Source: Catellatospora paridis
GTDB taxonomy: Bacteria > Actinomycetota > Actinomycetes > Mycobacteriales > Micromonosporaceae
Assembly: GCF_009720365.1 (NCBI RefSeq)
Contig: NZ_ML769313.1
Location: 668,591-732,590, forward strand
DNA length: 64,000 nt
Direction: 5' to 3'
Positions 1 to 64,000 of the stretch are shown here, in pieces. Every line of letters begins with the position of its first letter. Position 1 is the first letter of the stretch. The notes under the pieces are model-generated. The model saw only the letters and a program-made list of their open reading frames with translations, was not told where the DNA came from and did not search any database. The translations under genes and the position numbers were made by a program.

Positions 1-169
1 GCACGTCGGTGACGACGATGTCAGGCCGTAGCAGCGGCACCTGCTCGCGCAGCGCGGCGGCGTCGCCGACCGCGGCGGCCACCTCGTGCCCGAAGTGGCG
101 CAGCAGGCTGGTCAGGCCCTCCCGCAGCAGCACCGAGTCCTCGGCCAGCACCACCCTCAGCGCTCGCAC
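1..169 (-). CDS. Response regulator, NarL/LuxR family (N-terminal part, cut by window edge)
   Basis: The reading frame begins with GTG at 169 and runs off the left edge, so only about 56 residues are visible. They read as a receiver domain start: a short hydrophobic strand, then a Glu-Asp acidic pair (AED), and the strand containing the expected phospho-acceptor aspartate (DIVVTD) at the edge. The gene overlaps the 3' end of the kinase gene by 13 bases, so the two are translationally coupled. The pairing with a HisKA_3 kinase makes a NarL-type C-terminal helix-turn-helix very likely, but that part is outside the window. It probably controls the neighbouring ABC exporter. Confidence 0.8.
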   Translation of the reverse strand, partial: MRALRVVLAEDSVLLREGLTSLLRHFGHEVAAAVGDAAALREQVPLLRPDIVVTDV

Positions 170-1368
170 GGCAGCTCCACCCGCAGCAGGGTCGGCCCGC
201 CGGGCGGGCTGGCCAGCAGCAGCCGACCGCCGACCGCCGCCGCCCGGTCGGCCAGGCCGGTCAGCCCGGTGCCGCGGGCCGGATCGGCGCCGCCCGCGCC
301 GTCGTCGTGGACCTCCAGCACGAGCCGCCGGTCCTGCGTCCACGCCGCGACCCGGCCGCCGGCCGCTCTGCTGTGCCGGGCCAGGTTGGCCAGCGCCTCG
401 TTGACTGCGAAGTACGCGGTGACCTCGACCGGTGCGGGCAGCCGCCCGTTCAGGCGCAGGTCGAGCTCGACCGGCACGGGGGAGCGTCCCGCGATGTCAC
501 GGATCGCGGCGGCCAGCCCGCGGTCGCTGAGCACCTGCGGGTGCACGCCGCGGATCAGCTCGCGCAGCTCGGCCAGCGCCGCCGCGGTCTGCTGCTTGGC
601 GTCGTCGAGCAGCGGCGCGACCGCGTGCTCGTCGGCGACCTGCAGCCGGGCCAGGCCGAGCGTGACGCTCAGCGCGACGAGCCGCTGCTGCGCGCCGTCG
701 TGCAGGTCGCGCTCGATGCGGCGGCGTTCGGAGTCGAAGCCCGCGGCCAGCCGCTCCCGCGAGCGCATGACTTCGACCAGGTCGGTGTCGGTCGGCGCCA
801 GCACCGCGCGGGCGATCGCGGCACGCGCCCCGGCCCAGGCCGTGATCGGGTACGCGGCGAACGGCAGCATGACGAACCCGGCGGCGCACAGCATGGCGGC
901 GAACCACGGGCCGGCGGGCAGTTCGGCGCCGGGGCCGGACGGCTGCAGCGGGGCCGACATCAGCATCAGCGGCGGGAGCAGCGACAGCAGCACCACGGCC
1001 ACGTCGAGCCACCAGGCCACGCAGGCGCTGAGCACGGCGTACCCGATCTCGCGCCAGGTGCCGGGCTCGCGCAGGCGCAGCGGCGGGCGCGCCGGCAGCG
1101 GGCGGGTGTCGACCAGGCGCAGCCGCCGCCGGTCGAACCCGGCGATCAGCGGCCCGGCGGCCACCACGATCAGCAGCGCGGCCACCAGCAGGCCGATCAG
1201 CGCGGTGCGCCCCGGGCGCAGCAGCTCGATCGCGACCAGCAGCGCCATCGGCAGGGCCGCCGGGACCAGCCCGGCGGCCAGATACACCAGGGACCGCCAC
1301 GGCCAGGCCGAACGCGCCAGCCGCCAGGGCGGGGTCGCGGCGGCGGACAGAGCGGTGCGAGGGGTCAC
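157..1368 (-). CDS. Sensor histidine kinase, NarL/DesK type (HisKA_3)
   Basis: This 403-residue GTG-start protein has several hydrophobic segments in its N-terminal half (about residues 25-70 and 120-185). They are followed by the dimerisation/phospho-acceptor motif ERDLHDGAQQRLVAL, whose His is the acceptor, and a HATPase_c domain with the N-box region (NEALANLARHS) and the glycine-rich DDGAGG and GTGLTGL boxes. This is the classical actinobacterial NarL-family kinase layout. It is co-transcribed with the regulator that overlaps its 3' end and is divergent from a MacB-like ABC exporter, a common arrangement for cell-envelope or antimicrobial stress sensing. The ligand cannot be read from the sequence. 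Confidence 0.93.
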   Translation of the reverse strand: MTPRTALSAAATPPWRLARSAWPWRSLVYLAAGLVPAALPMALLVAIELLRPGRTALIGLLVAALLIVVAAGPLIAGFDRRRLRLVDTRPLPARPPLRLREPGTWREIGYAVLSACVAWWLDVAVVLLSLLPPLMLMSAPLQPSGPGAELPAGPWFAAMLCAAGFVMLPFAAYPITAWAGARAAIARAVLAPTDTDLVEVMRSRERLAAGFDSERRRIERDLHDGAQQRLVALSVTLGLARLQVADEHAVAPLLDDAKQQTAAALAELRELIRGVHPQVLSDRGLAAAIRDIAGRSPVPVELDLRLNGRLPAPVEVTAYFAVNEALANLARHSRAAGGRVAAWTQDRRLVLEVHDDGAGGADPARGTGLTGLADRAAAVGGRLLLASPPGGPTLLRVELPCER

Positions 1369-1476
1369 CGCACGACCCTAACCTGCACCGATGGCCCGCA
1401 CAGTAGTGCTGGGGCTAGTGCCGATCCTCGCCGTCGCACCAGTGTGCCGGGCCGTGTGTTCGGGTGAGGTGGTCGC

Positions 1477-2210
1477 ATGACATCAACGGCGACGGTCCGC
1501 CTGCACGCGGTCCGCAAGACGTACCGGACCGGTGCGCACACGGTCACCGCACTGGACGGGGTGAGCGCCGAGTTCACCGCGGGCAGCTTCACCGCGGTGA
1601 TGGGGGCGTCCGGCTCGGGCAAGTCCACCCTGCTGCAGTGCGCGGCCGGGCTCGACACCGTCGACAGCGGGCAGATCACCGTCGATGGCACCGACCTGGC
1701 TGGGCTGTCCGAGCACGCCCGTACGCTGCTGCGCCGCGACCGGATCGGGTTCGTGTTCCAGGCGTACAACCTGGTCGGTGCGCTGACCGCGGCGCAGAAC
1801 ACGGCGCTGCCGCTGCGGTTGGCCCGGCGCGCGCCGCAGGGCGCGGCGGTCGCGCAGGCGCTGGCCGAGGTCGGGCTCGCCGAGCGGGCCGGGCACTACC
1901 CGGCGCAGCTGTCCGGCGGGGAGCAGCAGCGGGTCGCCATCGCCCGCGCCCTGATCACCCGGCCGGCGGTGCTGTTCGCCGACGAGCCCACCGGAGCGCT
2001 CGACAGCACGTCGTCGGCGGTGGTGCTGGCGGCACTGCGGCGGCTGGTCGACGGGCACGGGCAGACCGTCGTGATGGTGACCCACGATCCCGCGGCGGCC
2101 GCGGTCGCCGACCGGGTGCTGGTGCTGGCCGACGGGCGGCTGGTCGACGAGATCACCGGCGCGGATCCGGCGCGCATCGCGGCCCGGCTGGCCGCCGGGG
2201 CGGTGGCCGC

Positions 2211-2214
<4 letters not shown>
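1477..2214 (+). CDS. ABC transporter ATP-binding protein, MacB/LolD type
   Basis: This 245-residue ATPase has Walker [11 protein letters not shown], signature [15 protein letters not shown], Walker B VLFADEPTGALD and H-loop VMVTHD. The ADEPTGALD form is typical of the LolD/MacB/FtsE group that couples to FtsX-like permeases. Its stop overlaps the next gene's ATG by four bases (ATGA), so the pair forms one operon. It lies divergent from the two-component genes, which suggests it is their regulatory target. Export of a peptide, lipid or antimicrobial is likely; the substrate is unknown. Confidence 0.95.
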
Positions 2215-4784
<2,570 letters not shown>

Positions 4785-4984
4785 ACCCGAACATTCACGG
4801 CAGGCCGGAGCCGTATAGCCACCCGGCGCGACGGATGCGAGGCGGGACGGGATCAGATGCGGCCGACCGTCGGCCCAGGGTTTGAACAGGCAGGCATCCG
4901 GGGAACGTCATGTCGGGTGCACGGGGTGGAAAAGTACTGATTCGTCCACCACCGGTGCCGGTGACAGGACGGCGAGGTGCGCGG

Positions 4985-6193
4985 ATGACCCAGGTGACGT
5001 ACGACCCGTGGCATGCGGCGCTGCTGGATCTGCTGCACCTGACCCAGCAGGCGCAGGACGACGAGGTCGCCGAGTGTGTCAGCGCGGCGCTGCGCCCGCT
5101 CGGCCTGGAGACCACCTGTTACCTGGTCGACGAGGAGCAGCGCCACCTGCGCCCGCTGCCGGAGCGCGGCCGGGAGCAGCCCGACGCGCTGGGCGTGGAG
5201 GGCACGATCGCGGGCCGGGCCTTCACCAGCGTGCACACCCAGCGGGTGGGCGCCGGCGCCGGCGGCCGGTTGTGGGTGCCGCTGGTGGACGGCACCGAAC
5301 GCCTGGGCGTGGTGGACGTCGTGCTGCGCCGCGACGACTGCGACATCGAGGCGCTGCAGGACTGGTGTGAGAGCTACGTGAACCTGGTCGGGCACCTGCT
5401 GGCGGTGAAGATGCCGTACGGCGACTCGCTGCAGCAGGTCCGGCGGACCCGGCCGATGACGGTGGCGGGCGAGCTGCTGCTGTCGACGCTGCCGCCGATG
5501 ACGTTCACCTCCGACCGGCTCGTGATCAGCGCGGTGCTGGAACCGCACTACGACATCGGTGGCGACGCCTTCGACTACGCGCTCGACGGCGAGATGGCGT
5601 GGTTCTGCGTGCTCGACGGCATGGGCCGCGGCCTGCACGCGGCGGTCATGACGGTGACCGCGCTGGCCGCCATCCGCGCGGCCCGCCGCGACAACCGAGG
5701 CCTGTACGCCATCGCGCAGGCCACCGAGGACGCGCTGCGCGACCAGTTCCACGACACCGCCTACGTCACGGGGGTGCTGTGCGAGCTGCACACCGGCACC
5801 GGACGGCTGCGCTACATAAGCGCCGGGCATCCCGCGCCGCTGCTGCTGCGCCGCGGTCGGGCCGTCGGCGAGCTGACCGGTGGCCATAGGCTGCCGCTGG
5901 GGCTCGACGACGGCACGATCGAGGTGGCCGAGGAGATGCTGGAGCCGGGGGACGAGCTGCTGCTGTACACCGACGGCATCGTCGAGGCGAGCGACCGGCG
6001 CGGGGAGATGTTCGGCGTCGAGCGGCTCGCCGACCTCACCGAGCGGGCGGCGCAGGCGAAGTTGCCCGCCCCGGAGACGCTGCGCGGGCTGGCCCACCGG
6101 GTCGCCGAGTTCCGCGACGGCCCGCCCCGCGACGACGCGACGCTGATGCTGGTCGAATGGTCGGCGGAGGCGGCCCGGCGCGTGCTGCCCTGA
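4985..6193 (+). CDS. PP2C-family SpoIIE/RsbU serine phosphatase with N-terminal GAF-like domain
   Basis: About 402 residues from ATG 4985, which has a GGCGAGG sequence upstream; a longer start at 4910 is possible but lacks support. The N-terminal half (about 1-150) looks GAF-like. The C-terminal half is a SpoIIE phosphatase with the metal-binding acidic motifs YDIGGDAFDY, LDGMGRG, YTDGIVEA and the terminal RDDATLM. Proteins of this type dephosphorylate anti-anti-sigma factors and release alternative sigma factors in general stress or developmental control. No anti-sigma or STAS partner is adjacent, so its target is elsewhere. It appears to be a single-gene unit. Confidence 0.93.
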   Translation: MTQVTYDPWHAALLDLLHLTQQAQDDEVAECVSAALRPLGLETTCYLVDEEQRHLRPLPERGREQPDALGVEGTIAGRAFTSVHTQRVGAGAGGRLWVPLVDGTERLGVVDVVLRRDDCDIEALQDWCESYVNLVGHLLAVKMPYGDSLQQVRRTRPMTVAGELLLSTLPPMTFTSDRLVISAVLEPHYDIGGDAFDYALDGEMAWFCVLDGMGRGLHAAVMTVTALAAIRAARRDNRGLYAIAQATEDALRDQFHDTAYVTGVLCELHTGTGRLRYISAGHPAPLLLRRGRAVGELTGGHRLPLGLDDGTIEVAEEMLEPGDELLLYTDGIVEASDRRGEMFGVERLADLTERAAQAKLPAPETLRGLAHRVAEFRDGPPRDDATLMLVEWSAEAARRVLP

Positions 6194-6211
6194 GCCGCCG
6201 GTCCGGCGTGG

Positions 6212-6808
6212 TCAGCGCGGGGAGGTCCAGCCCGTGCCTGCGGGAGCGGCCGTGCCCGCGGGCTGGGCGGCGAGAGCGGCCGGTGGCACGTATGGCTGGT
6301 GCGCTGCGTTCATCGCCGCGGTGAACTCGGCGTCGAACTCGGGAGCGGGATCGCGTACGGCGATCCACTGCCCGTCGCGGGTGACGCGCGCTTGCGCGAT
6401 GACCTCCCATCGGGCGCGGACCAGTCCGATGTAGCCGACGATCACGATGATCAGCGCAGCGGCCAGCAGCAGTGGCGCAGCCGGCTCGCCGACGTTCATC
6501 GTGACCGCGGCCACGGGAACCGCGAAGCCGACGGCGGTGAGCAGCCCGAACCACACCCGCTGCCGGCGTCGCCGGGTGCGGCACCGGCCGCAGTAGTGCC
6601 ACACGGGCGCATCGACGACCTGGCGGGTGGTGGCGCGCACGATGAGGAAGACGAGCAGGCCCAGCGGTATCAGCGCGTAGGTCCACCCGGCCGGGGCCGA
6701 CTCGAACCTGGTGCGAGCCCGCAGCGTGGGCGGAAGTCCGTGTCGGCTGCACACGCTCGGGATGCCGTGTCCCACGGCGGCCCAACTGGCGGGAATGAGG
6801 GTCTGCAC
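6212..6808 (-). CDS. Hypothetical membrane protein with Cys/His cluster
   Basis: This 198-residue protein starts at GTG 6808 with GAGGAG upstream. A short cytoplasmic N-terminus contains CSRHGLPP, then a hydrophobic segment (about 41-58), a loop with YCGRC followed by an Arg-rich stretch, two adjacent hydrophobic segments (about 85-130) and a soluble C-terminal tail. The Cys/His residues in the N-terminus and loop could bind zinc; this is inference. I do not recognise a named family. It converges with the phosphatase gene and has no operon partner. Confidence 0.75.
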   Translation of the reverse strand: MQTLIPASWAAVGHGIPSVCSRHGLPPTLRARTRFESAPAGWTYALIPLGLLVFLIVRATTRQVVDAPVWHYCGRCRTRRRRQRVWFGLLTAVGFAVPVAAVTMNVGEPAAPLLLAAALIIVIVGYIGLVRARWEVIAQARVTRDGQWIAVRDPAPEFDAEFTAAMNAAHQPYVPPAALAAQPAGTAAPAGTGWTSPR

Positions 6809-6910
6809 GATGCTCCTCGGCGTCGATCCCGGCGGCTGCGGTGACCGATCATCGCACGGACCACGCGGCGGTGGGGGCCGAGACGGACGTCCACGAACGA
6901 GCGGTGACGG

Positions 6911-7519
6911 CTAGCCGGACACCATGCCGAGCATCATGGTGACCTGGGCGGTGCGGGAGGAGTCGACGCGGGTTGCGAACTCCAGGATCTTCGGGTTGAC
7001 GCCGGAGGTCAGCTCCATCCGGGCGTACTCGATGGCCTGGTGCTGGTGGCCGAGCAGCAGGTTGAGGAAGACCTTGTCGAACTCGGCGGCGGGGGCGTCG
7101 CGCAGCGCCTTGACCTCGTCCGGCCCGGTTGCGGGCAGGCCGCCGTGTCCGGCGTGCAGGTTCGGGTCGGCGGCGGGGGTGAGCGGCTTGGCCCAGCCGC
7201 GCAACCAGCCCTGCACCGCGGTCAGCTCGTCGGCCTGCGTCACGTCCATCGCCGAGGCAAGATCGCGCACCTTCGTGTTCTGGGTGCGGCCGGCGGCGAG
7301 CTTGAGCAGCTCGGCCGCGGGGCCGTACTGTGCGGCCATCATCTGCAGGAACATCACGTCGGTGTCGTTGTACCCACCCGATTCGTCGAGCGGCGGCGGC
7401 GGCGACCCGGACGGCGGCGCGAACGACGGCGCGATCGACGGGCCGGCGGTGACACCGGGCGGCGCGTCGCAGGCGGCCAGGGTCACCAGGGCGACGGCAA
7501 GCAGGACGAAGCGCTTCAT
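6911..7519 (-). CDS. DUF305-family lipoprotein
   Basis: I start this at ATG 7519 (MKRFVLL), about 202 residues, because GAGGAG lies upstream; an ATG nine codons earlier is in frame. The N-terminus is a lipoprotein signal with lipobox TLAAC. The mature part has the two-fold DUF305 pattern of ferritin-like helices. The second repeat keeps a histidine-rich helix (LLLGHQHQAIEYARM), while the corresponding helix of the first repeat reads FLQMMAAQYGPAAELL and lacks the usual His pair. DUF305 proteins are extracytoplasmic and often linked to copper or other metals. It should be membrane-anchored outside the cell. Confidence 0.88.
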   Translation of the reverse strand: MKRFVLLAVALVTLAACDAPPGVTAGPSIAPSFAPPSGSPPPPLDESGGYNDTDVMFLQMMAAQYGPAAELLKLAAGRTQNTKVRDLASAMDVTQADELTAVQGWLRGWAKPLTPAADPNLHAGHGGLPATGPDEVKALRDAPAAEFDKVFLNLLLGHQHQAIEYARMELTSGVNPKILEFATRVDSSRTAQVTMMLGMVSG

Positions 7520-7613
7520 GTGCGGGTGGCTCCTCGTGGCGGGCACCGGACGCAGGGATCTCGTGGGGGCCGGTCCGCGGCTCGGGTGAGCCGCGGACCG
7601 GGTCAGGCGGTGA

Positions 7614-8354
7614 TCAGATGCGCTGCCACAGGGCAGGCACGTTGGGCGGCTCCCAGCCGGCGAGCGCGGTGTGCGCCTGCAGGCAGCGGTAGCTGAGCCC
7701 GCCGTAGGTCACCGTGGCGCCGACGCCGTACGCGGTGCCTGCGGCCCAGGTGCCACCGCCGGGGTTGGTCGGCGGCGGGGACTGCGGCGGGTTGGGCGGG
7801 TTGGGCGACGGCGACGACGGGGGCGGCGTGGGGTTGCCGCCACCGCCGCCTACCTGCAGGTCCACGCAGGAGTAGAACGCCATCGCGGTGTCGTAGATGT
7901 TCCACCGGGCAAGCACGAGGATGCGGCCGGTGCGTCCGCCGAGGCTGACGTTGTGCGAGACCGTCGCACCGGGCTGGGCGCCGTTGTCGTTGACCACCGC
8001 GATGCGGGTGCTTCCGACGAAGTACTCCCAGGTGCTGGTGCGGTGGCGGGCGGTGAGCACCCAGTTGAACGTGACGTTGTTGCCGACCGAGGCCGCGGGC
8101 CAGTTCTTGCTGTTGTCGTTGAGCACCGCGAACCGGCTGCCGCCGCCGTTGCACTGCATCGAGCCCTTGGGGGCTTCGACGCTCTGCGGCTCCCAGACGA
8201 TGTCGCCGCAGTTGGCGACGCGGCCCTGGGCGCAGTTGGCCTGGCGGCTGGGCGGGGACGAGATGTACCCGTGCGCGCTCGCCGGAGTGGCGATCATGCC
8301 GGACACCAGGATCGTGAAGATGGACAGGACGGGTAGGACGATCCGCTTTCGCAT
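7614..8354 (-). CDS. Secreted lytic polysaccharide monooxygenase (AA10) with C-terminal CBM5/12
   Basis: The 246-residue precursor has a signal peptide ending PASA, so His28 becomes the N-terminal residue of the mature enzyme, as required for the copper histidine brace. His104 (in LTARHRTSTWEYF) is the second ligand. The AA10 domain covers about residues 28-180, followed by a Pro/Ser/Gly linker and a chitin-binding CBM5/12 module with the GWEPPNVPALW ending. AA10 enzymes cleave crystalline chitin or cellulose oxidatively; the CBM5/12 favours chitin but does not prove it. It is a single gene with its own AT-rich upstream region. Confidence 0.96.
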   Translation of the reverse strand: MRKRIVLPVLSIFTILVSGMIATPASAHGYISSPPSRQANCAQGRVANCGDIVWEPQSVEAPKGSMQCNGGGSRFAVLNDNSKNWPAASVGNNVTFNWVLTARHRTSTWEYFVGSTRIAVVNDNGAQPGATVSHNVSLGGRTGRILVLARWNIYDTAMAFYSCVDLQVGGGGGNPTPPPSSPSPNPPNPPQSPPPTNPGGGTWAAGTAYGVGATVTYGGLSYRCLQAHTALAGWEPPNVPALWQRI

Positions 8355-8440
8355 GTCTCCTCCTCGCTTCTGTGCGGGATGGACGGACCGGGAGGGACGA
8401 GTGCCGGTGTCGTGAGAGGAGACATCGACACTCGTTCACG

Positions 8441-8480
8441 AAAACATAAATTAAACAGTCCTAACTGTAAATACGCTTAA
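8441..8480 (-). promoter_or_regulatory. AT-rich upstream region of the LPMO gene with short dyad
   Basis: In a GC-rich setting this block is strikingly AT-rich. It contains the dyad ACAGT-ccta-ACTGT (8455-8468). On the LPMO strand it includes GTTAGGA, the same core as in the operator-like motifs at 32976 and 33202, but without the remainder of that motif. It probably holds the promoter and operator of the LPMO gene. Confidence 0.45.
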
Positions 8481-8515
8481 CTGAGATTGCGTTCAAGTTG
8501 GCACGTGTCCGGAAA

Positions 8516-8554
8516 GCAGGAAGCCCCGGCCGCGTTCCGGCCGGGGCTTCCTGC
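8516..8554 (-). terminator. Intrinsic terminator of the double ABC exporter gene
   Basis: A perfect 17-bp stem (8516-8532 with 8538-8554) with a 5-base loop lies eight bases past the exporter stop. On the minus strand the stem is followed by a short T-run (TTTCC). Confidence 0.85.
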
Positions 8555-8561
8555 GTGTCGG

Positions 8562-11500
8562 TCAACCGGCCAGGTGGCCCCAACCCGCCTCCAGCTCGCT
8601 CCACGAGCCCTGCGCGACCACCTCGCCGTTGATCAGCACGACGACCCGGTCGGCCTGCACGAGCGCGGCCCGCTTGGACGTCGAGCCGACGACGGTCAGC
8701 CCGTGCGCGCGCAGCGCCTGCCACAGCGCCAGCTCCGTGGTCACGTCCAGGGCGGACGACACGTCGTCGGCGATCAGCAGCTCGGTGCCCGGCGCCAGGG
8801 CCCGCGCCAGCGCCAGCCGCTGCAGCTGGCCGCCGGACAGCCGGGTGCCCTTGTGCCCGATCAGCAGCTCCATGCCACTGCCCGCCGCGGCCAGGTCGTG
8901 CTCCAGCTGCGCCGTCGCCACCGCCTGCGCGGCGTCGACGTCATGGCCGAGGCGGATGTTGTCGCCGACCGTGCCGGACAGCACCCGCGGCAGCTGCGCC
9001 ACGTACCCGACCTGGTTGGGGCGCAGGAACACCTCCGGCTCGGCGACCCGGTCACCGTTCCACAGCAGCTCGCCGTCGTGGTGCACGATGCCCGCCAGGG
9101 CCCGCAGCAGCGACGACTTGCCCGAGCCGACCGGGCCGAGCACGAGCACCAGGTCACCGCGCTCCACGATGAGGTCGACCCCCCGTACGCCGACGGTGCC
9201 GTCCTCGTGCACCGCGCCGAACTTCGACAGCTCCAGCCGGTGCAGCGGGTTGCGCGGCGCGGCCACCGGCCCGGGGGCGGTGCCTGCGGACAGGTCCACG
9301 CCCGGCACCGCCGCCGAGTAGGCGCCCACCCCGGCCATCGCCACGGTGCGCCTGGTCCACACCCGCGCCGACGGCAGCTGCGACACCAGTGAGGCCGTGG
9401 TCCACGCGAACCACCGCGCCGAGCCCAGCGTCGACACCGCCACCAGGGTCGCGCCCGCGCCCAGGTCACCGGCCATGAACAGGGCCCACACCGCGATCGG
9501 CAGCAGGCCCGCCAGCAGCGACGGCGTCGAACGCGCCCACACCTGCATGGCGATCTCCTGGCGCTGGCGTTCGCTGCGGGCGGCGTCGAGCCGGGCCAGC
9601 TGGCCCAGCACCGGCCGGGTCGCGCCGGCCAGCTTGACCGTGCGCGCCGACGACAGCGACGACACCAGGAACGTGGCGAACGCGGCCCGTGCCGCCACGG
9701 TGTGCGCGGCCGAGCGTTTCAGCACCGGTGCGAAGACCGTCGCGGCCAGCGCCGAGACCACCATCGTGCCGGTGAAGAACAGCGCGGGCACGATCGAGCC
9801 GGACACCAGCGTCATCGCGACGATCATGACGATGCTGATGGTCTGGTCGACCAGGTTGTCGGCGAGCATCACCACCCGCTCGTTGTCGCCGCCCTGCGCG
9901 ACGACCTCGGCCGGGGTGTGCGCGCTGACCCGGCGCGGCCCGGTCTGCCCGTGCACCAGCCGCAGGTTGATCCGCAGCATCTGCCGGACCCACCACTCCG
10001 GATACCACAGGCCCGCGAAGTAGCCCGCCGGGGTGGTCACGGCCAGCCCGGCGACGATGCCGACCGCCGGCCACCACGGGCTGCCGGAGCCGTCGACCAC
10101 GTCGGCCCACAGCCACGGCAGCACCGTGCCGTCCAGGCCGAACAGCACCATGACGGTGAACAGCGCGACCGAGACCTGGCCGAAGCGGAAGTCGTTGACG
10201 GTCAGCCGGAAGATCTCGCGCAGGGTGCGCACCCGCTGCGGGGCCGGCAGCGGCGGCGGGTCGGCCTTCGCCGGTGCGACCAGGTCCGCGCTAGGGACGC
10301 CGCCGGTGCTCGCGGCCGGGATCCCGGGCCGCGCGGGGGCACCCGGCGGCCCGTCGCCCGACGCGCCCTCGCCGGTCGACTCCAGGCCGTACGCGGTCGC
10401 CAGGACCAGCTCGCCGTCGGCCGCGCTGCTGTGGCTGGTGGCCAGCAGCTGCGCGAACCGCGCCGACTCCGACAGCGGCCCGGCCTCCACGACCCGGCCG
10501 TCGGCCAGCACCACGACCTCGTCGCAGTCACGCACCGAGGACAGCCGGTGCGCGATGACCACGCCGATCCGGCCGCGCAGCAGCCGCTGGGCGGCGTGCT
10601 GCACCCGCGACTCGGTGACCGGGTCCATCCGGGCGGTGGCCTCGTCGAGGATCACCACCTGCGGGTCACGGACCAGGATGCGCGCGAACGCGACCAGCTG
10701 CTCCTGGCCCGCCGACAGCTTCTGGCCGCCCTCGCCGAGCTTCGTCTGCAGGCCGTCGGGCAGCGTGTCGACCCACGAGGTCAGACCCAGCTCGTCCATG
10801 GCCCGCCCGGCCGCGTCGAGCAGCTCCGGGTCGAACAGCGCGATGTTCTCCGCCAGCGTGCCGGCCAGGATCTCGGTGCGCTGCGGCACGATCGAGACCC
10901 AGCGCCGCAGCGCCTCGACCTCCAGGTCGAGCAGGTCCATCCCGCCCAGGAACACCGTGCCGCGGGGCACGTCCACGGCCCGGGTCAGCACCTTGGCCAG
11001 CGTCGACTTGCCCGAGCCGGTCCGGCCCACCAGGGCGTACGAGCGTCCGGGCGCGAAGGTCAGGTCCAGCTCCCGCAGCGCCGGCCGCCGCCGGTCGGTG
11101 GAGTAGTGGAAGGTCAGCCCGCGTACCTCGATGTTGCCGGTGGCGGGCGCCGCGCCGCCGGTCGGCTCCTGCGGCGTGTCGCGCAGCAGCTGCACCCGCG
11201 CCCACGCGCCCAGCGCGTGCTGCAGCTCCGGCAGCATCCGGCTGACCTGCTCGACGGTGCCGCCGAAGGCCAGCGCCAGCAGCCACGCGCCGGTGAGCCG
11301 GGCCGCACCCAGGTGGCCCGCCGACAGCGCCCACACGCCGCCGAGCACGAGCACGGCGATGCCCGCCCGGGTCACGCCGGAGGCGATGGTGCTCACCCGC
11401 GAGGACAGCGCCCACACGCGACGGCCGCGGGTGAGCACCTCACGGGAGCGCTGGGCGTAGAGGCGCAGCACGTACGGGCGGCCCAGGCTGGTGCGCACGT

Positions 11501-12086
11501 CGTCCTGCCCGTGCACCGACTCCTCTTGCACGGCGGCCAGGTCCGACCAGGCCTCCTCCTCGTGCATCCGGGCCGGGCCGATCGCGGTCGTCGGTCGGCG
11601 CAGCCCGAACCCGAGCACCAGGGACAGCACCAGCATGGCCAGGCCCGCGGGCCACCATACGACGAACGCCGTCACCACGGACAGCACCGCCACCGCACCT
11701 GACTGGGCCAGGCGCACCCCGCTGCCGCGCAGCTGCGAGCCCACCTGGTAGACGTCACCGTCGATGCGGTCGAGCAGCTCGCCGACCGGGGTGCCCTCCA
11801 GCGTGGGCAGGCTCTGCCCGAAGGCGACCTGGCACAGCCGGCGGCGTACGTCGGCCGCCCAGTCGGCGGTGAGCCGGGCCATGATCAGGCTGAGGGTGAG
11901 GTCGCTGAGCACCACCACGGCCAGCGCCGTGGCCAGCGCGGTGAAAGCGAGCGTGGATCGGTCCACCAGCACGATGCCCGCTAGGGCCGCGGCCAGTGCG
12001 GCGGAGGCGGCGCCGGCCACGATGAGCACCAGCACCGCCAAGGTTCGGCGGGGCGACGTGGCCCACAGGTCACGGAACAGACGCAT
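8562..12086 (-). CDS. Single-chain double ABC exporter (TMD-NBD-TMD-NBD) with one degenerate ATP site
   Basis: This 1174-residue protein fuses two ABC half-exporters. TMD1 spans about 1-290, NBD1 about 315-545, a Pro/Ala-rich linker to about 620, TMD2 about 630-895 and NBD2 about 930-1174. NBD1 is catalytically complete (Walker A GRTGSGKST, Walker B VVILDEAT, H-loop IAHRLSS) but has signature LSAGQ. NBD2 has Walker A GPVGSGKSS and a perfect LSGGQ signature, but the catalytic Glu is Asp (LLIADDVSS) and the H-loop His is missing (VGSTSKRA). The changes therefore fall on the same composite site, as in asymmetric heterodimeric exporters. Such fusions are less common in bacteria than separate half-transporters. 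It starts with ATG after AAGGGG. The substrate is unknown. Confidence 0.93.
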   Translation of the reverse strand: MRLFRDLWATSPRRTLAVLVLIVAGAASAALAAALAGIVLVDRSTLAFTALATALAVVVLSDLTLSLIMARLTADWAADVRRRLCQVAFGQSLPTLEGTPVGELLDRIDGDVYQVGSQLRGSGVRLAQSGAVAVLSVVTAFVVWWPAGLAMLVLSLVLGFGLRRPTTAIGPARMHEEEAWSDLAAVQEESVHGQDDVRTSLGRPYVLRLYAQRSREVLTRGRRVWALSSRVSTIASGVTRAGIAVLVLGGVWALSAGHLGAARLTGAWLLALAFGGTVEQVSRMLPELQHALGAWARVQLLRDTPQEPTGGAAPATGNIEVRGLTFHYSTDRRRPALRELDLTFAPGRSYALVGRTGSGKSTLAKVLTRAVDVPRGTVFLGGMDLLDLEVEALRRWVSIVPQRTEILAGTLAENIALFDPELLDAAGRAMDELGLTSWVDTLPDGLQTKLGEGGQKLSAGQEQLVAFARILVRDPQVVILDEATARMDPVTESRVQHAAQRLLRGRIGVVIAHRLSSVRDCDEVVVLADGRVVEAGPLSESARFAQLLATSHSSAADGELVLATAYGLESTGEGASGDGPPGAPARPGIPAASTGGVPSADLVAPAKADPPPLPAPQRVRTLREIFRLTVNDFRFGQVSVALFTVMVLFGLDGTVLPWLWADVVDGSGSPWWPAVGIVAGLAVTTPAGYFAGLWYPEWWVRQMLRINLRLVHGQTGPRRVSAHTPAEVVAQGGDNERVVMLADNLVDQTISIVMIVAMTLVSGSIVPALFFTGTMVVSALAATVFAPVLKRSAAHTVAARAAFATFLVSSLSSARTVKLAGATRPVLGQLARLDAARSERQRQEIAMQVWARSTPSLLAGLLPIAVWALFMAGDLGAGATLVAVSTLGSARWFAWTTASLVSQLPSARVWTRRTVAMAGVGAYSAAVPGVDLSAGTAPGPVAAPRNPLHRLELSKFGAVHEDGTVGVRGVDLIVERGDLVLVLGPVGSGKSSLLRALAGIVHHDGELLWNGDRVAEPEVFLRPNQVGYVAQLPRVLSGTVGDNIRLGHDVDAAQAVATAQLEHDLAAAGSGMELLIGHKGTRLSGGQLQRLALARALAPGTELLIADDVSSALDVTTELALWQALRAHGLTVVGSTSKRAALVQADRVVVLINGEVVAQGSWSELEAGWGHLAG

Positions 12087-12192
12087 GGCAGGCCCCTTGC
12101 AGCTGGTTTGATCTGGTCCCCAGCATGCAAGGCCGCCCCGCCCGAGCTCAACGCAATTACGGAGGCCCGGGCGTGGTGATCACCACAGTGGG

Positions 12193-13428
12193 CTACTCGG
12201 CGACGCGCAGAGCCACGAGCATGCTCAGGAACGCGCCCGGGTGCACGATCGGGATGCGGTGCCGGCGGGCCTGGCGGGCCTTGCCGGACATGGTGTCGGG
12301 ATCGGCGGCCACCAGCAGGCGGGTGGTCCGGGTGACGGCGCGGCCCACGGCCAGCCCGGCCATGCGTGCCCGTTCCTCCCACAGCTCCCGCGGCTCGGCG
12401 GTCTGCCCGGTGAACACCACCGTGTCGCCGGGCAGCAGGCGGAACGCCGGGGCGGGCAGCGGCCGCGTGGTGCGGCGGTGCTGATCGTCGGGGTCCGGTT
12501 CCAGCGCCCGGTCGACGTCGGTGCGGCCCAGCCCGAGCAGCGCGGCGACGGTGTGCAGGTCGGCGCGCTCGGTCTCGGTCACCCGGCCGTCGTCGGCCGC
12601 CTCGACGGCGAGCGCCTGCAGGTAGAGCCGGTGCAGGTCCAGCACCTCGTCCCGGTTGAGCCCCAGCGCGTACGCGGCCTCGACCAGCGCGTCCGCCTCC
12701 ATCGTGGAGACGTGCCGGTCGAGCAGGGCGTGATCGAGCAGCGACAGGTAGCTGTCCGCCTGCGGCGGGGTCGGCACCCGGGGCAGCCGGTCGACGAGCC
12801 TGGTCAGGAAGTGCTCCTCGGCCTCGTGCGGGTGCCTGCGCACCACCGGCAGCACCATGCCTGCGGGCAGCGGCGGCCAGGTCAGCGTGGCGGCGTCGAG
12901 CACCAGCTGCTGCCAGGGTGGCGGCGAGCCGACCCGGTGCAGGTAACGCGACAGCAGCCCGGCGGCCGCGCGGGCGTCGTCGAGCGCGCTGTGCGCCCGC
13001 TGCTGCGGGATGCCCGCCGCCAGGCAGCAGTCACGCAGGCTGCGCCCGGCCGACGGCAGCAACTGCGCGGCGAGGTGCATGGTGCACAGGCCGTACTCCC
13101 GCCCGACCGGAGCCTGCAGCCCGAGCCGGGAGTATTCGGCGACCAGGAACGCGGCGTCGAAGGCGAGGTTGTGCGCCACGATCACCCGCTCCCGCAGCAT
13201 GGCCCCGACCTGCCCGGCGAGGTCGGCGAAGACCGGGGCGCGGCGGGCCTCGGCGGCGGTGATGCCGTGCACGTGCTGCGGGCCGAGGTCGCGCTCGGGG
13301 TTGACCAGGCTCGACCAGTCGCCGGTGATCCGCCCGGACGCGTCGACGTGCACGATCGCGATCTCGCAGATCCGGTCGTGCCAGGTCGTGCGCAGCCCGG
13401 TCGTCTCCACATCGATCACCGCGTACAC
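12193..13428 (-). CDS. DnaQ-like 3'-5' exonuclease with C-terminal BRCT-like domain
   Basis: I place the start at GTG 13428 (VYAVIDVETTGL), preceded by GGAGGTG at good spacing, giving 411 residues; the open frame extends further but without family support. Residues 1-165 form a DEDDh exonuclease: Exo I VIDVETTG, Exo II AHNLAFDAAFL and Exo III HSALDDARA. A helical middle region follows. The last 80 residues (TVVFTGQTAEPRELWEERARMAGL and on) resemble a BRCT domain of the kind in NAD-dependent DNA ligases. Exonuclease-BRCT proteins of this type occur widely in actinobacteria, probably in DNA repair or proofreading. Confidence 0.92.
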   Translation of the reverse strand: MYAVIDVETTGLRTTWHDRICEIAIVHVDASGRITGDWSSLVNPERDLGPQHVHGITAAEARRAPVFADLAGQVGAMLRERVIVAHNLAFDAAFLVAEYSRLGLQAPVGREYGLCTMHLAAQLLPSAGRSLRDCCLAAGIPQQRAHSALDDARAAAGLLSRYLHRVGSPPPWQQLVLDAATLTWPPLPAGMVLPVVRRHPHEAEEHFLTRLVDRLPRVPTPPQADSYLSLLDHALLDRHVSTMEADALVEAAYALGLNRDEVLDLHRLYLQALAVEAADDGRVTETERADLHTVAALLGLGRTDVDRALEPDPDDQHRRTTRPLPAPAFRLLPGDTVVFTGQTAEPRELWEERARMAGLAVGRAVTRTTRLLVAADPDTMSGKARQARRHRIPIVHPGAFLSMLVALRVAE

Positions 13429-13630
13429 GCCGCCACCTCCGCCTTCCCCGGGCCGGACCGTCCCATCACGACCGCGCCGAGTCCTCACAGTATGTCCTGC
13501 GGCACCCCTCCGGCTCCGCCGAAAGCACCGACACACGGCGAACCCGGCAGGATCACCTCGGAAGATCGCCCGATCGTGGGCCGCCCCCACCCGTGCTCGC
13601 GATTGCCGGCCCGCCGCCGCATGATCGCTG

Positions 13631-13689
13631 GACTTGCCAGGCAGGTGTGCGAATGGCGGTCCAAGATACGCACACCTGCCTGGCAAGTC
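13631..13689. repeat. REP-like palindrome, family A copy 1
   Basis: A perfect 21-bp inverted repeat (13631-13651 with 13669-13689, arm beginning GACTTGCCAGGCA) encloses a 17-base loop. A related copy lies at 38963-39021. The outer right flank TCTTGGCGG (13696-13704) ends immediately before the stop codon of the minus-strand SLOG-like gene, and the same nine bases flank the second copy. Confidence 0.85.
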
Positions 13690-13705
13690 GGACGGTCTTG
13701 GCGGG

Positions 13706-14206
13706 TCAGGTGCGGCGAGCGCCTTCGGGCCAGACCACCACGACGGGCAGGGCCAGTGCTCGTGCCCGGGCGACCACGGCCGCGGTGCCGCCTCGGTCCG
13801 CGGGCGGCTGCCCGTCCCAGACGGCGACGAGCAGGTCGCAGCCGGTCAGCATGGCGGCGTTGGCGTCCTCGTAGGCGGCCGGGCCGGCCTGCGCGTGCGG
13901 CATCACCTGCACGGACGCGGCGTGCCCGGCCAGCCGGTCGAAGGCCGCGGCGTGCTCCGGGGCGACCTGCCGGTCCCGGTAGTCGGCGGCGGGCAGCACG
14001 ACTTCCAGCCGTGCGCCGTACGCCACGACCGCCTCGGCGAAGATCGTGTCCGCGCCCGCGGCCAGGCAGGACACTCCGGCCAGCTCCTCCGGGCGGTAAT
14101 CGGCCAGCAGTTCACCCAGCGCCGCGGCGACCAGCGCAGCGGTTTCGGCCGTGAGGTCGATGTGCCCGGTCACGCCGATGCGGGTCGTCCTGCTATCGGC
14201 ATCCAT
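13706..14206 (-). CDS. SLOG/DprA-like Rossmann-fold protein, function unknown
   Basis: This 166-residue protein starts at ATG 14206. It opens with IGVTGHIDLT, has a central GVSCLAAGADTIFAEAV segment, LEVVLPAADYRDRQ, and ends in CDLLVAVWDGQPPADRGGTAAVVARA. This order (strand-Gly loop, GADxxFA, a DxLVAVWDG strand, GGT) matches the SLOG/LOG nucleotide-binding superfamily, whose members bind nucleotide-derived ligands and often act in conflict or stress systems. No signal peptide or membrane segment is present. It appears to be monocistronic, and no effector gene is adjacent. The family is assigned from motif pattern only. Confidence 0.72.
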   Translation of the reverse strand: MDADSRTTRIGVTGHIDLTAETAALVAAALGELLADYRPEELAGVSCLAAGADTIFAEAVVAYGARLEVVLPAADYRDRQVAPEHAAAFDRLAGHAASVQVMPHAQAGPAAYEDANAAMLTGCDLLVAVWDGQPPADRGGTAAVVARARALALPVVVVWPEGARRT

Positions 14207-14263
14207 ACCGGACAATGTGCCACAACAGGCCGCCGATCGGCGCCCCGCCACCGGCGAAGATCG

Positions 14264-14338
14264 CGACGATCTTGCGCGAACCGTTGGGCATACGCCCGAA
14301 TAGTGCTTGTCGTACCCACGGTTTGCGCAAGATCGTCG
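14264..14338. repeat. REP-like palindrome, family B copy 1
   Basis: The arms 14264-14284 and 14318-14338 (CGACGATCTTGCGC core) pair over 21 bases with one mismatch. The loop contains a small GGGC-ATAC-GCCC hairpin at 14286-14297. A close copy lies at 28464-28540. The element ends a few bases from the stop codon of the gene at 14347. Confidence 0.85.
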
Positions 14339-14346
14339 CCGGGCGG

Positions 14347-14979
14347 TCAGGGTTGGGTCTTGTGCCAGAGGTGTTCGGTGGGGTCGATATAGCGGTGGGT
14401 CAGGGCGGCTTGGGCTTCGGGGGTGCCGATTTCGGCGAGTCGGCGGGACGCGGCGTCGTGGGCCCAGCGGAGTGTCGGGTCGGGGCGGCTGACGACGTCG
14501 CGTAGCGCCTCGATCTCGGCGGCGTCGGACATGCCGCACAGGCCTTCGATGGCAGCGGTGGCCACTGCCGGCCGGGCCGAGCGCACCTTCTCCAGCAGCG
14601 CGGGTCGTTCTGTCTCCTCCGGCGTGCCCGCGCGGGCGGTGACCGCGACCATCTCCTCCCACGCGTCGGGCGAATCCCACCACCGGCTCACGAGGTCGGC
14701 GACCTGTCCGCTGGCGGCGTTCTCGCGCGCCGTCGCGACCTCGTAGATCGCGGCCCGCACGGCGCCGACGCAGCAGAACCGCGGCTCGCGGCGCAGGGCG
14801 TCGTGTGCCTCCAGCAGTGCCGGAAGCGCTCGCGGATGCCGCGTCGCCTGCAGGCGGCGGGCGAAGGGGCCCCAGTGCTCGCCCTCGGCCGGGCGATCGT
14901 CGAACGCCGAGTCGGGTTCGGGCTGGTCGGGCTGCGGCACGGGCGTGCCGCCGCCGTCGAAGGCAGGCTCCTGATGCAT
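14347..14979 (-). CDS. HEAT-repeat-like protein
   Basis: From ATG 14979 the product is 210 residues, mostly alpha-helical, with repeated pairs such as HPRALPALLEAHDAL and ATAAIEGLCGMSDAAEIEALRDVV that resemble HEAT/armadillo units. It is cytoplasmic with no catalytic motif. An in-frame GTG near 15018 is an alternative start; no strong ribosome binding site decides between them. The first 35 residues are acidic and Pro-rich. HEAT-like proteins are scaffolds or immunity-type partners, but nothing here indicates a specific role. Confidence 0.65.
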   Translation of the reverse strand: MHQEPAFDGGGTPVPQPDQPEPDSAFDDRPAEGEHWGPFARRLQATRHPRALPALLEAHDALRREPRFCCVGAVRAAIYEVATARENAASGQVADLVSRWWDSPDAWEEMVAVTARAGTPEETERPALLEKVRSARPAVATAAIEGLCGMSDAAEIEALRDVVSRPDPTLRWAHDAASRRLAEIGTPEAQAALTHRYIDPTEHLWHKTQP

Positions 14980-15169
14980 CCGGCCGGCGGTCCGTCGGTT
15001 CCTGGCGATTCCCACCGGATCATTGTGCCGGAGGAGCTGGTCGCGATCCACCCGCCGGCCCCACGTCCGGCGGCCCGGCCCCCGTGCCCTGCGACCGGCG
15101 CACCCGCGCGGTCCGCTGCGCCGGAGGCCGAATATCGGTGGACGAGCGGCACGAACACCGCCCGATGGG

Positions 15170-16177
15170 TCAGGCGCTGTGGGCCAGTTGCTCGGGGCGC
15201 ACCGGGTGGGCGAACGGCAGGCCGGCGGCATACCGGGCCACCTCGGCGACCGCGGCGTCGGCCATACGCTGCACTTCGGTGCCCATGGATCCGGCGAAAT
15301 GCGGAGTCAGCAACACGTTCGGCAGCTCGTAGAGCGGTGAGTCCGCGGGCAGGATCTCCGGCGTGGTGGTGTCCAGCACCGCCTGCAACCTGCCCGTGAC
15401 GAGCTCGGCGAGCAGCGCGTTCTGGTCGACCAGGGAGCCACGGGCGGTGTTGACCAGCGTCGCGCCGTCGCGCATCAGCTTCAGCCGCGCTTGGCCGATC
15501 AGGTGGAACGTCTCCGGCAGTTCGGGGGCGTGGACGGTGACCACGTCGCTGGCGGCGCAGAGCTCGTCCAGGCCGACCGCGTGCACCCCGAGCCCGGCGG
15601 CGTCGGCGGCGGACAGGTACGGGTCGTGCACCAGCACCGTCAGGTCGTACGGCCGCAGCAGCTCGATCACTCGGCGACCGATGCGCGACGCCCCGACGAT
15701 GCCGACGGTGCGGCGGTAGTTGCCGACGTGCGGCAGTTCCCCGCGCCAGTCGACCTGCTCGCCGCGCCGGGCGCGGTAGAGGTCTCGAGCACGTAGCACG
15801 CCCTTGTTCGACATCAGGATCGCGGCGACCGTGAACTCTGCGACCGGCACGCTGTTGGCGTCGACCGCGCTGGTCACCGCGATGCCGCGCGCCCAGCACG
15901 CCTCGGTGACGTGGTGGCGCACCGTGCCAGCGGCGTGCACGACCGCGCGCAGCTGCGGCGCGGCGGCCAGCACCGCTTCGTCCAGCGGCGGGCAGCCCCA
16001 GCACGTGAACAGCACCTCCGCCCGCAGCAGAGCGGCGCGGACGTCGGCCCGGCCGAAGTCGTCGGCCACCGGCGTGCAGACGTCCGCGACAGCCTCCAGT
16101 GCGGCGCGGGTGCGCGGGGTCAGGATGTGCGGCACCACGGCAGGATCCATGGCGACGAGCACACGCGGACGAGGCAT
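15170..16177 (-). CDS. D-isomer-specific 2-hydroxyacid dehydrogenase
   Basis: This 335-residue NAD-dependent oxidoreductase has the Rossmann segment VGIVGASRIGRRVIELL (the usual GxGxxG third Gly region is altered to GASRIG). It also has the Arg-containing motif LVNTARGSLVDQNALLAEL and the catalytic His in LTPHFAGS. Family members reduce 2-oxoacids such as glyoxylate, hydroxypyruvate or phosphoglycerate. It lies divergent from the DeoR/LacI-type regulator that heads the glycan locus, with palindromic sites in the shared intergenic region. It may therefore process a sugar-acid breakdown product, which is inference. Confidence 0.9.
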   Translation of the reverse strand: MPRPRVLVAMDPAVVPHILTPRTRAALEAVADVCTPVADDFGRADVRAALLRAEVLFTCWGCPPLDEAVLAAAPQLRAVVHAAGTVRHHVTEACWARGIAVTSAVDANSVPVAEFTVAAILMSNKGVLRARDLYRARRGEQVDWRGELPHVGNYRRTVGIVGASRIGRRVIELLRPYDLTVLVHDPYLSAADAAGLGVHAVGLDELCAASDVVTVHAPELPETFHLIGQARLKLMRDGATLVNTARGSLVDQNALLAELVTGRLQAVLDTTTPEILPADSPLYELPNVLLTPHFAGSMGTEVQRMADAAVAEVARYAAGLPFAHPVRPEQLAHSA

Positions 16178-16189
16178 GGCGGCGCCCTT

Positions 16190-16241
16190 CGTTCGGTAGT
16201 AAACGTTTGCTAAACGAACGTACCGATCGCAGTTTCGATCG
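16190..16241. promoter_or_regulatory. Operator candidates between dehydrogenase and LacI-type regulator
   Basis: A nested dyad CGTTCG ... AAACGTTT ... CGAACG spans 16190-16220, centred on AAACGTTT (16201-16208), a typical CG-centred LacI/GalR-like core. Just downstream CGATCG occurs twice separated by six bases (16224-16229 and 16236-16241). Both sit in the divergent promoter region and suggest autoregulation. Confidence 0.5.
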
Positions 16242-16328
16242 TCAAGGCGGTACGATCACTCCGCTGGCTGGTGTGCGCGCCGCGTGGTGTGGTACCACGG
16301 GCGCGCAGAGGGATCTGGGGGAGAGTCG

Positions 16329-17420
16329 ATGCGGTACACCGTGGAGGAACGGCACGAGCGGATTTTGGAGCTGGTCCGCGCCGCAGGCACGTTGCGTGTC
16401 ACCGAGCTGGCCGAGCAGCTCGACATCTCGACGGTGACGCTGCGCCGCGACGTCGAGCAGCTGGCGGTCCAGGGCAGGCTGGAGCGGGTGCGCGGCTCCG
16501 TGTCCTGGCCGCACGCCGAGACGCCGGAGGGCCGCGGACACCTGATCGCCCCGGCCGCCGCCGGCGCGGTGATCGGCCTGGTGGTGCCGCAGGCCACGCA
16601 CTACTTCGCGGACGTCATCCGGGGCGCGCAGGACGCGACGGCCGCGGCCGGCGGACGGCTCGTGCTCGCCGTGACGAACTACCAGCCGTCGCAGGATGCC
16701 GCGCAGGCCGAGCGGCTGGTCGCCGCGGGTGTGGACGGCCTGCTCCTAGTGCCGAGCTGGATCACGGGGGAGGACTCGGGCAGTGCCGACTGGCTCGAGC
16801 TGGGTGTGCCCGCCGCGCTGGTGGAACGGCGTGGCACGCCGGGCACGATCGCGGCCGAGCTGGATCGGGTCTGCTCGGACCACGCCGCGGGCGCGGGCCT
16901 GGCGCTGCGCCACCTGGCCTCGCTGGGACACCGGCAGATCGCGCTGGTGTCCGGCATCAGCGCCACCCAGGTGCAGGTGCGGCGCGGCTACGAGGCGGCG
17001 CTGTCGGCGCTGGGGCTGAGCGCGCCGATGCCGCCGGTGGAGCTGTACGCCGGTGACGTGGTGCCGGAGCGGATCGAGGCGGTGGCCGACACGCTGGCCG
17101 CGGCGGTGGGTGAGCGCCGGATCAGCGCCGCCCTGGTGGTCGGCGACGTGGACGCCCTGCTGATCGTGCAGTCGCTGCGGGCGCGCGGCGTCCGGGTGCC
17201 CGAGGACCTGGCCCTCGTGGCTTACGACGACGACGTGGCCGCGCTGTCCGACCTGCCGCTGACCGCGATCGCCCCGCCCAAGCACGCGGTCGGCGAGGCC
17301 GCGGTCCGCCTGCTGCTGCAACGGCTCAGCGCGGAGGGCAAGGGCATCCCGCGCTACCACCTGGATCTGCTTCCCGAGCTGCGGCTGCGCGTCTCCTGCG
17401 GGCGGCTGCTGCCCCGCTGA
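16329..17420 (+). CDS. Transcriptional regulator: DeoR-type HTH fused to LacI-type ligand-binding domain
   Basis: This 363-residue protein starts at ATG 16329 after GGGGGAGAG. Residues 1-55 (RHERILELVRAAGTLRVTELAEQLDISTVTLRRDVEQL) are a DeoR-type winged helix, not the usual LacI helix-turn-helix with hinge. Residues 75-360 form a periplasmic-binding-like domain with the LacI signatures IGLVVPQATHYFADVIRGAQDA, DGLLLVP, RQIALVSG and RVPEDLALVAYDD. It precedes an ABC sugar importer and polysaccharide-degrading genes, and a perfect palindrome overlaps their promoter. It most likely represses the glycan operon until a degradation sugar binds. Confidence 0.92.
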   Translation: MRYTVEERHERILELVRAAGTLRVTELAEQLDISTVTLRRDVEQLAVQGRLERVRGSVSWPHAETPEGRGHLIAPAAAGAVIGLVVPQATHYFADVIRGAQDATAAAGGRLVLAVTNYQPSQDAAQAERLVAAGVDGLLLVPSWITGEDSGSADWLELGVPAALVERRGTPGTIAAELDRVCSDHAAGAGLALRHLASLGHRQIALVSGISATQVQVRRGYEAALSALGLSAPMPPVELYAGDVVPERIEAVADTLAAAVGERRISAALVVGDVDALLIVQSLRARGVRVPEDLALVAYDDDVAALSDLPLTAIAPPKHAVGEAAVRLLLQRLSAEGKGIPRYHLDLLPELRLRVSCGRLLPR

Positions 17421-17434
17421 ACCAGGGTTCCCCG

Positions 17435-17480
17435 AAAAGGCCCCGCTCGTGCTGCCCCTGGGCGCGCGGCGGGGCCTTTT
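17435..17480 (+). terminator. Intrinsic terminator after the LacI-type regulator
   Basis: Twelve-base arms (17435-17446 and 17469-17480), reading AAAAGGCCCCGC and its complement, end in TTTT. It lies 15 bases after the regulator stop and separates it from the transporter operon. Confidence 0.85.
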
Positions 17481-17595
17481 GCCTGCCTGGGCCCAGGGTG
17501 CGGCGCGGCGTTGCGCGACTCGACGCGCGAGGAGGCTCGGAGAACGCTCCCTCCGCACAGTTGCGATCACAAAAAGAAAACGTCTTCCGAAAAAC

Positions 17596-17625
17596 TTGAC
17601 TTCGATCGTGACGATCGCTCAAGAT
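17596..17625 (+). promoter_or_regulatory. Promoter and operator of the glycan uptake operon
   Basis: TTGACT (17596-17601) is a good -35 box and CAAGAT (17620-17625) a plausible -10 at 18-base spacing. The spacer holds a perfect odd palindrome, CGATCGT-G-ACGATCG (17603-17617), where a repressor would block RNA polymerase. The whole region is AT-rich compared with its surroundings. Confidence 0.6.
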
Positions 17626-17753
17626 TTCACGCAACCGCAACGCCGTGCACACACGAAGTTGCAAGATCGCACATTTTCCGACCCGATGTGACAACACATT
17701 GCCTGCTCAGGCAGGCTGTGCGGTCCATGCGCGGTCGGGCGGAGAGGAGAGAC

Positions 17754-18740
17754 ATGGTGGTTCTGGCGGTCGACGACCCGCCGGCGCAGGCGCCGGCCGA
17801 ACCGGCATCCCCCGCTCCGGCTCCGCGTGCCCCGCGGGCGTGGTGGCAGCGGCTGCGGCGAGATCGGGTCCTGGTGGCTCTGATGATCCCAGCGGTGGTC
17901 TGGCTACTGGTGTTCCCGTACGGCGCGGCGTTCGGCAACGTGATCGCCTTCAAGGACTACGTGCCGTTCCTGGGCGTATGGCAGTCGCCGTGGTTCGGCG
18001 TCGACCACTTCACCCGGCTGTTCGGCGACGACCGGTTCTGGAACGCCACGGCCAACACGGTGACGATCTCGCTGCTGCAGATCGTGTTCTTCTTTCCGGC
18101 CGCGCTCGGGCTGGCGCTACTGCTGCACTCCGTCGCCGGGTCCACCGTGAAGCGGTGGGTGCAGAGCGTGGTCTACCTGCCGCACTTCCTGTCCTGGGTG
18201 ATCGTCGTCGCGCTGTTCACGCAGATGCTCGGCGGCGCCGGGGTGCTCAACGGCTGGCTGGCCGAGGCCGGCATGGACCCGGTGCAGATCATCGGCAACG
18301 CCGAGATGTTCAAGCCGCTCGTGATCGTGCAGATGATCTGGAAGGAGTGCGGCTGGGGCACCATCATCTTCCTGGCCGCGCTGATGAGCGTGGACGAGCA
18401 GCTCTACGAGGCGGCCGCGATGGACGGCTCCGGCTGGTGGCGGCGCTTGTGGCACGTCACGCTGCCCTCGATCCGCCCGGTGCTGATGCTGCTGCTGATC
18501 CTCAAGCTCGGCGAGATCCTGTCGGTCGGCTTCGAGCAGTTCTTCCTACAGCGCGACGCCGTCGGCCCGGAGGCCGGCGAGGTGCTGGACACCTTCGTGT
18601 TCTTCACCGGCTTCCAAGGCGGCGACCTGGGCTACGCCGCCGCCGCGGGTCTGTTCAAAGGCCTGGTCGGCGCGGTGCTGATCTACACCGCGAACAAGGT
18701 CGCGCACCGGCTGGGCGAGCAGGGGGTATACACGAGATGA
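17754..18740 (+). CDS. CUT1 sugar ABC transporter permease (LplB type)
   Basis: The start is ATG 17754, preceded by GGAGAGGAGAG, giving 328 residues. After a Pro-rich cytoplasmic N-terminus there are six hydrophobic segments. The cytoplasmic EAA loop reads YEAAAMDGSGWWRRLWHVTLPSI, which docks with the shared ATPase. The LplB-like features are the FPYGAAFGNVIAFKDY start and a large partner binding protein. No ATPase gene is nearby, so a shared MsiK-type ATPase encoded elsewhere is likely. It is the first gene of the operon and overlaps the second permease by four bases. Confidence 0.93.
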   Translation: MVVLAVDDPPAQAPAEPASPAPAPRAPRAWWQRLRRDRVLVALMIPAVVWLLVFPYGAAFGNVIAFKDYVPFLGVWQSPWFGVDHFTRLFGDDRFWNATANTVTISLLQIVFFFPAALGLALLLHSVAGSTVKRWVQSVVYLPHFLSWVIVVALFTQMLGGAGVLNGWLAEAGMDPVQIIGNAEMFKPLVIVQMIWKECGWGTIIFLAALMSVDEQLYEAAAMDGSGWWRRLWHVTLPSIRPVLMLLLILKLGEILSVGFEQFFLQRDAVGPEAGEVLDTFVFFTGFQGGDLGYAAAAGLFKGLVGAVLIYTANKVAHRLGEQGVYTR

Positions 18741-19627
18741 GCCATGCCAACCGCCCCGCCTGGATGGGCCGGCCCTCCCGGCTGACCACCGCGGCCAAGG
18801 GCATCGCGATCACGGTCATCGTCGCGCTGATGGTGTTCCCGATGTGGGTCGTGCTCGCCACGAGCTTCGCCCCGGCGGAGGAGGTCGTCGCCAACGGCGG
18901 CTTCGTGATCTGGCCGTCGGACTGGACCTCCGGCACGTACGAGCGGATCTTCGCGGCCGGCATGGTGCCGCGGGCGCTGCTGGTCAGCCTCGGGGTCACG
19001 CTGGTCGGGACGGCGCTGAGCCTGGTGCTGACGATCGGCCTGGCCTACGGACTGTCCCGCCCGGCCGTGTTCGGCGGCAAGCCGGTGCTGCTGATGGTGC
19101 TGTTCACGTTCCTGATGCCGGCCGGGATGATCCCGCTGTTCCTGGTGGTGCAGGGCACCGGCCTGCTCAACACGTTCGGTGCGCTGTTCGCGCCGATGCT
19201 GCTCAGCGCGTTCAACCTGATCGTGATGCGTGGCTTCTTCCAGTCGGTGCCGTCCGAGCTGATCGAGGCCGCGAAGATCGACGGTGCAGGGGAGCTGCGG
19301 ATCCTGCTGCGCCTGGTGCTGCCGCTGTCCAAGGCCGTGATCGCTGTGGTCGGCCTGTTCTACGCGGTGTCGTACTGGAACAACTTCTTCAACGGCGTCA
19401 TCTACCTCGACGACTCGAGCATGTGGCCGATGGCGACCCTGCTGCGCTCGTTCACCAGCGGCGGCCTGTCCGTGGCCGACGCGACCGGCGAGGCGGGCAG
19501 CCAGATCGCGCCGGTGTCGGTGCAGATGGCCGTGGTCGTGCTGGCCACCGTGCCGATCCTGGTGGTCTACCCGTTCGTGCAGCGGTTCTTCGTCAAGGGC
19601 GTGCTCACCGGCGCCGTCAAAGCCTGA
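18737..19627 (+). CDS. CUT1 sugar ABC transporter permease (YtcP type)
   Basis: This 296-residue inner-membrane protein starts at the ATG overlapping the previous stop (ATGA). It has six hydrophobic segments and the EAA loop IEAAKIDGAGELRILLRLVLPLSK. The motif VSYWNNFFNGVIYL and the ending RFFVKGVLTGAVKA are typical of the second CUT1 permease, which ends in KGxxxGxxKG-like sequences. It pairs with the preceding gene to form the translocation channel. Confidence 0.93.
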   Translation: MSHANRPAWMGRPSRLTTAAKGIAITVIVALMVFPMWVVLATSFAPAEEVVANGGFVIWPSDWTSGTYERIFAAGMVPRALLVSLGVTLVGTALSLVLTIGLAYGLSRPAVFGGKPVLLMVLFTFLMPAGMIPLFLVVQGTGLLNTFGALFAPMLLSAFNLIVMRGFFQSVPSELIEAAKIDGAGELRILLRLVLPLSKAVIAVVGLFYAVSYWNNFFNGVIYLDDSSMWPMATLLRSFTSGGLSVADATGEAGSQIAPVSVQMAVVVLATVPILVVYPFVQRFFVKGVLTGAVKA

Positions 19628-19750
19628 CCCGAGCCGACCTCGGGCCGTCCTGACCGGACGGTCCGGCTGACTGGCGCGCACCCTGCGCCGGATATCACCT
19701 GAAATAGCGCAACCAATCCCTCGCACCACTTTTCGATGAGAGGAACTGGC

Positions 19751-21379
19751 ATGACCATTTTCCACCGCCGGACGCTGCTGAAGGCCGTCGGCGTCTCGGC
19801 CACCGCCGTCGCCGCGCCGTCACTGCTCAGCGGCTGCGCCACCGGTGACGTCGGCGACGCCGGCAATGCGGGCAAGGACCTCGCCGCGTGGCCGACGTAC
19901 GTGCCGTTCGCCGGCCCCACCCCGGACGCGCCCGGTGACGCCACCGGCCTGCAGCCGCTGTACAAGAGCTACCCCGCGCAGCTCGCGCAGTCGGTGCACG
20001 ACAAGGTCGGCGACGGCTCCGACGTCACCGCCGTCTACCTGACCTACGGCACGCCGCCCTCGCCGGTGGAGCAGAACAAGCTGTGGCAGGAGCTGAACAA
20101 GGCGCTGGGCGTCAACCTGAAGCTCACCATCGTGCCGGCCGCCGACTGGGCGGCGAAGATCGCCACCATCACCGCGGGCGGCGACCTGCCCGACATCATC
20201 ATGAGCAACGACATCCCGCGCAAGAACGAGTTCATCCTGTCGCAGTGCGCGGACCTGTCGGAGTTCCTGTCCGGCGACGCGGTCAAGGACTACCCGAACC
20301 TGGCCAACATCCCGACCGTCACCTGGCAGAAGATGGGCCGCATCGGCGGGCGCATCTACGGCGTCCCGGTGGGCCGCCCGCTGTCGCCCGGCGGCCTGCT
20401 CATCAACAAGACCGCGTTCGACGCGGCCGGGGTGCCGCGGCAGGCCAGCCGCGAGCAGTTCCTCAACGGCCTCAAGGCGCTGTCCGGGAACGGCAAGTAC
20501 GGCACCTCGACGTCGCAGGGCGAGCTGACCGCCTACGGCCAGGCGCTGTACTACGCGGCTTCGGAGGGTGTGAAGGGCGCGTGGGTGCGCCAGGGCGACA
20601 AGTTCGTCCCCGGCATCGCCACCGAGCAGTTCAAGGCCGCGCTGGAGACCTACCGCAAGGCCGTCGAGCAGGGCTCGTTCCACCCGGACAGCCTGTCCAA
20701 GGACACCGCCGCGGACTTCATCAACGGCACCGTGGCCGCCAAGTTCTGGGGCTTCGGCGGGTACAGCCTGGACACCATCACCAAGATCGGTGGCCGGTTC
20801 GAGATCGACTACGCGCTGCCCTACGGCACCGGCGCGAACTGGCAGAGCGGTGGCATCTTCGGCTTCACCGTGTTCAAGAAGGCCTCCGCCGACCGGATCA
20901 AGCTGCTGCTGCGCGTCTGCGACTACCTGGCCGCGCCGTTCGGCACCAAGGAGTACGAGCTGTCGCACTACGGCGTCGAGGGCGTGCACTTCACCCGCGA
21001 CGCGGCGATCGGCATCAAGCCGACCGACCTGGCCACCACCACCGAGGTGCCCAGCGCGCTCGGCGTGCGCTACATCGCCGACGCCCCGTGGCCGATCTTC
21101 ATTCCGGGCCAGCCGGAGGCCGCGCAGCGCCTGTACGACTTCACCAAGGCGACGCTGCCCACCAGCACACCCGACCCGTCGGTGGGCCTGATCTCCGCGT
21201 CGTGGAGCAAGAACGCCGGCAACCTCAACAAGATCATCGGTGACGGCATCACCGCGATCGGCTGGGGCCGCCGCCCGGTGTCCGACCTCGACGTGATCGT
21301 CAAGGACTTCAACGGCATCGGCGGCGCGGCCGCGGCCGAGGAGTTCGCCAAGGAGTACTCGGCGGCCCAGGGCGAGTAG
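19751..21379 (+). CDS. Extracellular sugar-binding lipoprotein of the CUT1 importer
   Basis: ATG 19751 follows GAGAGGAA and gives 542 residues, long for the family, as seen in LplA/YtcQ-type binders of large oligosaccharides. The N-terminus HRRTLLKAVG carries a twin-arginine-like signal and a lipobox ending LLSGC, so a Tat-exported lipoprotein is likely. The body shows the type 1 solute-binding pattern (VNLKLTIVPAADWAAKIATITAGGDLPDIIM). It is followed by the lyase and fucosidase genes, so it should capture the oligosaccharides they release or trim. Confidence 0.92.
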   Translation: MTIFHRRTLLKAVGVSATAVAAPSLLSGCATGDVGDAGNAGKDLAAWPTYVPFAGPTPDAPGDATGLQPLYKSYPAQLAQSVHDKVGDGSDVTAVYLTYGTPPSPVEQNKLWQELNKALGVNLKLTIVPAADWAAKIATITAGGDLPDIIMSNDIPRKNEFILSQCADLSEFLSGDAVKDYPNLANIPTVTWQKMGRIGGRIYGVPVGRPLSPGGLLINKTAFDAAGVPRQASREQFLNGLKALSGNGKYGTSTSQGELTAYGQALYYAASEGVKGAWVRQGDKFVPGIATEQFKAALETYRKAVEQGSFHPDSLSKDTAADFINGTVAAKFWGFGGYSLDTITKIGGRFEIDYALPYGTGANWQSGGIFGFTVFKKASADRIKLLLRVCDYLAAPFGTKEYELSHYGVEGVHFTRDAAIGIKPTDLATTTEVPSALGVRYIADAPWPIFIPGQPEAAQRLYDFTKATLPTSTPDPSVGLISASWSKNAGNLNKIIGDGITAIGWGRRPVSDLDVIVKDFNGIGGAAAAEEFAKEYSAAQGE

Positions 21380-21423
21380 GCCCGGCCCGCACGGGGGCGC
21401 GTGAACGCAGCAAGAGCTAGACA

Positions 21424-21468
21424 CCGGTGCCCGGCCGGACGGTAGCCCGCCGTCCGGCCAGGCACCGG
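21424..21468 (+). terminator. Hairpin after the sugar-binding protein gene
   Basis: Nineteen-base arms (21424-21442 and 21450-21468), CCGGTGCC...CGGACGG and the near-complement, enclose a seven-base loop. No T-run follows, so it may attenuate, or protect the upstream mRNA, instead of ending transcription fully before the lyase gene. Confidence 0.6.
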
Positions 21469-21512
21469 CCGCACCGCCATACCCCCGCCTGACAAAGATG
21501 TTGGGAGCTCCC

Positions 21513-23879
21513 ATGGCACATCCGTCCCTGTCCCGTCGCCGGCTGCTGCAGGCCGCCGGCGTCACCGCCGCCGCGACCGGCGCCGGGGCACTGCTGCCCG
21601 GCCCGGCCCACGCCGCCGACGAGTACGACACCCTGCGCCTGCGCTGGCGCGACATGCTCCTGGGCACCGGCTACGACCCGGCCGACCCGCTCTACGCCGG
21701 ACGGCTCGCCACGCGCGGCGCCGACGCGGCGGCATTCCGCTCGACCATGGCCCCGACCAGCGCCTCACTCTGGCCGGACCTGCCCTACACCGCCTCCAAC
21801 GGCGACCAGGTCAGCGCGACCTACTCACGGCTGAAGACCATGGCCATGGCGTACGCGCAGCCCGGCACCGGCCTGACCGGCGACCCGGCGCTGGCCGTGG
21901 AGATCGTCGCGGGCCTGGACCACGTGCACGCCAACGTCTACAACGCGTCGTTCAACCCGAACGGCAACTGGTGGTGGAACACCCAGATCGGCTCCGCCCA
22001 CCACCTCACCGACCTGGCCGTCATCATGTACGACCACCTGTCGGCGGCCCAGCTGGCGAACTACACGAACGCCGTGTTCCACTTCGTGCCCGACTCCCGG
22101 GTGGCGACCTACAGCGGCACCAGCACCAGCGCCAACCGCGTCGACCTGTGCCGCTCGATCCTCATGGCCGGGCTGCTGGTCAAGAACAGCGCCAAGATGA
22201 CACTGGCCCGTGACGCCCTGTCCCCGGTGTTCCCGCTCGTCACCACGAGCGACGGCTTCTACGCCGACGGCTCGTTCATCCAGCACGTGCGCCACCCGTA
22301 CGCCGGCTCCTACGGTGCGGTGCTGCTGGGCGGTCTGGCGAACCTGTTCGCGCTGCTGGCGGGTTCCACCTGGGCGGTCACCGACCCGAACCGGCAGCTC
22401 GTGTTCGACGCGGTCGAGAAGACCTTCGCCCCCTTCCTTTACTGCGGGCTGGTGATGGACGGCGTCTCCGGGCGCGCGATCAGCCGCGAGACCGGTGACC
22501 ATGTCCGCGGCCACGGCATCATCGACTCCATCGCGGTGCTCGCCCAGGGGGCTGGCGCGGCCGAGCGCAACCGCTGGAAGGGCCTGGTCAAGGGCTGGCT
22601 CCAGCGCGACTACTACCTGCCGTACACCAGCAACGCCAACCTCGGCGTGCCCGCCCTCGCCCGGCTGCGGGCCATCGTCGCCGACCCCGCGGTCACCGCG
22701 CTGGCCGAGCCCGTCGCCAACCGGGTCTTCCCGGCCACCGACCGGGTCACCCACCGGCGCGCGGGCTGGGCGGCCGGGCTGAGCATGAGCTCGCACCGGA
22801 TCTCCTTCTACGCATACGGCAACACCGAGAACAAACGCGGCTGGCACACCGGCTCGGGCATGCTCTACCACTGGAAGGAGCAGACGCTCGGCCAGTTCAG
22901 CGACGCGTTCTGGCCTACCGTCGACCCCTACCGGCTGCCCGGGACCACGGTGTCGGCCAAGACCCTCGCCGACGGCGCGGGCGGCGACTTCGGGGCGCCG
23001 TGCCCGACGTCGAGCTGGGTCGGCGGGGCGGGCGACGGCACGTTCGCGGTGGCCGGCATGGACATCCGCGGCCTGCAGTCGACACTGGGCGGGCGCAAGT
23101 CGTGGTTCTTCGTCGACGACGCGATCGTGTGCCTGGGCGCGGGCATCGGCTGCGCCGACGGCACCGGCGTCGAGTCGATCGTCGAGAACCGCAACCTGGG
23201 CTCGGGCGGCACGCACACCCTCACCGTCGACGGCGTGGCGCAGCCGTCCACCACCGGCTGGTCGGCGACCCTGACCGGGGCCGGCTGGGCCAACCTGGCC
23301 GGCTTCGCGGGTTACGTGTTCCCCGGCGGCGCGACGGTCAAGGCCCTGCGCTCGCAGCGCACCGGTTCCTACCACGACATCAACGCGCTGATGGGCTCCA
23401 CGACCCAGCACACCCGGCGCTACCTGACGTTGTGGTTCGACCACGGGGTCAACCCGTCCGGAGCCGGGTACGCGTACATCCTGATGCCAGGCGCGGACAT
23501 CGCCGCGACGGCGGCTCGGGCCGCCGACACCGGTTGGCTGCAGGTGCTCGCCAACAGCGCCGTCCAGCAGGGCGTACGCATCCCGTCGCTGGGCTACACC
23601 GCGGTCAACTTCTTCGGCAACGGCACTGTCGGCGGCGTCTTGGCCGTCGGCCCGGCCAGCGTCATGATCCGCGAGAGCGGGAACAGTGCGACGCTGTCCA
23701 TCGCCAACCCGACCCAGCAGCAGACCAGCATCGACGTGACCTGGCACCGCCCGGTCGCCGCCGTGGTGTTCAAGGACGCCACCGTGACCGTGCTCGGCAG
23801 CGGCTCCTCGCTGCAGCTGCGGGTGGACACCAGCGGCAGGAACGGCCGCCTGCACAAGATCACCGTGACACTCGCCTGA
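21513..23879 (+). CDS. Secreted polysaccharide lyase family 8 (hyaluronate/chondroitin/xanthan lyase type)
   Basis: This 788-residue precursor has a Tat signal (RRRLLQAAG ... AHA). An alpha/alpha toroid covers about residues 35-390, followed by beta-sandwich domains. The PL8 catalytic residues are visible: Asn208 (SANRVDLC), His258 and Tyr267 (FIQHVRHPYAGSYG) and Arg321 (GRAISR). The spacings Asn-His 50, His-Tyr 9 and Tyr-Arg 54 agree with those known for pneumococcal hyaluronate lyase. The conserved NTENKRGWHTGSGM segment follows. The NWWWN aromatic patch also fits. PL8 enzymes cleave uronic-acid polysaccharides by beta-elimination; the polymer cannot be fixed from sequence. It sits between the importer and the fucosidase. 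Confidence 0.94.
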   Translation: MAHPSLSRRRLLQAAGVTAAATGAGALLPGPAHAADEYDTLRLRWRDMLLGTGYDPADPLYAGRLATRGADAAAFRSTMAPTSASLWPDLPYTASNGDQVSATYSRLKTMAMAYAQPGTGLTGDPALAVEIVAGLDHVHANVYNASFNPNGNWWWNTQIGSAHHLTDLAVIMYDHLSAAQLANYTNAVFHFVPDSRVATYSGTSTSANRVDLCRSILMAGLLVKNSAKMTLARDALSPVFPLVTTSDGFYADGSFIQHVRHPYAGSYGAVLLGGLANLFALLAGSTWAVTDPNRQLVFDAVEKTFAPFLYCGLVMDGVSGRAISRETGDHVRGHGIIDSIAVLAQGAGAAERNRWKGLVKGWLQRDYYLPYTSNANLGVPALARLRAIVADPAVTALAEPVANRVFPATDRVTHRRAGWAAGLSMSSHRISFYAYGNTENKRGWHTGSGMLYHWKEQTLGQFSDAFWPTVDPYRLPGTTVSAKTLADGAGGDFGAPCPTSSWVGGAGDGTFAVAGMDIRGLQSTLGGRKSWFFVDDAIVCLGAGIGCADGTGVESIVENRNLGSGGTHTLTVDGVAQPSTTGWSATLTGAGWANLAGFAGYVFPGGATVKALRSQRTGSYHDINALMGSTTQHTRRYLTLWFDHGVNPSGAGYAYILMPGADIAATAARAADTGWLQVLANSAVQQGVRIPSLGYTAVNFFGNGTVGGVLAVGPASVMIRESGNSATLSIANPTQQQTSIDVTWHRPVAAVVFKDATVTVLGSGSSLQLRVDTSGRNGRLHKITVTLA

Positions 23880-23889
23880 CCCCCGGACC

Positions 23890-23923
23890 GTCCCGGCGGT
23901 GTCATTGCGGCCGCCGCCGGGAC
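23890..23923 (+). terminator. Weak hairpin between lyase and fucosidase genes
   Basis: GTCCCGGCGG (23890-23899) pairs perfectly with CCGCCGGGAC (23914-23923). No T-tract follows, so read-through into the fucosidase gene is expected. Confidence 0.45.
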
Positions 23924-23950
23924 CCACTCTCGCTAGGAGCCCGTTTCACC

Positions 23951-25222
23951 ATGACCATGCAACCCTGGTTCACCCAGGCCAAACTCGGCATCTTCGTGCA
24001 CTGGGGCGTCTACGCCGTCGACGGCGTGGCCGAGTCGTGGTCGTTCTACGCCGGCGAACTCACCCGCGACGAGTACCTCGCCCAGCTCGACCGGTTCACC
24101 GCCGCGAACTACGACCCCGACGCCTGGGCGGACCTGTTCGCCCGCGCGGGGGCCCGCTACGCGGTGCTCACCACCAAGCACCACGACGGCGTCGCGCTGT
24201 GGGACACCGCCGCCACCGACCTGTCCGTGGTGAAGCGCACGCCCGCGGCCCGTGACCTGGTCGGCCCATACGCCGACGCGCTGCGCCGACGCGGCCTGCA
24301 CGTCGGCCTCTACTTCGCGCACAACGACTGGAGCCACCCCGACTATCCGACCGTGCGCCCGTCGCACCTGCACCGGCCGTGGGTCGACAACCGCTTCGCG
24401 ATGCCCGCGCCGGGCGAGGAGGACCCGGCCGCGTTCGAGCGCTACCTGACCGACGTGCACCGGGCCCAGGTCGGGGAGCTGCTCGACCGCTACCACCCCG
24501 ACCTGCTGTGGTTCGACGGCTCCTGGGAGCGCGACGAACAGCAGTGGCGGATGGGCGAGCTGGCCGGGCAGATCCGGGAGCACTCGCCGCAGATCCTGCT
24601 CAACGGCCGCATGATGGGCCACGGCGACTACCTGACGCCCGAGCTGGGCGTGCCGATCAATCCGCCGGACGTGCCGTGGGAGCTGTGCTACACCCTCGGC
24701 GACTTCTGGGGCCACCGGCCCGACGACGTCAACGTCAAGTCGGTGCGCGAGCTGGTCCGGGTGTTCTCCGAGACCATCGGCGGCGGCGGCAACCTGCTGC
24801 TCAGCGTCGGCCCGCGCGAGGACGGCACGTTCGTGCCCGAGCACGTCGAGCGGCTGGAAGGCCTGGGCGGGTGGATCGCCCGGCATGACGAGGCGGTGTA
24901 CCCGACCGGCGCGGGCCTGCCGTACGGCCACCACTACGGCCCGTCCACCCTGTCCGCCGACCGTTGCACGCTCTACCTGTTCTGCTTCGACACCCCGCGG
25001 GAGTTCGTCGAGCTGCGCGGCCTGCACAACAAGGTCCGCGACATCCGGGTGCTCGGCACCGGCGAGCAGCTCGGCCATCGCGTCGTCGGCGGCTTCCCCA
25101 GCCGCAACGTGCCCGGCGTCGTCCGTATCGACGCCCCTACCGCTGTCGACCCCTACGCCACCGTCCTGGCGCTGCAGCTGGAGGGCGAACTCGACCTCTA
25201 CCGCGGCCACGGCGAAGGCTGA
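23951..25222 (+). CDS. Alpha-L-fucosidase, GH29 family (cytoplasmic)
   Basis: The 423-residue protein starts at ATG 23951. It shows the GH29 N-terminal pattern WFTQAKLGIFVHWGVYAV, the HHDGVALW motif (AVLTTKHHDGVALWDT) and the nucleophile region LLWFDGSW with Asp189 as the likely nucleophile. No signal peptide is present, so it should trim fucose from oligosaccharides after import. A short C-terminal beta domain follows. It lies between the PL8 lyase and the broken heparinase-like gene in one transcription direction, indicating that the imported glycan carries alpha-linked fucose or a related sugar. Confidence 0.94.
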   Translation: MTMQPWFTQAKLGIFVHWGVYAVDGVAESWSFYAGELTRDEYLAQLDRFTAANYDPDAWADLFARAGARYAVLTTKHHDGVALWDTAATDLSVVKRTPAARDLVGPYADALRRRGLHVGLYFAHNDWSHPDYPTVRPSHLHRPWVDNRFAMPAPGEEDPAAFERYLTDVHRAQVGELLDRYHPDLLWFDGSWERDEQQWRMGELAGQIREHSPQILLNGRMMGHGDYLTPELGVPINPPDVPWELCYTLGDFWGHRPDDVNVKSVRELVRVFSETIGGGGNLLLSVGPREDGTFVPEHVERLEGLGGWIARHDEAVYPTGAGLPYGHHYGPSTLSADRCTLYLFCFDTPREFVELRGLHNKVRDIRVLGTGEQLGHRVVGGFPSRNVPGVVRIDAPTAVDPYATVLALQLEGELDLYRGHGEG

Positions 25223-25249
25223 CCGTCCCCTTCGGAAGGAGTACCTGCC

Positions 25250-28077
25250 ATGCGTGTGCTCAAACGCGCCACCGCGCTCGCCGCGACGGCCGCGGTGCTG
25301 GCGGCGACGGGGGCGCAGGCGCCCGCCTTCGCCGCCACCGCCCTGATCAACGGCGACTTCGAGCGGGTCACCGCCACCGGGCAGCCGGAGGGCTGGGGCC
25401 CGTGGAAGCCGGCCGGCAACGGCGTCATCTCACTGGCCGAGGGGCCGGACGGCAGCCGGGCGCTGCAACTGCTCAACGACTCCACCGACGACCGCACCGC
25501 CGTCGGCCAGCGCATCGACAACCCGGACCCGTCCCGGGTGCGCTATTTCCGGGTCTCGGTCGACGTCAAGGCCGAGAACATCAGCGGGTACGCCGCCGCC
25601 GTACGCGTGCAGTACGTCAACGGCGGGGTGCCGCTGACCCTGGCCGCCCGCACCTCGGGCACCCACGACTGGCGGCAGGTCACCGAGTACGTCGCCGCGC
25701 CCGCGGGCACCACCCAGCTGTCGATCGAGCCGATGCTCGACAGCGCCAAGGGCCGCTACCTGATCGACAACCTCGAAATCGCCGCGGTGGACGCCGCCGG
25801 GGTGGTCACCGCGAGCGCCCAGCCGACCGGCGAGGTCGAGCTGAGCTGGAACTTCGCCGGGCTGACCCCGCACCGCTACGAGATTCACCGGGGGAGCGCG
25901 GCCGACTTCGTGCCCGGCCCGGCGACGCTGCTGCGTACGCTCACCGGCTTCACCCAGGCCGAGGATGCCACGGCACAGCCGTCGGCGTCCTACTTCTACA
26001 AGGTGGTCGCGCTCGACCCCGCCGGGGCGCAGCTCGGCGTCACCGTGCCCGGCGCGGTGACGCTGCCCGCCACGTTCGCCGACGACCAGCGCACGACCGT
26101 GCTCTCGGCGACCGGACTCGGCCACGACGTGCGTGTCGCGTGGCGCCTCGCGGCCGGCACCACCGGGCCGGTGACCCTCTGGGGCGACCAGCAGGACCTG
26201 TCCGACAGCGACCTGCGCAAGGCCCGCGCGCTGGGCGTGTTCGCGACCACGGCCGACGGGGTCACCCTCGCCCCGAACCAGCGCAAGGGCTCGAAGCACT
26301 ACGCGCTGACCGACGCCGCGGGCACGGTGCTGGCCACCGCGAGCCCGGCCGGGCTCGCCCACCCGCGCTCGGAGGCGACGAAGGACCGGCTCAAGGACGC
26401 CCGCAAAGCGATCAAGGACGGCACGCCGAAGCTGCTGTGGGAGGCCCTGCTCGCCCGCGTCGCCGCCGGTCCCACCGGTACCGGGTACGCCGCCTGGTGC
26501 CAGCACGGCGCCGAGGCCGCCTTCGCGTACCAGGTCACCGGGGACGTCGCGTACGCCGCGCGGGCTTCACGGCGTTCACCGAGTCCGAGCGGCAACTGCC
26601 GTACCTGACCACGACCAACCTGTTGGAGTCCGCCAACTGCATCGCGCGCCTGGCCCAGATCTACGACTGGTCCTACCCGGCGTGGTCCGAAGCTCAGCGG
26701 GCGCAGGCGATCGAGGCCTTCCAGCGGGCGCAGGCCTTCTTCGAGGTCGGCCACCACCCCAACATCGACCTGCCGGACAGGGCCAGCAACTGGGTCGCCG
26801 TCATCCGCGGCGCGGAACTGGCGATGCAGCTCGCGGTGCGCGGCGACGGCGGGTTCGGGCTCCAGGAGCGGCGCATCGCGGGCCTCGTGGACCAGCTCCG
26901 GCAGCACCTCGACACCGCGTACGCCGACACCGGCTGGGACCAGGAGGGCCTGGACTACCTCAGCTACGGCCTGACCATCGCGGTGCCCGGCATCATCGGC
27001 TCGCTCGACGCCGGCATCGGGGCGCTGGACGCGTCCTGGCACCGGCCGCAGTTCGCGAACCTGCTCATGCACTCGATGTCGGCCGCGCCCGGCCAGCAGC
27101 GGCTGCAGTGGGGCGTCGGCGTTGCGAACGGCACCGTCGCGGCCGCTCCGCTGTTCTTCACCAATACCCCGTCCGCGCAGCTTCCCGCGTACCTGTGGCA
27201 CTACGAGCGCACCGTCGGCCGCCTGGCCCCGGTGCCGCGCGTCGGCGGCAGTCAGGACCTGTCCGCGATCCTGTACTGGCCGGTCGGCGTCCGGGAGCAG
27301 GACCCGGATCTCGGTCCGGCCGAGGTGACCGCGCCGCTGTACGACGACCATGCCGGGGCGTACCAGTTCCGCAGCCGCCACTCCGACGCCGACGACGTGC
27401 TGGTGGGCTTGCAGAACCGCAACGCCCACCACCTCGGCTGGAACGGCACCGACACCTTCGGCCTGGGCCTGATCGGGCACGGCACGGCGTGGGCGCGGCA
27501 GCCCGCCAAGGATTACGCCAAGCTGGAACTGTTCTCCAAGCCGCTGGTCGACGGCAAGGTCGAGCCGGCCGTCGGCAGAGGCGTGACCCTCGCCTCGCGC
27601 TGCTATCCCGGGCAGCACGGCGGGTTCCTGTCCCTGGACGGCAGCGGCAACTACCAGTTGGCCACGGCCCGCCGCGATGTCGCGGTCGACCTGCGCCCGG
27701 TCGGCGGCGCGGACACGGTGCTCGCGCTCCACGACACCTTCGCCGACGCTCGTAGCCACGCCTACGCCTGGCAACTGTCACCGGAGCCCGGCGTACAGAT
27801 CAGCCACGGCGCCACCGAGAACGGGGCGGCGACGTTCCTGCTCACCAAGGGCGACGCCTACCTCAAGGGCTGGGTCGTCGGCGGCGAGGCGATCACCTTC
27901 GCCACGGTGAACGGCGCGCTGCAGGTCCGCCAGGAAGGCACGGCGGCCGACTTCCGCATCGTGCTGGCCGTCGGCGCGGGCACGCCCCCGGTCGCCACCA
28001 CCGAGGGCCACCTGCTCACCCTCGGCACCACCCGGTACGACCTCGACGACCTCGCCGCCTTCACCCCCGCCGCCTGA
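25250..28077 (+). pseudogene. Heparinase II/III-like polysaccharide lyase, interrupted by a frameshift
   Basis: ATG 25250 follows GGAAGGAG. The first frame gives a signal peptide (to about residue 33), a galactose-binding-like module (about 35-180), a fibronectin-III-like stretch and the start of an alpha/alpha toroid. At about 26565-26575 it shifts into a nonsense tail ending at 26608. The homologous sequence continues in the -1 frame from FTAFTESERQLPYLTTTN to 28077, with toroid motifs (GHHPNIDLPDRASNWV, GWDQEGLDYLSYG) and a C-terminal beta-sandwich. The combined protein would be about 942 residues. One missing base explains it. No slippery heptamer is seen, so mutation or sequencing error is more likely than programmed frameshifting. 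Confidence 0.85.
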
Positions 28078-28241
28078 GTGGCCCTGCGGGGCGGCGCCGT
28101 CGGTCCTGACGCCGCCGTCCCGCGGGCGAAGACCGCGACGCGCCACCTGATCGCCCCTCGACCGCGCCTCCGCTACAGTGCTCGACCCCAGCCGTCGCCC
28201 GGCGGCCGGGGAACTCCGCGCAAGCTGCTCAAAGGAGAGTC

Positions 28242-28428
28242 ATGCGCAGGCTGCGGGACGCTCGCCGCCGTGCTCGCCCAACCGGGCGTCACCGCATATC
28301 GCCACACCGGCACCGCCGCTCGACCGACCACGGTCACCGTCGGTGGCAGCGGCCGATACGTGCGCATACAGCTCGTGACGAGCACGCCGACCGCACTGAA
28401 CCTGGCCGAGGTCAGAGCGCTGCGCTGA
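28242..28428 (+). pseudogene. Remnant of a secreted protein with F5/8C-type C-terminus
   Basis: AAGGAGAG with ATG 28242 marks an old gene start, but its frame soon loses meaning. In another frame the DNA encodes a signal-like GTLAAVLAQPG and then a discoidin/F5/8C-like ending (VTVGGSGRYVRIQLV ... NLAEVRAL). The pieces fit the two ends of a carbohydrate-binding protein whose middle has been deleted. The surrounding 28078-28463 region has no other gene that I can support. Confidence 0.5.
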
Positions 28429-28463
28429 CTGTCCGCGCGGCACTGTCGCCGCGGGCGAAGATC

Positions 28464-28540
28464 GCGACGATCTTGCGCGAACTGTTGCCGATACGCCCGG
28501 ATGGAGTGTGTCGTCACCACGGTTCGCGCAAGATCGTCGC
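28464..28540. repeat. REP-like palindrome, family B copy 2
   Basis: Perfect 19-base arms (28464-28482 and 28522-28540) share the GCGACGATCTTGCGC core with the copy at 14264-14338. The loops are also similar (ATACGCCCG, TGTCGT). It ends five bases before the stop codon of the minus-strand PIG-L gene. Confidence 0.85.
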
Positions 28541-28545
28541 GGGGG

Positions 28546-29670
28546 TTAGAAGCGGCGCCAGAAGTAGTTCCAGCGGGCGAAGATGACGGGGTGGGTCGGG
28601 TCTGTGCCGGATGGCCACAGGTTGCCGCCGCGCAGCCAGCCGAACCGTTTCTGGAAGTACGCCGAGGAGCCTGCCATGTTGGCGTTGTAGAAGGCGGGCG
28701 TGATCTCATCGGCCCGGCCGCCGTTGGCCGGGAGCGCCTCGGTGTCGATGCCGACGGTCGTCGTCCGGCTGCCGCAGGTCGCCCCCCATTGGGGGTGTTT
28801 GCCCTCGTCGGGGATCAGGTCGGTGCCGTGGACGGCCTCGTGGATGGCCCGGTGGTCGTGGTGGCTGTAGTCGGTGCACGCCGTGTAGTGCTGTCCGAGG
28901 TTGGAGAAGCCCGCTGCGACCACGCCGTACTCGGTCGTCAGCGGCAGCTTCTCGGCCCGATTGGCGCGGACGTACTCGAACGCCCAGATGACCTCGGCAT
29001 TGGTGAGGTTGCCGTCGCCGAGATCGAATTCGACTCGCGCGGACGTCTCGCCGACCCACCAGGTGACCTGGCGGGCCTGCGACGGGTCGCCCGTTGTGGA
29101 GAAGTTGTCGGGAATCGGCCTGCCCACGTTGGGATTGGCGCCCGCGCAGGAGCCGCTGCCCCAGGTCGGGGCGCAACCGCCCATCCCCGACGGGGTGGGT
29201 GCGCCGGTGTCGATGCCGCCGGCCGGCGCCTCGACGGTCTCCGGAACCATGAGGTAGCCGGAGGTGTGGCCGGCGGCGCGAGAGTAGTCGTTCAGATTGG
29301 AGTCGGCGTCCGACTGATCGTCGAACCAGTTGTTCAGACTGGCCATTCGAGCGGCTTTGCAGTCTTCCGCGATGGCCCGGTCGTAGGTTCCCCAGTTCGC
29401 GATGGTGATGGGGGTTGCGTACGTGCCCTTGCAGTAGCCGGTCGACTCGCCCTTGGTGAGGGTGATGAAGACCGGATAGTTGGCGGTCGAGTTCTGCACC
29501 AGTGACCAGGCCATGAAGACGTCGTCCGGGTGCGGGCTGAGGAAGTACTGCAGTTGCGTCTTGGTGGTCGTCACCGCCGCCGCGGGCTCGGCCGGTGTGA
29601 CTGACACGGCCAGGGCGGAAACGGCCGACACCACCAGACTCAGATAGATCCTGCGCTTGTGCAAGGCCAC
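28546..29670 (-). CDS. Secreted PIG-L family deacetylase-like protein
   Basis: This 374-residue protein starts at GTG 29670 after GGGAAG. It has a Sec signal peptide ending PAAA. The mature N-terminus QYFLSPHPDDVFMAWSL contains the PIG-L metal and catalytic motif HPDD. The later CTDYSHHDHRAIHEAVHG supplies the HxxH-type metal ligands. PIG-L enzymes remove acetyl groups from N-acetylglucosamine moieties; a secreted form would act on extracellular glycans or glycosides. It follows the second CUT1 importer by 70 bases on the same strand and may be the last gene of that operon. Confidence 0.88.
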   Translation of the reverse strand: MALHKRRIYLSLVVSAVSALAVSVTPAEPAAAVTTTKTQLQYFLSPHPDDVFMAWSLVQNSTANYPVFITLTKGESTGYCKGTYATPITIANWGTYDRAIAEDCKAARMASLNNWFDDQSDADSNLNDYSRAAGHTSGYLMVPETVEAPAGGIDTGAPTPSGMGGCAPTWGSGSCAGANPNVGRPIPDNFSTTGDPSQARQVTWWVGETSARVEFDLGDGNLTNAEVIWAFEYVRANRAEKLPLTTEYGVVAAGFSNLGQHYTACTDYSHHDHRAIHEAVHGTDLIPDEGKHPQWGATCGSRTTTVGIDTEALPANGGRADEITPAFYNANMAGSSAYFQKRFGWLRGGNLWPSGTDPTHPVIFARWNYFWRRF

Positions 29671-29740
29671 GTGCTTCCCATCGATGGAGCCGAAGTTGAT
29701 CAGCGAATCCTAGGGCAGCCAGGATGGATCCACGGCCCCG

Positions 29741-30568
29741 TCAGCCTTTGACTCCGGTGAGGGTGACGCCCTGGACGAAAGCCTTCTGGGCGAAGAAGAA
29801 CAGGACCACGACCGGGATCATCGTGAGCATGGTGGCGGCGCTGACCAGGTGCCATTCCACGTGGTGCATGCTGCGGAAGCTGGCCAGGCCCAGGGAGACG
29901 GTCCAGTTCTGCTCGTTCTCGCTGGTGTAGAGCAGGGGCCCGTAGTAGTCGTTCCAGGCGTAGAAGAACTGGAACATGGCGGCGGCGGCGATGCCGGGGC
30001 GGGCCATCGGCAGGACGACCTTGAGCAGGGTGCGCCACTCGCCCGCGCCGTCGACGCGGGCCGCGTCCAGGTATTCGTCGGGGATGGTGACGAGGAACTG
30101 GCGCAGCAGGAAGATGGAGAACGCGTCACCGGCCAGCATGGGCAGGATCAGCGGCCACAGTGACCCGGTCAACCCGGCGTCGGCCCAGAACAGGTACAGC
30201 GGCACGGTGGTGACCTGCGGCGGCAGCATCATCATGCAGACGATCGCGACCATGGTGACCGACCGGCCGCGCCAGCGCAGCTTCGCCAGCCCGTACGCGG
30301 CGGGCACGCTGGCCAGCAGCATGAAGCCGGTGGCCAGTGCCGCGTACAGCAGCGTGTTGACCAGGTAGCGCAGCAGCGGGGCCTTGGCGAACGCCTCGGC
30401 GTAGTTCTCCGGGTGCCACGAGGTCGGCCACAGCTGCGAGGTCAGCGTCTGGTCGCTGGTCATGAACGAGGTGAGCCCGAGGAACACCACCGGGGCCAGG
30501 AACATCACCGACAGCGCGATCGCCACCGCGTGCCGGGCGACGAAGAGCAGCACGGTCCGTCGCGTCAT
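29741..30568 (-). CDS. CUT1 sugar ABC transporter permease (second subunit)
   Basis: The start ATG 30568 overlaps the upstream stop (ATGA), giving 275 residues. There are six hydrophobic segments, the EAA-type loop LDAARVDGAGEWRTLLKVVLPMARP, the FYAWNDYYGPLLY segment and the characteristic ending KAFVQGVTLTGVKG. It forms the channel with the gene at 30565. The ATPase is not encoded nearby. Confidence 0.94.
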   Translation of the reverse strand: MTRRTVLLFVARHAVAIALSVMFLAPVVFLGLTSFMTSDQTLTSQLWPTSWHPENYAEAFAKAPLLRYLVNTLLYAALATGFMLLASVPAAYGLAKLRWRGRSVTMVAIVCMMMLPPQVTTVPLYLFWADAGLTGSLWPLILPMLAGDAFSIFLLRQFLVTIPDEYLDAARVDGAGEWRTLLKVVLPMARPGIAAAAMFQFFYAWNDYYGPLLYTSENEQNWTVSLGLASFRSMHHVEWHLVSAATMLTMIPVVVLFFFAQKAFVQGVTLTGVKG

Positions 30569-31533
30569 CGGGTGAACTCCTTGAACCGGCGCAGCAGCAG
30601 CACGGTCGCGGTCATCGAGACCACGAACAGCACCACGGCCAGCACGTTGGCGTATCCGAGCACGTGGTAGCGGAAGCCGACCACGTACAGCCACAGGGGA
30701 TAGGTGAACGTCGAGCCCTCGGGGTAGCCGAACGTGTCCGAGATGCCGCCGCCACCGGTGACCTGCCCGGAGGCGACGCTGGCGGCGACCGCGGCCTGGG
30801 TGAAGTACTGCAGCGTGCCGATGATCCCGGTGATCGCCGCGAATGCCAGCACCGGAGAGATGCTCGGCAGCGTCACGTACCGGAAGCGCTGCCAGCTGCC
30901 CGCGCCGTCCAGGGCGGCGGCCTCGTGCAGTTCGGCGGGCACGTCGAGCAGCGCCGCGATGAAGATCATCATGAGGTCGCCGATGCCCCACATGGCCAGC
31001 ACGACCAGCGACGGCTTGGCCCAGGCGGGGTCGTTGAACCACAGTGGAGGGTTGTCCACGCCGAGCGCCGACAGTGCCGTGTTCACCGGGCCGGTGCCGG
31101 GCTTGAGCAGCAGCACGAACGCCAGCGTCGCGGCGACCGGCGGGGCGAGCGCGGGCAGGTAGAACAGTGTGCGGTACACCCCGCGGGCGCGCTTGACCTG
31201 GTTGAGCAGCAGCGCGGTCAGCAGCGCCCCGAGCATGCGCGCGGGGACCATCACCACGACCAGCCACAGCGTGTTCTTGGCCGCCCGCACGACGTTGTCG
31301 TCCTCGAACAGGAAGCGCCAGTTGTCCAGCCCGACCCACTCCGGGGCCTGGATCAGGTTGAACCGGGTGAACGAGAAGTACACCGCCGACACCAGCGGGT
31401 AGACCAGGAACAGGGCGAGCCCGGCCAGGGTCGGCGCGACGAAGACATACGGCGTCAGCCGCCGCCGCAGCCGGGTGAGCCTGGGGGAGGGGGTGCGGGA
31501 CGTGCCCGCACCCCCGAGCAGCGGCAGCGACAT
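30565..31533 (-). CDS. CUT1 sugar ABC transporter permease (first subunit)
   Basis: This 322-residue membrane protein starts at ATG 31533 overlapping the binding-protein stop by four bases. It has the family start PYVFVAPTLAGLALFLVYPL, the EAA loop LHEAAALDGAGSWQRFRYVTLPSISP and six hydrophobic segments. The gene order binding protein, permease, permease with four-base overlaps shows a tight operon. Confidence 0.94.
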   Translation of the reverse strand: MSLPLLGGAGTSRTPSPRLTRLRRRLTPYVFVAPTLAGLALFLVYPLVSAVYFSFTRFNLIQAPEWVGLDNWRFLFEDDNVVRAAKNTLWLVVVMVPARMLGALLTALLLNQVKRARGVYRTLFYLPALAPPVAATLAFVLLLKPGTGPVNTALSALGVDNPPLWFNDPAWAKPSLVVLAMWGIGDLMMIFIAALLDVPAELHEAAALDGAGSWQRFRYVTLPSISPVLAFAAITGIIGTLQYFTQAAVAASVASGQVTGGGGISDTFGYPEGSTFTYPLWLYVVGFRYHVLGYANVLAVVLFVVSMTATVLLLRRFKEFTR

Positions 31534-32888
31534 CAGCCCGCCAGCTTGACGAGGTTGTTGATCTGCTGGTCCACCTTCGTCAACCCGCCGGCCAGGTCGG
31601 TCGTGGTCCCGGCCTGATAGGACTGCAGGAACCCGGACAGCTCCTCCTGGTATGCCGCCCCGATCGCGCTCGGCGGCGTGGTGACCGTGGCGGGGTGGGC
31701 GAAGATGTCCAGGAACACCTGGAACTCCGGGTCCACCACCAGCTCCTTGCTGGTCAGCGCGTCGGTGGTGCTGGGCACGTTGCGGATGCCGTTGCTCAGC
31801 TTCACGATGGCCTTGGTCTCGGTGGTCAGGAAGCGCACCAGGGCCCAGGCCGCCTCGTTGTTCTTCGCGGTGCGCGACACCCCGATCACGTTGCCGGTGA
31901 CGTAACCGCCGCCGTAGCGGGCCGGGTCGGCCACCGGCAGCGGCGCGACGCCGAACGACACGTCCTTGGCCTGGTCGCGCAGGAACGCCATGCGCCACTC
32001 GCCGTCCACGTTCATGGCGACCTTGCCCTTGTGGAAGGCGTTGTCGGCAGACCACTCGTCCCCCAGGCCGGCCCGGAACTTCTCGAGCTTGTCGTAGCCG
32101 TACCAGTCGACCAGGTCCTTCTGCCAGCGGATCAGCTCCTGCCACTTCGGGTCGCTGCCGATGGCCGAGGTGCCGTCGGCGTTGAGCCAGTTCGCGCCGA
32201 CCGTCGGGGCCAGGTGCGACGGGGAGTTCTCGTAGAAGCCGAAGGAGGGCAGGAAACCGGCGCGTTCGATGGTGCCGTCGGGTTTGCGTACCGTCAGCTT
32301 CTTGGCCAGCTCGGTCAGCTCGGCCAGGGTCTTCGGCGGCCCGGCGACGCCGGCCTCGGCGAAGATCTTCTTGTTGTAGTACAGGCCGTACACGTCGGCG
32401 AGGAACGGCATGGCGCACCGCTTGCCCCGGAACTCCGTGTAGGACCGGATCACCTCGGGGTAGCGCTTCAGGTCGATCCCGTCGCGCTGCAGGTACGGCG
32501 TCAGGTCGGTCCAGGCGCCGGAGGAGCAGAACTTGCCGACGATGTCGGTGGAGTAGCTCAGGCCGACGTCGGGTCCCTGGCCCGCGCCGATGGCCTGCAG
32601 CATCTTGGTGTCGTCCTGGCCGCCCTTCACGGTGACCTTCACCTTGGGGTGTTCGGCCTCGAAGTCCTCGACGATCTCGGCGATCGCGTTCGCCTCGCGG
32701 TCGGTGAAGAAGTGCCAGAGCTCGACCTCGCCCGACGCCTCGACGCCAGGACTGGCCAGCGGCGCGGCCTGCTCGCCCGGGGTGCAGGCGGCCGTGGCCA
32801 GCAGCCCCGCCGCCAGTGCTGTCACCAGCAACCGGGGTGCGCGCGGCCGCGCGCCGGTGGTGCGTCGGGATTCATCGGTGGTGAACAC
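31533..32888 (-). CDS. Sugar-binding lipoprotein of the second CUT1 importer
   Basis: I start this at GTG 32888, preceded by AAGGAG at seven bases, giving 451 residues. An Arg-rich N-region and hydrophobic stretch lead to lipobox ATAAC. The mature protein opens VELWHFFTDREANAIAEIVEDFEAEHP, typical of CUT1 binding proteins. It is divergent from the CBM2-GH5 endoglucanase, and both promoters contain the same operator-like sequence, so it probably imports beta-glucan or cello-oligosaccharides. The substrate is inferred from context only. Confidence 0.93.
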   Translation of the reverse strand: MFTTDESRRTTGARPRAPRLLVTALAAGLLATAACTPGEQAAPLASPGVEASGEVELWHFFTDREANAIAEIVEDFEAEHPKVKVTVKGGQDDTKMLQAIGAGQGPDVGLSYSTDIVGKFCSSGAWTDLTPYLQRDGIDLKRYPEVIRSYTEFRGKRCAMPFLADVYGLYYNKKIFAEAGVAGPPKTLAELTELAKKLTVRKPDGTIERAGFLPSFGFYENSPSHLAPTVGANWLNADGTSAIGSDPKWQELIRWQKDLVDWYGYDKLEKFRAGLGDEWSADNAFHKGKVAMNVDGEWRMAFLRDQAKDVSFGVAPLPVADPARYGGGYVTGNVIGVSRTAKNNEAAWALVRFLTTETKAIVKLSNGIRNVPSTTDALTSKELVVDPEFQVFLDIFAHPATVTTPPSAIGAAYQEELSGFLQSYQAGTTTDLAGGLTKVDQQINNLVKLAG

Positions 32889-32975
32889 GTAAAGGCTCCT
32901 TCGCTGTCGAATCGGCGCCGCGTCAGGGCATGTCACGGTGCCGGCGGCGCGACGGCCTCCCCGAAGACCGCAACA

Positions 32976-32996
32976 CTGTTAGGAAGACTGACTAAC
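32976..32996 (-). promoter_or_regulatory. Operator-like motif upstream of the CUT1 operon
   Basis: The core GTTAGGAAGACTGACTAAC (32978-32996) lies about 90 bases upstream of the binding-protein start. A copy in opposite orientation at 33202-33222 matches at 18 of 21 positions. The remaining intergenic sequence between 32889 and 33286 holds no open frame that I can support. Confidence 0.65.
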
Positions 32997-33201
32997 TATT
33001 GCGTCGAGGATCGAGTCTGCGGGCATCGCTGTCAACACCCCCCGGCAGGACCGGCACCTGCCTCAACCGCCCCGCCGTCCGATGTGGAGCGCGGTTGCGT
33101 GGCGTGGATCTGCTTGCGTGGCAGGTGAAGGTTGATTTAAGCGATCATTAAGTTCGCCCCGCCTTGACGCCGTCCCATTGATGAACTTAGGGTGATGGAT
33201 A

Positions 33202-33222
33202 GTAAGTTAATCTTCCTAACAG
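33202..33222 (+). promoter_or_regulatory. Operator-like motif upstream of the GH5 endoglucanase
   Basis: AGTTAATCTTCCTAAC lies within an AT-rich stretch 65-85 bases upstream of the endoglucanase start. It is the inverted counterpart of the motif at 32976. The neighbouring sequences at 33132-33210 are unusually AT-rich and probably contain the promoter. Confidence 0.65.
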
Positions 33223-33286
33223 ATGTCCGGGTCGGCTTTCGATGCCGCCCGCCACGTCCGCACACGACGCCCCCGTGGAGGCGCGC

Positions 33287-34759
33287 ATGTCACGAAAGCT
33301 GAGAAACGTCCTGGTCGCCGGTGCGGTGTCCGTGCTGGCCGCGGTGTCGCTGGCCGTCGCGGTCGGCTCCGCCAGTGCTGCCACCACGCCGACCGCCACG
33401 TTCACCAAGGTGTCCGAGTGGGGCTCCGGGTTCGAGGGCCGCTACACCGTCACCAACGGCGGCACCAGCACCATGAACTCCTGGCAGGTGTCGTTCACCC
33501 TGCCGGCCGGCACTGCCGTCAGCTCGCATTGGGACGCCGCCCGCTCGGGCAGCGGCCAGCAGGTGGTCTTCGCCAACCTGTCCTGGAACGGCACCATCGC
33601 CCCCGGCGCCTCGGTCGTCTTCGGCTTCATCGGCACGGGCTCCGGCAGCCCCACCGGCTGCCTGCTCAACGGCCAGCCGTGCGCCGGCGGCACCCAGCCC
33701 AGCCCGTCGGCCTCGACGCCGCGGCCGCCGTCGCCGTCCGCCTCGCCCTCGAAGCCGCCGTCGCCTTCCGCGGCACCGTCGACCCCGCCGTCGGCCAGCC
33801 CCAGCACCAGCCCGACCGCGAACCCCGGCACTCCCGTTGCCGCCAACGGCCAGCTGCGGGTGTGCGGGCGGCAGCTGTGCAACAAGAACGGCAAGGCGAT
33901 CCAGCTGCGCGGCATGAGCACGCACGGCATCCAGTGGTACGCCAGCTGCGCGACCGCCGGTTCGCTGGACGTGCTGGCGCAGGAGTGGAAGGCCGACGTG
34001 CTGCGCATCTCCATGTACATCCAGGAGGACGGCTACGAGACCGACCCGCGCCGCTTCACCGACCTGGTGCACAACTACATCGAGCTGGCCACGGCCCGCG
34101 GCATGTACGCCATCGTGGACTGGCACATGCTCGACCCCGGTGACCCGAACTACAACCTGGCCCGCGCGAAGACCTTCTTCGCCGAGATCGCGCAGCGGCA
34201 CGCGAACAAGGTCAACGTGCTGTACGAGATCGCCAACGAGCCCAGCGAGGTCAGCTGGTCCGCCATCAAGAGCTACGCCGACCAGGTCATCCCCGTGATC
34301 CGCCAGCGCGACCCGGAGGCCGTGGTGCTCGTCGGCACGCCCGACTGGTCCTCGCTGTCGGTGTCCGGCGACGGCAACGGCGTCGCGACCATCACCGCCA
34401 ACCCGGTCACCGCCGGCAACCTGATGTACGTCTTCCACTTCTACGCCGCCTCGCACGGCAACGCGTACTACAACACCTTCGCCCAGGCCGTGGACACCCT
34501 GCCGATGTTCGTCACCGAGTTCGGCACCCAGCAGGCCACCGGCGACGGCCCGAACGACTTCACCAACGCCCAGCGCTACCTCGACCTGATGGCCGCCAAG
34601 AAGGTCAGCTGGACCAACTGGAACTTCTCCGACGACTTCCGCTCCGGCGCCGTCTTCACCACCGGCACCTGCGCCACCGGCCAATTCTCCGGCACCACCC
34701 GCCTCAAGCCCGCCGGCACCTGGATCCGCGACCGCATCCGCACCCCCGACGACTTCTGA
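33287..34759 (+). CDS. Secreted endoglucanase: CBM2 plus GH5
   Basis: ATG 33287 follows GTGGAGG and gives 490 residues; a longer frame from 33242 lacks a ribosome site. A Sec signal ends ASA. A CBM2 cellulose-binding module (about 33-145, with conserved W residues and SFTLPAG, LSWNGTIAPG) is joined by a Pro/Ser/Thr linker (about 145-185) to a GH5 catalytic domain. Acid/base Glu318 lies in YEIANEP and nucleophile Glu411 in FVTEFGT. GH5 enzymes of this form are beta-1,4-endoglucanases. The shared motif with the divergent importer suggests joint induction. Confidence 0.96.
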   Translation: MSRKLRNVLVAGAVSVLAAVSLAVAVGSASAATTPTATFTKVSEWGSGFEGRYTVTNGGTSTMNSWQVSFTLPAGTAVSSHWDAARSGSGQQVVFANLSWNGTIAPGASVVFGFIGTGSGSPTGCLLNGQPCAGGTQPSPSASTPRPPSPSASPSKPPSPSAAPSTPPSASPSTSPTANPGTPVAANGQLRVCGRQLCNKNGKAIQLRGMSTHGIQWYASCATAGSLDVLAQEWKADVLRISMYIQEDGYETDPRRFTDLVHNYIELATARGMYAIVDWHMLDPGDPNYNLARAKTFFAEIAQRHANKVNVLYEIANEPSEVSWSAIKSYADQVIPVIRQRDPEAVVLVGTPDWSSLSVSGDGNGVATITANPVTAGNLMYVFHFYAASHGNAYYNTFAQAVDTLPMFVTEFGTQQATGDGPNDFTNAQRYLDLMAAKKVSWTNWNFSDDFRSGAVFTTGTCATGQFSGTTRLKPAGTWIRDRIRTPDDF

Positions 34760-34777
34760 CCCGCACCCCCCACCCCT

Positions 34778-34842
34778 GCGTTGATCATGAATTTGTGGCA
34801 CGGCTCGACGGTGTGTCGGTGACACAACTTCATGATCGACGC
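34778..34842. repeat. REP-like palindrome, family C
   Basis: Arms 34778-34800 and 34820-34842, built around TTGATCATGAA-TTTGTG, pair over 23 bases with three mismatches. It lies 18 bases after the endoglucanase stop. Only one copy is seen in this window. Confidence 0.7.
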
Positions 34843-34977
34843 GGTGGTGGCCGCAGCCCGGGGCGCGGTGGTGGCTGACGAGCCGTCACCCGCTCCGGGC
34901 TCCTGGTTTGCTGGAACGGCAAGGTAGTTTGCGTGCGGTCGGGCGGCGGCGGCAGGGTGGCGGTGGAGGTGGTCGCC

Positions 34978-35652
34978 ATGACCGACGCGCACGCGCAGCA
35001 GGCAACCGAGACCCAGCAGGCAACCGAGATCATGTTCACGGCGGAGTTCTGGGACGAGCGATACGGCTCGACCGACCGGGTATGGAGCGGCAACCCGAAC
35101 CCGCATCTGGTCACCACCGTCGCCGGGCTCGCACCGGGTGACGCGCTCGACGTCGGCAGCGGCGAGGGCGCCGACGCCGTCTGGCTGGCGGCCCAGGGCT
35201 GGCAGGTGACCGGTGTCGACGTGTCCAAGGTGGCGCTCGGGCGCGCGGCCGCGCATGCCGCGGAGCGGGGCGAACGGGTTGCCGAGCGCATCACCTGGCA
35301 ACAGGTCGACGTGCTGTCCTGGGATCCCGCGCCCGCCCGGTACGACCTGGTGTCTGCGCAGTTCATGCACCTGCCCCGGCCCGCGCTGGAGGCGCTGCAC
35401 CGGCGGCTGGCCGCGGCGGTGCGTCCCGGCGGGACGCTGCTCATCGTCGGGCATCACCCCTCGGACCTGGAGACCACCCTCGGCCGTCCGCGGCTGCCGG
35501 AGCTGATGTTCACCGCGGAGCAGGTCGAGGCCACGCTGGACGAGCGCGACTGGGAGATCCGGGCCGAAACGCCCGCCCGCGAGGTCACCGACCCCGACGG
35601 GAACCCGGTCACCATTCACGACGCCGTCCTGATCGCAGTCCGGCGGAGCTGA
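34978..35652 (+). CDS. Class I SAM-dependent methyltransferase
   Basis: ATG 34978 follows GTGGAGG and gives 224 residues. The SAM-binding motif I is ALDVGSGEGADAVWLAAQGWQVTGVDVS, with motif post-II DVLSWD and LLIVGHHPSD later. The N-terminal FWDERYGSTDRVWSGNPNPHLV pattern is typical of small TehB-like methyltransferases. It is clearly paralogous to the gene at 52799-53428. The substrate is unknown. Confidence 0.92.
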   Translation: MTDAHAQQATETQQATEIMFTAEFWDERYGSTDRVWSGNPNPHLVTTVAGLAPGDALDVGSGEGADAVWLAAQGWQVTGVDVSKVALGRAAAHAAERGERVAERITWQQVDVLSWDPAPARYDLVSAQFMHLPRPALEALHRRLAAAVRPGGTLLIVGHHPSDLETTLGRPRLPELMFTAEQVEATLDERDWEIRAETPAREVTDPDGNPVTIHDAVLIAVRRS

Positions 35653-35748
35653 CGGGAGCGGGCGGCAGTCCGCCTCGCCGGACTGCGGCGGCCTGGCAGA
35701 GCGTCTTCCCAGGCGGCCCGCCGGCGCGCGACGGCTTCCGGCGCAGGG

Positions 35749-35792
35749 AATGACGAGGGGGTGCAGGCAAGAGCCTGCACCCCCTCGTCATT
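35749..35792. terminator. Bidirectional terminator hairpin
   Basis: A perfect 20-bp stem (35749-35768 with 35773-35792) and a four-base loop lie between two convergent genes. It ends 9 bases from the MMPL stop. Confidence 0.85.
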
Positions 35793-35801
35793 CGCCGTCG
35801 G

Positions 35802-38000
35802 TCAGACGCCGGCGGTCACCGGCTCGCGCACCGGCTCCTGCGCCTGGTGCAGCTTCTCGCCCTCCACGTCCACGTTGGGCAGGATGCGGTTCAGCCAGCG
35901 GGGCAGCCACCACGCCGCCCGGCCCAGCAGCGACATCAGTGCCGGCACGATGGTCATGCGGACCACGAACGCGTCCACCAGCACACCGAACGCCAGCGCG
36001 AAGCCGATCGACTGGATGAGCGTCTCACCGGAGAACACGAAGCCGCCGAAGACGCTGATCATGATGATGGCGGCGGCCGTGACCACCCGCGCGCCGTGCC
36101 GGAACCCGGTGACGACCGCATCCCGCGCCGTCGCGCCGTGCACGAAGTCCTCGCGCATCCGGGTCACCAGGAACACCTGGTAGTCCATGGCCAGGCCGAA
36201 CAGGATGCCGATCAGCAACACCGGCAGCATGCTCATGATCGGACCGGTCTCGTGCACGCCGAACACGTCGCCGAGCCAGCCCCACTGGAACACGGCCACC
36301 ACCGCGCCGAACGTCGCGGCGAGGCTGAGCAGGAAGCCCAGCGTCGCCTTCAGCGGCACCAGCACCGACCGGAACACGAGCAGCAGCAGCAGGAACGCCA
36401 GCCCGACCACGACCGCCAGGTACGGCAGCAGCGCCTCGTCCAGGCGCGTGGACACGTCGATGGCCAGCGCGGTGACGCCGGTGACCGCGATGGTCGCCCC
36501 GGTCCCGGCCGTGATGGCCGCCTTCCGCTCCCGGATGGTGTGCACGAGGTCGGCGGTGGCCACGTCGTTCGGGCCGGTCTTCGGGATGACGGCCAGCAGC
36601 GCGGTGCGCCCGTCGCCGCTCATCCCGTTGGGCGCCGCGTAGAGCACGTTGTCCATGCCGGACAGGCGGGTCACGAGCTGGCCGAGGGTGGCCTGCGGGT
36701 CCGCCCCGGCGGGCAGTTCGGCCACGACCACCAGCGGGCCGTTCAGGCCGGGCCCGAACCCGGTGCTGACGATGTCGTACGCCTTGCGCTGGGTGGTGTC
36801 GGTGGCCTGCATGCCGTCGTCGGGCAGGCCGAGGCGCAGGTCCGCGGCCGGGATCGCGAGCACGCCGAGCGCGGCGACGGCCACGATAAGCACGGGCACC
36901 CGGAACCGGACCACGAAGCGTGCCCAGCGCTCGCCCATCGGGACCGGGCCCGAGTCGGACTCCGGGTCGGGCGTGGCGTGGCCGAACAGGCGGCCCTTGA
37001 CCAGCCGGTCGCCGGTGAAGCCGAGCAGCGCGGGCAGCAGCGTGACCGCGACCAGCACGGCCACGGCGACGGTCGCCGCAGCGGACAGGCCCAGACCGGC
37101 CAGCAGCGGGACGCCGACGATCGCCAGCGCGGCCAGCGCGATGATCACGGTGAGCCCGGCGAAGACGACGGCCGAGCCGGCCGTGCCGACGGCGCGCCCG
37201 GCCGCCTCGGCGCCGTCCTTGCGTACCAGCAGCTCGTGCCGGAACCGGGAGACGATGAACAGGGCGTAGTCGATGCCGACGGCCAGGCCGAGCATCAGCG
37301 CCAGGATCAGGCTGTTGGAGTTGATGTCGGCGAACCGGGCCGCGATGGCGACTCCGGCCAGTCCGATGGCGATCCCGACGACCGCGGTGAGCAGCGGCAG
37401 CCCGGCGGAGACCAGCGAGCCCAGGGTGATGATGAGGACCAGGGCAGCCACGGCGATGCCGATGACCTCGACGACGCCCGTCTTCGGGTTGGCCCGCAGC
37501 GCGTCGCCGCCGATCTCCACGGTCAGGCCCGCGTCGCGGCCGAGGGCGGCGGCGTCCTGCAGCGCGTCACGGTCGGCATCGGTCAGTTCCATGCCCTGCA
37601 CGCCGTAGGTGACCTGAGCGAAGGCGTAGCGGCCGTCGGGGGAGATGGACTTCGCGGTGTACGGGTCGACGACCCGCGCGACCTGCGGCGCGCCGTTCAA
37701 TGCGCCCACCACCTGGCCGATGGCCGCCTGCACGCCGGGATCGGCGACGGTCTTGCCCTCGGGCGCCACGAACACGACCCGGGCGCCCGCCCCGCCGGCA
37801 TGCGCCTCGGGGAAGCGCTCGGTGAGCTGGTCGATGGCCCGCTGGGCCTCGGTGCCCGGGATGCTGAAATCGTTGGACATCTTGCCGGACATCGTCGCCG
37901 CGCCGGCCCCGGCGAGCGCGAGCAGCAGCACCCAGAGGCCGAGGACGATCCAGCGTCGGCGGTACGAGAACCGGCCGATCCGGTACAGGAATGTCGCCAC
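35802..38000 (-). CDS. MMPL/RND-family membrane transporter
   Basis: About 732 residues from GTG 38000, which has GGAG eight bases upstream; ATG 38036 is an in-frame alternative without a ribosome site. It has the MMPL plan: one N-terminal membrane helix, an extracellular domain (about 45-170), five or six helices including GIDYALFIVSRFRHELL, a second extracellular domain and a C-terminal helix bundle with AMDYQVFLVTRMREDFVHG. The two GxDY/AMDY-type motifs carry the proton-relay Asp residues. Such proteins export lipids or drugs. It is divergent from a TetR regulator, and an iterated site array lies between them. Confidence 0.94.
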   Translation of the reverse strand: MATFLYRIGRFSYRRRWIVLGLWVLLLALAGAGAATMSGKMSNDFSIPGTEAQRAIDQLTERFPEAHAGGAGARVVFVAPEGKTVADPGVQAAIGQVVGALNGAPQVARVVDPYTAKSISPDGRYAFAQVTYGVQGMELTDADRDALQDAAALGRDAGLTVEIGGDALRANPKTGVVEVIGIAVAALVLIITLGSLVSAGLPLLTAVVGIAIGLAGVAIAARFADINSNSLILALMLGLAVGIDYALFIVSRFRHELLVRKDGAEAAGRAVGTAGSAVVFAGLTVIIALAALAIVGVPLLAGLGLSAAATVAVAVLVAVTLLPALLGFTGDRLVKGRLFGHATPDPESDSGPVPMGERWARFVVRFRVPVLIVAVAALGVLAIPAADLRLGLPDDGMQATDTTQRKAYDIVSTGFGPGLNGPLVVVAELPAGADPQATLGQLVTRLSGMDNVLYAAPNGMSGDGRTALLAVIPKTGPNDVATADLVHTIRERKAAITAGTGATIAVTGVTALAIDVSTRLDEALLPYLAVVVGLAFLLLLLVFRSVLVPLKATLGFLLSLAATFGAVVAVFQWGWLGDVFGVHETGPIMSMLPVLLIGILFGLAMDYQVFLVTRMREDFVHGATARDAVVTGFRHGARVVTAAAIIMISVFGGFVFSGETLIQSIGFALAFGVLVDAFVVRMTIVPALMSLLGRAAWWLPRWLNRILPNVDVEGEKLHQAQEPVREPVTAGV

Positions 38001-38096
38001 GTCGAGTACTCCAAACGAGGGATGGGTGGCTGTCATCGCGGCGAAACATGCTGTTCACCAGCCTGTTCAGGGGTCGCCGCACCACGGCCGACCCTA

Positions 38097-38211
38097 GCCG
38101 TTCGGCAAGGAGTGAGCAAGCCGATCGGCAAGGAGTGAACCTGTCGATCGGCAAGTTTTCAGCTAGTCGTTCGGCTGGTTTCCAGCTTGTCGACCGGCTA
38201 GGCGGATGGCC
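38097..38211. repeat. Five 23-bp direct repeats in the MMPL/TetR intergenic region (operator array)
   Basis: The core GYCGWNCGGC begins at 38097, 38120, 38143, 38166 and 38189, each exactly 23 bases apart. The second core, GCCGATCGGC, is a perfect 10-bp palindrome; the others are near-palindromes. The array lies between the divergent starts of the exporter and its likely TetR repressor. A spacing close to two helical turns fits cooperative repressor binding. Confidence 0.8.
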
Positions 38212-38280
38212 GCTGATCAGCTAGATTTGCTCAGGACGGGTGACTTCCCCCGCCGTCGATGATCTGGTAAGGAGGGTGCC

Positions 38281-38862
38281 GTGAGAGCTGCGACACACGC
38301 TGACTCGCGCGGCCCGGAACGCACCCGGCAGCGCCTACTCGACGAGGCCTGCCGGCTGTTCGCCATGCACAGCTTCGCCGGCACCTCGCTGCAGATGATC
38401 GCGAACACCCTCGGGGTCACCAAGGCCGCGGTCTACCACCACTTCAAGACTCGCGACGACATCCTGACCGCGGTGATCCAGCCGGCCATCGAGGAGATGC
38501 ACGCCATCATCACGGCCGCCGAGGCGCAGCGCACCCCGTCCGCCCGGGCCGACGCGATGCTGTCCGGCCTGGTCGACCTGACCGTCAAGCACCGCGGGCT
38601 CATCGCCATGATCGGTACGGACCCCGGCGTCACCAGCGCGCTGCAGAGCCACCCGGACGTGGTGGAGCTGTTCCGCCGCCCCGGCGAGCTGATGGCGCTC
38701 GACGACTCGGCCGAAGCCGAGATCAACGCGACGCTCGCGCTGGCCGGTATCGCCACCACGGCCTCGTCGCCGGTGATGCAGCACCACGACGCCGACATGC
38801 TGCGCCGGCACCTGCTCGCCGCCGGCCGCCGCATCCTCGGCCTCCGCTCCCGCAAACCCTGA
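38281..38862 (+). CDS. TetR-family transcriptional repressor
   Basis: The start is GTG 38281 with a strong AAGGAGGG site and gives 193 residues. The N-terminal HTH reads FAGTSLQMIANTLGVTKAAVYHHFKTRDDIL. The C-terminal part is the usual helical ligand-binding domain. It probably represses itself and the divergent MMPL exporter through the 23-bp repeat array and responds to an exported compound. Confidence 0.94.
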   Translation: MRAATHADSRGPERTRQRLLDEACRLFAMHSFAGTSLQMIANTLGVTKAAVYHHFKTRDDILTAVIQPAIEEMHAIITAAEAQRTPSARADAMLSGLVDLTVKHRGLIAMIGTDPGVTSALQSHPDVVELFRRPGELMALDDSAEAEINATLALAGIATTASSPVMQHHDADMLRRHLLAAGRRILGLRSRKP

Positions 38863-38947
38863 CCCGTCCGCTCACGCTCCCGCCCCGCCCGCCCCCGCCC
38901 CGCCCGTTCCTGGCCCCGGCCCGACACGCGCCGTCGCCCACGCGCCG

Positions 38948-39036
38948 CCGCCAAGATCGCGCGACTTGCCTGGCATCTGTGCGTATCTTGAGCGTTGATA
39001 CGCACAGGTGCCAGGCAAGTCCGATGCTCTTGGCGG
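38948..39036. repeat. REP-like palindrome, family A copy 2 (two-level)
   Basis: Inner arms 38963-38987 and 38997-39021 pair over 25 bases with one mismatch and share GACTTGCCWGGCA with copy 1 at 13631. Outer arms CCGCCAAGA (38948-38956) and TCTTGGCGG (39028-39036) add a second stem. It lies between the TetR and isomerase-like genes. Confidence 0.85.
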
Positions 39037-39066
39037 TCGTGCGGTCGTGCGGTCGTGCGGTCGTGC
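39035..39066. repeat. Four perfect 8-bp tandem repeats
   Basis: GGTCGTGC occurs four times in a row directly after the family A palindrome and 37 bases before the isomerase-like gene start. Confidence 0.85.
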
Positions 39067-39102
39067 GGGCGGTGGCCGGGTGAGCGGGAAGGGGGCGCGG
39101 CG

Positions 39103-39402
39103 GTGGAATACATGGTCGACATGCGGACCACGGTGCCGACGGGCACTACCGACGAGGAGGTCGCCGACATGCGTCGGCGCGAGGCGGTGCGCGCCGCAGA
39201 GCTGGTGGCGCAGGGCAACCTGCTGCGGCTGTGGCGGCCGCCGCTGGCCCCGGGCGAGTGGCGGACCTGGGGCCTGTTCCGCGCAGACGACGCGGACCAG
39301 CTGGAGACCGTGCTCGCGTCCATGCCGCTGCGCGCCTGGCGGACCGAGGACGTCACGCCGCTGACGCCGCACCCGAACGACCCGGGCCAGCCGCCACGCT
39401 GA
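39103..39402 (+). CDS. Muconolactone isomerase-like small protein
   Basis: From GTG 39103 the product is 99 residues (VEYMVDMRTTVP...). The pattern of an N-terminal strand, RREAVRAAELVAQGNLLRLWRPP and WRTWGLFRADDADQLETVLASMPLRAW is that of the muconolactone delta-isomerase ferredoxin-like fold. No catechol pathway genes are nearby, so isomerase activity is not assured. It precedes the nitronate monooxygenase, separated by a tandem-repeat array. Confidence 0.82.
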   Translation: MEYMVDMRTTVPTGTTDEEVADMRRREAVRAAELVAQGNLLRLWRPPLAPGEWRTWGLFRADDADQLETVLASMPLRAWRTEDVTPLTPHPNDPGQPPR

Positions 39403-39407
39403 CCCGG

Positions 39408-39544
39408 CACGGCCGAGCACGCCGCTTTGGCACGGCCGAGCACGCCGCTCTGGCGCGGCCGGGCAAGCTGACCCGGCACGGCCGAGCATGGCGGCCTGGC
39501 AGGTCGAGCAAGCTGACCCGGCACGGCCGAGCACGGCGGCGTGA
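39408..39544. repeat. Six tandem ~23-bp repeats (minisatellite)
   Basis: Units start at 39408, 39431, 39454, 39477, 39500 (22 bp) and 39522. Most begin CACGGCCGAGCA. Units 1 and 2 differ at one position; units 3 and 5 share GCAAGCTGACCCGG. The array fills the space between the isomerase-like stop and the nitronate monooxygenase ribosome site. Confidence 0.85.
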
Positions 39545-39577
39545 CAGATCGTCATCCACGTGGGAGTGAGAGCACTG

Positions 39578-40609
39578 ATGAGCATCGCATTCACCCGCGC
39601 GCTGGGCGTGAGCCTGCCGCTGATCGCTGCGCCGATGGCGGGCGGCGCGGGGACACCGGCCCTGGTCATCGCGGCCGCGCGCGCCGGTGGGCTCGGGTTG
39701 CTCGCCGCCGGGTACAAGACACCGCAGGCGTTCGCGGAGGAGATCGTGACGGTCGCCGCGGCGTCCGTGCCGTTCGGCGTGAACCTGTTCGCGCCCAACC
39801 CCGTGCCGGTCGACCCGACGGCCTACCGGCGCTACGCCGAACTGCTCGCGGTCGAGGCCGAGCGGCACGGCGTTACGCTGCCCGCGGCGCCCGTCGAGGA
39901 CGACGACCACTGGCACGACAAGCTCGACGTCCTCCGCGCCGATCCGGTGCCCCTGGTCAGCTTCACCTTCGGCATCCCGGGTCGCGACGACCTGGCCGCG
40001 CTGCGTGCCACGGGTGCGCTGCTGGTGCAGACGGTCACCGGCGTGGACGAGGCGAAGGCCGCCGCGGAGGCCGGCCTCGACGCGCTCGCCGTGCAGGCCC
40101 CGGCCGCGGGCGGTCATTCGGGCACGCTGACCCCGACTCGGCCGGTGCCCGACACGACGCTGCCCGACCTCGTCGCCGCGATCCGGCATGCGGTGGACCT
40201 GCCGTTGATCGCAGCCGGGGGTGTGGCGAACCCGGCGGACGTCGCCGCTGCGGCGCGGGCGGGTGCGGCCGCCGTCGCGGTCGGGACCGTGCTGCTGCGG
40301 TGCGACGAAGCGGGCACCTCGGCGGTGCACCGGGCGGCGCTGGCCGACCCGGCCCGGTCCGGCACGGTCGTCACCCACGCGTTCACCGGCCGCCCCGCGC
40401 GGGCGCTGCGCAACGACTTCATCGACCGGTACGGCGACCTCGCCCCGTACGGCTATCCCGCCGTGCACCACCTCACAGCCGGTCTGCGCCGGGCGGCCGC
40501 CGCGGCCGGCGACGCCGAACGGGTGCACCTGTGGGCCGGCACCGGCTTCCGCCAGGCCACCGCCGAACCGGCGGCCGCGATCCTCACCCGCCTGGCGGCC
40601 TTGCTCTGA
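39578..40609 (+). CDS. Nitronate monooxygenase (2-nitropropane dioxygenase family)
   Basis: ATG 39578 follows GGGAGTGAGAG and gives 343 residues. The FMN-binding TIM barrel shows LIAAPMAGGAGTPALVIAAARAGGLGLL, the GGHSGT loop with the catalytic His region (APAAGGHSGTL), and phosphate-binding LIAAGGVANPADVAAAARAGAAAVAVGT. Class I enzymes oxidise propionate-3-nitronate and related alkyl nitronates. It probably detoxifies nitronates. The neighbouring tandem-repeat array lies in its leader. Confidence 0.93.
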   Translation: MSIAFTRALGVSLPLIAAPMAGGAGTPALVIAAARAGGLGLLAAGYKTPQAFAEEIVTVAAASVPFGVNLFAPNPVPVDPTAYRRYAELLAVEAERHGVTLPAAPVEDDDHWHDKLDVLRADPVPLVSFTFGIPGRDDLAALRATGALLVQTVTGVDEAKAAAEAGLDALAVQAPAAGGHSGTLTPTRPVPDTTLPDLVAAIRHAVDLPLIAAGGVANPADVAAAARAGAAAVAVGTVLLRCDEAGTSAVHRAALADPARSGTVVTHAFTGRPARALRNDFIDRYGDLAPYGYPAVHHLTAGLRRAAAAAGDAERVHLWAGTGFRQATAEPAAAILTRLAALL

Positions 40610-40645
40610 CCCGCCCCGCGACACGGAGGTCCGCGGACCGGACGG

Positions 40646-41899
40646 TCAGGAGACCGGGGCGAGCCGGCTCAGCAGGGTGCGGGCGGCCTCGGCGACCAGC
40701 GACCGGTCGTAGCTGATGATCACATCGAACTCGCGGTCGGCCTCGCGCTCGCACGTCGTCGGCAGCTGCCGGGCGAACAGCCCGCCAGAGAAGTAGCTGC
40801 CCAGCACGATCACGGTCCACTCCGCCGTCAGCGGATCGTCGTCGGCGAGCGGGCCGCCGCGGATGCCGGGAGCGGGCTGCGGCGCGATGCCGTGCCCGAA
40901 CACCGCGGTCAGCGCCCCCTTGCCGGCGATGGACAGGTAGCGGTGGCGGGTGTGCTCGGTGAAGTGCTGGGCGCCCTGGAACGCGCCGAGCAGCACCGTG
41001 GCCTCGGGCGCGTGTTCGCTCATGCTCTCCAGGTGCTTGCTGAGCGGGATCAGCTGCCGTTTGGTGGCTCGGGTGGCCCGGCGTCGCCGCCGGGCGACCT
41101 CGAACGGCGTGCGCGCCCCGGTGTCCGGGGCCGTGCTGTACGGCAGGTCGGTGTCCGGCCGTTCGAAATCCGAAGGCAGCGGACCCGGCCGCCCCAGCAG
41201 CCAGCCCTGGCCGAGGGTCGCGCCCATGGAGATCGCGGCCGCGAGGTGGCGCTCGGTCTCGATGCCCTCGGCGAGGATGATCGCCCCGGTGCGTTCGGAC
41301 TCCGCCAGCACCGCGTTGACCACCTGCGCGGTCTCGTGGGTCGGGCGGCCCTGCACCACGTGCCGGTCCAGCTTGATGATCTCGGGGCTGAGCAGCGCCA
41401 GCAGGGACAGACTCGCCGGGTTCACGCCGACGTCGTCCAGGGCGATGCGGGTGGACTGGCCGCGTACCCGGGCCACCGAGGTGAGCAGGGCGGCCGGGTC
41501 GTCGCTCAGCGACCGTTCGGTGATCTCCATGACGACCTGGAGCTCGCGGCTCGCCGTCTCGATGGTGTCGGTCAGCCCGGCCGGGCAGGCGCTGCCCATG
41601 GTGGACGGTTCGACGTTGACGAACAGCGGCACGTCCCACGGCAGGCCGGCGGCCATCGCGGCCCGGAACGCCGCCGCCCTGGCGACCCAGTCGAGTTCGG
41701 TGAGCCGACCCGCGCGCTGCGCCTGCGCGAACAGCTCGGCGGGATTGCGCAGCTCCGAGCCGGCTGGGCCGCGGGCCAGCGCCTCGTATCCGGCGACCCG
41801 GCCGCTGCGCAGCGAGATGACCGGTTGGAACACCGGATAGACGGCCCGCTTGGTCACCGTCCGGTCGAGCTCGGTGGACCCGTCCTGCGGTTGGTTCAC
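40646..41899 (-). CDS. EAL-domain c-di-GMP phosphodiesterase with C-terminal DICT-like domain
   Basis: This 417-residue protein starts at GTG 41899. The EAL domain (about 15-250) has the EAL motif itself in YEALARG, NVEP, EITE, the metal-binding IALDDVG, IIKLDRHVV with catalytic Lys, and EGIETERHL. The set is complete, so it should hydrolyse c-di-GMP. The C-terminal 140 residues (LIPLSKHLESMSEHAPEATVLLGAFQGAQHFTEHTRHRY...) look like a DICT domain, a sensory unit known in actinobacteria and cyanobacteria. It has no membrane segment. Confidence 0.92.
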   Translation of the reverse strand: MNQPQDGSTELDRTVTKRAVYPVFQPVISLRSGRVAGYEALARGPAGSELRNPAELFAQAQRAGRLTELDWVARAAAFRAAMAAGLPWDVPLFVNVEPSTMGSACPAGLTDTIETASRELQVVMEITERSLSDDPAALLTSVARVRGQSTRIALDDVGVNPASLSLLALLSPEIIKLDRHVVQGRPTHETAQVVNAVLAESERTGAIILAEGIETERHLAAAISMGATLGQGWLLGRPGPLPSDFERPDTDLPYSTAPDTGARTPFEVARRRRRATRATKRQLIPLSKHLESMSEHAPEATVLLGAFQGAQHFTEHTRHRYLSIAGKGALTAVFGHGIAPQPAPGIRGGPLADDDPLTAEWTVIVLGSYFSGGLFARQLPTTCEREADREFDVIISYDRSLVAEAARTLLSRLAPVS

Positions 41900-42062
41900 T
41901 GCGTCACCAGCCCCGCCAGCTACTCTGCACGTTTTGTACCGGTTGTAAGGCTAACGGCCGAACGACCTTCGACCCGGCACTTCCGCGTACTGCGGCGACT
42001 GCCTTCGTCAGTGCGCCGAGCGGCTGTTGATGCGATTTCGGGGAAATTGCTGTTATACCCGG

Positions 42063-42099
42063 CTGGTTTATGCAATTTCGTTGAAACTGCATAAACCAG
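42063..42099. repeat. AT-rich palindrome, family D
   Basis: Seventeen-base arms (42063-42079 and 42083-42099, CTGGTTTATGCA...) pair with one mismatch around a three-base loop. A smaller dyad GCGATTTC/GAAATTGC lies at 42032-42050. It lies 30 bases after the MacB-like permease stop, so it may serve as its terminator. Confidence 0.75.
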
Positions 42100-42130
42100 G
42101 ACACGAGACGGCTCGGCAAAGGCAGGCGGA

Positions 42131-43333
42131 CTACTGGGTGGCGAGGGCGGCGGTTGGGGACAGGCGGGCGGCGCGCAGCGCGGGATAGAGACCGGCGAGC
42201 ACGCCCACGACGACGGTGACGCCCAGGCCGGCGGCGAGCGCCGAGACTGGCACGGCGACCGGCCAGCCCTGCGTGGTCGCGTACGTGGCGGTGACCGCCG
42301 CGCCGAGGAGCGCCCCGGCGACGCCGCCGAGGCCGGACAGCAGCAGCGCCTCGATGAGGAACTGCACGGCCACGGCCGGCCGGGTCGCGCCGAGCGCCCG
42401 GCGCAGCCCGATCTCGCCGCGCCGCTCCAGCACCGAGATGATCATCGTGTTGGCCACGCCGACGCCGCCCACCAGCAGCGCCACCGCGCCCAGCCCGAGC
42501 AGCAGCGCGGTGAAGGCGCGGTCGGTCGCCTGCTGCGCCGCCAGCGCGTCCGACGGGCGCGACACCCGGGCCGACAGCGGGTCCGCGGGGTTGGCGGTGG
42601 CCGCCAGCACGGCCCGGACCGCGAGCACCTGATCCGGCGCGGCCTGGCAGTACACGGTGGTCGGGTGCCCGTCGTAGCCGAGCCGGGACGCCGCCACCGG
42701 CCCGCCGACCAGCGCCGCGGAGTCGAGCTCGCGGGCCAGTGGCACCGGGTCGAGGATGCCGGCGACGGTGAACCACTGCCCGCCGAGCCACACCTGGGCG
42801 CCGGCGTCGGCGACGCCGAGGCGCTCGGCGGCGGTCGCGCCCAGCACCGTCACCGGGAAGTCGGCCGTGGCCGGGTTGAGCCACGCGCCCGCGGCGACCC
42901 GGCCGCCGACCGTGTCGAGCAGGCCCAGGTCGGCGGCCAGTACGGCGATCGCACCTGACTGCTGCGCCGGGATGCGGTCGTTGCGGTACACCCGCGCCTG
43001 GCGCAGCAGCCCGACGGCGTTCGCCGAGGTGACCGGGCCGATCCGGCGGATCATCGGCACCGCCTCGGCGGGCAGTGCCGCGGGCTCGCCGGAGAACACG
43101 CCCTCGCCCGGGGACACCGTGAGCAGGTTGGTGCCGAGTTTGGCCAGGGTGCGGTCGAGGTCGGCGCGTGACGAGGCGGAGATGCCGAGCACGGCGAGCA
43201 TCGCGGCGATGCCGATGGCGACACCCAGCGCGGACAGCACCACCCGCAGTGGCCGGGTGCGCAGTCCGCTGCCGCCGAGCAGCAGCAGATCCGTGCCGCG
43301 CAGCCGGGCCGGCCGGGGTGCGATGAGAGTCAT
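42131..43333 (-). CDS. MacB-type ABC transporter permease
   Basis: This 400-residue protein starts at the ATG overlapping the ATPase stop. It has an N-terminal membrane helix (GVAIGIAAMLAVLGISASS), a MacB-type extracytoplasmic domain (about 50-270) and three C-terminal helices of FtsX type (ALLLGLGAVALLVGGVGVANTMIISVLERRGEIGLRRALGATR). It forms, with the adaptor and ATPase of this operon, a tripartite-like export system across the cytoplasmic membrane. Confidence 0.94.
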   Translation of the reverse strand: MTLIAPRPARLRGTDLLLLGGSGLRTRPLRVVLSALGVAIGIAAMLAVLGISASSRADLDRTLAKLGTNLLTVSPGEGVFSGEPAALPAEAVPMIRRIGPVTSANAVGLLRQARVYRNDRIPAQQSGAIAVLAADLGLLDTVGGRVAAGAWLNPATADFPVTVLGATAAERLGVADAGAQVWLGGQWFTVAGILDPVPLARELDSAALVGGPVAASRLGYDGHPTTVYCQAAPDQVLAVRAVLAATANPADPLSARVSRPSDALAAQQATDRAFTALLLGLGAVALLVGGVGVANTMIISVLERRGEIGLRRALGATRPAVAVQFLIEALLLSGLGGVAGALLGAAVTATYATTQGWPVAVPVSALAAGLGVTVVVGVLAGLYPALRAARLSPTAALATQ

Positions 43334-44022
43334 GAGGCGTACGCCTTCCGGTCGGCGGTGTCACGGGTGATCCGGCCGTCGCGCATCTCCACCCGGCGCG
43401 GCAGGCTCTGCGCGATGCCCTGGTCGTGAGTGATGACCACGACCGTGGTGCCCGCGGCGTGCGACTGCCGCAGCAGGTCGAGCACCGCCGCCGCGGACAC
43501 CGAGTCGAGGTTGCCCGTCGGCTCGTCGGCCAGGATCACCTCCGGCTGCTTGACCAGGGCACGGGCGATGGCGACGCGCTGGCGTTCGCCGCCGGACAGC
43601 TCGTGCGGGCGGTGCGTGAGCCGCTCGGCGAGGCCCACCTGCCGCAGCGTCTGCGCCGCGCGGGCGCGCCGGGCGGCGCGGGGGACTCCGGTGTAGAGCA
43701 GGCCGTCCGCGACGGCGTCCAGCGCGCGTACGCCCGGGGCCAGGTGGAACTGCTGGAACACGAACCCGATGGCGCGGGCGCGCAGCGCCGACAGTGACCG
43801 GTCGCGCAGCGCGCCGGTGTCGAACCCGGCCACCCGAACGGTGCCCGCGGTCGGCCGGTCGAGCAGGCCGACCAGGTGCAGCAGGGTGGACTTGCCCGAA
43901 CCGGACGGGCCGACGACCGCGACCAGCTCGCCGCGGTCCACGGTCAGGTCGACCCCGTCGATGGCGGTGACCCCGCCGGGATAGGTCCTGGTCACCCCGT
44001 CGAGCTGGAGGACGGCGGTCAT
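43330..44022 (-). CDS. MacB/LolD-type ABC ATPase
   Basis: The 230-residue ATPase has Walker [11 protein letters not shown], signature [15 protein letters not shown], Walker [13 protein letters not shown] and H-loop VVITHD. It overlaps both neighbours by four bases. It powers the permease at 42131. Confidence 0.95.
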
Positions 44023-45203
44023 CGCGGCACCACGATCTGAACGCCCTCGGCCAGCTCGCCCGCGACGACCTCGACCCGCCCGCCGGCGAACAGGCCGGTC
44101 CGCACGGCGACGTAGCGCGTCGTGCCGCCCTGCGCGACCTGCACCCCGTAGCCGCCCTCCGCGAGCGCGACCAGCGCGGTCACCGGCACCGTGAGCACAC
44201 CGTCGCGCCGCTGCGCGGTGAACCGCACGGTCACCCGGCCCGCCGCGCCGTCCACCGCGGACTGGTCGGCGACCAGCACGTACACCTCGATCGCCGGTTC
44301 GCCGCCGTCGGACTCGGCGGGCAGGCCCACCCGGTCGACCGTGCCGGGGACCTCCGCCCCGGCGGCCAGGCGCACGGTCACCTCGGTGCCGGGCACGGCG
44401 AGCTGCCGCCGCTGCTCCGTCAGCCGCAGGGTGACCGAGCGGGTCGCGCCGGTGTGGCTGAGCACCTCGCCGTCGGCCGGGTCGCCCACCCGCAGCGCGT
44501 GCGCGGCGATCCGCACCGGCCCCGGCGCGTACACCACCCGCTGCGGTTCCACCGTGCCGGTGTCGGCCAGACCCAGCGACCGCTGCCAGCGCTTCACCGC
44601 CGCCGCGGTCGCCGGGGTGAACGCCGTGTCGACGGTGAGGTCACCCATCCGCAGCGCCCGCAGGTTCGCCTCGAGCTGCCGCACGTCACCGCCGCGGCAA
44701 CCCGTGATCAGCTTCCGGTACGCGGGCAGCGCCCCGTACAGCAGCACCACCGGCTGGTCGTCGACGCGCAGCAGCGGCCGGCCGCGGACCACCGTCGACC
44801 CGACCGGCGCCAGCCAGGTGACCAGGCCCAGCCCACCGCCGCCCGCACCGTCGGCCGGTGCGTCGCCGTCAGCCGCCGGGCGTACGTAACGCAGCGGCAC
44901 CGCCTCGCCGAAGCCGAACTCGCCCTCGACGTCGGTGAAGTCGACCAGGTCACCGCGGGTCACCGCGACCGTCTGCGGCGGCGACGCGATTCCGGCCGGG
45001 GCCGGCTCGCCGTCGCACCCGGTCACCATCCCGACCGCCCCGGCGGCCACCGACCCGAGCACGGCCCGCCTGCCGACCCGAACCCGCCCCAGCCCGCGCG
45101 TGCCGCGCCCGCCGCGACCGAGACCGGCGAGTTCGAGACCACTGTGGTCGAGGCCGGTGCGGTCGCGGCCGGCCGGGTCGGCGCCACGGTTGGAGCCGGT
45201 CAC
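44019..45203 (-). CDS. Membrane-fusion-like adaptor with peptidoglycan-binding domain
   Basis: I start this at GTG 45203, which overlaps the upstream stop as GTGA, giving 394 residues. A Tat-like signal (GRRAVLGSVAAGAVG) ends in lipobox VTGC. The protein has an HlyD-type barrel/lipoyl-like region, a PG_binding_1 motif (VRQLEANLRALRMGDLTVD ... AAVKRWQRSLGLADTG) and C-terminal beta domains ending in VRTGLFAGGRVEVVAGELAEG. This adaptor type accompanies MacB-like ABC pairs in Gram-positive actinobacteria and probably links the exporter to the cell wall. Confidence 0.9.
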   Translation of the reverse strand: MTGSNRGADPAGRDRTGLDHSGLELAGLGRGGRGTRGLGRVRVGRRAVLGSVAAGAVGMVTGCDGEPAPAGIASPPQTVAVTRGDLVDFTDVEGEFGFGEAVPLRYVRPAADGDAPADGAGGGGLGLVTWLAPVGSTVVRGRPLLRVDDQPVVLLYGALPAYRKLITGCRGGDVRQLEANLRALRMGDLTVDTAFTPATAAAVKRWQRSLGLADTGTVEPQRVVYAPGPVRIAAHALRVGDPADGEVLSHTGATRSVTLRLTEQRRQLAVPGTEVTVRLAAGAEVPGTVDRVGLPAESDGGEPAIEVYVLVADQSAVDGAAGRVTVRFTAQRRDGVLTVPVTALVALAEGGYGVQVAQGGTTRYVAVRTGLFAGGRVEVVAGELAEGVQIVVPR

Positions 45204-45751
45204 GGCTTGGGCGCCGCGGTCGGGGCGGGCGGCAGCAGGTTGCGGCACTTCTCCAGCGCCGCCATGGCGGCCTTGTCGTCCTGCCGCAGCCAGTGGTTCA
45301 GCTGCCCCGTCACCGGGTCGGGATCGGGCACGTCGGCGACGCCGTTGTCACGCATGCACTGGGCGTACGCCCGCAGCTTCGTCACGTCGTCGGGCGTGCG
45401 GGGACTGGGCTCGGCCGCCGGCGGCAGGAACTTCGTGCAGCCGTCCAGCGCGGTCTGGAACGAGTCCTTGAGGCCCATGCCCAGGTCGTCCATGGCGTGC
45501 AGCAGCGCGCTGCGGCCCGACTTGTCGCCGGGCACCGGGTCGGGCATGTCCACCACGCCCGCGGCGCGCATGCACGCGACGAAGTCCAGCTCGCGCTGCA
45601 CGGGATCGTCCGACGGCCCGCTGGGCGCGGCGGTGGGGGCGCTCGCGCCGGGCGTGCCCGCCGTCGCGACACCCGGCGAGGCGTCGCCGCCCGAACAGCC
45701 GCTCGCCAGCATCGCCAGCATCAGCACCGCGCTCCACCTGCGTGTACGCAT
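45200..45751 (-). CDS. Lipoprotein with repeated Cys motif
   Basis: This 183-residue protein has a lipoprotein signal (lipobox ASGC). It has two similar segments, FVACMRAAGVVDMPDPVPG and YAQCMRDNGVADVPDPDPV, each followed by a helix ending in a Cys (ALDGCTKF, ALEKCRNL). The duplication and paired Cys suggest two disulfide-linked units. It is the first gene of the adaptor/ABC operon and lies divergent from the sigma factor, so it may act as the extracytoplasmic sensor or cargo-binding part. The function is unknown. Confidence 0.88.
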   Translation of the reverse strand: MRTRRWSAVLMLAMLASGCSGGDASPGVATAGTPGASAPTAAPSGPSDDPVQRELDFVACMRAAGVVDMPDPVPGDKSGRSALLHAMDDLGMGLKDSFQTALDGCTKFLPPAAEPSPRTPDDVTKLRAYAQCMRDNGVADVPDPDPVTGQLNHWLRQDDKAAMAALEKCRNLLPPAPTAAPKP

Positions 45752-45795
45752 CGTCTATGGTCCTCTCCGAAAGCGCGGTGGGTTCCGCGCCGGGC

Positions 45796-45830
45796 AAGAC
45801 ACGTAGCGCTCGCCCCAGCGGGTTGCCCGG
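45796..45830 (-). promoter_or_regulatory. ECF-type promoter of the lipoprotein/adaptor/ABC operon
   Basis: On the minus strand, CCGGGCAACC (45821-45830), 17 bases and CGTGTCTT (45796-45803) form a -35/-10 pair. The operon start codon lies about 45 bases downstream. The identical boxes and spacing drive the divergent sigma gene. Confidence 0.75.
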
Positions 45831-45868
45831 TGCCGGAGCGCAGCGGCTGTGGCGGTGGTCATAGCGCG

Positions 45869-45903
45869 CCGGGCAACCTGGCGGGGTCCGGGCTCCGTGT
45901 CTT
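45869..45903 (+). promoter_or_regulatory. ECF-type promoter of the sigma-factor operon
   Basis: CCGGGCAACC (45869-45878), exactly 17 bases and CGTGTCTT (45896-45903). It lies 63 bases upstream of the chosen GTG start and matches the divergent promoter box for box, which suggests autoregulation. Confidence 0.75.
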
Positions 45904-45966
45904 ACCCGCGCACCGCCCATGGGGGCGGTCAGGGACGGCGCGACGCGGAACGTGAGGTGGCACGCG

Positions 45967-46515
45967 GTGGGGTTGCTGGGATGGCGGGACCGCCGCGCCC
46001 ACGAGGCCGACTTCGTCGCGTTCTACACCGAGCGCGGCGACCACCTGCGCAACACGGCGTACCTGCTGTGCCGGGACTGGCACCTGGCCGAGGACCTGAC
46101 CCAGACCGTGTTCACCAAGCTCTACCGGGCCTGGCATCGCATCGACCGGCACGACGCACTCGACCAGTACGCGCGTCGGGTGCTGCTGCGCGCGTTCCTG
46201 GACGAGCGGCGGCGGCCGTGGCGGCGCGAGTACGCCACCGAACCCGGCAGCGCCGCGCTGGACAGCACGGTGCGCGACTCCTACGCCGACGACGGCTCCG
46301 CGCTGCACGCCGCGCTGGTCCGGCTGCCGCGCCGACGACGTGCGGTGCTGGTGCTGCGCTTCTGGGCGGACATGTCGGTCGAGCAGGTGGCCGAGGCGAT
46401 GGAATGCTCCACCGGCACGGTCAAGAGTCAGACCGCCCGCGGCCTGGCTCAGCTGCGTGAACTGCTCGGCGACAGCACTGTCGGCACCGACGGACATCCG
46501 TGGGGGAATCGATGA
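45967..46515 (+). CDS. SigE-family RNA polymerase sigma factor
   Basis: I choose GTG 45967 with a GAGG site over ATG 45919, which would leave almost no leader after the promoter. The product is 182 residues. Region 2 reads FVAFYTERGDHLRNTAYLLCRDWHLAEDLTQTVFTKLYRAW and region 4 ALVRLPRRRRAVLVLRFWADMSVEQVAEAMECSTGTVKSQTARGLAQLREL. This is the SigE-70 family pattern. It overlaps the next gene by four bases. The conserved promoter in front of it also occurs before the divergent export operon. Confidence 0.94.
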   Translation: MGLLGWRDRRAHEADFVAFYTERGDHLRNTAYLLCRDWHLAEDLTQTVFTKLYRAWHRIDRHDALDQYARRVLLRAFLDERRRPWRREYATEPGSAALDSTVRDSYADDGSALHAALVRLPRRRRAVLVLRFWADMSVEQVAEAMECSTGTVKSQTARGLAQLRELLGDSTVGTDGHPWGNR

Positions 46516-47324
46516 ACGACGTGAAGGACCTCTGCGAGCGGATCCTCGACCAGCCCGCGCCCCCGCTACGCGACGGCGCCCAGGTGCTGGCCGTCGCCCG
46601 GCACGCGGCGCAGCGGCGCGCCCGGCTCACCGCCGCGGTCGGCGGACTGGCCTGCACCGCCGTGGCCGCGGTGGTGGTGACGGCGGCACTGCCCCGGACC
46701 ACCGGGGAACTTCCCGTCGCGCAGCCTCCGTCGGCCACCGCCCTCGTGTCCGCGGCGGCGGTGCCGCCGGTGCCGGGGCCCGACGCCGCCCAGGCGCACG
46801 GCGGGCGCATCGCCCAGCTGCTGGCCGACGCGGTGCCGGCGGGATACACGAGCAGGCCGGCCGACGCGACCTCCACCTGGCGGTTGGACACCGCGGCGAC
46901 GCCCCGCTACATCTCGCAGACCCGGCTCATCGTCTCCGACGGCGCGGGCGAGGGGGTGCTGTCGGCGGCGTTCGCGGGCGACGGACACGCCGTGCCGGAC
47001 GGTGACCTCTGCGCCGCCGCGGTGACCGACCGGCTCGCCGAGTACAGCTCCGCCGGGCCCGGCACCTGCGCCGTGATGTCGGTCGGCGGTGCGGCGGTGC
47101 GCGTCGACACCACCGCCGACCGGGCCGTCGCCGCCACCCGGTTCCTGGCGGGCGGGTACCTCACCATCCGGTGGAGCCCCATGACCTGGTCCACCGTGTC
47201 GCCGTCGGCGAGCGCCCAGCCGTGGACGGTGCTGGACGGCGGCGGCCGTCCCGCGGTGGACGCGGCCACGTTCACTCAGGCCGGGCTGGCCGGACTCGCC
47301 GCCGACCCGCGCATGCTGCCCTGA
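46512..47324 (+). CDS. Membrane protein, putative anti-sigma partner
   Basis: ATG 46512 overlaps the sigma stop (ATGA) and gives 270 residues. A short cytoplasmic N-terminus (about 1-38) leads to one membrane helix (LTAAVGGLACTAVAAVVVTAAL). A large extracytoplasmic domain with conserved Cys residues (GDLCAAAVT, GPGTCAVMS) follows. This topology and coupling with the SigE-family gene suggest an anti-sigma factor or sensor. No ZAS zinc motif is seen, so the family assignment is by position. Confidence 0.82.
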   Translation: MNDVKDLCERILDQPAPPLRDGAQVLAVARHAAQRRARLTAAVGGLACTAVAAVVVTAALPRTTGELPVAQPPSATALVSAAAVPPVPGPDAAQAHGGRIAQLLADAVPAGYTSRPADATSTWRLDTAATPRYISQTRLIVSDGAGEGVLSAAFAGDGHAVPDGDLCAAAVTDRLAEYSSAGPGTCAVMSVGGAAVRVDTTADRAVAATRFLAGGYLTIRWSPMTWSTVSPSASAQPWTVLDGGGRPAVDAATFTQAGLAGLAADPRMLP

Positions 47325-47327
47325 CGA

Positions 47328-48362
47328 TCATGGGCGGATGAGCACCTTGAGCGCCTTGCGGTCGGCCATCGCCTGGTAGCCGCCGGGCACCCCGTCGAGG
47401 CCGATCGTGGTGTCGAACACCCGGCCGGGCTCCACGCTGCCGTCGAGCACGTCGGGCAGCAGCTGCTCGATGTAGGCGCGGGCCGGGGCGACGCCGCCGG
47501 TGAGCGTGACGTTGCGGAAGAACACCGGAAGGCCCAGCGGCACCTCCGGATACTGCGGCGCGCCCACCCGGCTCACCTTGCCCCCGGCTCGGGCCACGGC
47601 GAGCGCCGTCTCGATGGCGGTCAGCAGGCCCACGCATTCCAGCACGGCGTGGGAGCCGTCGCCGCCGGTCAGCTCCAGCACCTTCGCGACGCCCTCGTCG
47701 CCGCGCTCGGCCACCACGTCGGTCGCGCCGAAGTCGCGCCCCAGGTCGGTGCGCCCCTGGTGGCGGCCCATGAGGATGATCTGTTCCGCGCCGAGCCGCT
47801 TGGCGGCCAGCACCGCGCACAGGCCGACCGCGCCGTCGCCGATCACGGTCACCGTCGTGCCCGGGCCGACTCCGGCGGTGACCGCGCAGTGGTGGCCGGT
47901 CGGGAACACGTCCGACAGCGACAGCAGCGAAGGCAGCAACGCCGAATCCTCGCCGACGGGCAGCTTGACCAGCGTGCCCTGAGCCTGCGGCACGCGGACC
48001 GCCTCGCCCTGGCCGCCGTCGACGCCGTTCGCACCCCAGAAGCCGCCGTGGCGGCAGGAGGTCTGCAGGCCCTCGCGGCAGAAGTCGCAGGTGTTGTCGG
48101 CCCAGACGAACGGCGCGACCACGACGTCGCCCTTCTTCAGCCCGGAGACGTCCGCGCCGACGTCCTCGACGACGCCGAGGAACTCGTGGCCGATCCGGTC
48201 GCCCTGCTCGCTGGCCGGTCGTGACCCGTAGGGCCACAGGTCGCTGCCGCAGATGCAGGAGCGCAGCACGCGTACGAGGGCGTCGGTGGGCTCGCGCAGC
48301 ACCGGGTCGGGCACGTCCTCCACCCGTACGTCACCGGCACCGTAGATCAACGTGGCTCGCAT
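47328..48362 (-). CDS. Zinc-dependent alcohol dehydrogenase (MDR family)
   Basis: This 344-residue enzyme starts at ATG 48362 after GGGGAG. Catalytic zinc ligands appear in CICGSDLWPY and GHEFLGVVEDVG. The structural-zinc loop reads WADNTCDFCREGLQTSC, with three Cys and an Asp at the first position. The Rossmann motif is VTVIGDGAVGLCAVLAAKRLGA. It oxidises or reduces an alcohol or aldehyde with NAD(P). It sits alone and converges with the anti-sigma-like gene. Confidence 0.93.
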   Translation of the reverse strand: MRATLIYGAGDVRVEDVPDPVLREPTDALVRVLRSCICGSDLWPYGSRPASEQGDRIGHEFLGVVEDVGADVSGLKKGDVVVAPFVWADNTCDFCREGLQTSCRHGGFWGANGVDGGQGEAVRVPQAQGTLVKLPVGEDSALLPSLLSLSDVFPTGHHCAVTAGVGPGTTVTVIGDGAVGLCAVLAAKRLGAEQIILMGRHQGRTDLGRDFGATDVVAERGDEGVAKVLELTGGDGSHAVLECVGLLTAIETALAVARAGGKVSRVGAPQYPEVPLGLPVFFRNVTLTGGVAPARAYIEQLLPDVLDGSVEPGRVFDTTIGLDGVPGGYQAMADRKALKVLIRP

Positions 48363-48474
48363 GGGTCTCCCCGTTCCGTGGTCGTCGCAGGCACGGCCGA
48401 GGCCGGACCTGGTCCAACGATCAGTATCGGGGCGGGAAGGATGCCATACCCGGTCAATGACGGCATTCCGTGCG

Positions 48475-48506
48475 GCGGCCCGGGCAGGGGAGGACGCCCG
48501 GGCCGC
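48475..48506 (-). terminator. Hairpin terminator after the Bax-inhibitor-1 gene
   Basis: Perfect 11-base arms (48475-48485 and 48496-48506, GCGGCCCGGGC) start 11 bases past the stop of the minus-strand gene. Confidence 0.75.
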
Positions 48507-48516
48507 CTGGCCGGCG

Positions 48517-49332
48517 TCAGTCTTCCTGGAAGTAGGAGATGAGACGCAGGATCTCCAGGTAGAGCCAGACGAGTTCGACGAGGATGCCGAACGCGCCGAG
48601 CCAGCCGTACTTGCGGGGCAGCCCGGCGGCGATGCCGTCCTCGATCTGCTGGAAGCTGATCACGAACATCAGGGCCGCGACGACGATGCAGATCAGCGAG
48701 AAGATGATCGCGATGGTGCCGCCGTTGCGCAGCGGCCCGGCCGATCCGGTGAACAGGCTGATGCCGAAGTTGACCAGCATGACCACGGCCAGCCCGGCGG
48801 CGGCTCCGATCACGACCTTCATGAACTTCGGCGTGGCCCGGATGATCCGGGCCCGGTACAGCGCGGCCATGATGAAGAAGACGCCCAGGGTCGCGATGAC
48901 CGCCTGCAGGACGATGCCGTTCCAGCGGGTTTCGAAGGCCTTGGACACCGCGCCGAGGAACACGCCCTCGACGACCGCGTACGTGAACAGGATGACCGGG
49001 TTGGTGATCTGGGCGAACGAGATGACCAGGCCCAGCACGAGCCCGACGAGCATCGCGGCGATCCAGGTCGGCACCAGCGCCTGCGTCGGCACCAGGATCC
49101 AGGTCGCGGCGGCCGCGGCCACCGCCGCGCCGATCAGGGACACGGTCTTGACCACGACGTCGTCGATCGTCATGACGTCACGGGACGACTGGACGGTCTC
49201 CGGGTATCCGTACCCGGCGGGCTGCTGGTAGGTCTGGCCGCCGTAGCTGTAGGGCTGGCCGCCGGGCACGCTGTAGGTCGGCTGCTGCGCGGCGGCGGTG
49301 ATCCGCCCGAGCACCGGGTTAGAGGACTTCAC
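48517..49332 (-). CDS. Bax inhibitor-1/YccA family membrane protein
   Basis: The start is GTG 49332 after AAGGAGACC, giving 271 residues. A Gln/Tyr/Gly-rich N-terminus (about 1-45, with YSYGGQTYQQPAGYGYP) is followed by seven hydrophobic helices with the family pattern (NPVILFTYAVVEGVFLGAVS, VIATLGVFFIMAALYRARIIRATPKF). The C-terminus has the acidic pattern WLYLEILRLISYFQED. Family proteins affect membrane ion or stress homeostasis. It appears monocistronic. Confidence 0.94.
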   Translation of the reverse strand: MKSSNPVLGRITAAAQQPTYSVPGGQPYSYGGQTYQQPAGYGYPETVQSSRDVMTIDDVVVKTVSLIGAAVAAAAATWILVPTQALVPTWIAAMLVGLVLGLVISFAQITNPVILFTYAVVEGVFLGAVSKAFETRWNGIVLQAVIATLGVFFIMAALYRARIIRATPKFMKVVIGAAAGLAVVMLVNFGISLFTGSAGPLRNGGTIAIIFSLICIVVAALMFVISFQQIEDGIAAGLPRKYGWLGAFGILVELVWLYLEILRLISYFQED

Positions 49333-49373
49333 TCAGGGTCTCCTTCGTCTACGGGCGGTGTGCGTGAGGGGTG

Positions 49374-49412
49374 GGTGGTGCGGGCCTCCGGCTAGGACAG
49401 GCCCGCACCACC
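49374..49412 (-). terminator. Terminator after the Spo0M-like gene
   Basis: Perfect 14-base arms (49374-49387 and 49399-49412, GGTGGTGCGGGCCT) with an 11-base loop, 12 bases past the stop. Confidence 0.8.
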
Positions 49413-49423
49413 CGGTTCGGCGG

Positions 49424-50608
49424 TCAGAAGTCCCCGAAGTCGCCTCCGAAATCCCCGCCGCCGAAGTCGTCGAAACCGGTGTCGACCGCACCCGTGTCCG
49501 GCAGTCCGGCCGCGGACGCGGCGTCGCCCAGGTCAGGGGCCATCGCATCGCCGATCATGTCGCCGATCACCATGCCGCCTAGGAAGCCCAGCGCCGCGCC
49601 GCCGACCCCGGCTGCCATCGCGCCGGCCATGCTGGGCTTGCCCCGGTAGCCGCCGTACTTGTAGCCGCCGTGCTGCCCGCCGTGGCCGCCGTAGGCGTAC
49701 CCCGGACGGCCCTGCTGCCCGTACCCCGGCTGCCCGTATCCCTGCTGCCCGTATCCCTGCTGGCCGTGGCCGTGGCCGTGGCCGTGGCCGCCGGGCGCGT
49801 GGCCGTAGCCGGGCTGGGCGGGCGGTTGCAGGAACGCTCCCGGTGCCGCCGTGGGCGAGGCGAGCTTGTCCAGGGCGGTGGTGAGCCAGCGGTCGACCTC
49901 GGCGATCCAGCCGCCCTCGGTCGCGGCCAGCCGCTGCAGGTCGGCAGCCGACAGGTCGTGGCGGTCGGGTGCGCCGAACCGGCCCGTGAGCTCGGCCAGC
50001 ACGACGAGGCCCTCGCCGACCGCGGCGACGGTGAAGGTGAGCAGCGGGATGTGCGGGCCGTGCTGTCCGCCCTCGGGGAGCGGGGCGTAGCAGGTGATCG
50101 CCTGCGCGGCGGGCACGGGCAGGCCGGCCATGCCACCGGGGCGCAGCTCGTTGCGTACGAATCGGCACCCGATCGCGCCGAGCGCGTCCATGATCTGCTG
50201 CTGCGCCGGGGAGGCGTCGATGCGGGCGGGATCGAAGTCGCCCTTGGCGCTGCCCGAGGCGACCGACACCTCGGTGCGCACACCGATCGAGACACCCGGC
50301 AGCGCCCGGCCGTACAGCGCGGTGAACGGGGCGTGGGCGGGGACCGTCACCGAGAACGGGACGGCCTGGCTGGTTCCCGACGGCAGCCGAAGGTGCTGCG
50401 CGACCTGGTAGCGGGCCAGTTCCAGCTCGCCCGCCGGCCCGGTCGCGGTGAGCAGCAGCGAGATCGCGGTGATCTCGGTGTCGGACTTGGCGCGCAGATT
50501 CACCTGGCCGCTCAGTGAGCCGCCCGGGACCGCGGGGTGCGACGACAGTACGGTGTCGACCTCGACGCCGCCCAGCCCGAGTCCGGCGAGCAGTTTCTTG
50601 AAGACCAT
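49424..50608 (-). CDS. Spo0M-like sporulation-control protein with low-complexity tail
   Basis: ATG 50608 follows AGGAGAGG and gives 394 residues. The arrestin-like Spo0M region spans about 1-245 (FKKLLAGLGLGGVEVDTVL, GGSLSGQVNLRAKSDTEITAISL). The last 130 residues are rich in His, Gly, Gln and Tyr (HGHGHGHGQQGYGQQGYGQ), followed by a glycine-rich hydrophobic stretch and an acidic FGGGDFGGDFGDF ending. Spo0M-type proteins affect development in Bacillus and relatives. The tail looks prion-like. It is a single-gene unit with its own terminator. Confidence 0.9.
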   Translation of the reverse strand: MVFKKLLAGLGLGGVEVDTVLSSHPAVPGGSLSGQVNLRAKSDTEITAISLLLTATGPAGELELARYQVAQHLRLPSGTSQAVPFSVTVPAHAPFTALYGRALPGVSIGVRTEVSVASGSAKGDFDPARIDASPAQQQIMDALGAIGCRFVRNELRPGGMAGLPVPAAQAITCYAPLPEGGQHGPHIPLLTFTVAAVGEGLVVLAELTGRFGAPDRHDLSAADLQRLAATEGGWIAEVDRWLTTALDKLASPTAAPGAFLQPPAQPGYGHAPGGHGHGHGHGQQGYGQQGYGQPGYGQQGRPGYAYGGHGGQHGGYKYGGYRGKPSMAGAMAAGVGGAALGFLGGMVIGDMIGDAMAPDLGDAASAAGLPDTGAVDTGFDDFGGGDFGGDFGDF

Positions 50609-50818
50609 GTGCTTCCTCTCCTGGTGGAACGCCGCCCGGCGTCAGCCGCGGCGGTGGCAGTTGCCGGGCGGCCGGCGATCAGGCCGTCGGGGGCGGTGGC
50701 CGCCTCGATGGGGGATCAGCACGGCGATGCCGGCGCTCCTCGCCTCAGCCGCGGGCTCCTCGCCGGCGGTCGGGACCGGTGCCGTTCGCGGCGGCCGGCG
50801 GTATGATCAGCCACGAGG

Positions 50819-50846
50819 TTGACACTAACACGTGAAACTGTACGGT
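50819..50846 (+). promoter_or_regulatory. Promoter of the MerR-type regulator
   Basis: TTGACA (50819-50824) and TACGGT (50841-50846) with 16-base spacing lie 19 bases upstream of the start codon. The AT-rich spacer ACTAACACGTGAAAC is where a MerR regulator would bind its own promoter. Confidence 0.55.
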
Positions 50847-50865
50847 TGCTGGAACGAGGCTGCTC

Positions 50866-51261
50866 ATGGCGCTGATGCGGATAGGCGAGCTCGCCGCTGC
50901 CGCGGGCGTGAGCAACCGGACCGTCGACTTCTACACCAACCTCGGTCTGATCACCCCTGCCTCGCGCACCACCGGCGGCTTCCGGCTCTACGACCCGGCG
51001 ACCGTCGAGCAGATCGCGACCGTGCAGCGGCTGGAGTCCAGCGGCATGGCCCTCGACGACATCGCGGCACACCTGCAGAGCGCGGGGGCGGCCGACCTGG
51101 TCGGCGCGCTTGCCCGGCTGGACCAGGACCTGACCGCGCTGCGGGCGCTGGCCGAGACCGCCGGGGGCACCGCGCACGGCCTGGCCACGACGCTCGCTGT
51201 CCGCGCCAACCAGCTGCTGGCCACCGCCGCGGAGCTGCTGTCCACGATGCCGCCGCCCTGA
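50866..51261 (+). CDS. MerR-family transcriptional regulator
   Basis: This 131-residue protein has the MerR winged helix ([39 protein letters not shown]) followed by a coiled-coil (about 75-125). There is no Cys-based metal site. It probably regulates its own promoter through the AT-rich region just upstream. Target genes are not evident. Confidence 0.92.
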
Positions 51262-51299
51262 GCGGACCTGGCAGCGCGGCTACCGCTGCATTTGTCGAC

Positions 51300-51500
51300 T
51301 CACTCGACAGCCTGCGGGGCGGCCGGGTCGGGCACGTCTCCGGACGCGCGGATCGCGGCCTGGTGCACGGCTTTGCGTTCGTGCTTGGCGCGCCGCTCCC
51401 AGGCGTCCCACATGCCGTGCGCCACGGCGTTGCGGACGATCCAGTAGAAGATGAACAGTCCTGCCGCGGCCCAGAAGAACCGGCTCCAGCCATCTGCCAT
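51300..51500 (-). CDS. Small single-pass membrane protein
   Basis: ATG 51500 follows GGTGGGAGC. The 66-residue product has one membrane helix ([22 protein letters not shown]) and a charged cytoplasmic tail rich in Lys, Arg and Ala ([18 protein letters not shown]). No family recognised. It lies between the MerR and cupin genes. Confidence 0.68.
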
Positions 51501-51536
51501 GCTCCCACCGTATTCGCCGCGGTCAACGTCTGCCGG

Positions 51537-51938
51537 TCAGGCCGTGGGCGGCTCGTCCCGGCCCGCCTCCTCGGCGGCCTCAGCCTGCTCCTTGGTGGCG
51601 TGCACCGCGCCGTCGGCGTGGTCGGGCGGGCCGTACACGGTGTAGAGCACCAGCGGGTTCGCCCCGGTGTTGCGGAAGTTGTGCCGGGTGCCGGCTGGCA
51701 CGACCACGAGGTCGCCCTGCGCCACGGGCCGCGTCTGCCCGGCGACGTCGGCCTCGCCGGTCCCGCTGACGAACGTCAGGATCTGGTCGGTGCCGGGGTG
51801 GACCTCGTCGCCGATCTCGCCGCCCGGCGGGATGGTCATGATGACGAGCTGGGTGTGCCCGCCGGTCCACAGCACGCGCCGGAAGTCGGCGCTCTGCTCG
51901 GCCACGGTCGCGATGGTGAAATGGATGATGTCGGTCAT
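51537..51938 (-). CDS. Cupin-domain protein
   Basis: ATG 51938 follows GAAGGAG and gives 133 residues. The cupin metal motifs are present: [28 protein letters not shown] (an EVHPxTD variant) and [16 protein letters not shown]. Single-domain cupins act as small metal-dependent enzymes or sensors. It has no signal peptide. A 20-residue acidic tail rich in Glu and Ala follows the barrel. It is monocistronic. Confidence 0.92.
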
Positions 51939-52259
51939 CGATGCTGCTCCTTCGCCGGTACCTGCTGTCTACCCTTCGCCCCGGACCTTCAATCCCGCGG
52001 CCGCCGCCCCATGCCGCCGATGGCGGGCAGCTTGCGGCTGCCCCGGGCCCGGGCAGACGCGGCTGTGCCGGGTCCGATTGCATGGGCGTACGCTTGGCCT
52101 GTCGCTCAGGACCTCGGTGGCCGCAATCCGCAACATCTACCTACCAGGGACTGCCTGCGCGATCGGGGTATGCGGTCCTGGACGAGGACGAGCATGTCCA
52201 CTGCATCCGGCGGAAACGTCGCCGCGCCCTCGCCGGCGTCCGCTGGGGTGATCGCGGGC

Positions 52260-52751
52260 ATGGAGTTCGACGTCACCGTCGAGATCCCCAAAGGGACTCG
52301 CAACAAGTACGTGATGGACCGCCGCTCCGGTCGGATCAGGCTGGATCGCACCCTGTTCACCGCCACGCAGTATCCGGCCGACTACGGCTTCATCGAGCAG
52401 AGCCTCGGCGAGGACACCGATCCCCTCGACGCCCTGGTGCTCGTGCAGGAGCCGACCTTTCCCGGCTGCGTCATCCGGTGCCGGGCGATCGGCATGTTCC
52501 GCATGCGCGACGAGAAGGGACCCGACCTCAAGGTCCTGTGCGTCCCCACTGCCGACCCGCGCCTGGCCCAGCTGGTCGACATCACCGACCTGGAACACTT
52601 CCACAAGCTCGAGATCGAGCATTTCTTCAAGGTCTACCAGGATCTCGAACCGGGAAAGAGCGCCGACACCGAGGGCGGCGTCTGGGCGGGCCGCGCGGAG
52701 GCCGAAGCGGAGGTCATACGCTCGCTGGAGCGCGCTCGCGTGGCCGGATGA
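52260..52751 (+). CDS. ppa: Inorganic pyrophosphatase (family I)
   Basis: The protein from ATG 52260 ([17 protein letters not shown]) is 163 residues and matches the usual family length. An in-frame ATG at 52194 has a better purine-rich leader and would add 22 residues. Metal-binding motifs are complete: [22 protein letters not shown] (DxDPxD). The EIPKG substrate motif and C-terminal [11 protein letters not shown] are also present. It hydrolyses pyrophosphate to drive biosynthetic reactions. The start remains uncertain. Confidence 0.95.
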
Positions 52752-52798
52752 ACCCGGTGCGCCCGACCGGCTCGACAACCCCTTTCGCAGGTGGGTGG

Positions 52799-53428
52799 TC
52801 AGTCGCGTTTGCGGGCGAGTAGGACTGTGTCGTGGAGGCTGTGGGCGTGGTCGTGGTGTCCGGTGATCGGGCGGTGCCTGTCTTCGGCGACGAGGATCTC
52901 CCAGCGGTCGGGGTCGAGTCCGGCTGCGACGTCGTCGGCGGTGAAGTGAACATCGCGGGCGGCGGTGTGGGACACGCCGGGCCGCGGGTCCGACGGGTGG
53001 TGGCCGACGATCAGCAGGGTGCCGCCCGGCGCGACCGCGGCCGCCAGCCGGTCGACCAGCGATTCGCGGGAAGACGTCGGGTGTGCGTAGTGGGAGCAGA
53101 CCAGGTCGAACCGTGCCACGGGCGGGGCCCAGTCGGACAGGTCGGCCTGGAGCCAGTCGATCCGGGCGACGACCGTGTCGCCGGCGGCCTGCGCGTGCGC
53201 GCGTGCCTTGTGCAGCGCGCCGTCGGCGATGTCCACCGCCGTGACCTGCCAGCCCTGGGAGGCTAGCCAGATCGCTTCGGCTCCCTCGCCGCAGCCCGCG
53301 TCCAGCGCCGTGCCGGGGGTCAGCGCCGAGGCCTCCGCGACCAGGTGCGGGTTGGGCGGCTTCGGATGGCCCGCGGCGGGGCCGTGGTAGTGGCCTTCCC
53401 AGTACGCCTTGCTGAACTCCTCGGTCAT
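52799..53428 (-). CDS. Class I SAM-dependent methyltransferase (paralogue)
   Basis: The start is ATG 53428 with AAGGGA upstream, giving 209 residues. SAM motif I is ALDAGCGEGAEAIWLASQGWQVTAVDIA and the later LLIVGHHPSDPRPG matches the protein at 34978-35652. The N-terminal YWEGHYHGPAAGHPKPPNPHLV also aligns. It is divergent from the XRE-cupin regulator, which may control it. The substrate is unknown. Confidence 0.92.
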   Translation of the reverse strand: MTEEFSKAYWEGHYHGPAAGHPKPPNPHLVAEASALTPGTALDAGCGEGAEAIWLASQGWQVTAVDIADGALHKARAHAQAAGDTVVARIDWLQADLSDWAPPVARFDLVCSHYAHPTSSRESLVDRLAAAVAPGGTLLIVGHHPSDPRPGVSHTAARDVHFTADDVAAGLDPDRWEILVAEDRHRPITGHHDHAHSLHDTVLLARKRD

Positions 53429-53512
53429 TCCGGTCCCTTCCGCGCTTGCCTCGACCCTGGTCACGGTGGGCCGTGGCCAGGTGACAACCATGCGAGGCGA
53501 GCGGCCACATTC

Positions 53513-53526
53513 GCAAATCCTGTTGC
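53513..53526. promoter_or_regulatory. Small dyad upstream of the XRE-cupin regulator
   Basis: GCAA-atcctg-TTGC lies 21 bases before the start at 53547, in the divergent promoter region shared with the methyltransferase gene. Confidence 0.4.
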
Positions 53527-53546
53527 TGATCTGGCAAAGTGGGTGC

Positions 53547-54140
53547 ATGGACGACGACCTTGATCAAGCCCTCGGTGCGGTCGGGCCCCGGCTGCGCGCG
53601 CTGCGCCAGCAGCGGGAGACCACCCTGGCCGACCTGTCGGCGGCGACCGGGATCTCGGTGAGCACCCTGTCCCGGCTGGAGTCCGGCTCCCGCAAGCCGA
53701 CGCTCGAACTGCTGCTGCCGCTGGCCAGGGCACACGGCGTCACGCTGGACGAGCTCGTCGACGCCCCGCCGACCGGCGACCCGCGCATCCACCTGCGCCC
53801 GGTCAGCCGGCACGGGATGACCATGCTGCCGCTGACCCGCCGGGCGGGCGGCATCCAGGCGTACAAGCTGGTGATCCCCGCCGACAGCCGACGCCGGACC
53901 CCGGAGCCGAAGACCCACGAGGGCTACGAATGGCTGTACGTGCTCAACGGCAAACTGCGGGTGGTGCTGGGTGAGCAGGATCTGGTGCTCGTGCCCGGTG
54001 AGGCGGCCGAGTTCGACACCCGCGTGCCGCACTGGTTCGGCGCGGCCGGCTCCGAGCCGGTGGAATTCCTCAGCCTGTTCGGCACCCAGGGCGAACGCGC
54101 GCACCTACGGGCGCGGCCGAAGCCGAAGGGTGCCGCCTGA
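53547..54140 (+). CDS. XRE-family regulator with C-terminal cupin domain
   Basis: From ATG 53547 the product is 197 residues. The N-terminal HTH (LRALRQQRETTLADLSAATGISVSTLSRLESGSRKPTLELLLPLARAHG) is followed by a cupin domain (KTHEGYEWLYVLNGKLRVVLGEQDLVLVPGEAAEFDTRVPHWFGA). Such fusions sense small molecules. It is divergent from the methyltransferase gene and a dyad lies between them. Confidence 0.93.
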   Translation: MDDDLDQALGAVGPRLRALRQQRETTLADLSAATGISVSTLSRLESGSRKPTLELLLPLARAHGVTLDELVDAPPTGDPRIHLRPVSRHGMTMLPLTRRAGGIQAYKLVIPADSRRRTPEPKTHEGYEWLYVLNGKLRVVLGEQDLVLVPGEAAEFDTRVPHWFGAAGSEPVEFLSLFGTQGERAHLRARPKPKGAA

Positions 54141-54189
54141 GCCGGTGTCGAGATCGGATCGTGACCGGCATTGCCCCGACCCGTGATCC

Positions 54190-54215
54190 CCTATATTATC
54201 TATCGAAGTTATAGG
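54190..54215 (+). promoter_or_regulatory. AT-rich dyad upstream of the Rrf2-type regulator
   Basis: CCTATA (54190-54195) and TATAGG (54210-54215) form an inverted repeat with 14 bases between, inside an AT-rich island that stands out from the GC-rich surroundings. It probably contains the promoter and an autoregulatory site. Confidence 0.5.
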
Positions 54216-54284
54216 ATTAGGCGGACATCGCACGCTGCGCGCCTGCTGCCGGCCGCGCCGTCACGAGCAGGAATCCATGGGGCC

Positions 54285-54749
54285 GTGCACATCTCAGCGC
54301 GACACGACTATGCGGTGCAGGCCATGCTGGCCATCGCCGCGGCGGGCGGCGGTCCGGTGAAGACGAGCGATCTGGCCGTCATGCAGGGCATACCCGCCAG
54401 TTATCTGCCGTCGATCCTCGCCGACCTGCGGCGCGCCGAGCTGCTCAGCAGCCGGCCCGGCACGGACGGCGGGTTCAGCCTGGCCCGGCAGCTCGAGCAG
54501 ATCAGCGTCGGCGACATCATGCGGGCGGTCAGCGGGGCGCTGGCCAGCGTCCGCGGCCGCCCGCCGCACACCATCACGTACACCGGCGCGGCCGTCGCGC
54601 TGCCCGGACTCTGGCAGTCGGTCCACACGTTCACCAGTGACCTGCTGGACAGCACCACGCTGCTCGACCTGCTCGGCGACGGTCAGGGGTCCGGGCCGCC
54701 AACCGATCGCGACACCGCGGCAGACGGCACCACGGGGCAACGCTCATGA
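54285..54749 (+). CDS. Rrf2-family transcriptional regulator without cysteines
   Basis: The start is GTG 54285 (VHISARHDYAVQAML), giving 154 residues. The Rrf2 winged-helix pattern is clear: DYAVQAMLAIAAAGGGPVKTSDLAVMQGIPASYLPSILADLRRAELLSSRPGTDGGFSLAR. The protein has no Cys at all, so it cannot bind an iron-sulfur cluster through the standard ligands. Cluster-free Rrf2 members include CymR, which controls sulfur metabolism. It faces the sulfate-uptake operon across a terminator, which supports such a role. Confidence 0.92.
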   Translation: MHISARHDYAVQAMLAIAAAGGGPVKTSDLAVMQGIPASYLPSILADLRRAELLSSRPGTDGGFSLARQLEQISVGDIMRAVSGALASVRGRPPHTITYTGAAVALPGLWQSVHTFTSDLLDSTTLLDLLGDGQGSGPPTDRDTAADGTTGQRS

Positions 54750-54775
54750 CCGTGGCGCGGCGGACCACCGCGCAC

Positions 54776-54830
54776 GGGGGCCTCCGGGTGATGGCGCGTT
54801 AGGACCGTGCCATACCGCCCGGAGGCCCCC
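54776..54830 (-). terminator. Terminator between the Rrf2 gene and cysA
   Basis: Perfect 13-base arms (54776-54788 and 54818-54830, GGGGGCCTCCGGG) enclose a 29-base loop, 12 bases past the cysA stop. The convergent genes share it. Confidence 0.75.
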
Positions 54831-54841
54831 ATGCTGCGGCG

Positions 54842-55825
54842 TCAGACCGCGCCGAGCAGCCTGGGCTGCCCGACCGTGGCGGCGACCTCGGGCGCGACGC
54901 GCACCTGCACCTCGGAACCGACCTGCAGGTCCAGGGACAGGAACTCGTTGCGGGTGAGGGTGACGGTGACCAGCTGCTCGCCCACGGCGACCACGACCCT
55001 GATCTCGAAGCCGACCCGGGTGATCCGCGTGATGCGGCCCGGGACCGCGTCCGGCTCGCCGCCGCCGGTCAGCAGCTGCAGGTCGTGCGGACGCACCAGG
55101 CGGTCGCCCAGCTCGGTGACCGGGCCGAGGAAGCGCATGACGAAGTCGTTGGCGGGGGAGTCGTAGAGCTCGTCGGGCGACCCGATCTGCTCCACGCGGC
55201 CCTCGTTGATGACCACGATCTCGTCGGCGACCTCCAGTGCCTCCTCCTGGTCGTGTGTGACGAAGACCGTCGTCACGTGGACCTCGTCGTGCAGCCGGCG
55301 CAGCCAGTCGCGCAGCTCCTTGCGGACCTTGGCGTCGAGCGCGCCGAACGGCTCGTCGAGCAGCAGCACGGTCGGCTGCACGGCGAGCGCGCGGGCCAGT
55401 GCCATGCGCTGGCGCTGGCCGCCGGACAGCTGCGAGGGCAGCCTGTCCGCGAACTGGGACAGGTGCACGAGATTGAGCAGCTCGTGGACCCGCTCGCGGA
55501 TCTCGTCCTTGGGCCGCTTGCGGATCTCCAGTCCGAACGCGACGTTGCGTGCGACCGACAGGTGCTTGAACGCGGCGTAGTGCTGGAACACGAAGCCGAC
55601 GTTGCGCTTCTGCGGCGACAGCTTCGTCGCGTCGACGCCCTCGATCTCGATGCGGCCGCTGTCGGCAGTCTCCAGGCCGGCGATGATGCGCAACAGCGTC
55701 GACTTGCCGCCGCCGGACGGACCGAGCAGGGCGGTGAGCTGCCCGGACGGGATGCTCACGGAGACGTTGTCGAGTGCGACGAAATCCCCGAAGCGCTTGG
55801 AAACGTTGACGATCTCGATACTCAA
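54842..55825 (-). CDS. cysA: Sulfate/thiosulfate ABC importer ATPase CysA
   Basis: The start is TTG 55825, where TTGA overlaps the cysW stop and AAGGAAGA lies upstream, giving 327 residues. Walker A is [10 protein letters not shown], signature [33 protein letters not shown]-loop VFVTHD. A TOBE-like domain covers the C-terminal 90 residues. It energises the importer; last gene of the sbp-cysT-cysW-cysA operon. Confidence 0.95.
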
Positions 55826-56649
55826 CGGTCTTCCTTCGGCCGAATGACTGAGACGATGATGATGCAGGCCACCGCCACCAGGGCGAGCAGGAACGCGGTG
55901 GCGTACGCGCCGCCCTTGTCGAAGTTGAGGTACTTCTCCTCGACGACCAGGGTGGCGGTGCGGGTCTCGCCGAGCACGTTGCCCGACACGACTTTCACCG
56001 CGCCGAACTCGCCCAGCGAGCGGGCCAGGCTCAGCACGACGCCGTAGACGACGCCCCACTTGATCGACGGCAGGGTGATCCGCCGGAACGTCTGCCACGC
56101 GTTCGCGCCCAGGCTGCGGGCGGCCTGCTCCTGTTCCTCGCCGACCTCCTCCAGTACGGGCACCACTTCACGGATCACCAAAGGCAGCGCGACGAACACG
56201 GTGGCCAGCACGATGCCGGGGGTGGCGAAGATGACCTGGAAGCCCATGCTCTCCAGGCCGGGTCCGAACCAGCCGTTGCGGCCGCCGTAGACGAGCACCA
56301 GGGCCAGGCCGACGACGATCGGCGATACCGACAGCGGCATGTCCAGCAGTGCGCTGAGCAGCCGTTTGCCCGGGAAGTCGTATCGGACGAGCAGCAGTGA
56401 GATGCCCACCCCGAACAGCGTGTTGATGATCACCGCGATGATCGCGACCTGCACGGTGAGGCTGATCGCGTGCACGATGTCGGGGTCTTCGAGGATGCCG
56501 TTGATGTTGTCCATGCCGTCGGCGAACGTGTTCTTGCCGACCAGGTACACCGGCCACGCCACGAGCAGGAACAGGTAGGCGATCACGAGCAGGCGGACCA
56601 GGTAGGTGACCGGGCCGCGGCGCGTACGGGTGCTGGGGTGGCTAGCCAC
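55822..56649 (-). CDS. cysW: Sulfate ABC importer permease CysW
   Basis: This 275-residue protein has six hydrophobic segments and the EAA-type loop [29 protein letters not shown]. The sequence [26 protein letters not shown] is typical of CysW. It overlaps cysT by eight bases and cysA by four. Confidence 0.94.
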
Positions 56650-57490
56650 GGCGCACCATCCTGCGCTGGATGACGTCGAGCAGCACGATGACGGCGAACG
56701 AGATGACCAGCAGGATCGTGGCGACCGCGGCCGCGCTGTCCAGGTTGTCGTTCTCGATGCTGCTGAGGATGCGCACCGAGGTGACCTCCGTCTTCATCGG
56801 CAGGTTGCCCGACAGCAGGACCAGCGAGCCGTACTCGCTTACCCCGCGGGCGAACGACAGCGCGGCGCCCGCGGCGATCGCGGGCGTCAGGCTGGGCAGG
56901 ATGATCCGCCGGAAGACGGTGAAGCGGCTCGCGCCCAGCGACATCGCCGCCTCCTCGACGTCGCGCTCCAGTTCGGCCAGCACCGGCTGCACCGTGCGGA
57001 CCACGAACGGCAGGGTGACGAAGAGGAACGCGAGGAACACCGCGGGGCGGGTGTTGGCGATGTCGACGCCGAGCGGGCTGTTCCTGCCGTACAGCGACAG
57101 CAGGACCAACCCGGCGACGATGGTGGGCAGCGCGAACGGGATGTCGATCAGGATTTCGAGCGCGCGCTTGCCGAAGAACCGGTCCCGGACCAGCACCCAC
57201 GCGATCATGGTTCCCATGACGATGTTCACCAGTGTCACGGCGAACGCGGTGCCCACGGTGAGCTCGATCGCCGCGGCGGTCTGCTCGTTGGTCACCGCCT
57301 GCCAGAACGTGCTCCACCCGCCCGCCGACGCGGTGACCACCACGGCGGCGAGCGGGATGAGCACGAGCAGGCTGAACCACATCATCGCCACGCCGAGGCC
57401 GAGTCCGGAGACTCGGGTCAGCGGGCGGCCGGACCGGACCGGCCGGCGAGAGGTCGCCGGCCGGTCCGGGGAGAGCGCGGTCGAGGTCAC
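56642..57490 (-). CDS. cysT: Sulfate ABC importer permease CysT
   Basis: The start is GTG 57490, overlapping the binding-protein stop (GTGA), giving 282 residues. Six hydrophobic segments and the loop EEAAMSLGASRFTVFRRIILPSLTP are present, and the segment SFARGVSEYGSLVLLSGN is family-typical. It pairs with CysW to form the channel. Confidence 0.94.
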   Translation of the reverse strand: MTSTALSPDRPATSRRPVRSGRPLTRVSGLGLGVAMMWFSLLVLIPLAAVVVTASAGGWSTFWQAVTNEQTAAAIELTVGTAFAVTLVNIVMGTMIAWVLVRDRFFGKRALEILIDIPFALPTIVAGLVLLSLYGRNSPLGVDIANTRPAVFLAFLFVTLPFVVRTVQPVLAELERDVEEAAMSLGASRFTVFRRIILPSLTPAIAAGAALSFARGVSEYGSLVLLSGNLPMKTEVTSVRILSSIENDNLDSAAAVATILLVISFAVIVLLDVIQRRMVRRG

Positions 57491-58515
57491 TTAGCCTTGC
57501 CCGAGGCTGCGATGACCTTGACGATGATGCCCGCCTTCTCGTCGAAGAACTTCTTCGACAGAGCCGACCAGCTCTCGAAGTCCTTCGACACGGTGAGCAG
57601 CTTCTGCGGCGTCGGGAACGGGTTGGCCGGGTCCTTGGCGCCCTCGATGCCGGTGGTGTCCACGCCCTCGATGATCGGCCGGAAGCCCTTGAGGGCGAAC
57701 TGTCGCTGGCCGTCCTTGCTGAGCACGAAGCTCAGCCAGTCCTTGGCCTTGGGGTCGGCGTTGGTCAGGATCGCGCCCGGGTTCTCGATCAGGATGGTGG
57801 TCGAGGGCACGACCCAGTCGAACTTCTCGCCCGCCTGGGTGGCCAGGATGGCCTCGTTCTCGTAGGCCAGCAGCACGTCGCCGGTGCCGCCCAGGAAGCT
57901 GGTGGTGGCGTCGCGGCCGCTGCCAGGCAGGGCGACGACGTTGGCGAACAGCTTCGTCAGGAACTCGGTGGCCTGCGCGTCGGTGCCGCCGTTGGCGGTG
58001 ACGTGGCCCCACGCGGCGAGCGCGTTCCAGCGGGCGGCGCCCGAGGACGCCGGGTTCGGGGTGACGATCTGGACGCCCGGCTTGATCAGGTCGTCCCAGC
58101 CCTGGATGTTCTTCGGGTTGCCCTGGCGTACCGCGAGCACCACGATCGAGGAGGACACGATGCCCTTGTTCGGGCCCGCGTTCCAGTCCTTGGCCACCAG
58201 GTTCGCGTCCACGAGCCGGGTGACGTCGCTGGAGACCGAGAAGTGCACGTAGTCGGCCTTCAGGCCGGCCACGACCGCGCGGCTCTGGTCGCCGGACGCG
58301 CCGTACGACGTCTGGAACTTGACGCCCTTGCCGGCGTCGGTCTTGTTCCACTCGGTTGCGATCGCCTTGTTCGCCGCCTCCGGCACGGCGAAGCCGACGA
58401 TGTTCAGCGTGGTGCTCGATCCCGTGGTGCCGCCGTTGTCAGTTCCACCGCAGGCCGACAGCGCCAGGACGGCGGTGACGGCGAGTACGGCGGCTGCTCT
58501 GATCCGGTTCTTCAT
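57487..58515 (-). CDS. Sulfate-binding lipoprotein of the sulfate importer
   Basis: I start this at ATG 58515 (MKNRIRAAAV), giving 342 residues. It is a lipoprotein with lipobox LSAC. The mature part has the sulfate/thiosulfate-binding pattern (LNIVGFAVPEAANKAI, QTSYGASGDQSRAVVAGLKADYVHFS, NPASSGAARWN, and LAYENEA). It captures sulfate outside the membrane and delivers it to CysTW. It is the promoter-proximal gene. Confidence 0.94.
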   Translation of the reverse strand: MKNRIRAAAVLAVTAVLALSACGGTDNGGTTGSSTTLNIVGFAVPEAANKAIATEWNKTDAGKGVKFQTSYGASGDQSRAVVAGLKADYVHFSVSSDVTRLVDANLVAKDWNAGPNKGIVSSSIVVLAVRQGNPKNIQGWDDLIKPGVQIVTPNPASSGAARWNALAAWGHVTANGGTDAQATEFLTKLFANVVALPGSGRDATTSFLGGTGDVLLAYENEAILATQAGEKFDWVVPSTTILIENPGAILTNADPKAKDWLSFVLSKDGQRQFALKGFRPIIEGVDTTGIEGAKDPANPFPTPQKLLTVSKDFESWSALSKKFFDEKAGIIVKVIAASGKAK

Positions 58516-59059
58516 GCGGAACCTGTCCTCCTCGGGCGCAAACGCGCACACCGAATAACGCCGAGAGTCCGGCGTGATCGGTAATCATCAATGTTTGGGG
58601 GTGCAGTTCTGTGGTGGGGCATGGTCGGCCGGCACGTGCGACGTCGGGCTCCGATGCCACGACCTCCGGTGGGTGCCCGGTGGGGACGTGATCCGGACGA
58701 CCACGAAACGAATATCCCACTAATCCGCTAGACTTTCAAGGGTTTGCTACGCGGGGCCTCGGTATACAAGACATATGCCCGAATTGGGAAATAATGACCA
58801 ACCGAACGGCTGACGCTAGCCGGCTGCCGCGCGTCCGTGACGCCGGTCCGGCGAGGCCACTGATCGGCAGCCTTGCCCGCGGTGTGCCACGGTGCGTGAA
58901 ACTGGGCGAAAAACCCTGAAATGTGGCAGAAGAACAGGTAGGTTGTTTCATCTCTAAACCGACAAGTCCGATAAGCCCGTGATGCTAGCTTCGGAGGGTC
59001 GGCCCGACGGTGTGCCGCGACGTACTCGTTTCCAGCCTTTCGAAGCAGGGAGTCGCCCC
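58516..59059. other. Intergenic region between sulfate operon and haloperoxidase-like gene
   Basis: These 544 bases hold no gene that I can support. Two AT-richer blocks are visible. One at about 58705-58745 includes TATCCCACTAATCCGCTAGA, which shares GGATTAG (minus strand) with the sequence next to the Rrf2 dyad. The other at about 58925-58975 includes GGTTGTTTCATCTCTAAACC. They are likely promoter regions of the two divergent units. Confidence 0.5.
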
Positions 59060-59887
59060 ATGAGCACCGGCATGGCAACCACCAAGGACGGGACCCAGAT
59101 CTTCTACAAGGACTGGGGCACGGGACAGCCTGTCGTCTTCAGTCACGGCTGGCCGCTCACCGCCGACGCCTGGGACGACCAGATGTGGTACGTCGTCTCC
59201 AACGGCTTCCGCGGCGTGGCGCACGACCGCCGCGGGCACGGCCGCTCCAGCCAGCCGTGGGACGGCAACGACCTCAACACGTACGCCGACGACCTCGCCG
59301 CCGTGATCGAGAAGCTCGATCTGCGGGACATCGTCCTCGTCGGCCACTCCACCGGCGGTGGCGAGGTCACCCGCTACATGGCCCGGCACGGCACCGACCG
59401 GGTCTCCAAGGCCGTGCTGGTCGGCGCGATCCCGCCGCTGATGCTGCAGACCGACGCCAACCCCGAGGGCCTGCCCCGCAGCGTCTTCGACGGGCTGCGC
59501 GAAGGTGTCGAGCGCGACCGGTCGCAGTTCTGGAAGGAACTCAGCGCACCGTTCTTCGGCGCCAACCGCGACGGCAACAAGGTGAGTCAGGGCCTGCGCG
59601 ACCAATTCTGGCTCCAGGGCATGACGCTGGGCTTCAAGGCCGCCTACGACTGCATCAAGGCCTTCTCCGAGACCGACCTCACCGAGGACTGCAAGAAGAT
59701 CGACGTCCCGGTGCTGATCATCCAGGGTGACGACGACCAGATCGTGCCGATCGTCGCGTCCGGAATGAAGTCGTCGAAGCTCATCCCGAACAACACGTTC
59801 AAGGTGTACAAGGGCGCACCGCACGGCCTGTTCGCCACCCACCAGGACGAGTTCAACGCCGACCTGCTCGCCTTCCTCAAGGGCTGA
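59060..59887 (+). CDS. Alpha/beta hydrolase, cofactor-free haloperoxidase/perhydrolase type
   Basis: ATG 59060 gives 275 residues. The fold motifs are [39 protein letters not shown], nucleophile Ser97 in GHSTGG, Asp in [10 protein letters not shown] and His in KGAPHGLF. The [17 protein letters not shown] pattern is typical of non-heme chloroperoxidases. These enzymes form peracids and act on hydrophobic esters. The next gene is an ABM-fold protein. Confidence 0.94.
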
Positions 59888-59915
59888 CCCAGGTCCGGCA
59901 GGAGGGGAGCAACCC

Positions 59916-60215
59916 GTGCTCACACTGGGTTTTCTCGTCGAGATGGAAGCCAAGCCCGGTCATGAGGGCGAGGTCGCCGAATTCCTACGGCAGGCCAAAG
60001 CGCTGGTGGACGCCGAACCCGGCACGATCGTCTGGTACGCCTTCCAGGTCGGCCCGACGTCGTTCCGCATCTTCGACGCCTTCAACAACGAGGACGACAG
60101 GCAGTTCCACCTGGCCGGAAAGGTGCGCCAGGGTCTGGAGGCCCGCGCGGACCTGTTCGATCCGCCACCGAAGATCAATCCGGTGGACCTGCTGACCTAC
60201 AAGATGCCGGCCTGA
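59916..60215 (+). CDS. Antibiotic-biosynthesis-monooxygenase (ABM) fold protein
   Basis: GTG 59916 follows AGGAGGGGAGC and gives 99 residues. The dimeric ferredoxin-like ABM pattern is seen (FLVEMEAKPGHEGEVAEFLRQAKALVDAEPGTIVWYAFQVGPTSFRIFDAFNNEDDRQFHL). It is co-directional with the hydrolase, 28 bases downstream, so the two form an operon. Such domains act as small cofactor-free oxygenases or are stress-related. Confidence 0.92.
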   Translation: MLTLGFLVEMEAKPGHEGEVAEFLRQAKALVDAEPGTIVWYAFQVGPTSFRIFDAFNNEDDRQFHLAGKVRQGLEARADLFDPPPKINPVDLLTYKMPA

Positions 60216-60225
60216 CCGGACCTCC

Positions 60226-60257
60226 CGAGGAGCCCTGCCCTGCGGCAGGGCTCCTCG
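60226..60257 (+). terminator. Hairpin after the ABM gene
   Basis: Perfect 14-base arms (60226-60239 and 60244-60257, CGAGGAGCCCTGCC) with a four-base loop, 11 bases past the stop. Confidence 0.8.
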
Positions 60258-60309
60258 GCCTGCCCGGCGTCGTCCAGCCGAGGACGGGTGGACTGTCTAT
60301 CATTCGCCG

Positions 60310-61041
60310 GTGCACAAGCTGCCTGCCGAGTACCGCCCGGACTCCTCCGAAAGTGGAATGCTCACTGTCTATGTCCCGCTGTTCTGCTGCTACCTGATGA
60401 CCGCGGCCTCGACGCTGATCCTCGTCGTGGAGCCTTCCGTCATGGCGATTCTGGTATGGCTCTTCTTCGGTTTCGGCTTGGTAGGCACCGAGGCCGGACG
60501 GCGAGCACTGGTGGACGAGAAGGCGCGCGCCCGCATCGGGCCCTTTCTGCGTCAGCTCAGGCGCGGCAACGTCGACGGCTACGTCTGGCTGCTGCGGACG
60601 CTGGCAGACGTGGAGGGCCTCCCGCGTTGGTCCCGTCGGCGCGGCCGGATCACGCTGGACGCGATCGCGGCCGACGAACAGCTGATGAACGGCTTGCTCG
60701 TGCACTGTCGACGTCGCCAGATCAGCGTCGCGGCCTTCGCGGACCGCCTCGGGCGGTGGGGCGCCGGTGTGCTCGTCCCGCCGCTGGCGAGCCTGCACCC
60801 GGACGGCCGGGTCCGCGAAGCCGCCGTCGTCGCGATGGCCCGCCGACTGCGGACGGCTCACGTGCCGTTCCTGATCGAACGCGCGGTCGACTGGGTGCCC
60901 GAGGTGCGCACCGCCGCTCATGCCGTGCTGAAGGCCGAGCTCGGACAGCATCCCGGGCTGCTGCCGCACGCCAGGGTGGCGTACGCGCGGGTCTCCCGGC
61001 GCAAACACGCGCCGGCCGTCGCCCGGCTGCTCGGTCTCTGA
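60310..61041 (+). CDS. Membrane-anchored HEAT-like protein
   Basis: GTG 60310 gives 243 residues; an in-frame ATG at 60358 is possible. The N-terminal hydrophobic part (MLTVYVPLFCCYLMTAASTLILVVEPSVMAILVWLFFGFGL) gives two membrane helices. The rest is helical with HEAT-like pairs (RVREAAVVAMARRLRTAHVPFLIERAVDWVPEVRTAAHAVLKAEL). Its stop abuts the convergent MpaB-type stop with no spare bases (TGATCA). The role is unknown. Confidence 0.75.
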   Translation: MHKLPAEYRPDSSESGMLTVYVPLFCCYLMTAASTLILVVEPSVMAILVWLFFGFGLVGTEAGRRALVDEKARARIGPFLRQLRRGNVDGYVWLLRTLADVEGLPRWSRRRGRITLDAIAADEQLMNGLLVHCRRRQISVAAFADRLGRWGAGVLVPPLASLHPDGRVREAAVVAMARRLRTAHVPFLIERAVDWVPEVRTAAHAVLKAELGQHPGLLPHARVAYARVSRRKHAPAVARLLGL

Positions 61042-61896
61042 TCAGCGCCGGGGAGCGGGCCGCACCGGGTCCGGTCCCAACTCGTCCAGCGCGTACCCGG
61101 CGGGGTAGTGCCGGGTCGGCTGGCCGGGGGTGAAGAACTCCGGGGGCAGGGCCTTGAACCGTCGGGTCAACGCGTTGACCCGCAGCAGACCGCGTACGGC
61201 GATCCGGATGGTGCGGGCGGGTGCGGGCACGCCGAGGGCCAGGCGCACGTCCTCGTCGAGCAGGGCGTCGCTCGCCGCCCCGGCCCACCGGCGCAGCACC
61301 TTCGGGAAACGGGTCGCCAGCAGATCGCGGGTGGCGTCGATGAGCCGGGTGGCGGCGTCGTCGTGGCCGAAGTTAGCCTGCTCGAACGCGTTGAACCACT
61401 GTTCGAACCCGTACCAGGTGTCCGGCACGTCGCGCACGTTCATGAGCCGGCCGACCTCGCACCAGAAGTGCCAGGTCGCCTCGCGTTCGTGCGGGCGCAG
61501 CCGGCGCGGGCCGTAGCGGTCGATCCACCGGGTCGGGATGAAGACGAACGTACCGAGCACGTACCGGTACTCGTCCGGGGTGATGTCGTAGACGCGGTGG
61601 ATGCGGTTGAGCGACGCGATCACCTGGCGGCCGCGCGGATGGTGCGGGCCGTGGGCGATCAGCTCGTACATCATCAGCCCGGTGTCGTCGGCGCGCTTGC
61701 GGGTCCGCTCGGTCATCTCGCCGGTGTCGACGAGCAGCCGGGCGATGGCCGGCACCGCGAAGGTGCGGTAGAAGGCCAGGTTCAGGCCGATGCGCAGGTC
61801 GGCGCCGAACTCGCGCAGGGCCAGGCGCCGGTAGACGGCGAGGTGTTCGGCCGAGAGGTCCGGGTGGCCCGTGCCGCGGGCCGCGGGCGAGGTCAC
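61042..61896 (-). CDS. MpaB-type oxygenase (DUF2236-like)
   Basis: GTG 61896 overlaps the upstream stop (GTGA), giving 284 residues. The mostly helical protein has conserved His-containing segments (IAHGPHHPRGRQVIASLNRIHRVYDITPDEYRYVLGTFVFIPTRW and REATWHFWCEVGRLM) that fit the MpaB/Lcp-related DUF2236 family of heme-dependent oxygenases. No signal peptide. It is the last gene of the XRE/ImmA/DUF6545 cassette, so it may be the enzymatic output. The substrate is unknown. Confidence 0.82.
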   Translation of the reverse strand: MTSPAARGTGHPDLSAEHLAVYRRLALREFGADLRIGLNLAFYRTFAVPAIARLLVDTGEMTERTRKRADDTGLMMYELIAHGPHHPRGRQVIASLNRIHRVYDITPDEYRYVLGTFVFIPTRWIDRYGPRRLRPHEREATWHFWCEVGRLMNVRDVPDTWYGFEQWFNAFEQANFGHDDAATRLIDATRDLLATRFPKVLRRWAGAASDALLDEDVRLALGVPAPARTIRIAVRGLLRVNALTRRFKALPPEFFTPGQPTRHYPAGYALDELGPDPVRPAPRR

Positions 61897-63122
61897 GACG
61901 GGTTCCGCACGGCCTGCTGGCCCGCGGGGTCGCGCCGGGACGCCAGCGCGTCGAGCGTATGTCCGACCAGGCGCGTGCGGTAGGTCTGGGCCAGCCGCGC
62001 CAGCCACACCGCTTCGTGGTCCTTGGCCACCTCGACCATCTCCACGTGGATCCGGTGGCCCGGCGCGCCGCCGCGCCTGGTCCGCAGGGCGTCGGCCACC
62101 TGGACGGACTGCGCGACGAGTGCCACGGCTTCGGCGTCGAAGCCCTCCTTCATCGCCTCGGCCGCGCCGACCCGGTACGCGAGGTCGTCCATCCAGGGCC
62201 GCAGTTCGGACAGCCCGTCGTGGATCTCGATGGTGCGCTGCATCAACCGGCGGCCGTTGCCGTACCAGTTGACCAGCCAGCCCGTGGTGCCGTACCAGAC
62301 GGGGCCTTTCAGGACCTGCGGGTATTCGGTCGCCAGGTCGCGGTAGAGCGGTTCCATCCGGTGGCACAGCCAGGCCTGCCGGCAGCGCCGCGCGAACTCG
62401 ATCACGGCCGTGGCGACCAGCGGGACGACCGCGCCGAGGCAGAGGAACACCACCCCGATGCAGACCAGGGCCAGGCTCAGCGGGGTGTGCGCGGGCAAGC
62501 GGTGCCCGGTCACGCCGACCAGCCCGTCGACCGCGGCCATCAGCTGGTAGGCCAGGCCGAACGCGGTGCCGACCGTGAACAGCTGCAGACCGATCCTGGT
62601 TTGCGGCGTGACGACCATGCGCGAGTAGCGCACGCTCAGCCGGCACAGGTCCAGCAGCACCCAGGAGTACGCCAGGGCGTACGCCACCGAGTACAGGGCC
62701 ACGGTGGGCCGCTCGATGTTGTCCAGCCGCCAGCTCGACGGGGTGTCGGCGACCTCGGGGGTGAGCGCGAACAGCACGGCGAGCACGGCGATGGCCCCGC
62801 CGGTGATCGCGGCGCGGTAGCGGGCCGCCGCGCGGGCACCGTCGGCGCCCCGGGTCCAGCACAGCATCATGATCTCGGCGAAGAACGCGGCGACCAGCCC
62901 GAGGCCGTGACTGATCACGATGGCCGTGTTGTGGTGGCCGACCAGCGAGCTGACGGCCTGGTACACGGGATGGATCGTCGCGACCTGCGCCACGGCGCCG
63001 AACAGGTTCCACGTGAGCAGTGCCTTGCCCGCGGGGGTGCGCGCCTGCGGCCTACGTGCGAGGACCGAGCCAACGACGACGGCGGCGAGCAGAAACGCCC
63101 CGCTGGTCAGCCAGGGAATCAA
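61893..63122 (-). CDS. DUF6545/MAB_1171c-like membrane protein
   Basis: This 409-residue protein starts at ATG 63122 with AAGGAG nine bases upstream. Seven hydrophobic segments occupy about residues 1-230. The C-terminal cytoplasmic domain begins RRCRQAWLCHRMEPLYRDLATEYPQVL and is typical of MAB_1171c-like proteins, often called putative transporters without evidence. Its start lies inside the metallopeptidase gene (71-base overlap), and its stop overlaps the oxygenase start. Seven helices with a cytoplasmic domain could equally mark a sensor. Confidence 0.85.
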   Translation of the reverse strand: MIPWLTSGAFLLAAVVVGSVLARRPQARTPAGKALLTWNLFGAVAQVATIHPVYQAVSSLVGHHNTAIVISHGLGLVAAFFAEIMMLCWTRGADGARAAARYRAAITGGAIAVLAVLFALTPEVADTPSSWRLDNIERPTVALYSVAYALAYSWVLLDLCRLSVRYSRMVVTPQTRIGLQLFTVGTAFGLAYQLMAAVDGLVGVTGHRLPAHTPLSLALVCIGVVFLCLGAVVPLVATAVIEFARRCRQAWLCHRMEPLYRDLATEYPQVLKGPVWYGTTGWLVNWYGNGRRLMQRTIEIHDGLSELRPWMDDLAYRVGAAEAMKEGFDAEAVALVAQSVQVADALRTRRGGAPGHRIHVEMVEVAKDHEAVWLARLAQTYRTRLVGHTLDALASRRDPAGQQAVRNPS

Positions 63123-63576
63123 CGGTCACTCCTTGATCCAGTGTCTTCATCACCCTCAGCACGTCAGCCGGCACCTTGGGGGCGGGCAGGGCGGCCTTCT
63201 CGAGGATGAGCTCGGCCAGGGTCTCCGCCCGGATCTCCTCGTCGTCGCGGTAGTCGTGCGGCAGCGCGGACTCGTGCGCCAGGGCGGTCGTGGAGTGTCC
63301 GCGATGGCCCAGCCAGATGTGCGCGACCTCGTGGCAGACGATCACCGACCGGTGCAGCGGGGTGGCGGTGCGCTCGTAGACGATGTAGTCCTGGTGGGCC
63401 GCCGCCACCCAGCAGCCCGTGACACCGCCGGCGGTCGGCCACGGGATCAGGATGATCGGGCGACCGCGCTGCTGCCCGAGCCACTCGACCAGCGCCACCA
63501 CGTCCCAGGGGTCGGGAATGGCCAGTCCCTCGAGCGCACTGCTGCACTCGGCGAGGACCGCGCGGCTGGGTGGCAT
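63052..63576 (-). CDS. ImmA/IrrE-like zinc metallopeptidase
   Basis: The 174-residue protein has the active-site motif VIVCHEVAHIWLGH (HExxH) with Glu residues downstream (YRDDEEIRAETLAELIL), as in ImmA/IrrE peptidases that cleave a partner repressor. The gene lies directly after an XRE regulator, its expected substrate, and overlaps the next gene by 71 bases. It is cytoplasmic. The pair is therefore a likely derepression switch. Confidence 0.9.
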   Translation of the reverse strand: MPPSRAVLAECSSALEGLAIPDPWDVVALVEWLGQQRGRPIILIPWPTAGGVTGCWVAAAHQDYIVYERTATPLHRSVIVCHEVAHIWLGHRGHSTTALAHESALPHDYRDDEEIRAETLAELILEKAALPAPKVPADVLRVMKTLDQGVTVDSLADQRGVSARRRRRWLGPRT

Positions 63577-63587
63577 AGGGCGACAGT

Positions 63588-63992
63588 CTAGATCGATGCG
63601 TCATCGATCGCGCTCGGCCGGGGGGCCGCGCGAGCCTCCAGCTCGGCGATGTGATCCAGGACACCGTTCAGCATCGCCAGACCCGCCGGCGAGATGGTCT
63701 TCACACGCATGGCGAAGGACCATACCTCCGGGTCGACCGAGCCGGAGCCGGCCGGCATGAGGTGATTGTCGTCCATCCCGAAATGCCTGGCCAGCCGCAT
63801 GAGGATGCCCGCCTGGGTCTTCTCGGGCGGGGTATTCCCCTTACGCAGGTCGAAGATGAGCGTATGGGAGCAGCCGACTGCCGCGGCCACCTCCCGGTCG
63901 GTGTAGCGCTTCGCCGTGCGCGGGTTGGTGACGGTGTCGAAGAGCCTGGTCAAGCGCTCGGCGACCGTTCCTGGGCCGCTGTTCTCGCCCAT
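63588..63992 (-). CDS. XRE-family helix-turn-helix regulator
   Basis: This 134-residue protein starts at ATG 63992. An HTH is seen in YTDREVAAAVGCSHTLIFDLRKGNTPPEKTQAGILMRLARHFGM. The C-terminal part (about 85-134) is helical and may be where the metallopeptidase cuts. It is 11 bases upstream of the metallopeptidase gene and heads the four-gene cassette. The promoter lies at or beyond the window edge. Confidence 0.88.
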   Translation of the reverse strand: MGENSGPGTVAERLTRLFDTVTNPRTAKRYTDREVAAAVGCSHTLIFDLRKGNTPPEKTQAGILMRLARHFGMDDNHLMPAGSGSVDPEVWSFAMRVKTISPAGLAMLNGVLDHIAELEARAAPRPSAIDDASI

Positions 63993-64000
63993 GACGCCCC

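Follow-up and report, generated by a model that had tools for sequence, protein, structure and literature searches.

The question raised by this locus is whether one ECF sigma factor serves both its own operon and a divergent exporter operon through two mirrored promoters with the same boxes. The window, i.e. the whole stretch of DNA analysed, was 64,000 nucleotides in length and was derived from Catellatospora paridis. As the best explanation, a local two-promoter circuit is proposed, in which a single ECF sigma factor would drive its own operon and the exporter, and a probability of about 0.8 is assigned to this reading. The boxes, their conservation, the gene layout and the co-presence of the box and the sigma gene are the observed part of this circuit.

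Genes of the locus

The gene content was determined by the inspection of open reading frames and by family searches, and both divergent units were as the preliminary description gave them, i.e. a sigma gene with an overlapping gene for a membrane protein and, on the other side, a lipoprotein-adaptor-ATPase-permease operon:

45919-46515, + strand, ECF sigma factor, TIGR02983 (155.4 bits, cut-off 141.55)
46512-47324, + strand, putative membrane anti-sigma factor, its ATG overlapping the sigma stop (ATGA), no family match
45200-45751, - strand, lipoprotein, first gene of the exporter operon, lipobox judged by eye, no family match
44019-45248, - strand, adaptor-like protein with PG_binding_1, start codon doubtful
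43330-44022, - strand, ABC transporter ATPase (MacB/LolD/FtsE-like), family match
42131-43333, - strand, permease with MacB_PCD and FtsX domains, family match

The sigma factor contained Sigma70_r2 at 36-102 and Sigma70_r4_2 at 128-179 and no further sigma domain (E 0.001). Sigma2 and sigma4 only, with a linker of less than 50 residues, are the layout of ECF (group IV) factors, and candidate promoters of the matching kind (AAC at -35, CGT at -10) preceded both its own gene and the divergent operon. The score above the curated cut-off places it in TIGR02983 (SigE-fam_strep). Two start candidates were found, i.e. the longest ATG at 45919 and a GTG at 45967 preceded by GAGGTGG. Across five orthologous loci, between 61 and 76 bases separated the -10 box and the conserved CTGGGATGG; given GAGGTGG and this variation, the ATG is less likely and the GTG more likely to be the start.

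PF12704, PF02687 and PF00005 all scored above their cut-offs in the exporter operon, which gives the permease and the ATPase a MacAB-type assignment; the adaptor reached 33.1 bits against RND_mfp (cut-off 94.9) and does not qualify as a MacA/RND_mfp adaptor. Its start codon is doubtful because the orthologue in genome G009 aligns from residue 56 only. The labels of the lipoprotein and the membrane protein were read from the sequence, without family-model support. The lipoprotein (45200-45751) carried a repeated CMRxxGVxDxPDP-like motif and had no family match, yet it stands first in a widespread exporter cassette; its predicted structure was helical (pTM 0.43).

The candidate promoter pair and its rarity

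By sequence inspection, CCGGGCAACC, 17 nt and CGTGTCTT were located at 45869-45903 on the + strand and, mirrored, at 45830-45796 on the - strand:

45869-45878, + strand, -35 box (CCGGGCAACC) of the sigma promoter, GGGCAACC invariant in 5/5 orthologous loci
45879-45895, + strand, 17-nt spacer of the sigma promoter, constant in length and variable in sequence in 5/5
45896-45903, + strand, -10 box (CGTGTCTT) of the sigma promoter, CGTGT invariant in 5/5, CGTGTTCC in G009
45821-45830, - strand, -35 box (CCGGGCAACC) of the exporter operon promoter, GGCAACC(CG) retained in 5/5
45804-45820, - strand, 17-nt spacer of the exporter operon promoter, length retained in 5/5
45796-45803, - strand, -10 box (CGTGTCTT) of the exporter operon promoter, CGTGTCT retained in 5/5

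The identical boxes, the mirror orientation and the spacing of exactly 17 bases on both sides, as first described, were correct to the base, and the span of 45796..45903 was exact. A sigma-70 promoter and an intrinsic terminator were sought in 45600-46100 and none was found, and a search of 42000-48500 against Rfam gave no match at gathering scores.

The pair could also lack promoter function and be a chance resemblance, or its two halves could descend from one GC-rich stretch that was duplicated. In favour of such an origin, the loose core CAACC-N16-19-CGTNTC is weak as a single site and not significant in the window (two sites against 0.61 expected; at least two in 12 of 100 shuffles). The pair as a whole is rare by chance: mirrored identical boxes of 10+8 with an equal spacing of 14-20 appeared in one of 20,000 first-order random sequences of 167 bases, and mirrored boxes of 6+6 were recorded for comparison in 49 of 2,000. 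A copied stretch is unlikely because the two spacers are dissimilar.

Conservation in the genus, family and class

The twin core was searched as CAACC-N17-CGTGT in both directions, with 30-60 between, in 354 genomes of the family. It was found in five of them, once each and always at the orthologous locus, while the reversed-pattern controls gave none; all five genomes belong to the genus of the window (11 genomes). Among 394 genomes drawn from the class, the twin core with 20-50 between was found in one, the window's own. The six-gene locus was present in the same number of genus genomes (5/11) with identical gene order, and both promoters with 17-nt spacers were retained in all five loci; the absence of the boxes from orthologous loci, named in the preliminary description as the result that would speak against it, was therefore looked for and not encountered. 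In the six other genus genomes the identity of the best sigma match was 47-59%; for the lipoprotein it did not exceed 47%, and G001 gave no match. By these matches, the sigma gene and the exporter cassette are present or absent together across the genus.

In the five aligned intergenic regions, 29 of 36 box positions and 9 of 34 spacer positions were invariant (Fisher p ~1e-5, for rows that are related by descent), the exception among the boxes being the sigma promoter of G009, which ends in CGTGTTCC. Of the remaining intergenic positions 79/190 were invariant. When the box mask was moved around the region as a circle, 5 of its 226 placements scored as high as the true one, which is counted among the five. 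The contrast with the whole region is milder because the lipoprotein leader and a central element were also kept. In the leader (45752-45795), 32 of 44 positions were invariant in the five genomes, a conservation extending beyond the ribosome-binding site. The conservation of this flanking leader would suit a duplicated or accidental origin of the boxes, against which the boxes have been held while the spacers drifted at constant length. Taken with the rarity of the mirrored pair, an origin of this kind without promoter function is regarded as highly improbable.

Exporter cassettes with and without a sigma gene

The sibling exporter cassettes were used as a natural control for the two-promoter circuit. 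Relatives of the lipoprotein were found in 33 of 61 genomes, and 30 of their loci were examined, i.e. five sigma-linked ones and 25 others. AACC-N17-CGTGTCT stood upstream of the lipoprotein gene in all five sigma-linked cassettes. In the stretch examined around the 25 others, the adaptor was found in 25, the ATPase in 23 and a sigma relative in none, and AACC-N14-19-CGT was found within ~220 bases in only one of these cassettes without a sigma gene (L178, a weak site). The five genomes also held further lipoprotein homologues; the 10 examined of the 13 listed were full four-gene cassettes, and none had AACC-N14-19-CGT within 300 bases. The candidate box tracks the adjacent sigma gene. The proposed link between the sigma factor and the exporter is probably right: it is supported by the presence of the boxes at 5/5 orthologous loci and their near absence from cassettes without the sigma gene (1/25 and 0/10).

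Related sigma genes and possible autoregulation

The best-match loci of the sigma factor were taken from 29 of 60 other genomes, and CAACC-Nx-CGT was sought in the 200 bases that precede the aligned start; four orthologues were excluded and 25 non-orthologous relatives remained. CAACC-N17-CGT was found in the sense direction in 17/25 and in the antisense direction in 0/25. The 17-spaced box was missing in eight, including L046 with an identity of 67%. CGTGTC was found in three (L045, L047 and L048), and a second sigma gene of G004 carried GCAACC-N17-CCGTGTC. In the 8.97-Mb genome of the window (G000), 118 TIGR02983 matches were obtained, of which 42 were above the cut-off. Among the best 30 of the 118, the sense spacing was 16 in seven and 17 in four, and there was one antisense site spaced by 17 and one spaced by 14. 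It is among the nearer sigma relatives that candidate promoters habitually have a spacing of 17. Several near neighbours were noticed among the TIGR02983 genes of G000, on contigs 4 and 16.

Autoregulation is frequent among ECF factors, with an estimate of ~55% in the excerpts of PMC8103513, and is likewise described in the excerpts of PMC3817407. The suggestion that the sigma factor regulates itself fits the present data, since 17/25 relatives carry a 17-spaced candidate box before themselves and none carries it antisense. The recognition sequence was claimed too strongly as that of this sigma factor: the core, even CGTGTC, precedes L045, L047, L048 and the second sigma gene of G004, and being common to sigma relatives it is not private to this sigma factor.

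Since the core is common to other sigma genes, another sigma could read the boxes. They might thus be real ECF promoters for which other SigE-family sigma factors are wholly or partly responsible, and the locus a node in an overlapping network instead of a private loop. The 42 matches above the cut-off, the similar cores before related sigma genes such as the second one of G004, and the many sigma-E promoters of S. coelicolor that are only partly sigma-E-dependent according to the excerpts of PMC6767563 all point in this direction. The co-occurrence of the box and the sigma gene, the sibling cassettes without the box in the same cells, and the more frequent spacing of 16 (seven) than of 17 (four) among the 30 best own-genome paralogues point away from it, and such a network is considered rather unlikely.

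Reach of the candidate regulon

Exact CAACC-N17-CGTGTC was found at four sites in the 8.97-Mb genome, i.e. the twin and two sites inside apparent genes, as judged from the reading frames and GC3. Because these other two copies lie within apparent genes, the stringent regulon is one locus, and no wider regulon emerged from the exact core; on this point the preliminary description went too far. Weaker regulon sites may exist elsewhere in the genome. An exact scan for GCAACC-N15-19-CGTGTC gave nine sites: the twin, two with 16-nt spacers before SigE-family sigma genes (L005 and L006), one (L009) with a spacer of 16 nt and 36 bases before a lipoprotein-like gene, and four that were inside apparent genes or for which a crude gene call based on GC3 showed no clear gene downstream. 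The L009 site (1501-1564, GCAACC-N16-CGTGTC) is a possible target of a paralogous sigma factor that uses a spacing of 16. A relaxed scan with two mismatches was too noisy to define a wider regulon (271 sites against 170 with the reversed pattern).

The exact sites in the genus numbered 29. With the twin left aside, visual comparison showed only two sets of similar sites among them, i.e. those at sigma genes in G004 and G007, and another, likewise spaced by 17, that G005, G009 and G010 have in common (L193, L199 and L192, respectively). The latter was rejected as a target, since it is seen both where the sigma orthologue is present and where it is absent, and no clear gene follows it.

The element between the promoters

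A conserved element that the preliminary description had overlooked was found between the two -35 boxes:

45845-45864, no strand assigned, third conserved element GGCTGTGGCGGTGGTCATAG, imperfect dyad, 5/5 loci

GGCTGTGGYGRTSGTCATAG (45845-45864) was present in all five loci, with A as the last base in G004, and 15 of 21 positions of 45846-45866 were invariant. It preceded the CAACC of the sigma promoter by 11 nt in 5/5 and lay 19-20 nt from the other promoter. No further exact match was found in the 11 genus genomes, and for loose matches the reversed pattern gave as many or more in most of them. The match with one mismatch in the window's genome coincides with a start codon, that of an apparent FAD oxidoreductase (a name taken from the N-terminal motif), and the same holds for three similar matches with two mismatches. 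A short ORF beginning at the element on the minus strand was considered as well and rejected, as the 35-codon frame occurred in three of the five genomes and was lost in G004 and G009.

Two roles are conceivable for the element, that of an operator and that of an upstream contact site for the sigma promoter. A second regulator that bound here and controlled either promoter, or both, alongside the sigma factor would account for the element's retention in 5/5 loci, the 15/21 invariant positions and the constant 11 nt from CAACC. Such a regulator is improbable: a second exact site was absent from the 11 genus genomes, loose matches did not rise above the reversed control in most, and the six-gene unit is without a transcription-factor gene. 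The dyad may itself be accidental, because its one-mismatch relative is a start-codon context.

The putative anti-sigma partner

The protein of the gene overlapping the sigma gene showed one apparent membrane helix and a cytoplasmic segment of ~40 residues, both read from the sequence. Its N-terminus was conserved in eight relatives, and the gene was conserved alongside the sigma gene. No match to the anti-sigma families was obtained, nor any Pfam match up to an E value of 5. Helices at 3-13 and 22-42 were modelled in the N-terminal part (pLDDT ~50), and the outer domain was modelled partly with good confidence; a fold search with the model gave a best E of 0.013 and no match at E <= 0.001. 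A lower limit of 50 residues was used for the class I anti-sigma domain in the excerpts of PMC7406223, and the segment of ~40 residues falls short of at least 50. It is of the size described there for class II (CnrY-like) anti-sigma factors, and a possible likeness to them consists of the two predicted helices in the short cytoplasmic segment, modelled with low confidence.

Similar alliances in other genera

Related exporter genes were found beside SigE-family sigma genes in two further genera, at one locus each:

L224, 3292-8666, SigE-family sigma gene beside related exporter genes, co-directional
L114, 3753-6493, SigE-family sigma gene beside related exporter genes, co-directional

In L114 (genome G016), relatives of the adaptor and the permease directly precede a sigma gene of the same orientation, and CAACC-N17-CGTG stands between the permease and the sigma gene. 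In L224 (genome G025), a full lipoprotein-adaptor-ATPase-permease cassette followed the sigma gene after ~1.5 kb on the same strand, and the stretch of this cassette examined contained no CAACC-N14-19-CGT site. Among the 16 non-orthologous loci with wider flanks (L109-L124), only L114 had exporter relatives near the sigma gene. The two arrangements suggest a recurrent functional tie between SigE-family sigma factors and the exporter.

Proposed circuit and comparison with known systems

For the two-promoter circuit, we infer that the sigma factor reads the boxes, that the partner is its anti-sigma factor and which function the exporter pump has. At rest, the membrane protein from the overlapping gene would hold the sigma factor, and an envelope signal would release it. 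RNA polymerase with the sigma factor would then initiate at both mirrored promoters. The sigma promoter would provide positive feedback, which would also remake the inhibitor, and the lipoprotein-adaptor-ATPase-permease operon would supply a MacAB-like export or envelope-protection pump. Several observations weigh against the circuit: the eight sigma relatives without a 17-spaced box, the equally high score of other placements of the box mask, the occurrence of the core before other sigma genes, the deviating -10 box in G009, the lack of an anti-sigma family match for the partner and the L224 cassette without a CAACC-N14-19-CGT site. If this is true, the locus offers a compact sigma/promoter pair and a route to what the lipoprotein-PG_binding-MacB cassette responds to. 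A likely target is given to one of the 42 SigE-family sigma factors above the cut-off in the genome, and sibling cassettes without both the sigma gene and the box are available as a natural control.

A broader account is put forward tentatively and is, as a whole, doubtful: in one genus a SigE-family sigma/anti-sigma pair would have brought a single copy of the widespread lipoprotein-exporter cassette under its control by giving it the pair's own promoter, forming a nearly private circuit; related sigma factors would be allied likewise in other orientations and genera (L114 and L224), and the third, rigidly phased element would add the input of a second regulator.

The putative promoter pair consists of real, conserved ECF-type sequences joining the sigma factor with the neighbouring exporter operon. 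No publication on this locus was found in a literature search, the ECF group classifications being outside its scope. With the autoregulated ECF sigma/anti-sigma operons in the excerpts of PMC8103513 and PMC3817407, the locus shares AAC at -35, CGT at -10, sigma2 and sigma4 only, a downstream membrane partner and the box on its own promoter; unlike them, as far as they are described there, it has a second mirrored copy before a divergent exporter operon and a partner without a known anti-sigma domain. The candidate -35 element GGCAACC and a -10 element ending in TCTT are common to it and to sigma-E promoters of S. coelicolor such as hrdD in the excerpts of PMC6767563, where CGTCTT follows after 16 nt as printed, whereas here CGTGTCTT follows after 17. 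Sigma-E of S. coelicolor serves a large regulon and is itself under CseBC control according to the excerpts of PMC8999054, whereas an overlapping putative anti-sigma gene and a stringent regulon of one locus are found here. MacAB-type ABC exporters share the MacB_PCD/FtsX permease and the MacB/LolD-like ATPase with this operon, but here the ATPase and the permease are encoded by two genes, the adaptor falls well short of the RND_mfp cut-off and carries PG_binding_1, and an extra lipoprotein heads the operon. This type of control is already known, and the locus appears to be a solid, unexceptional instance of it.
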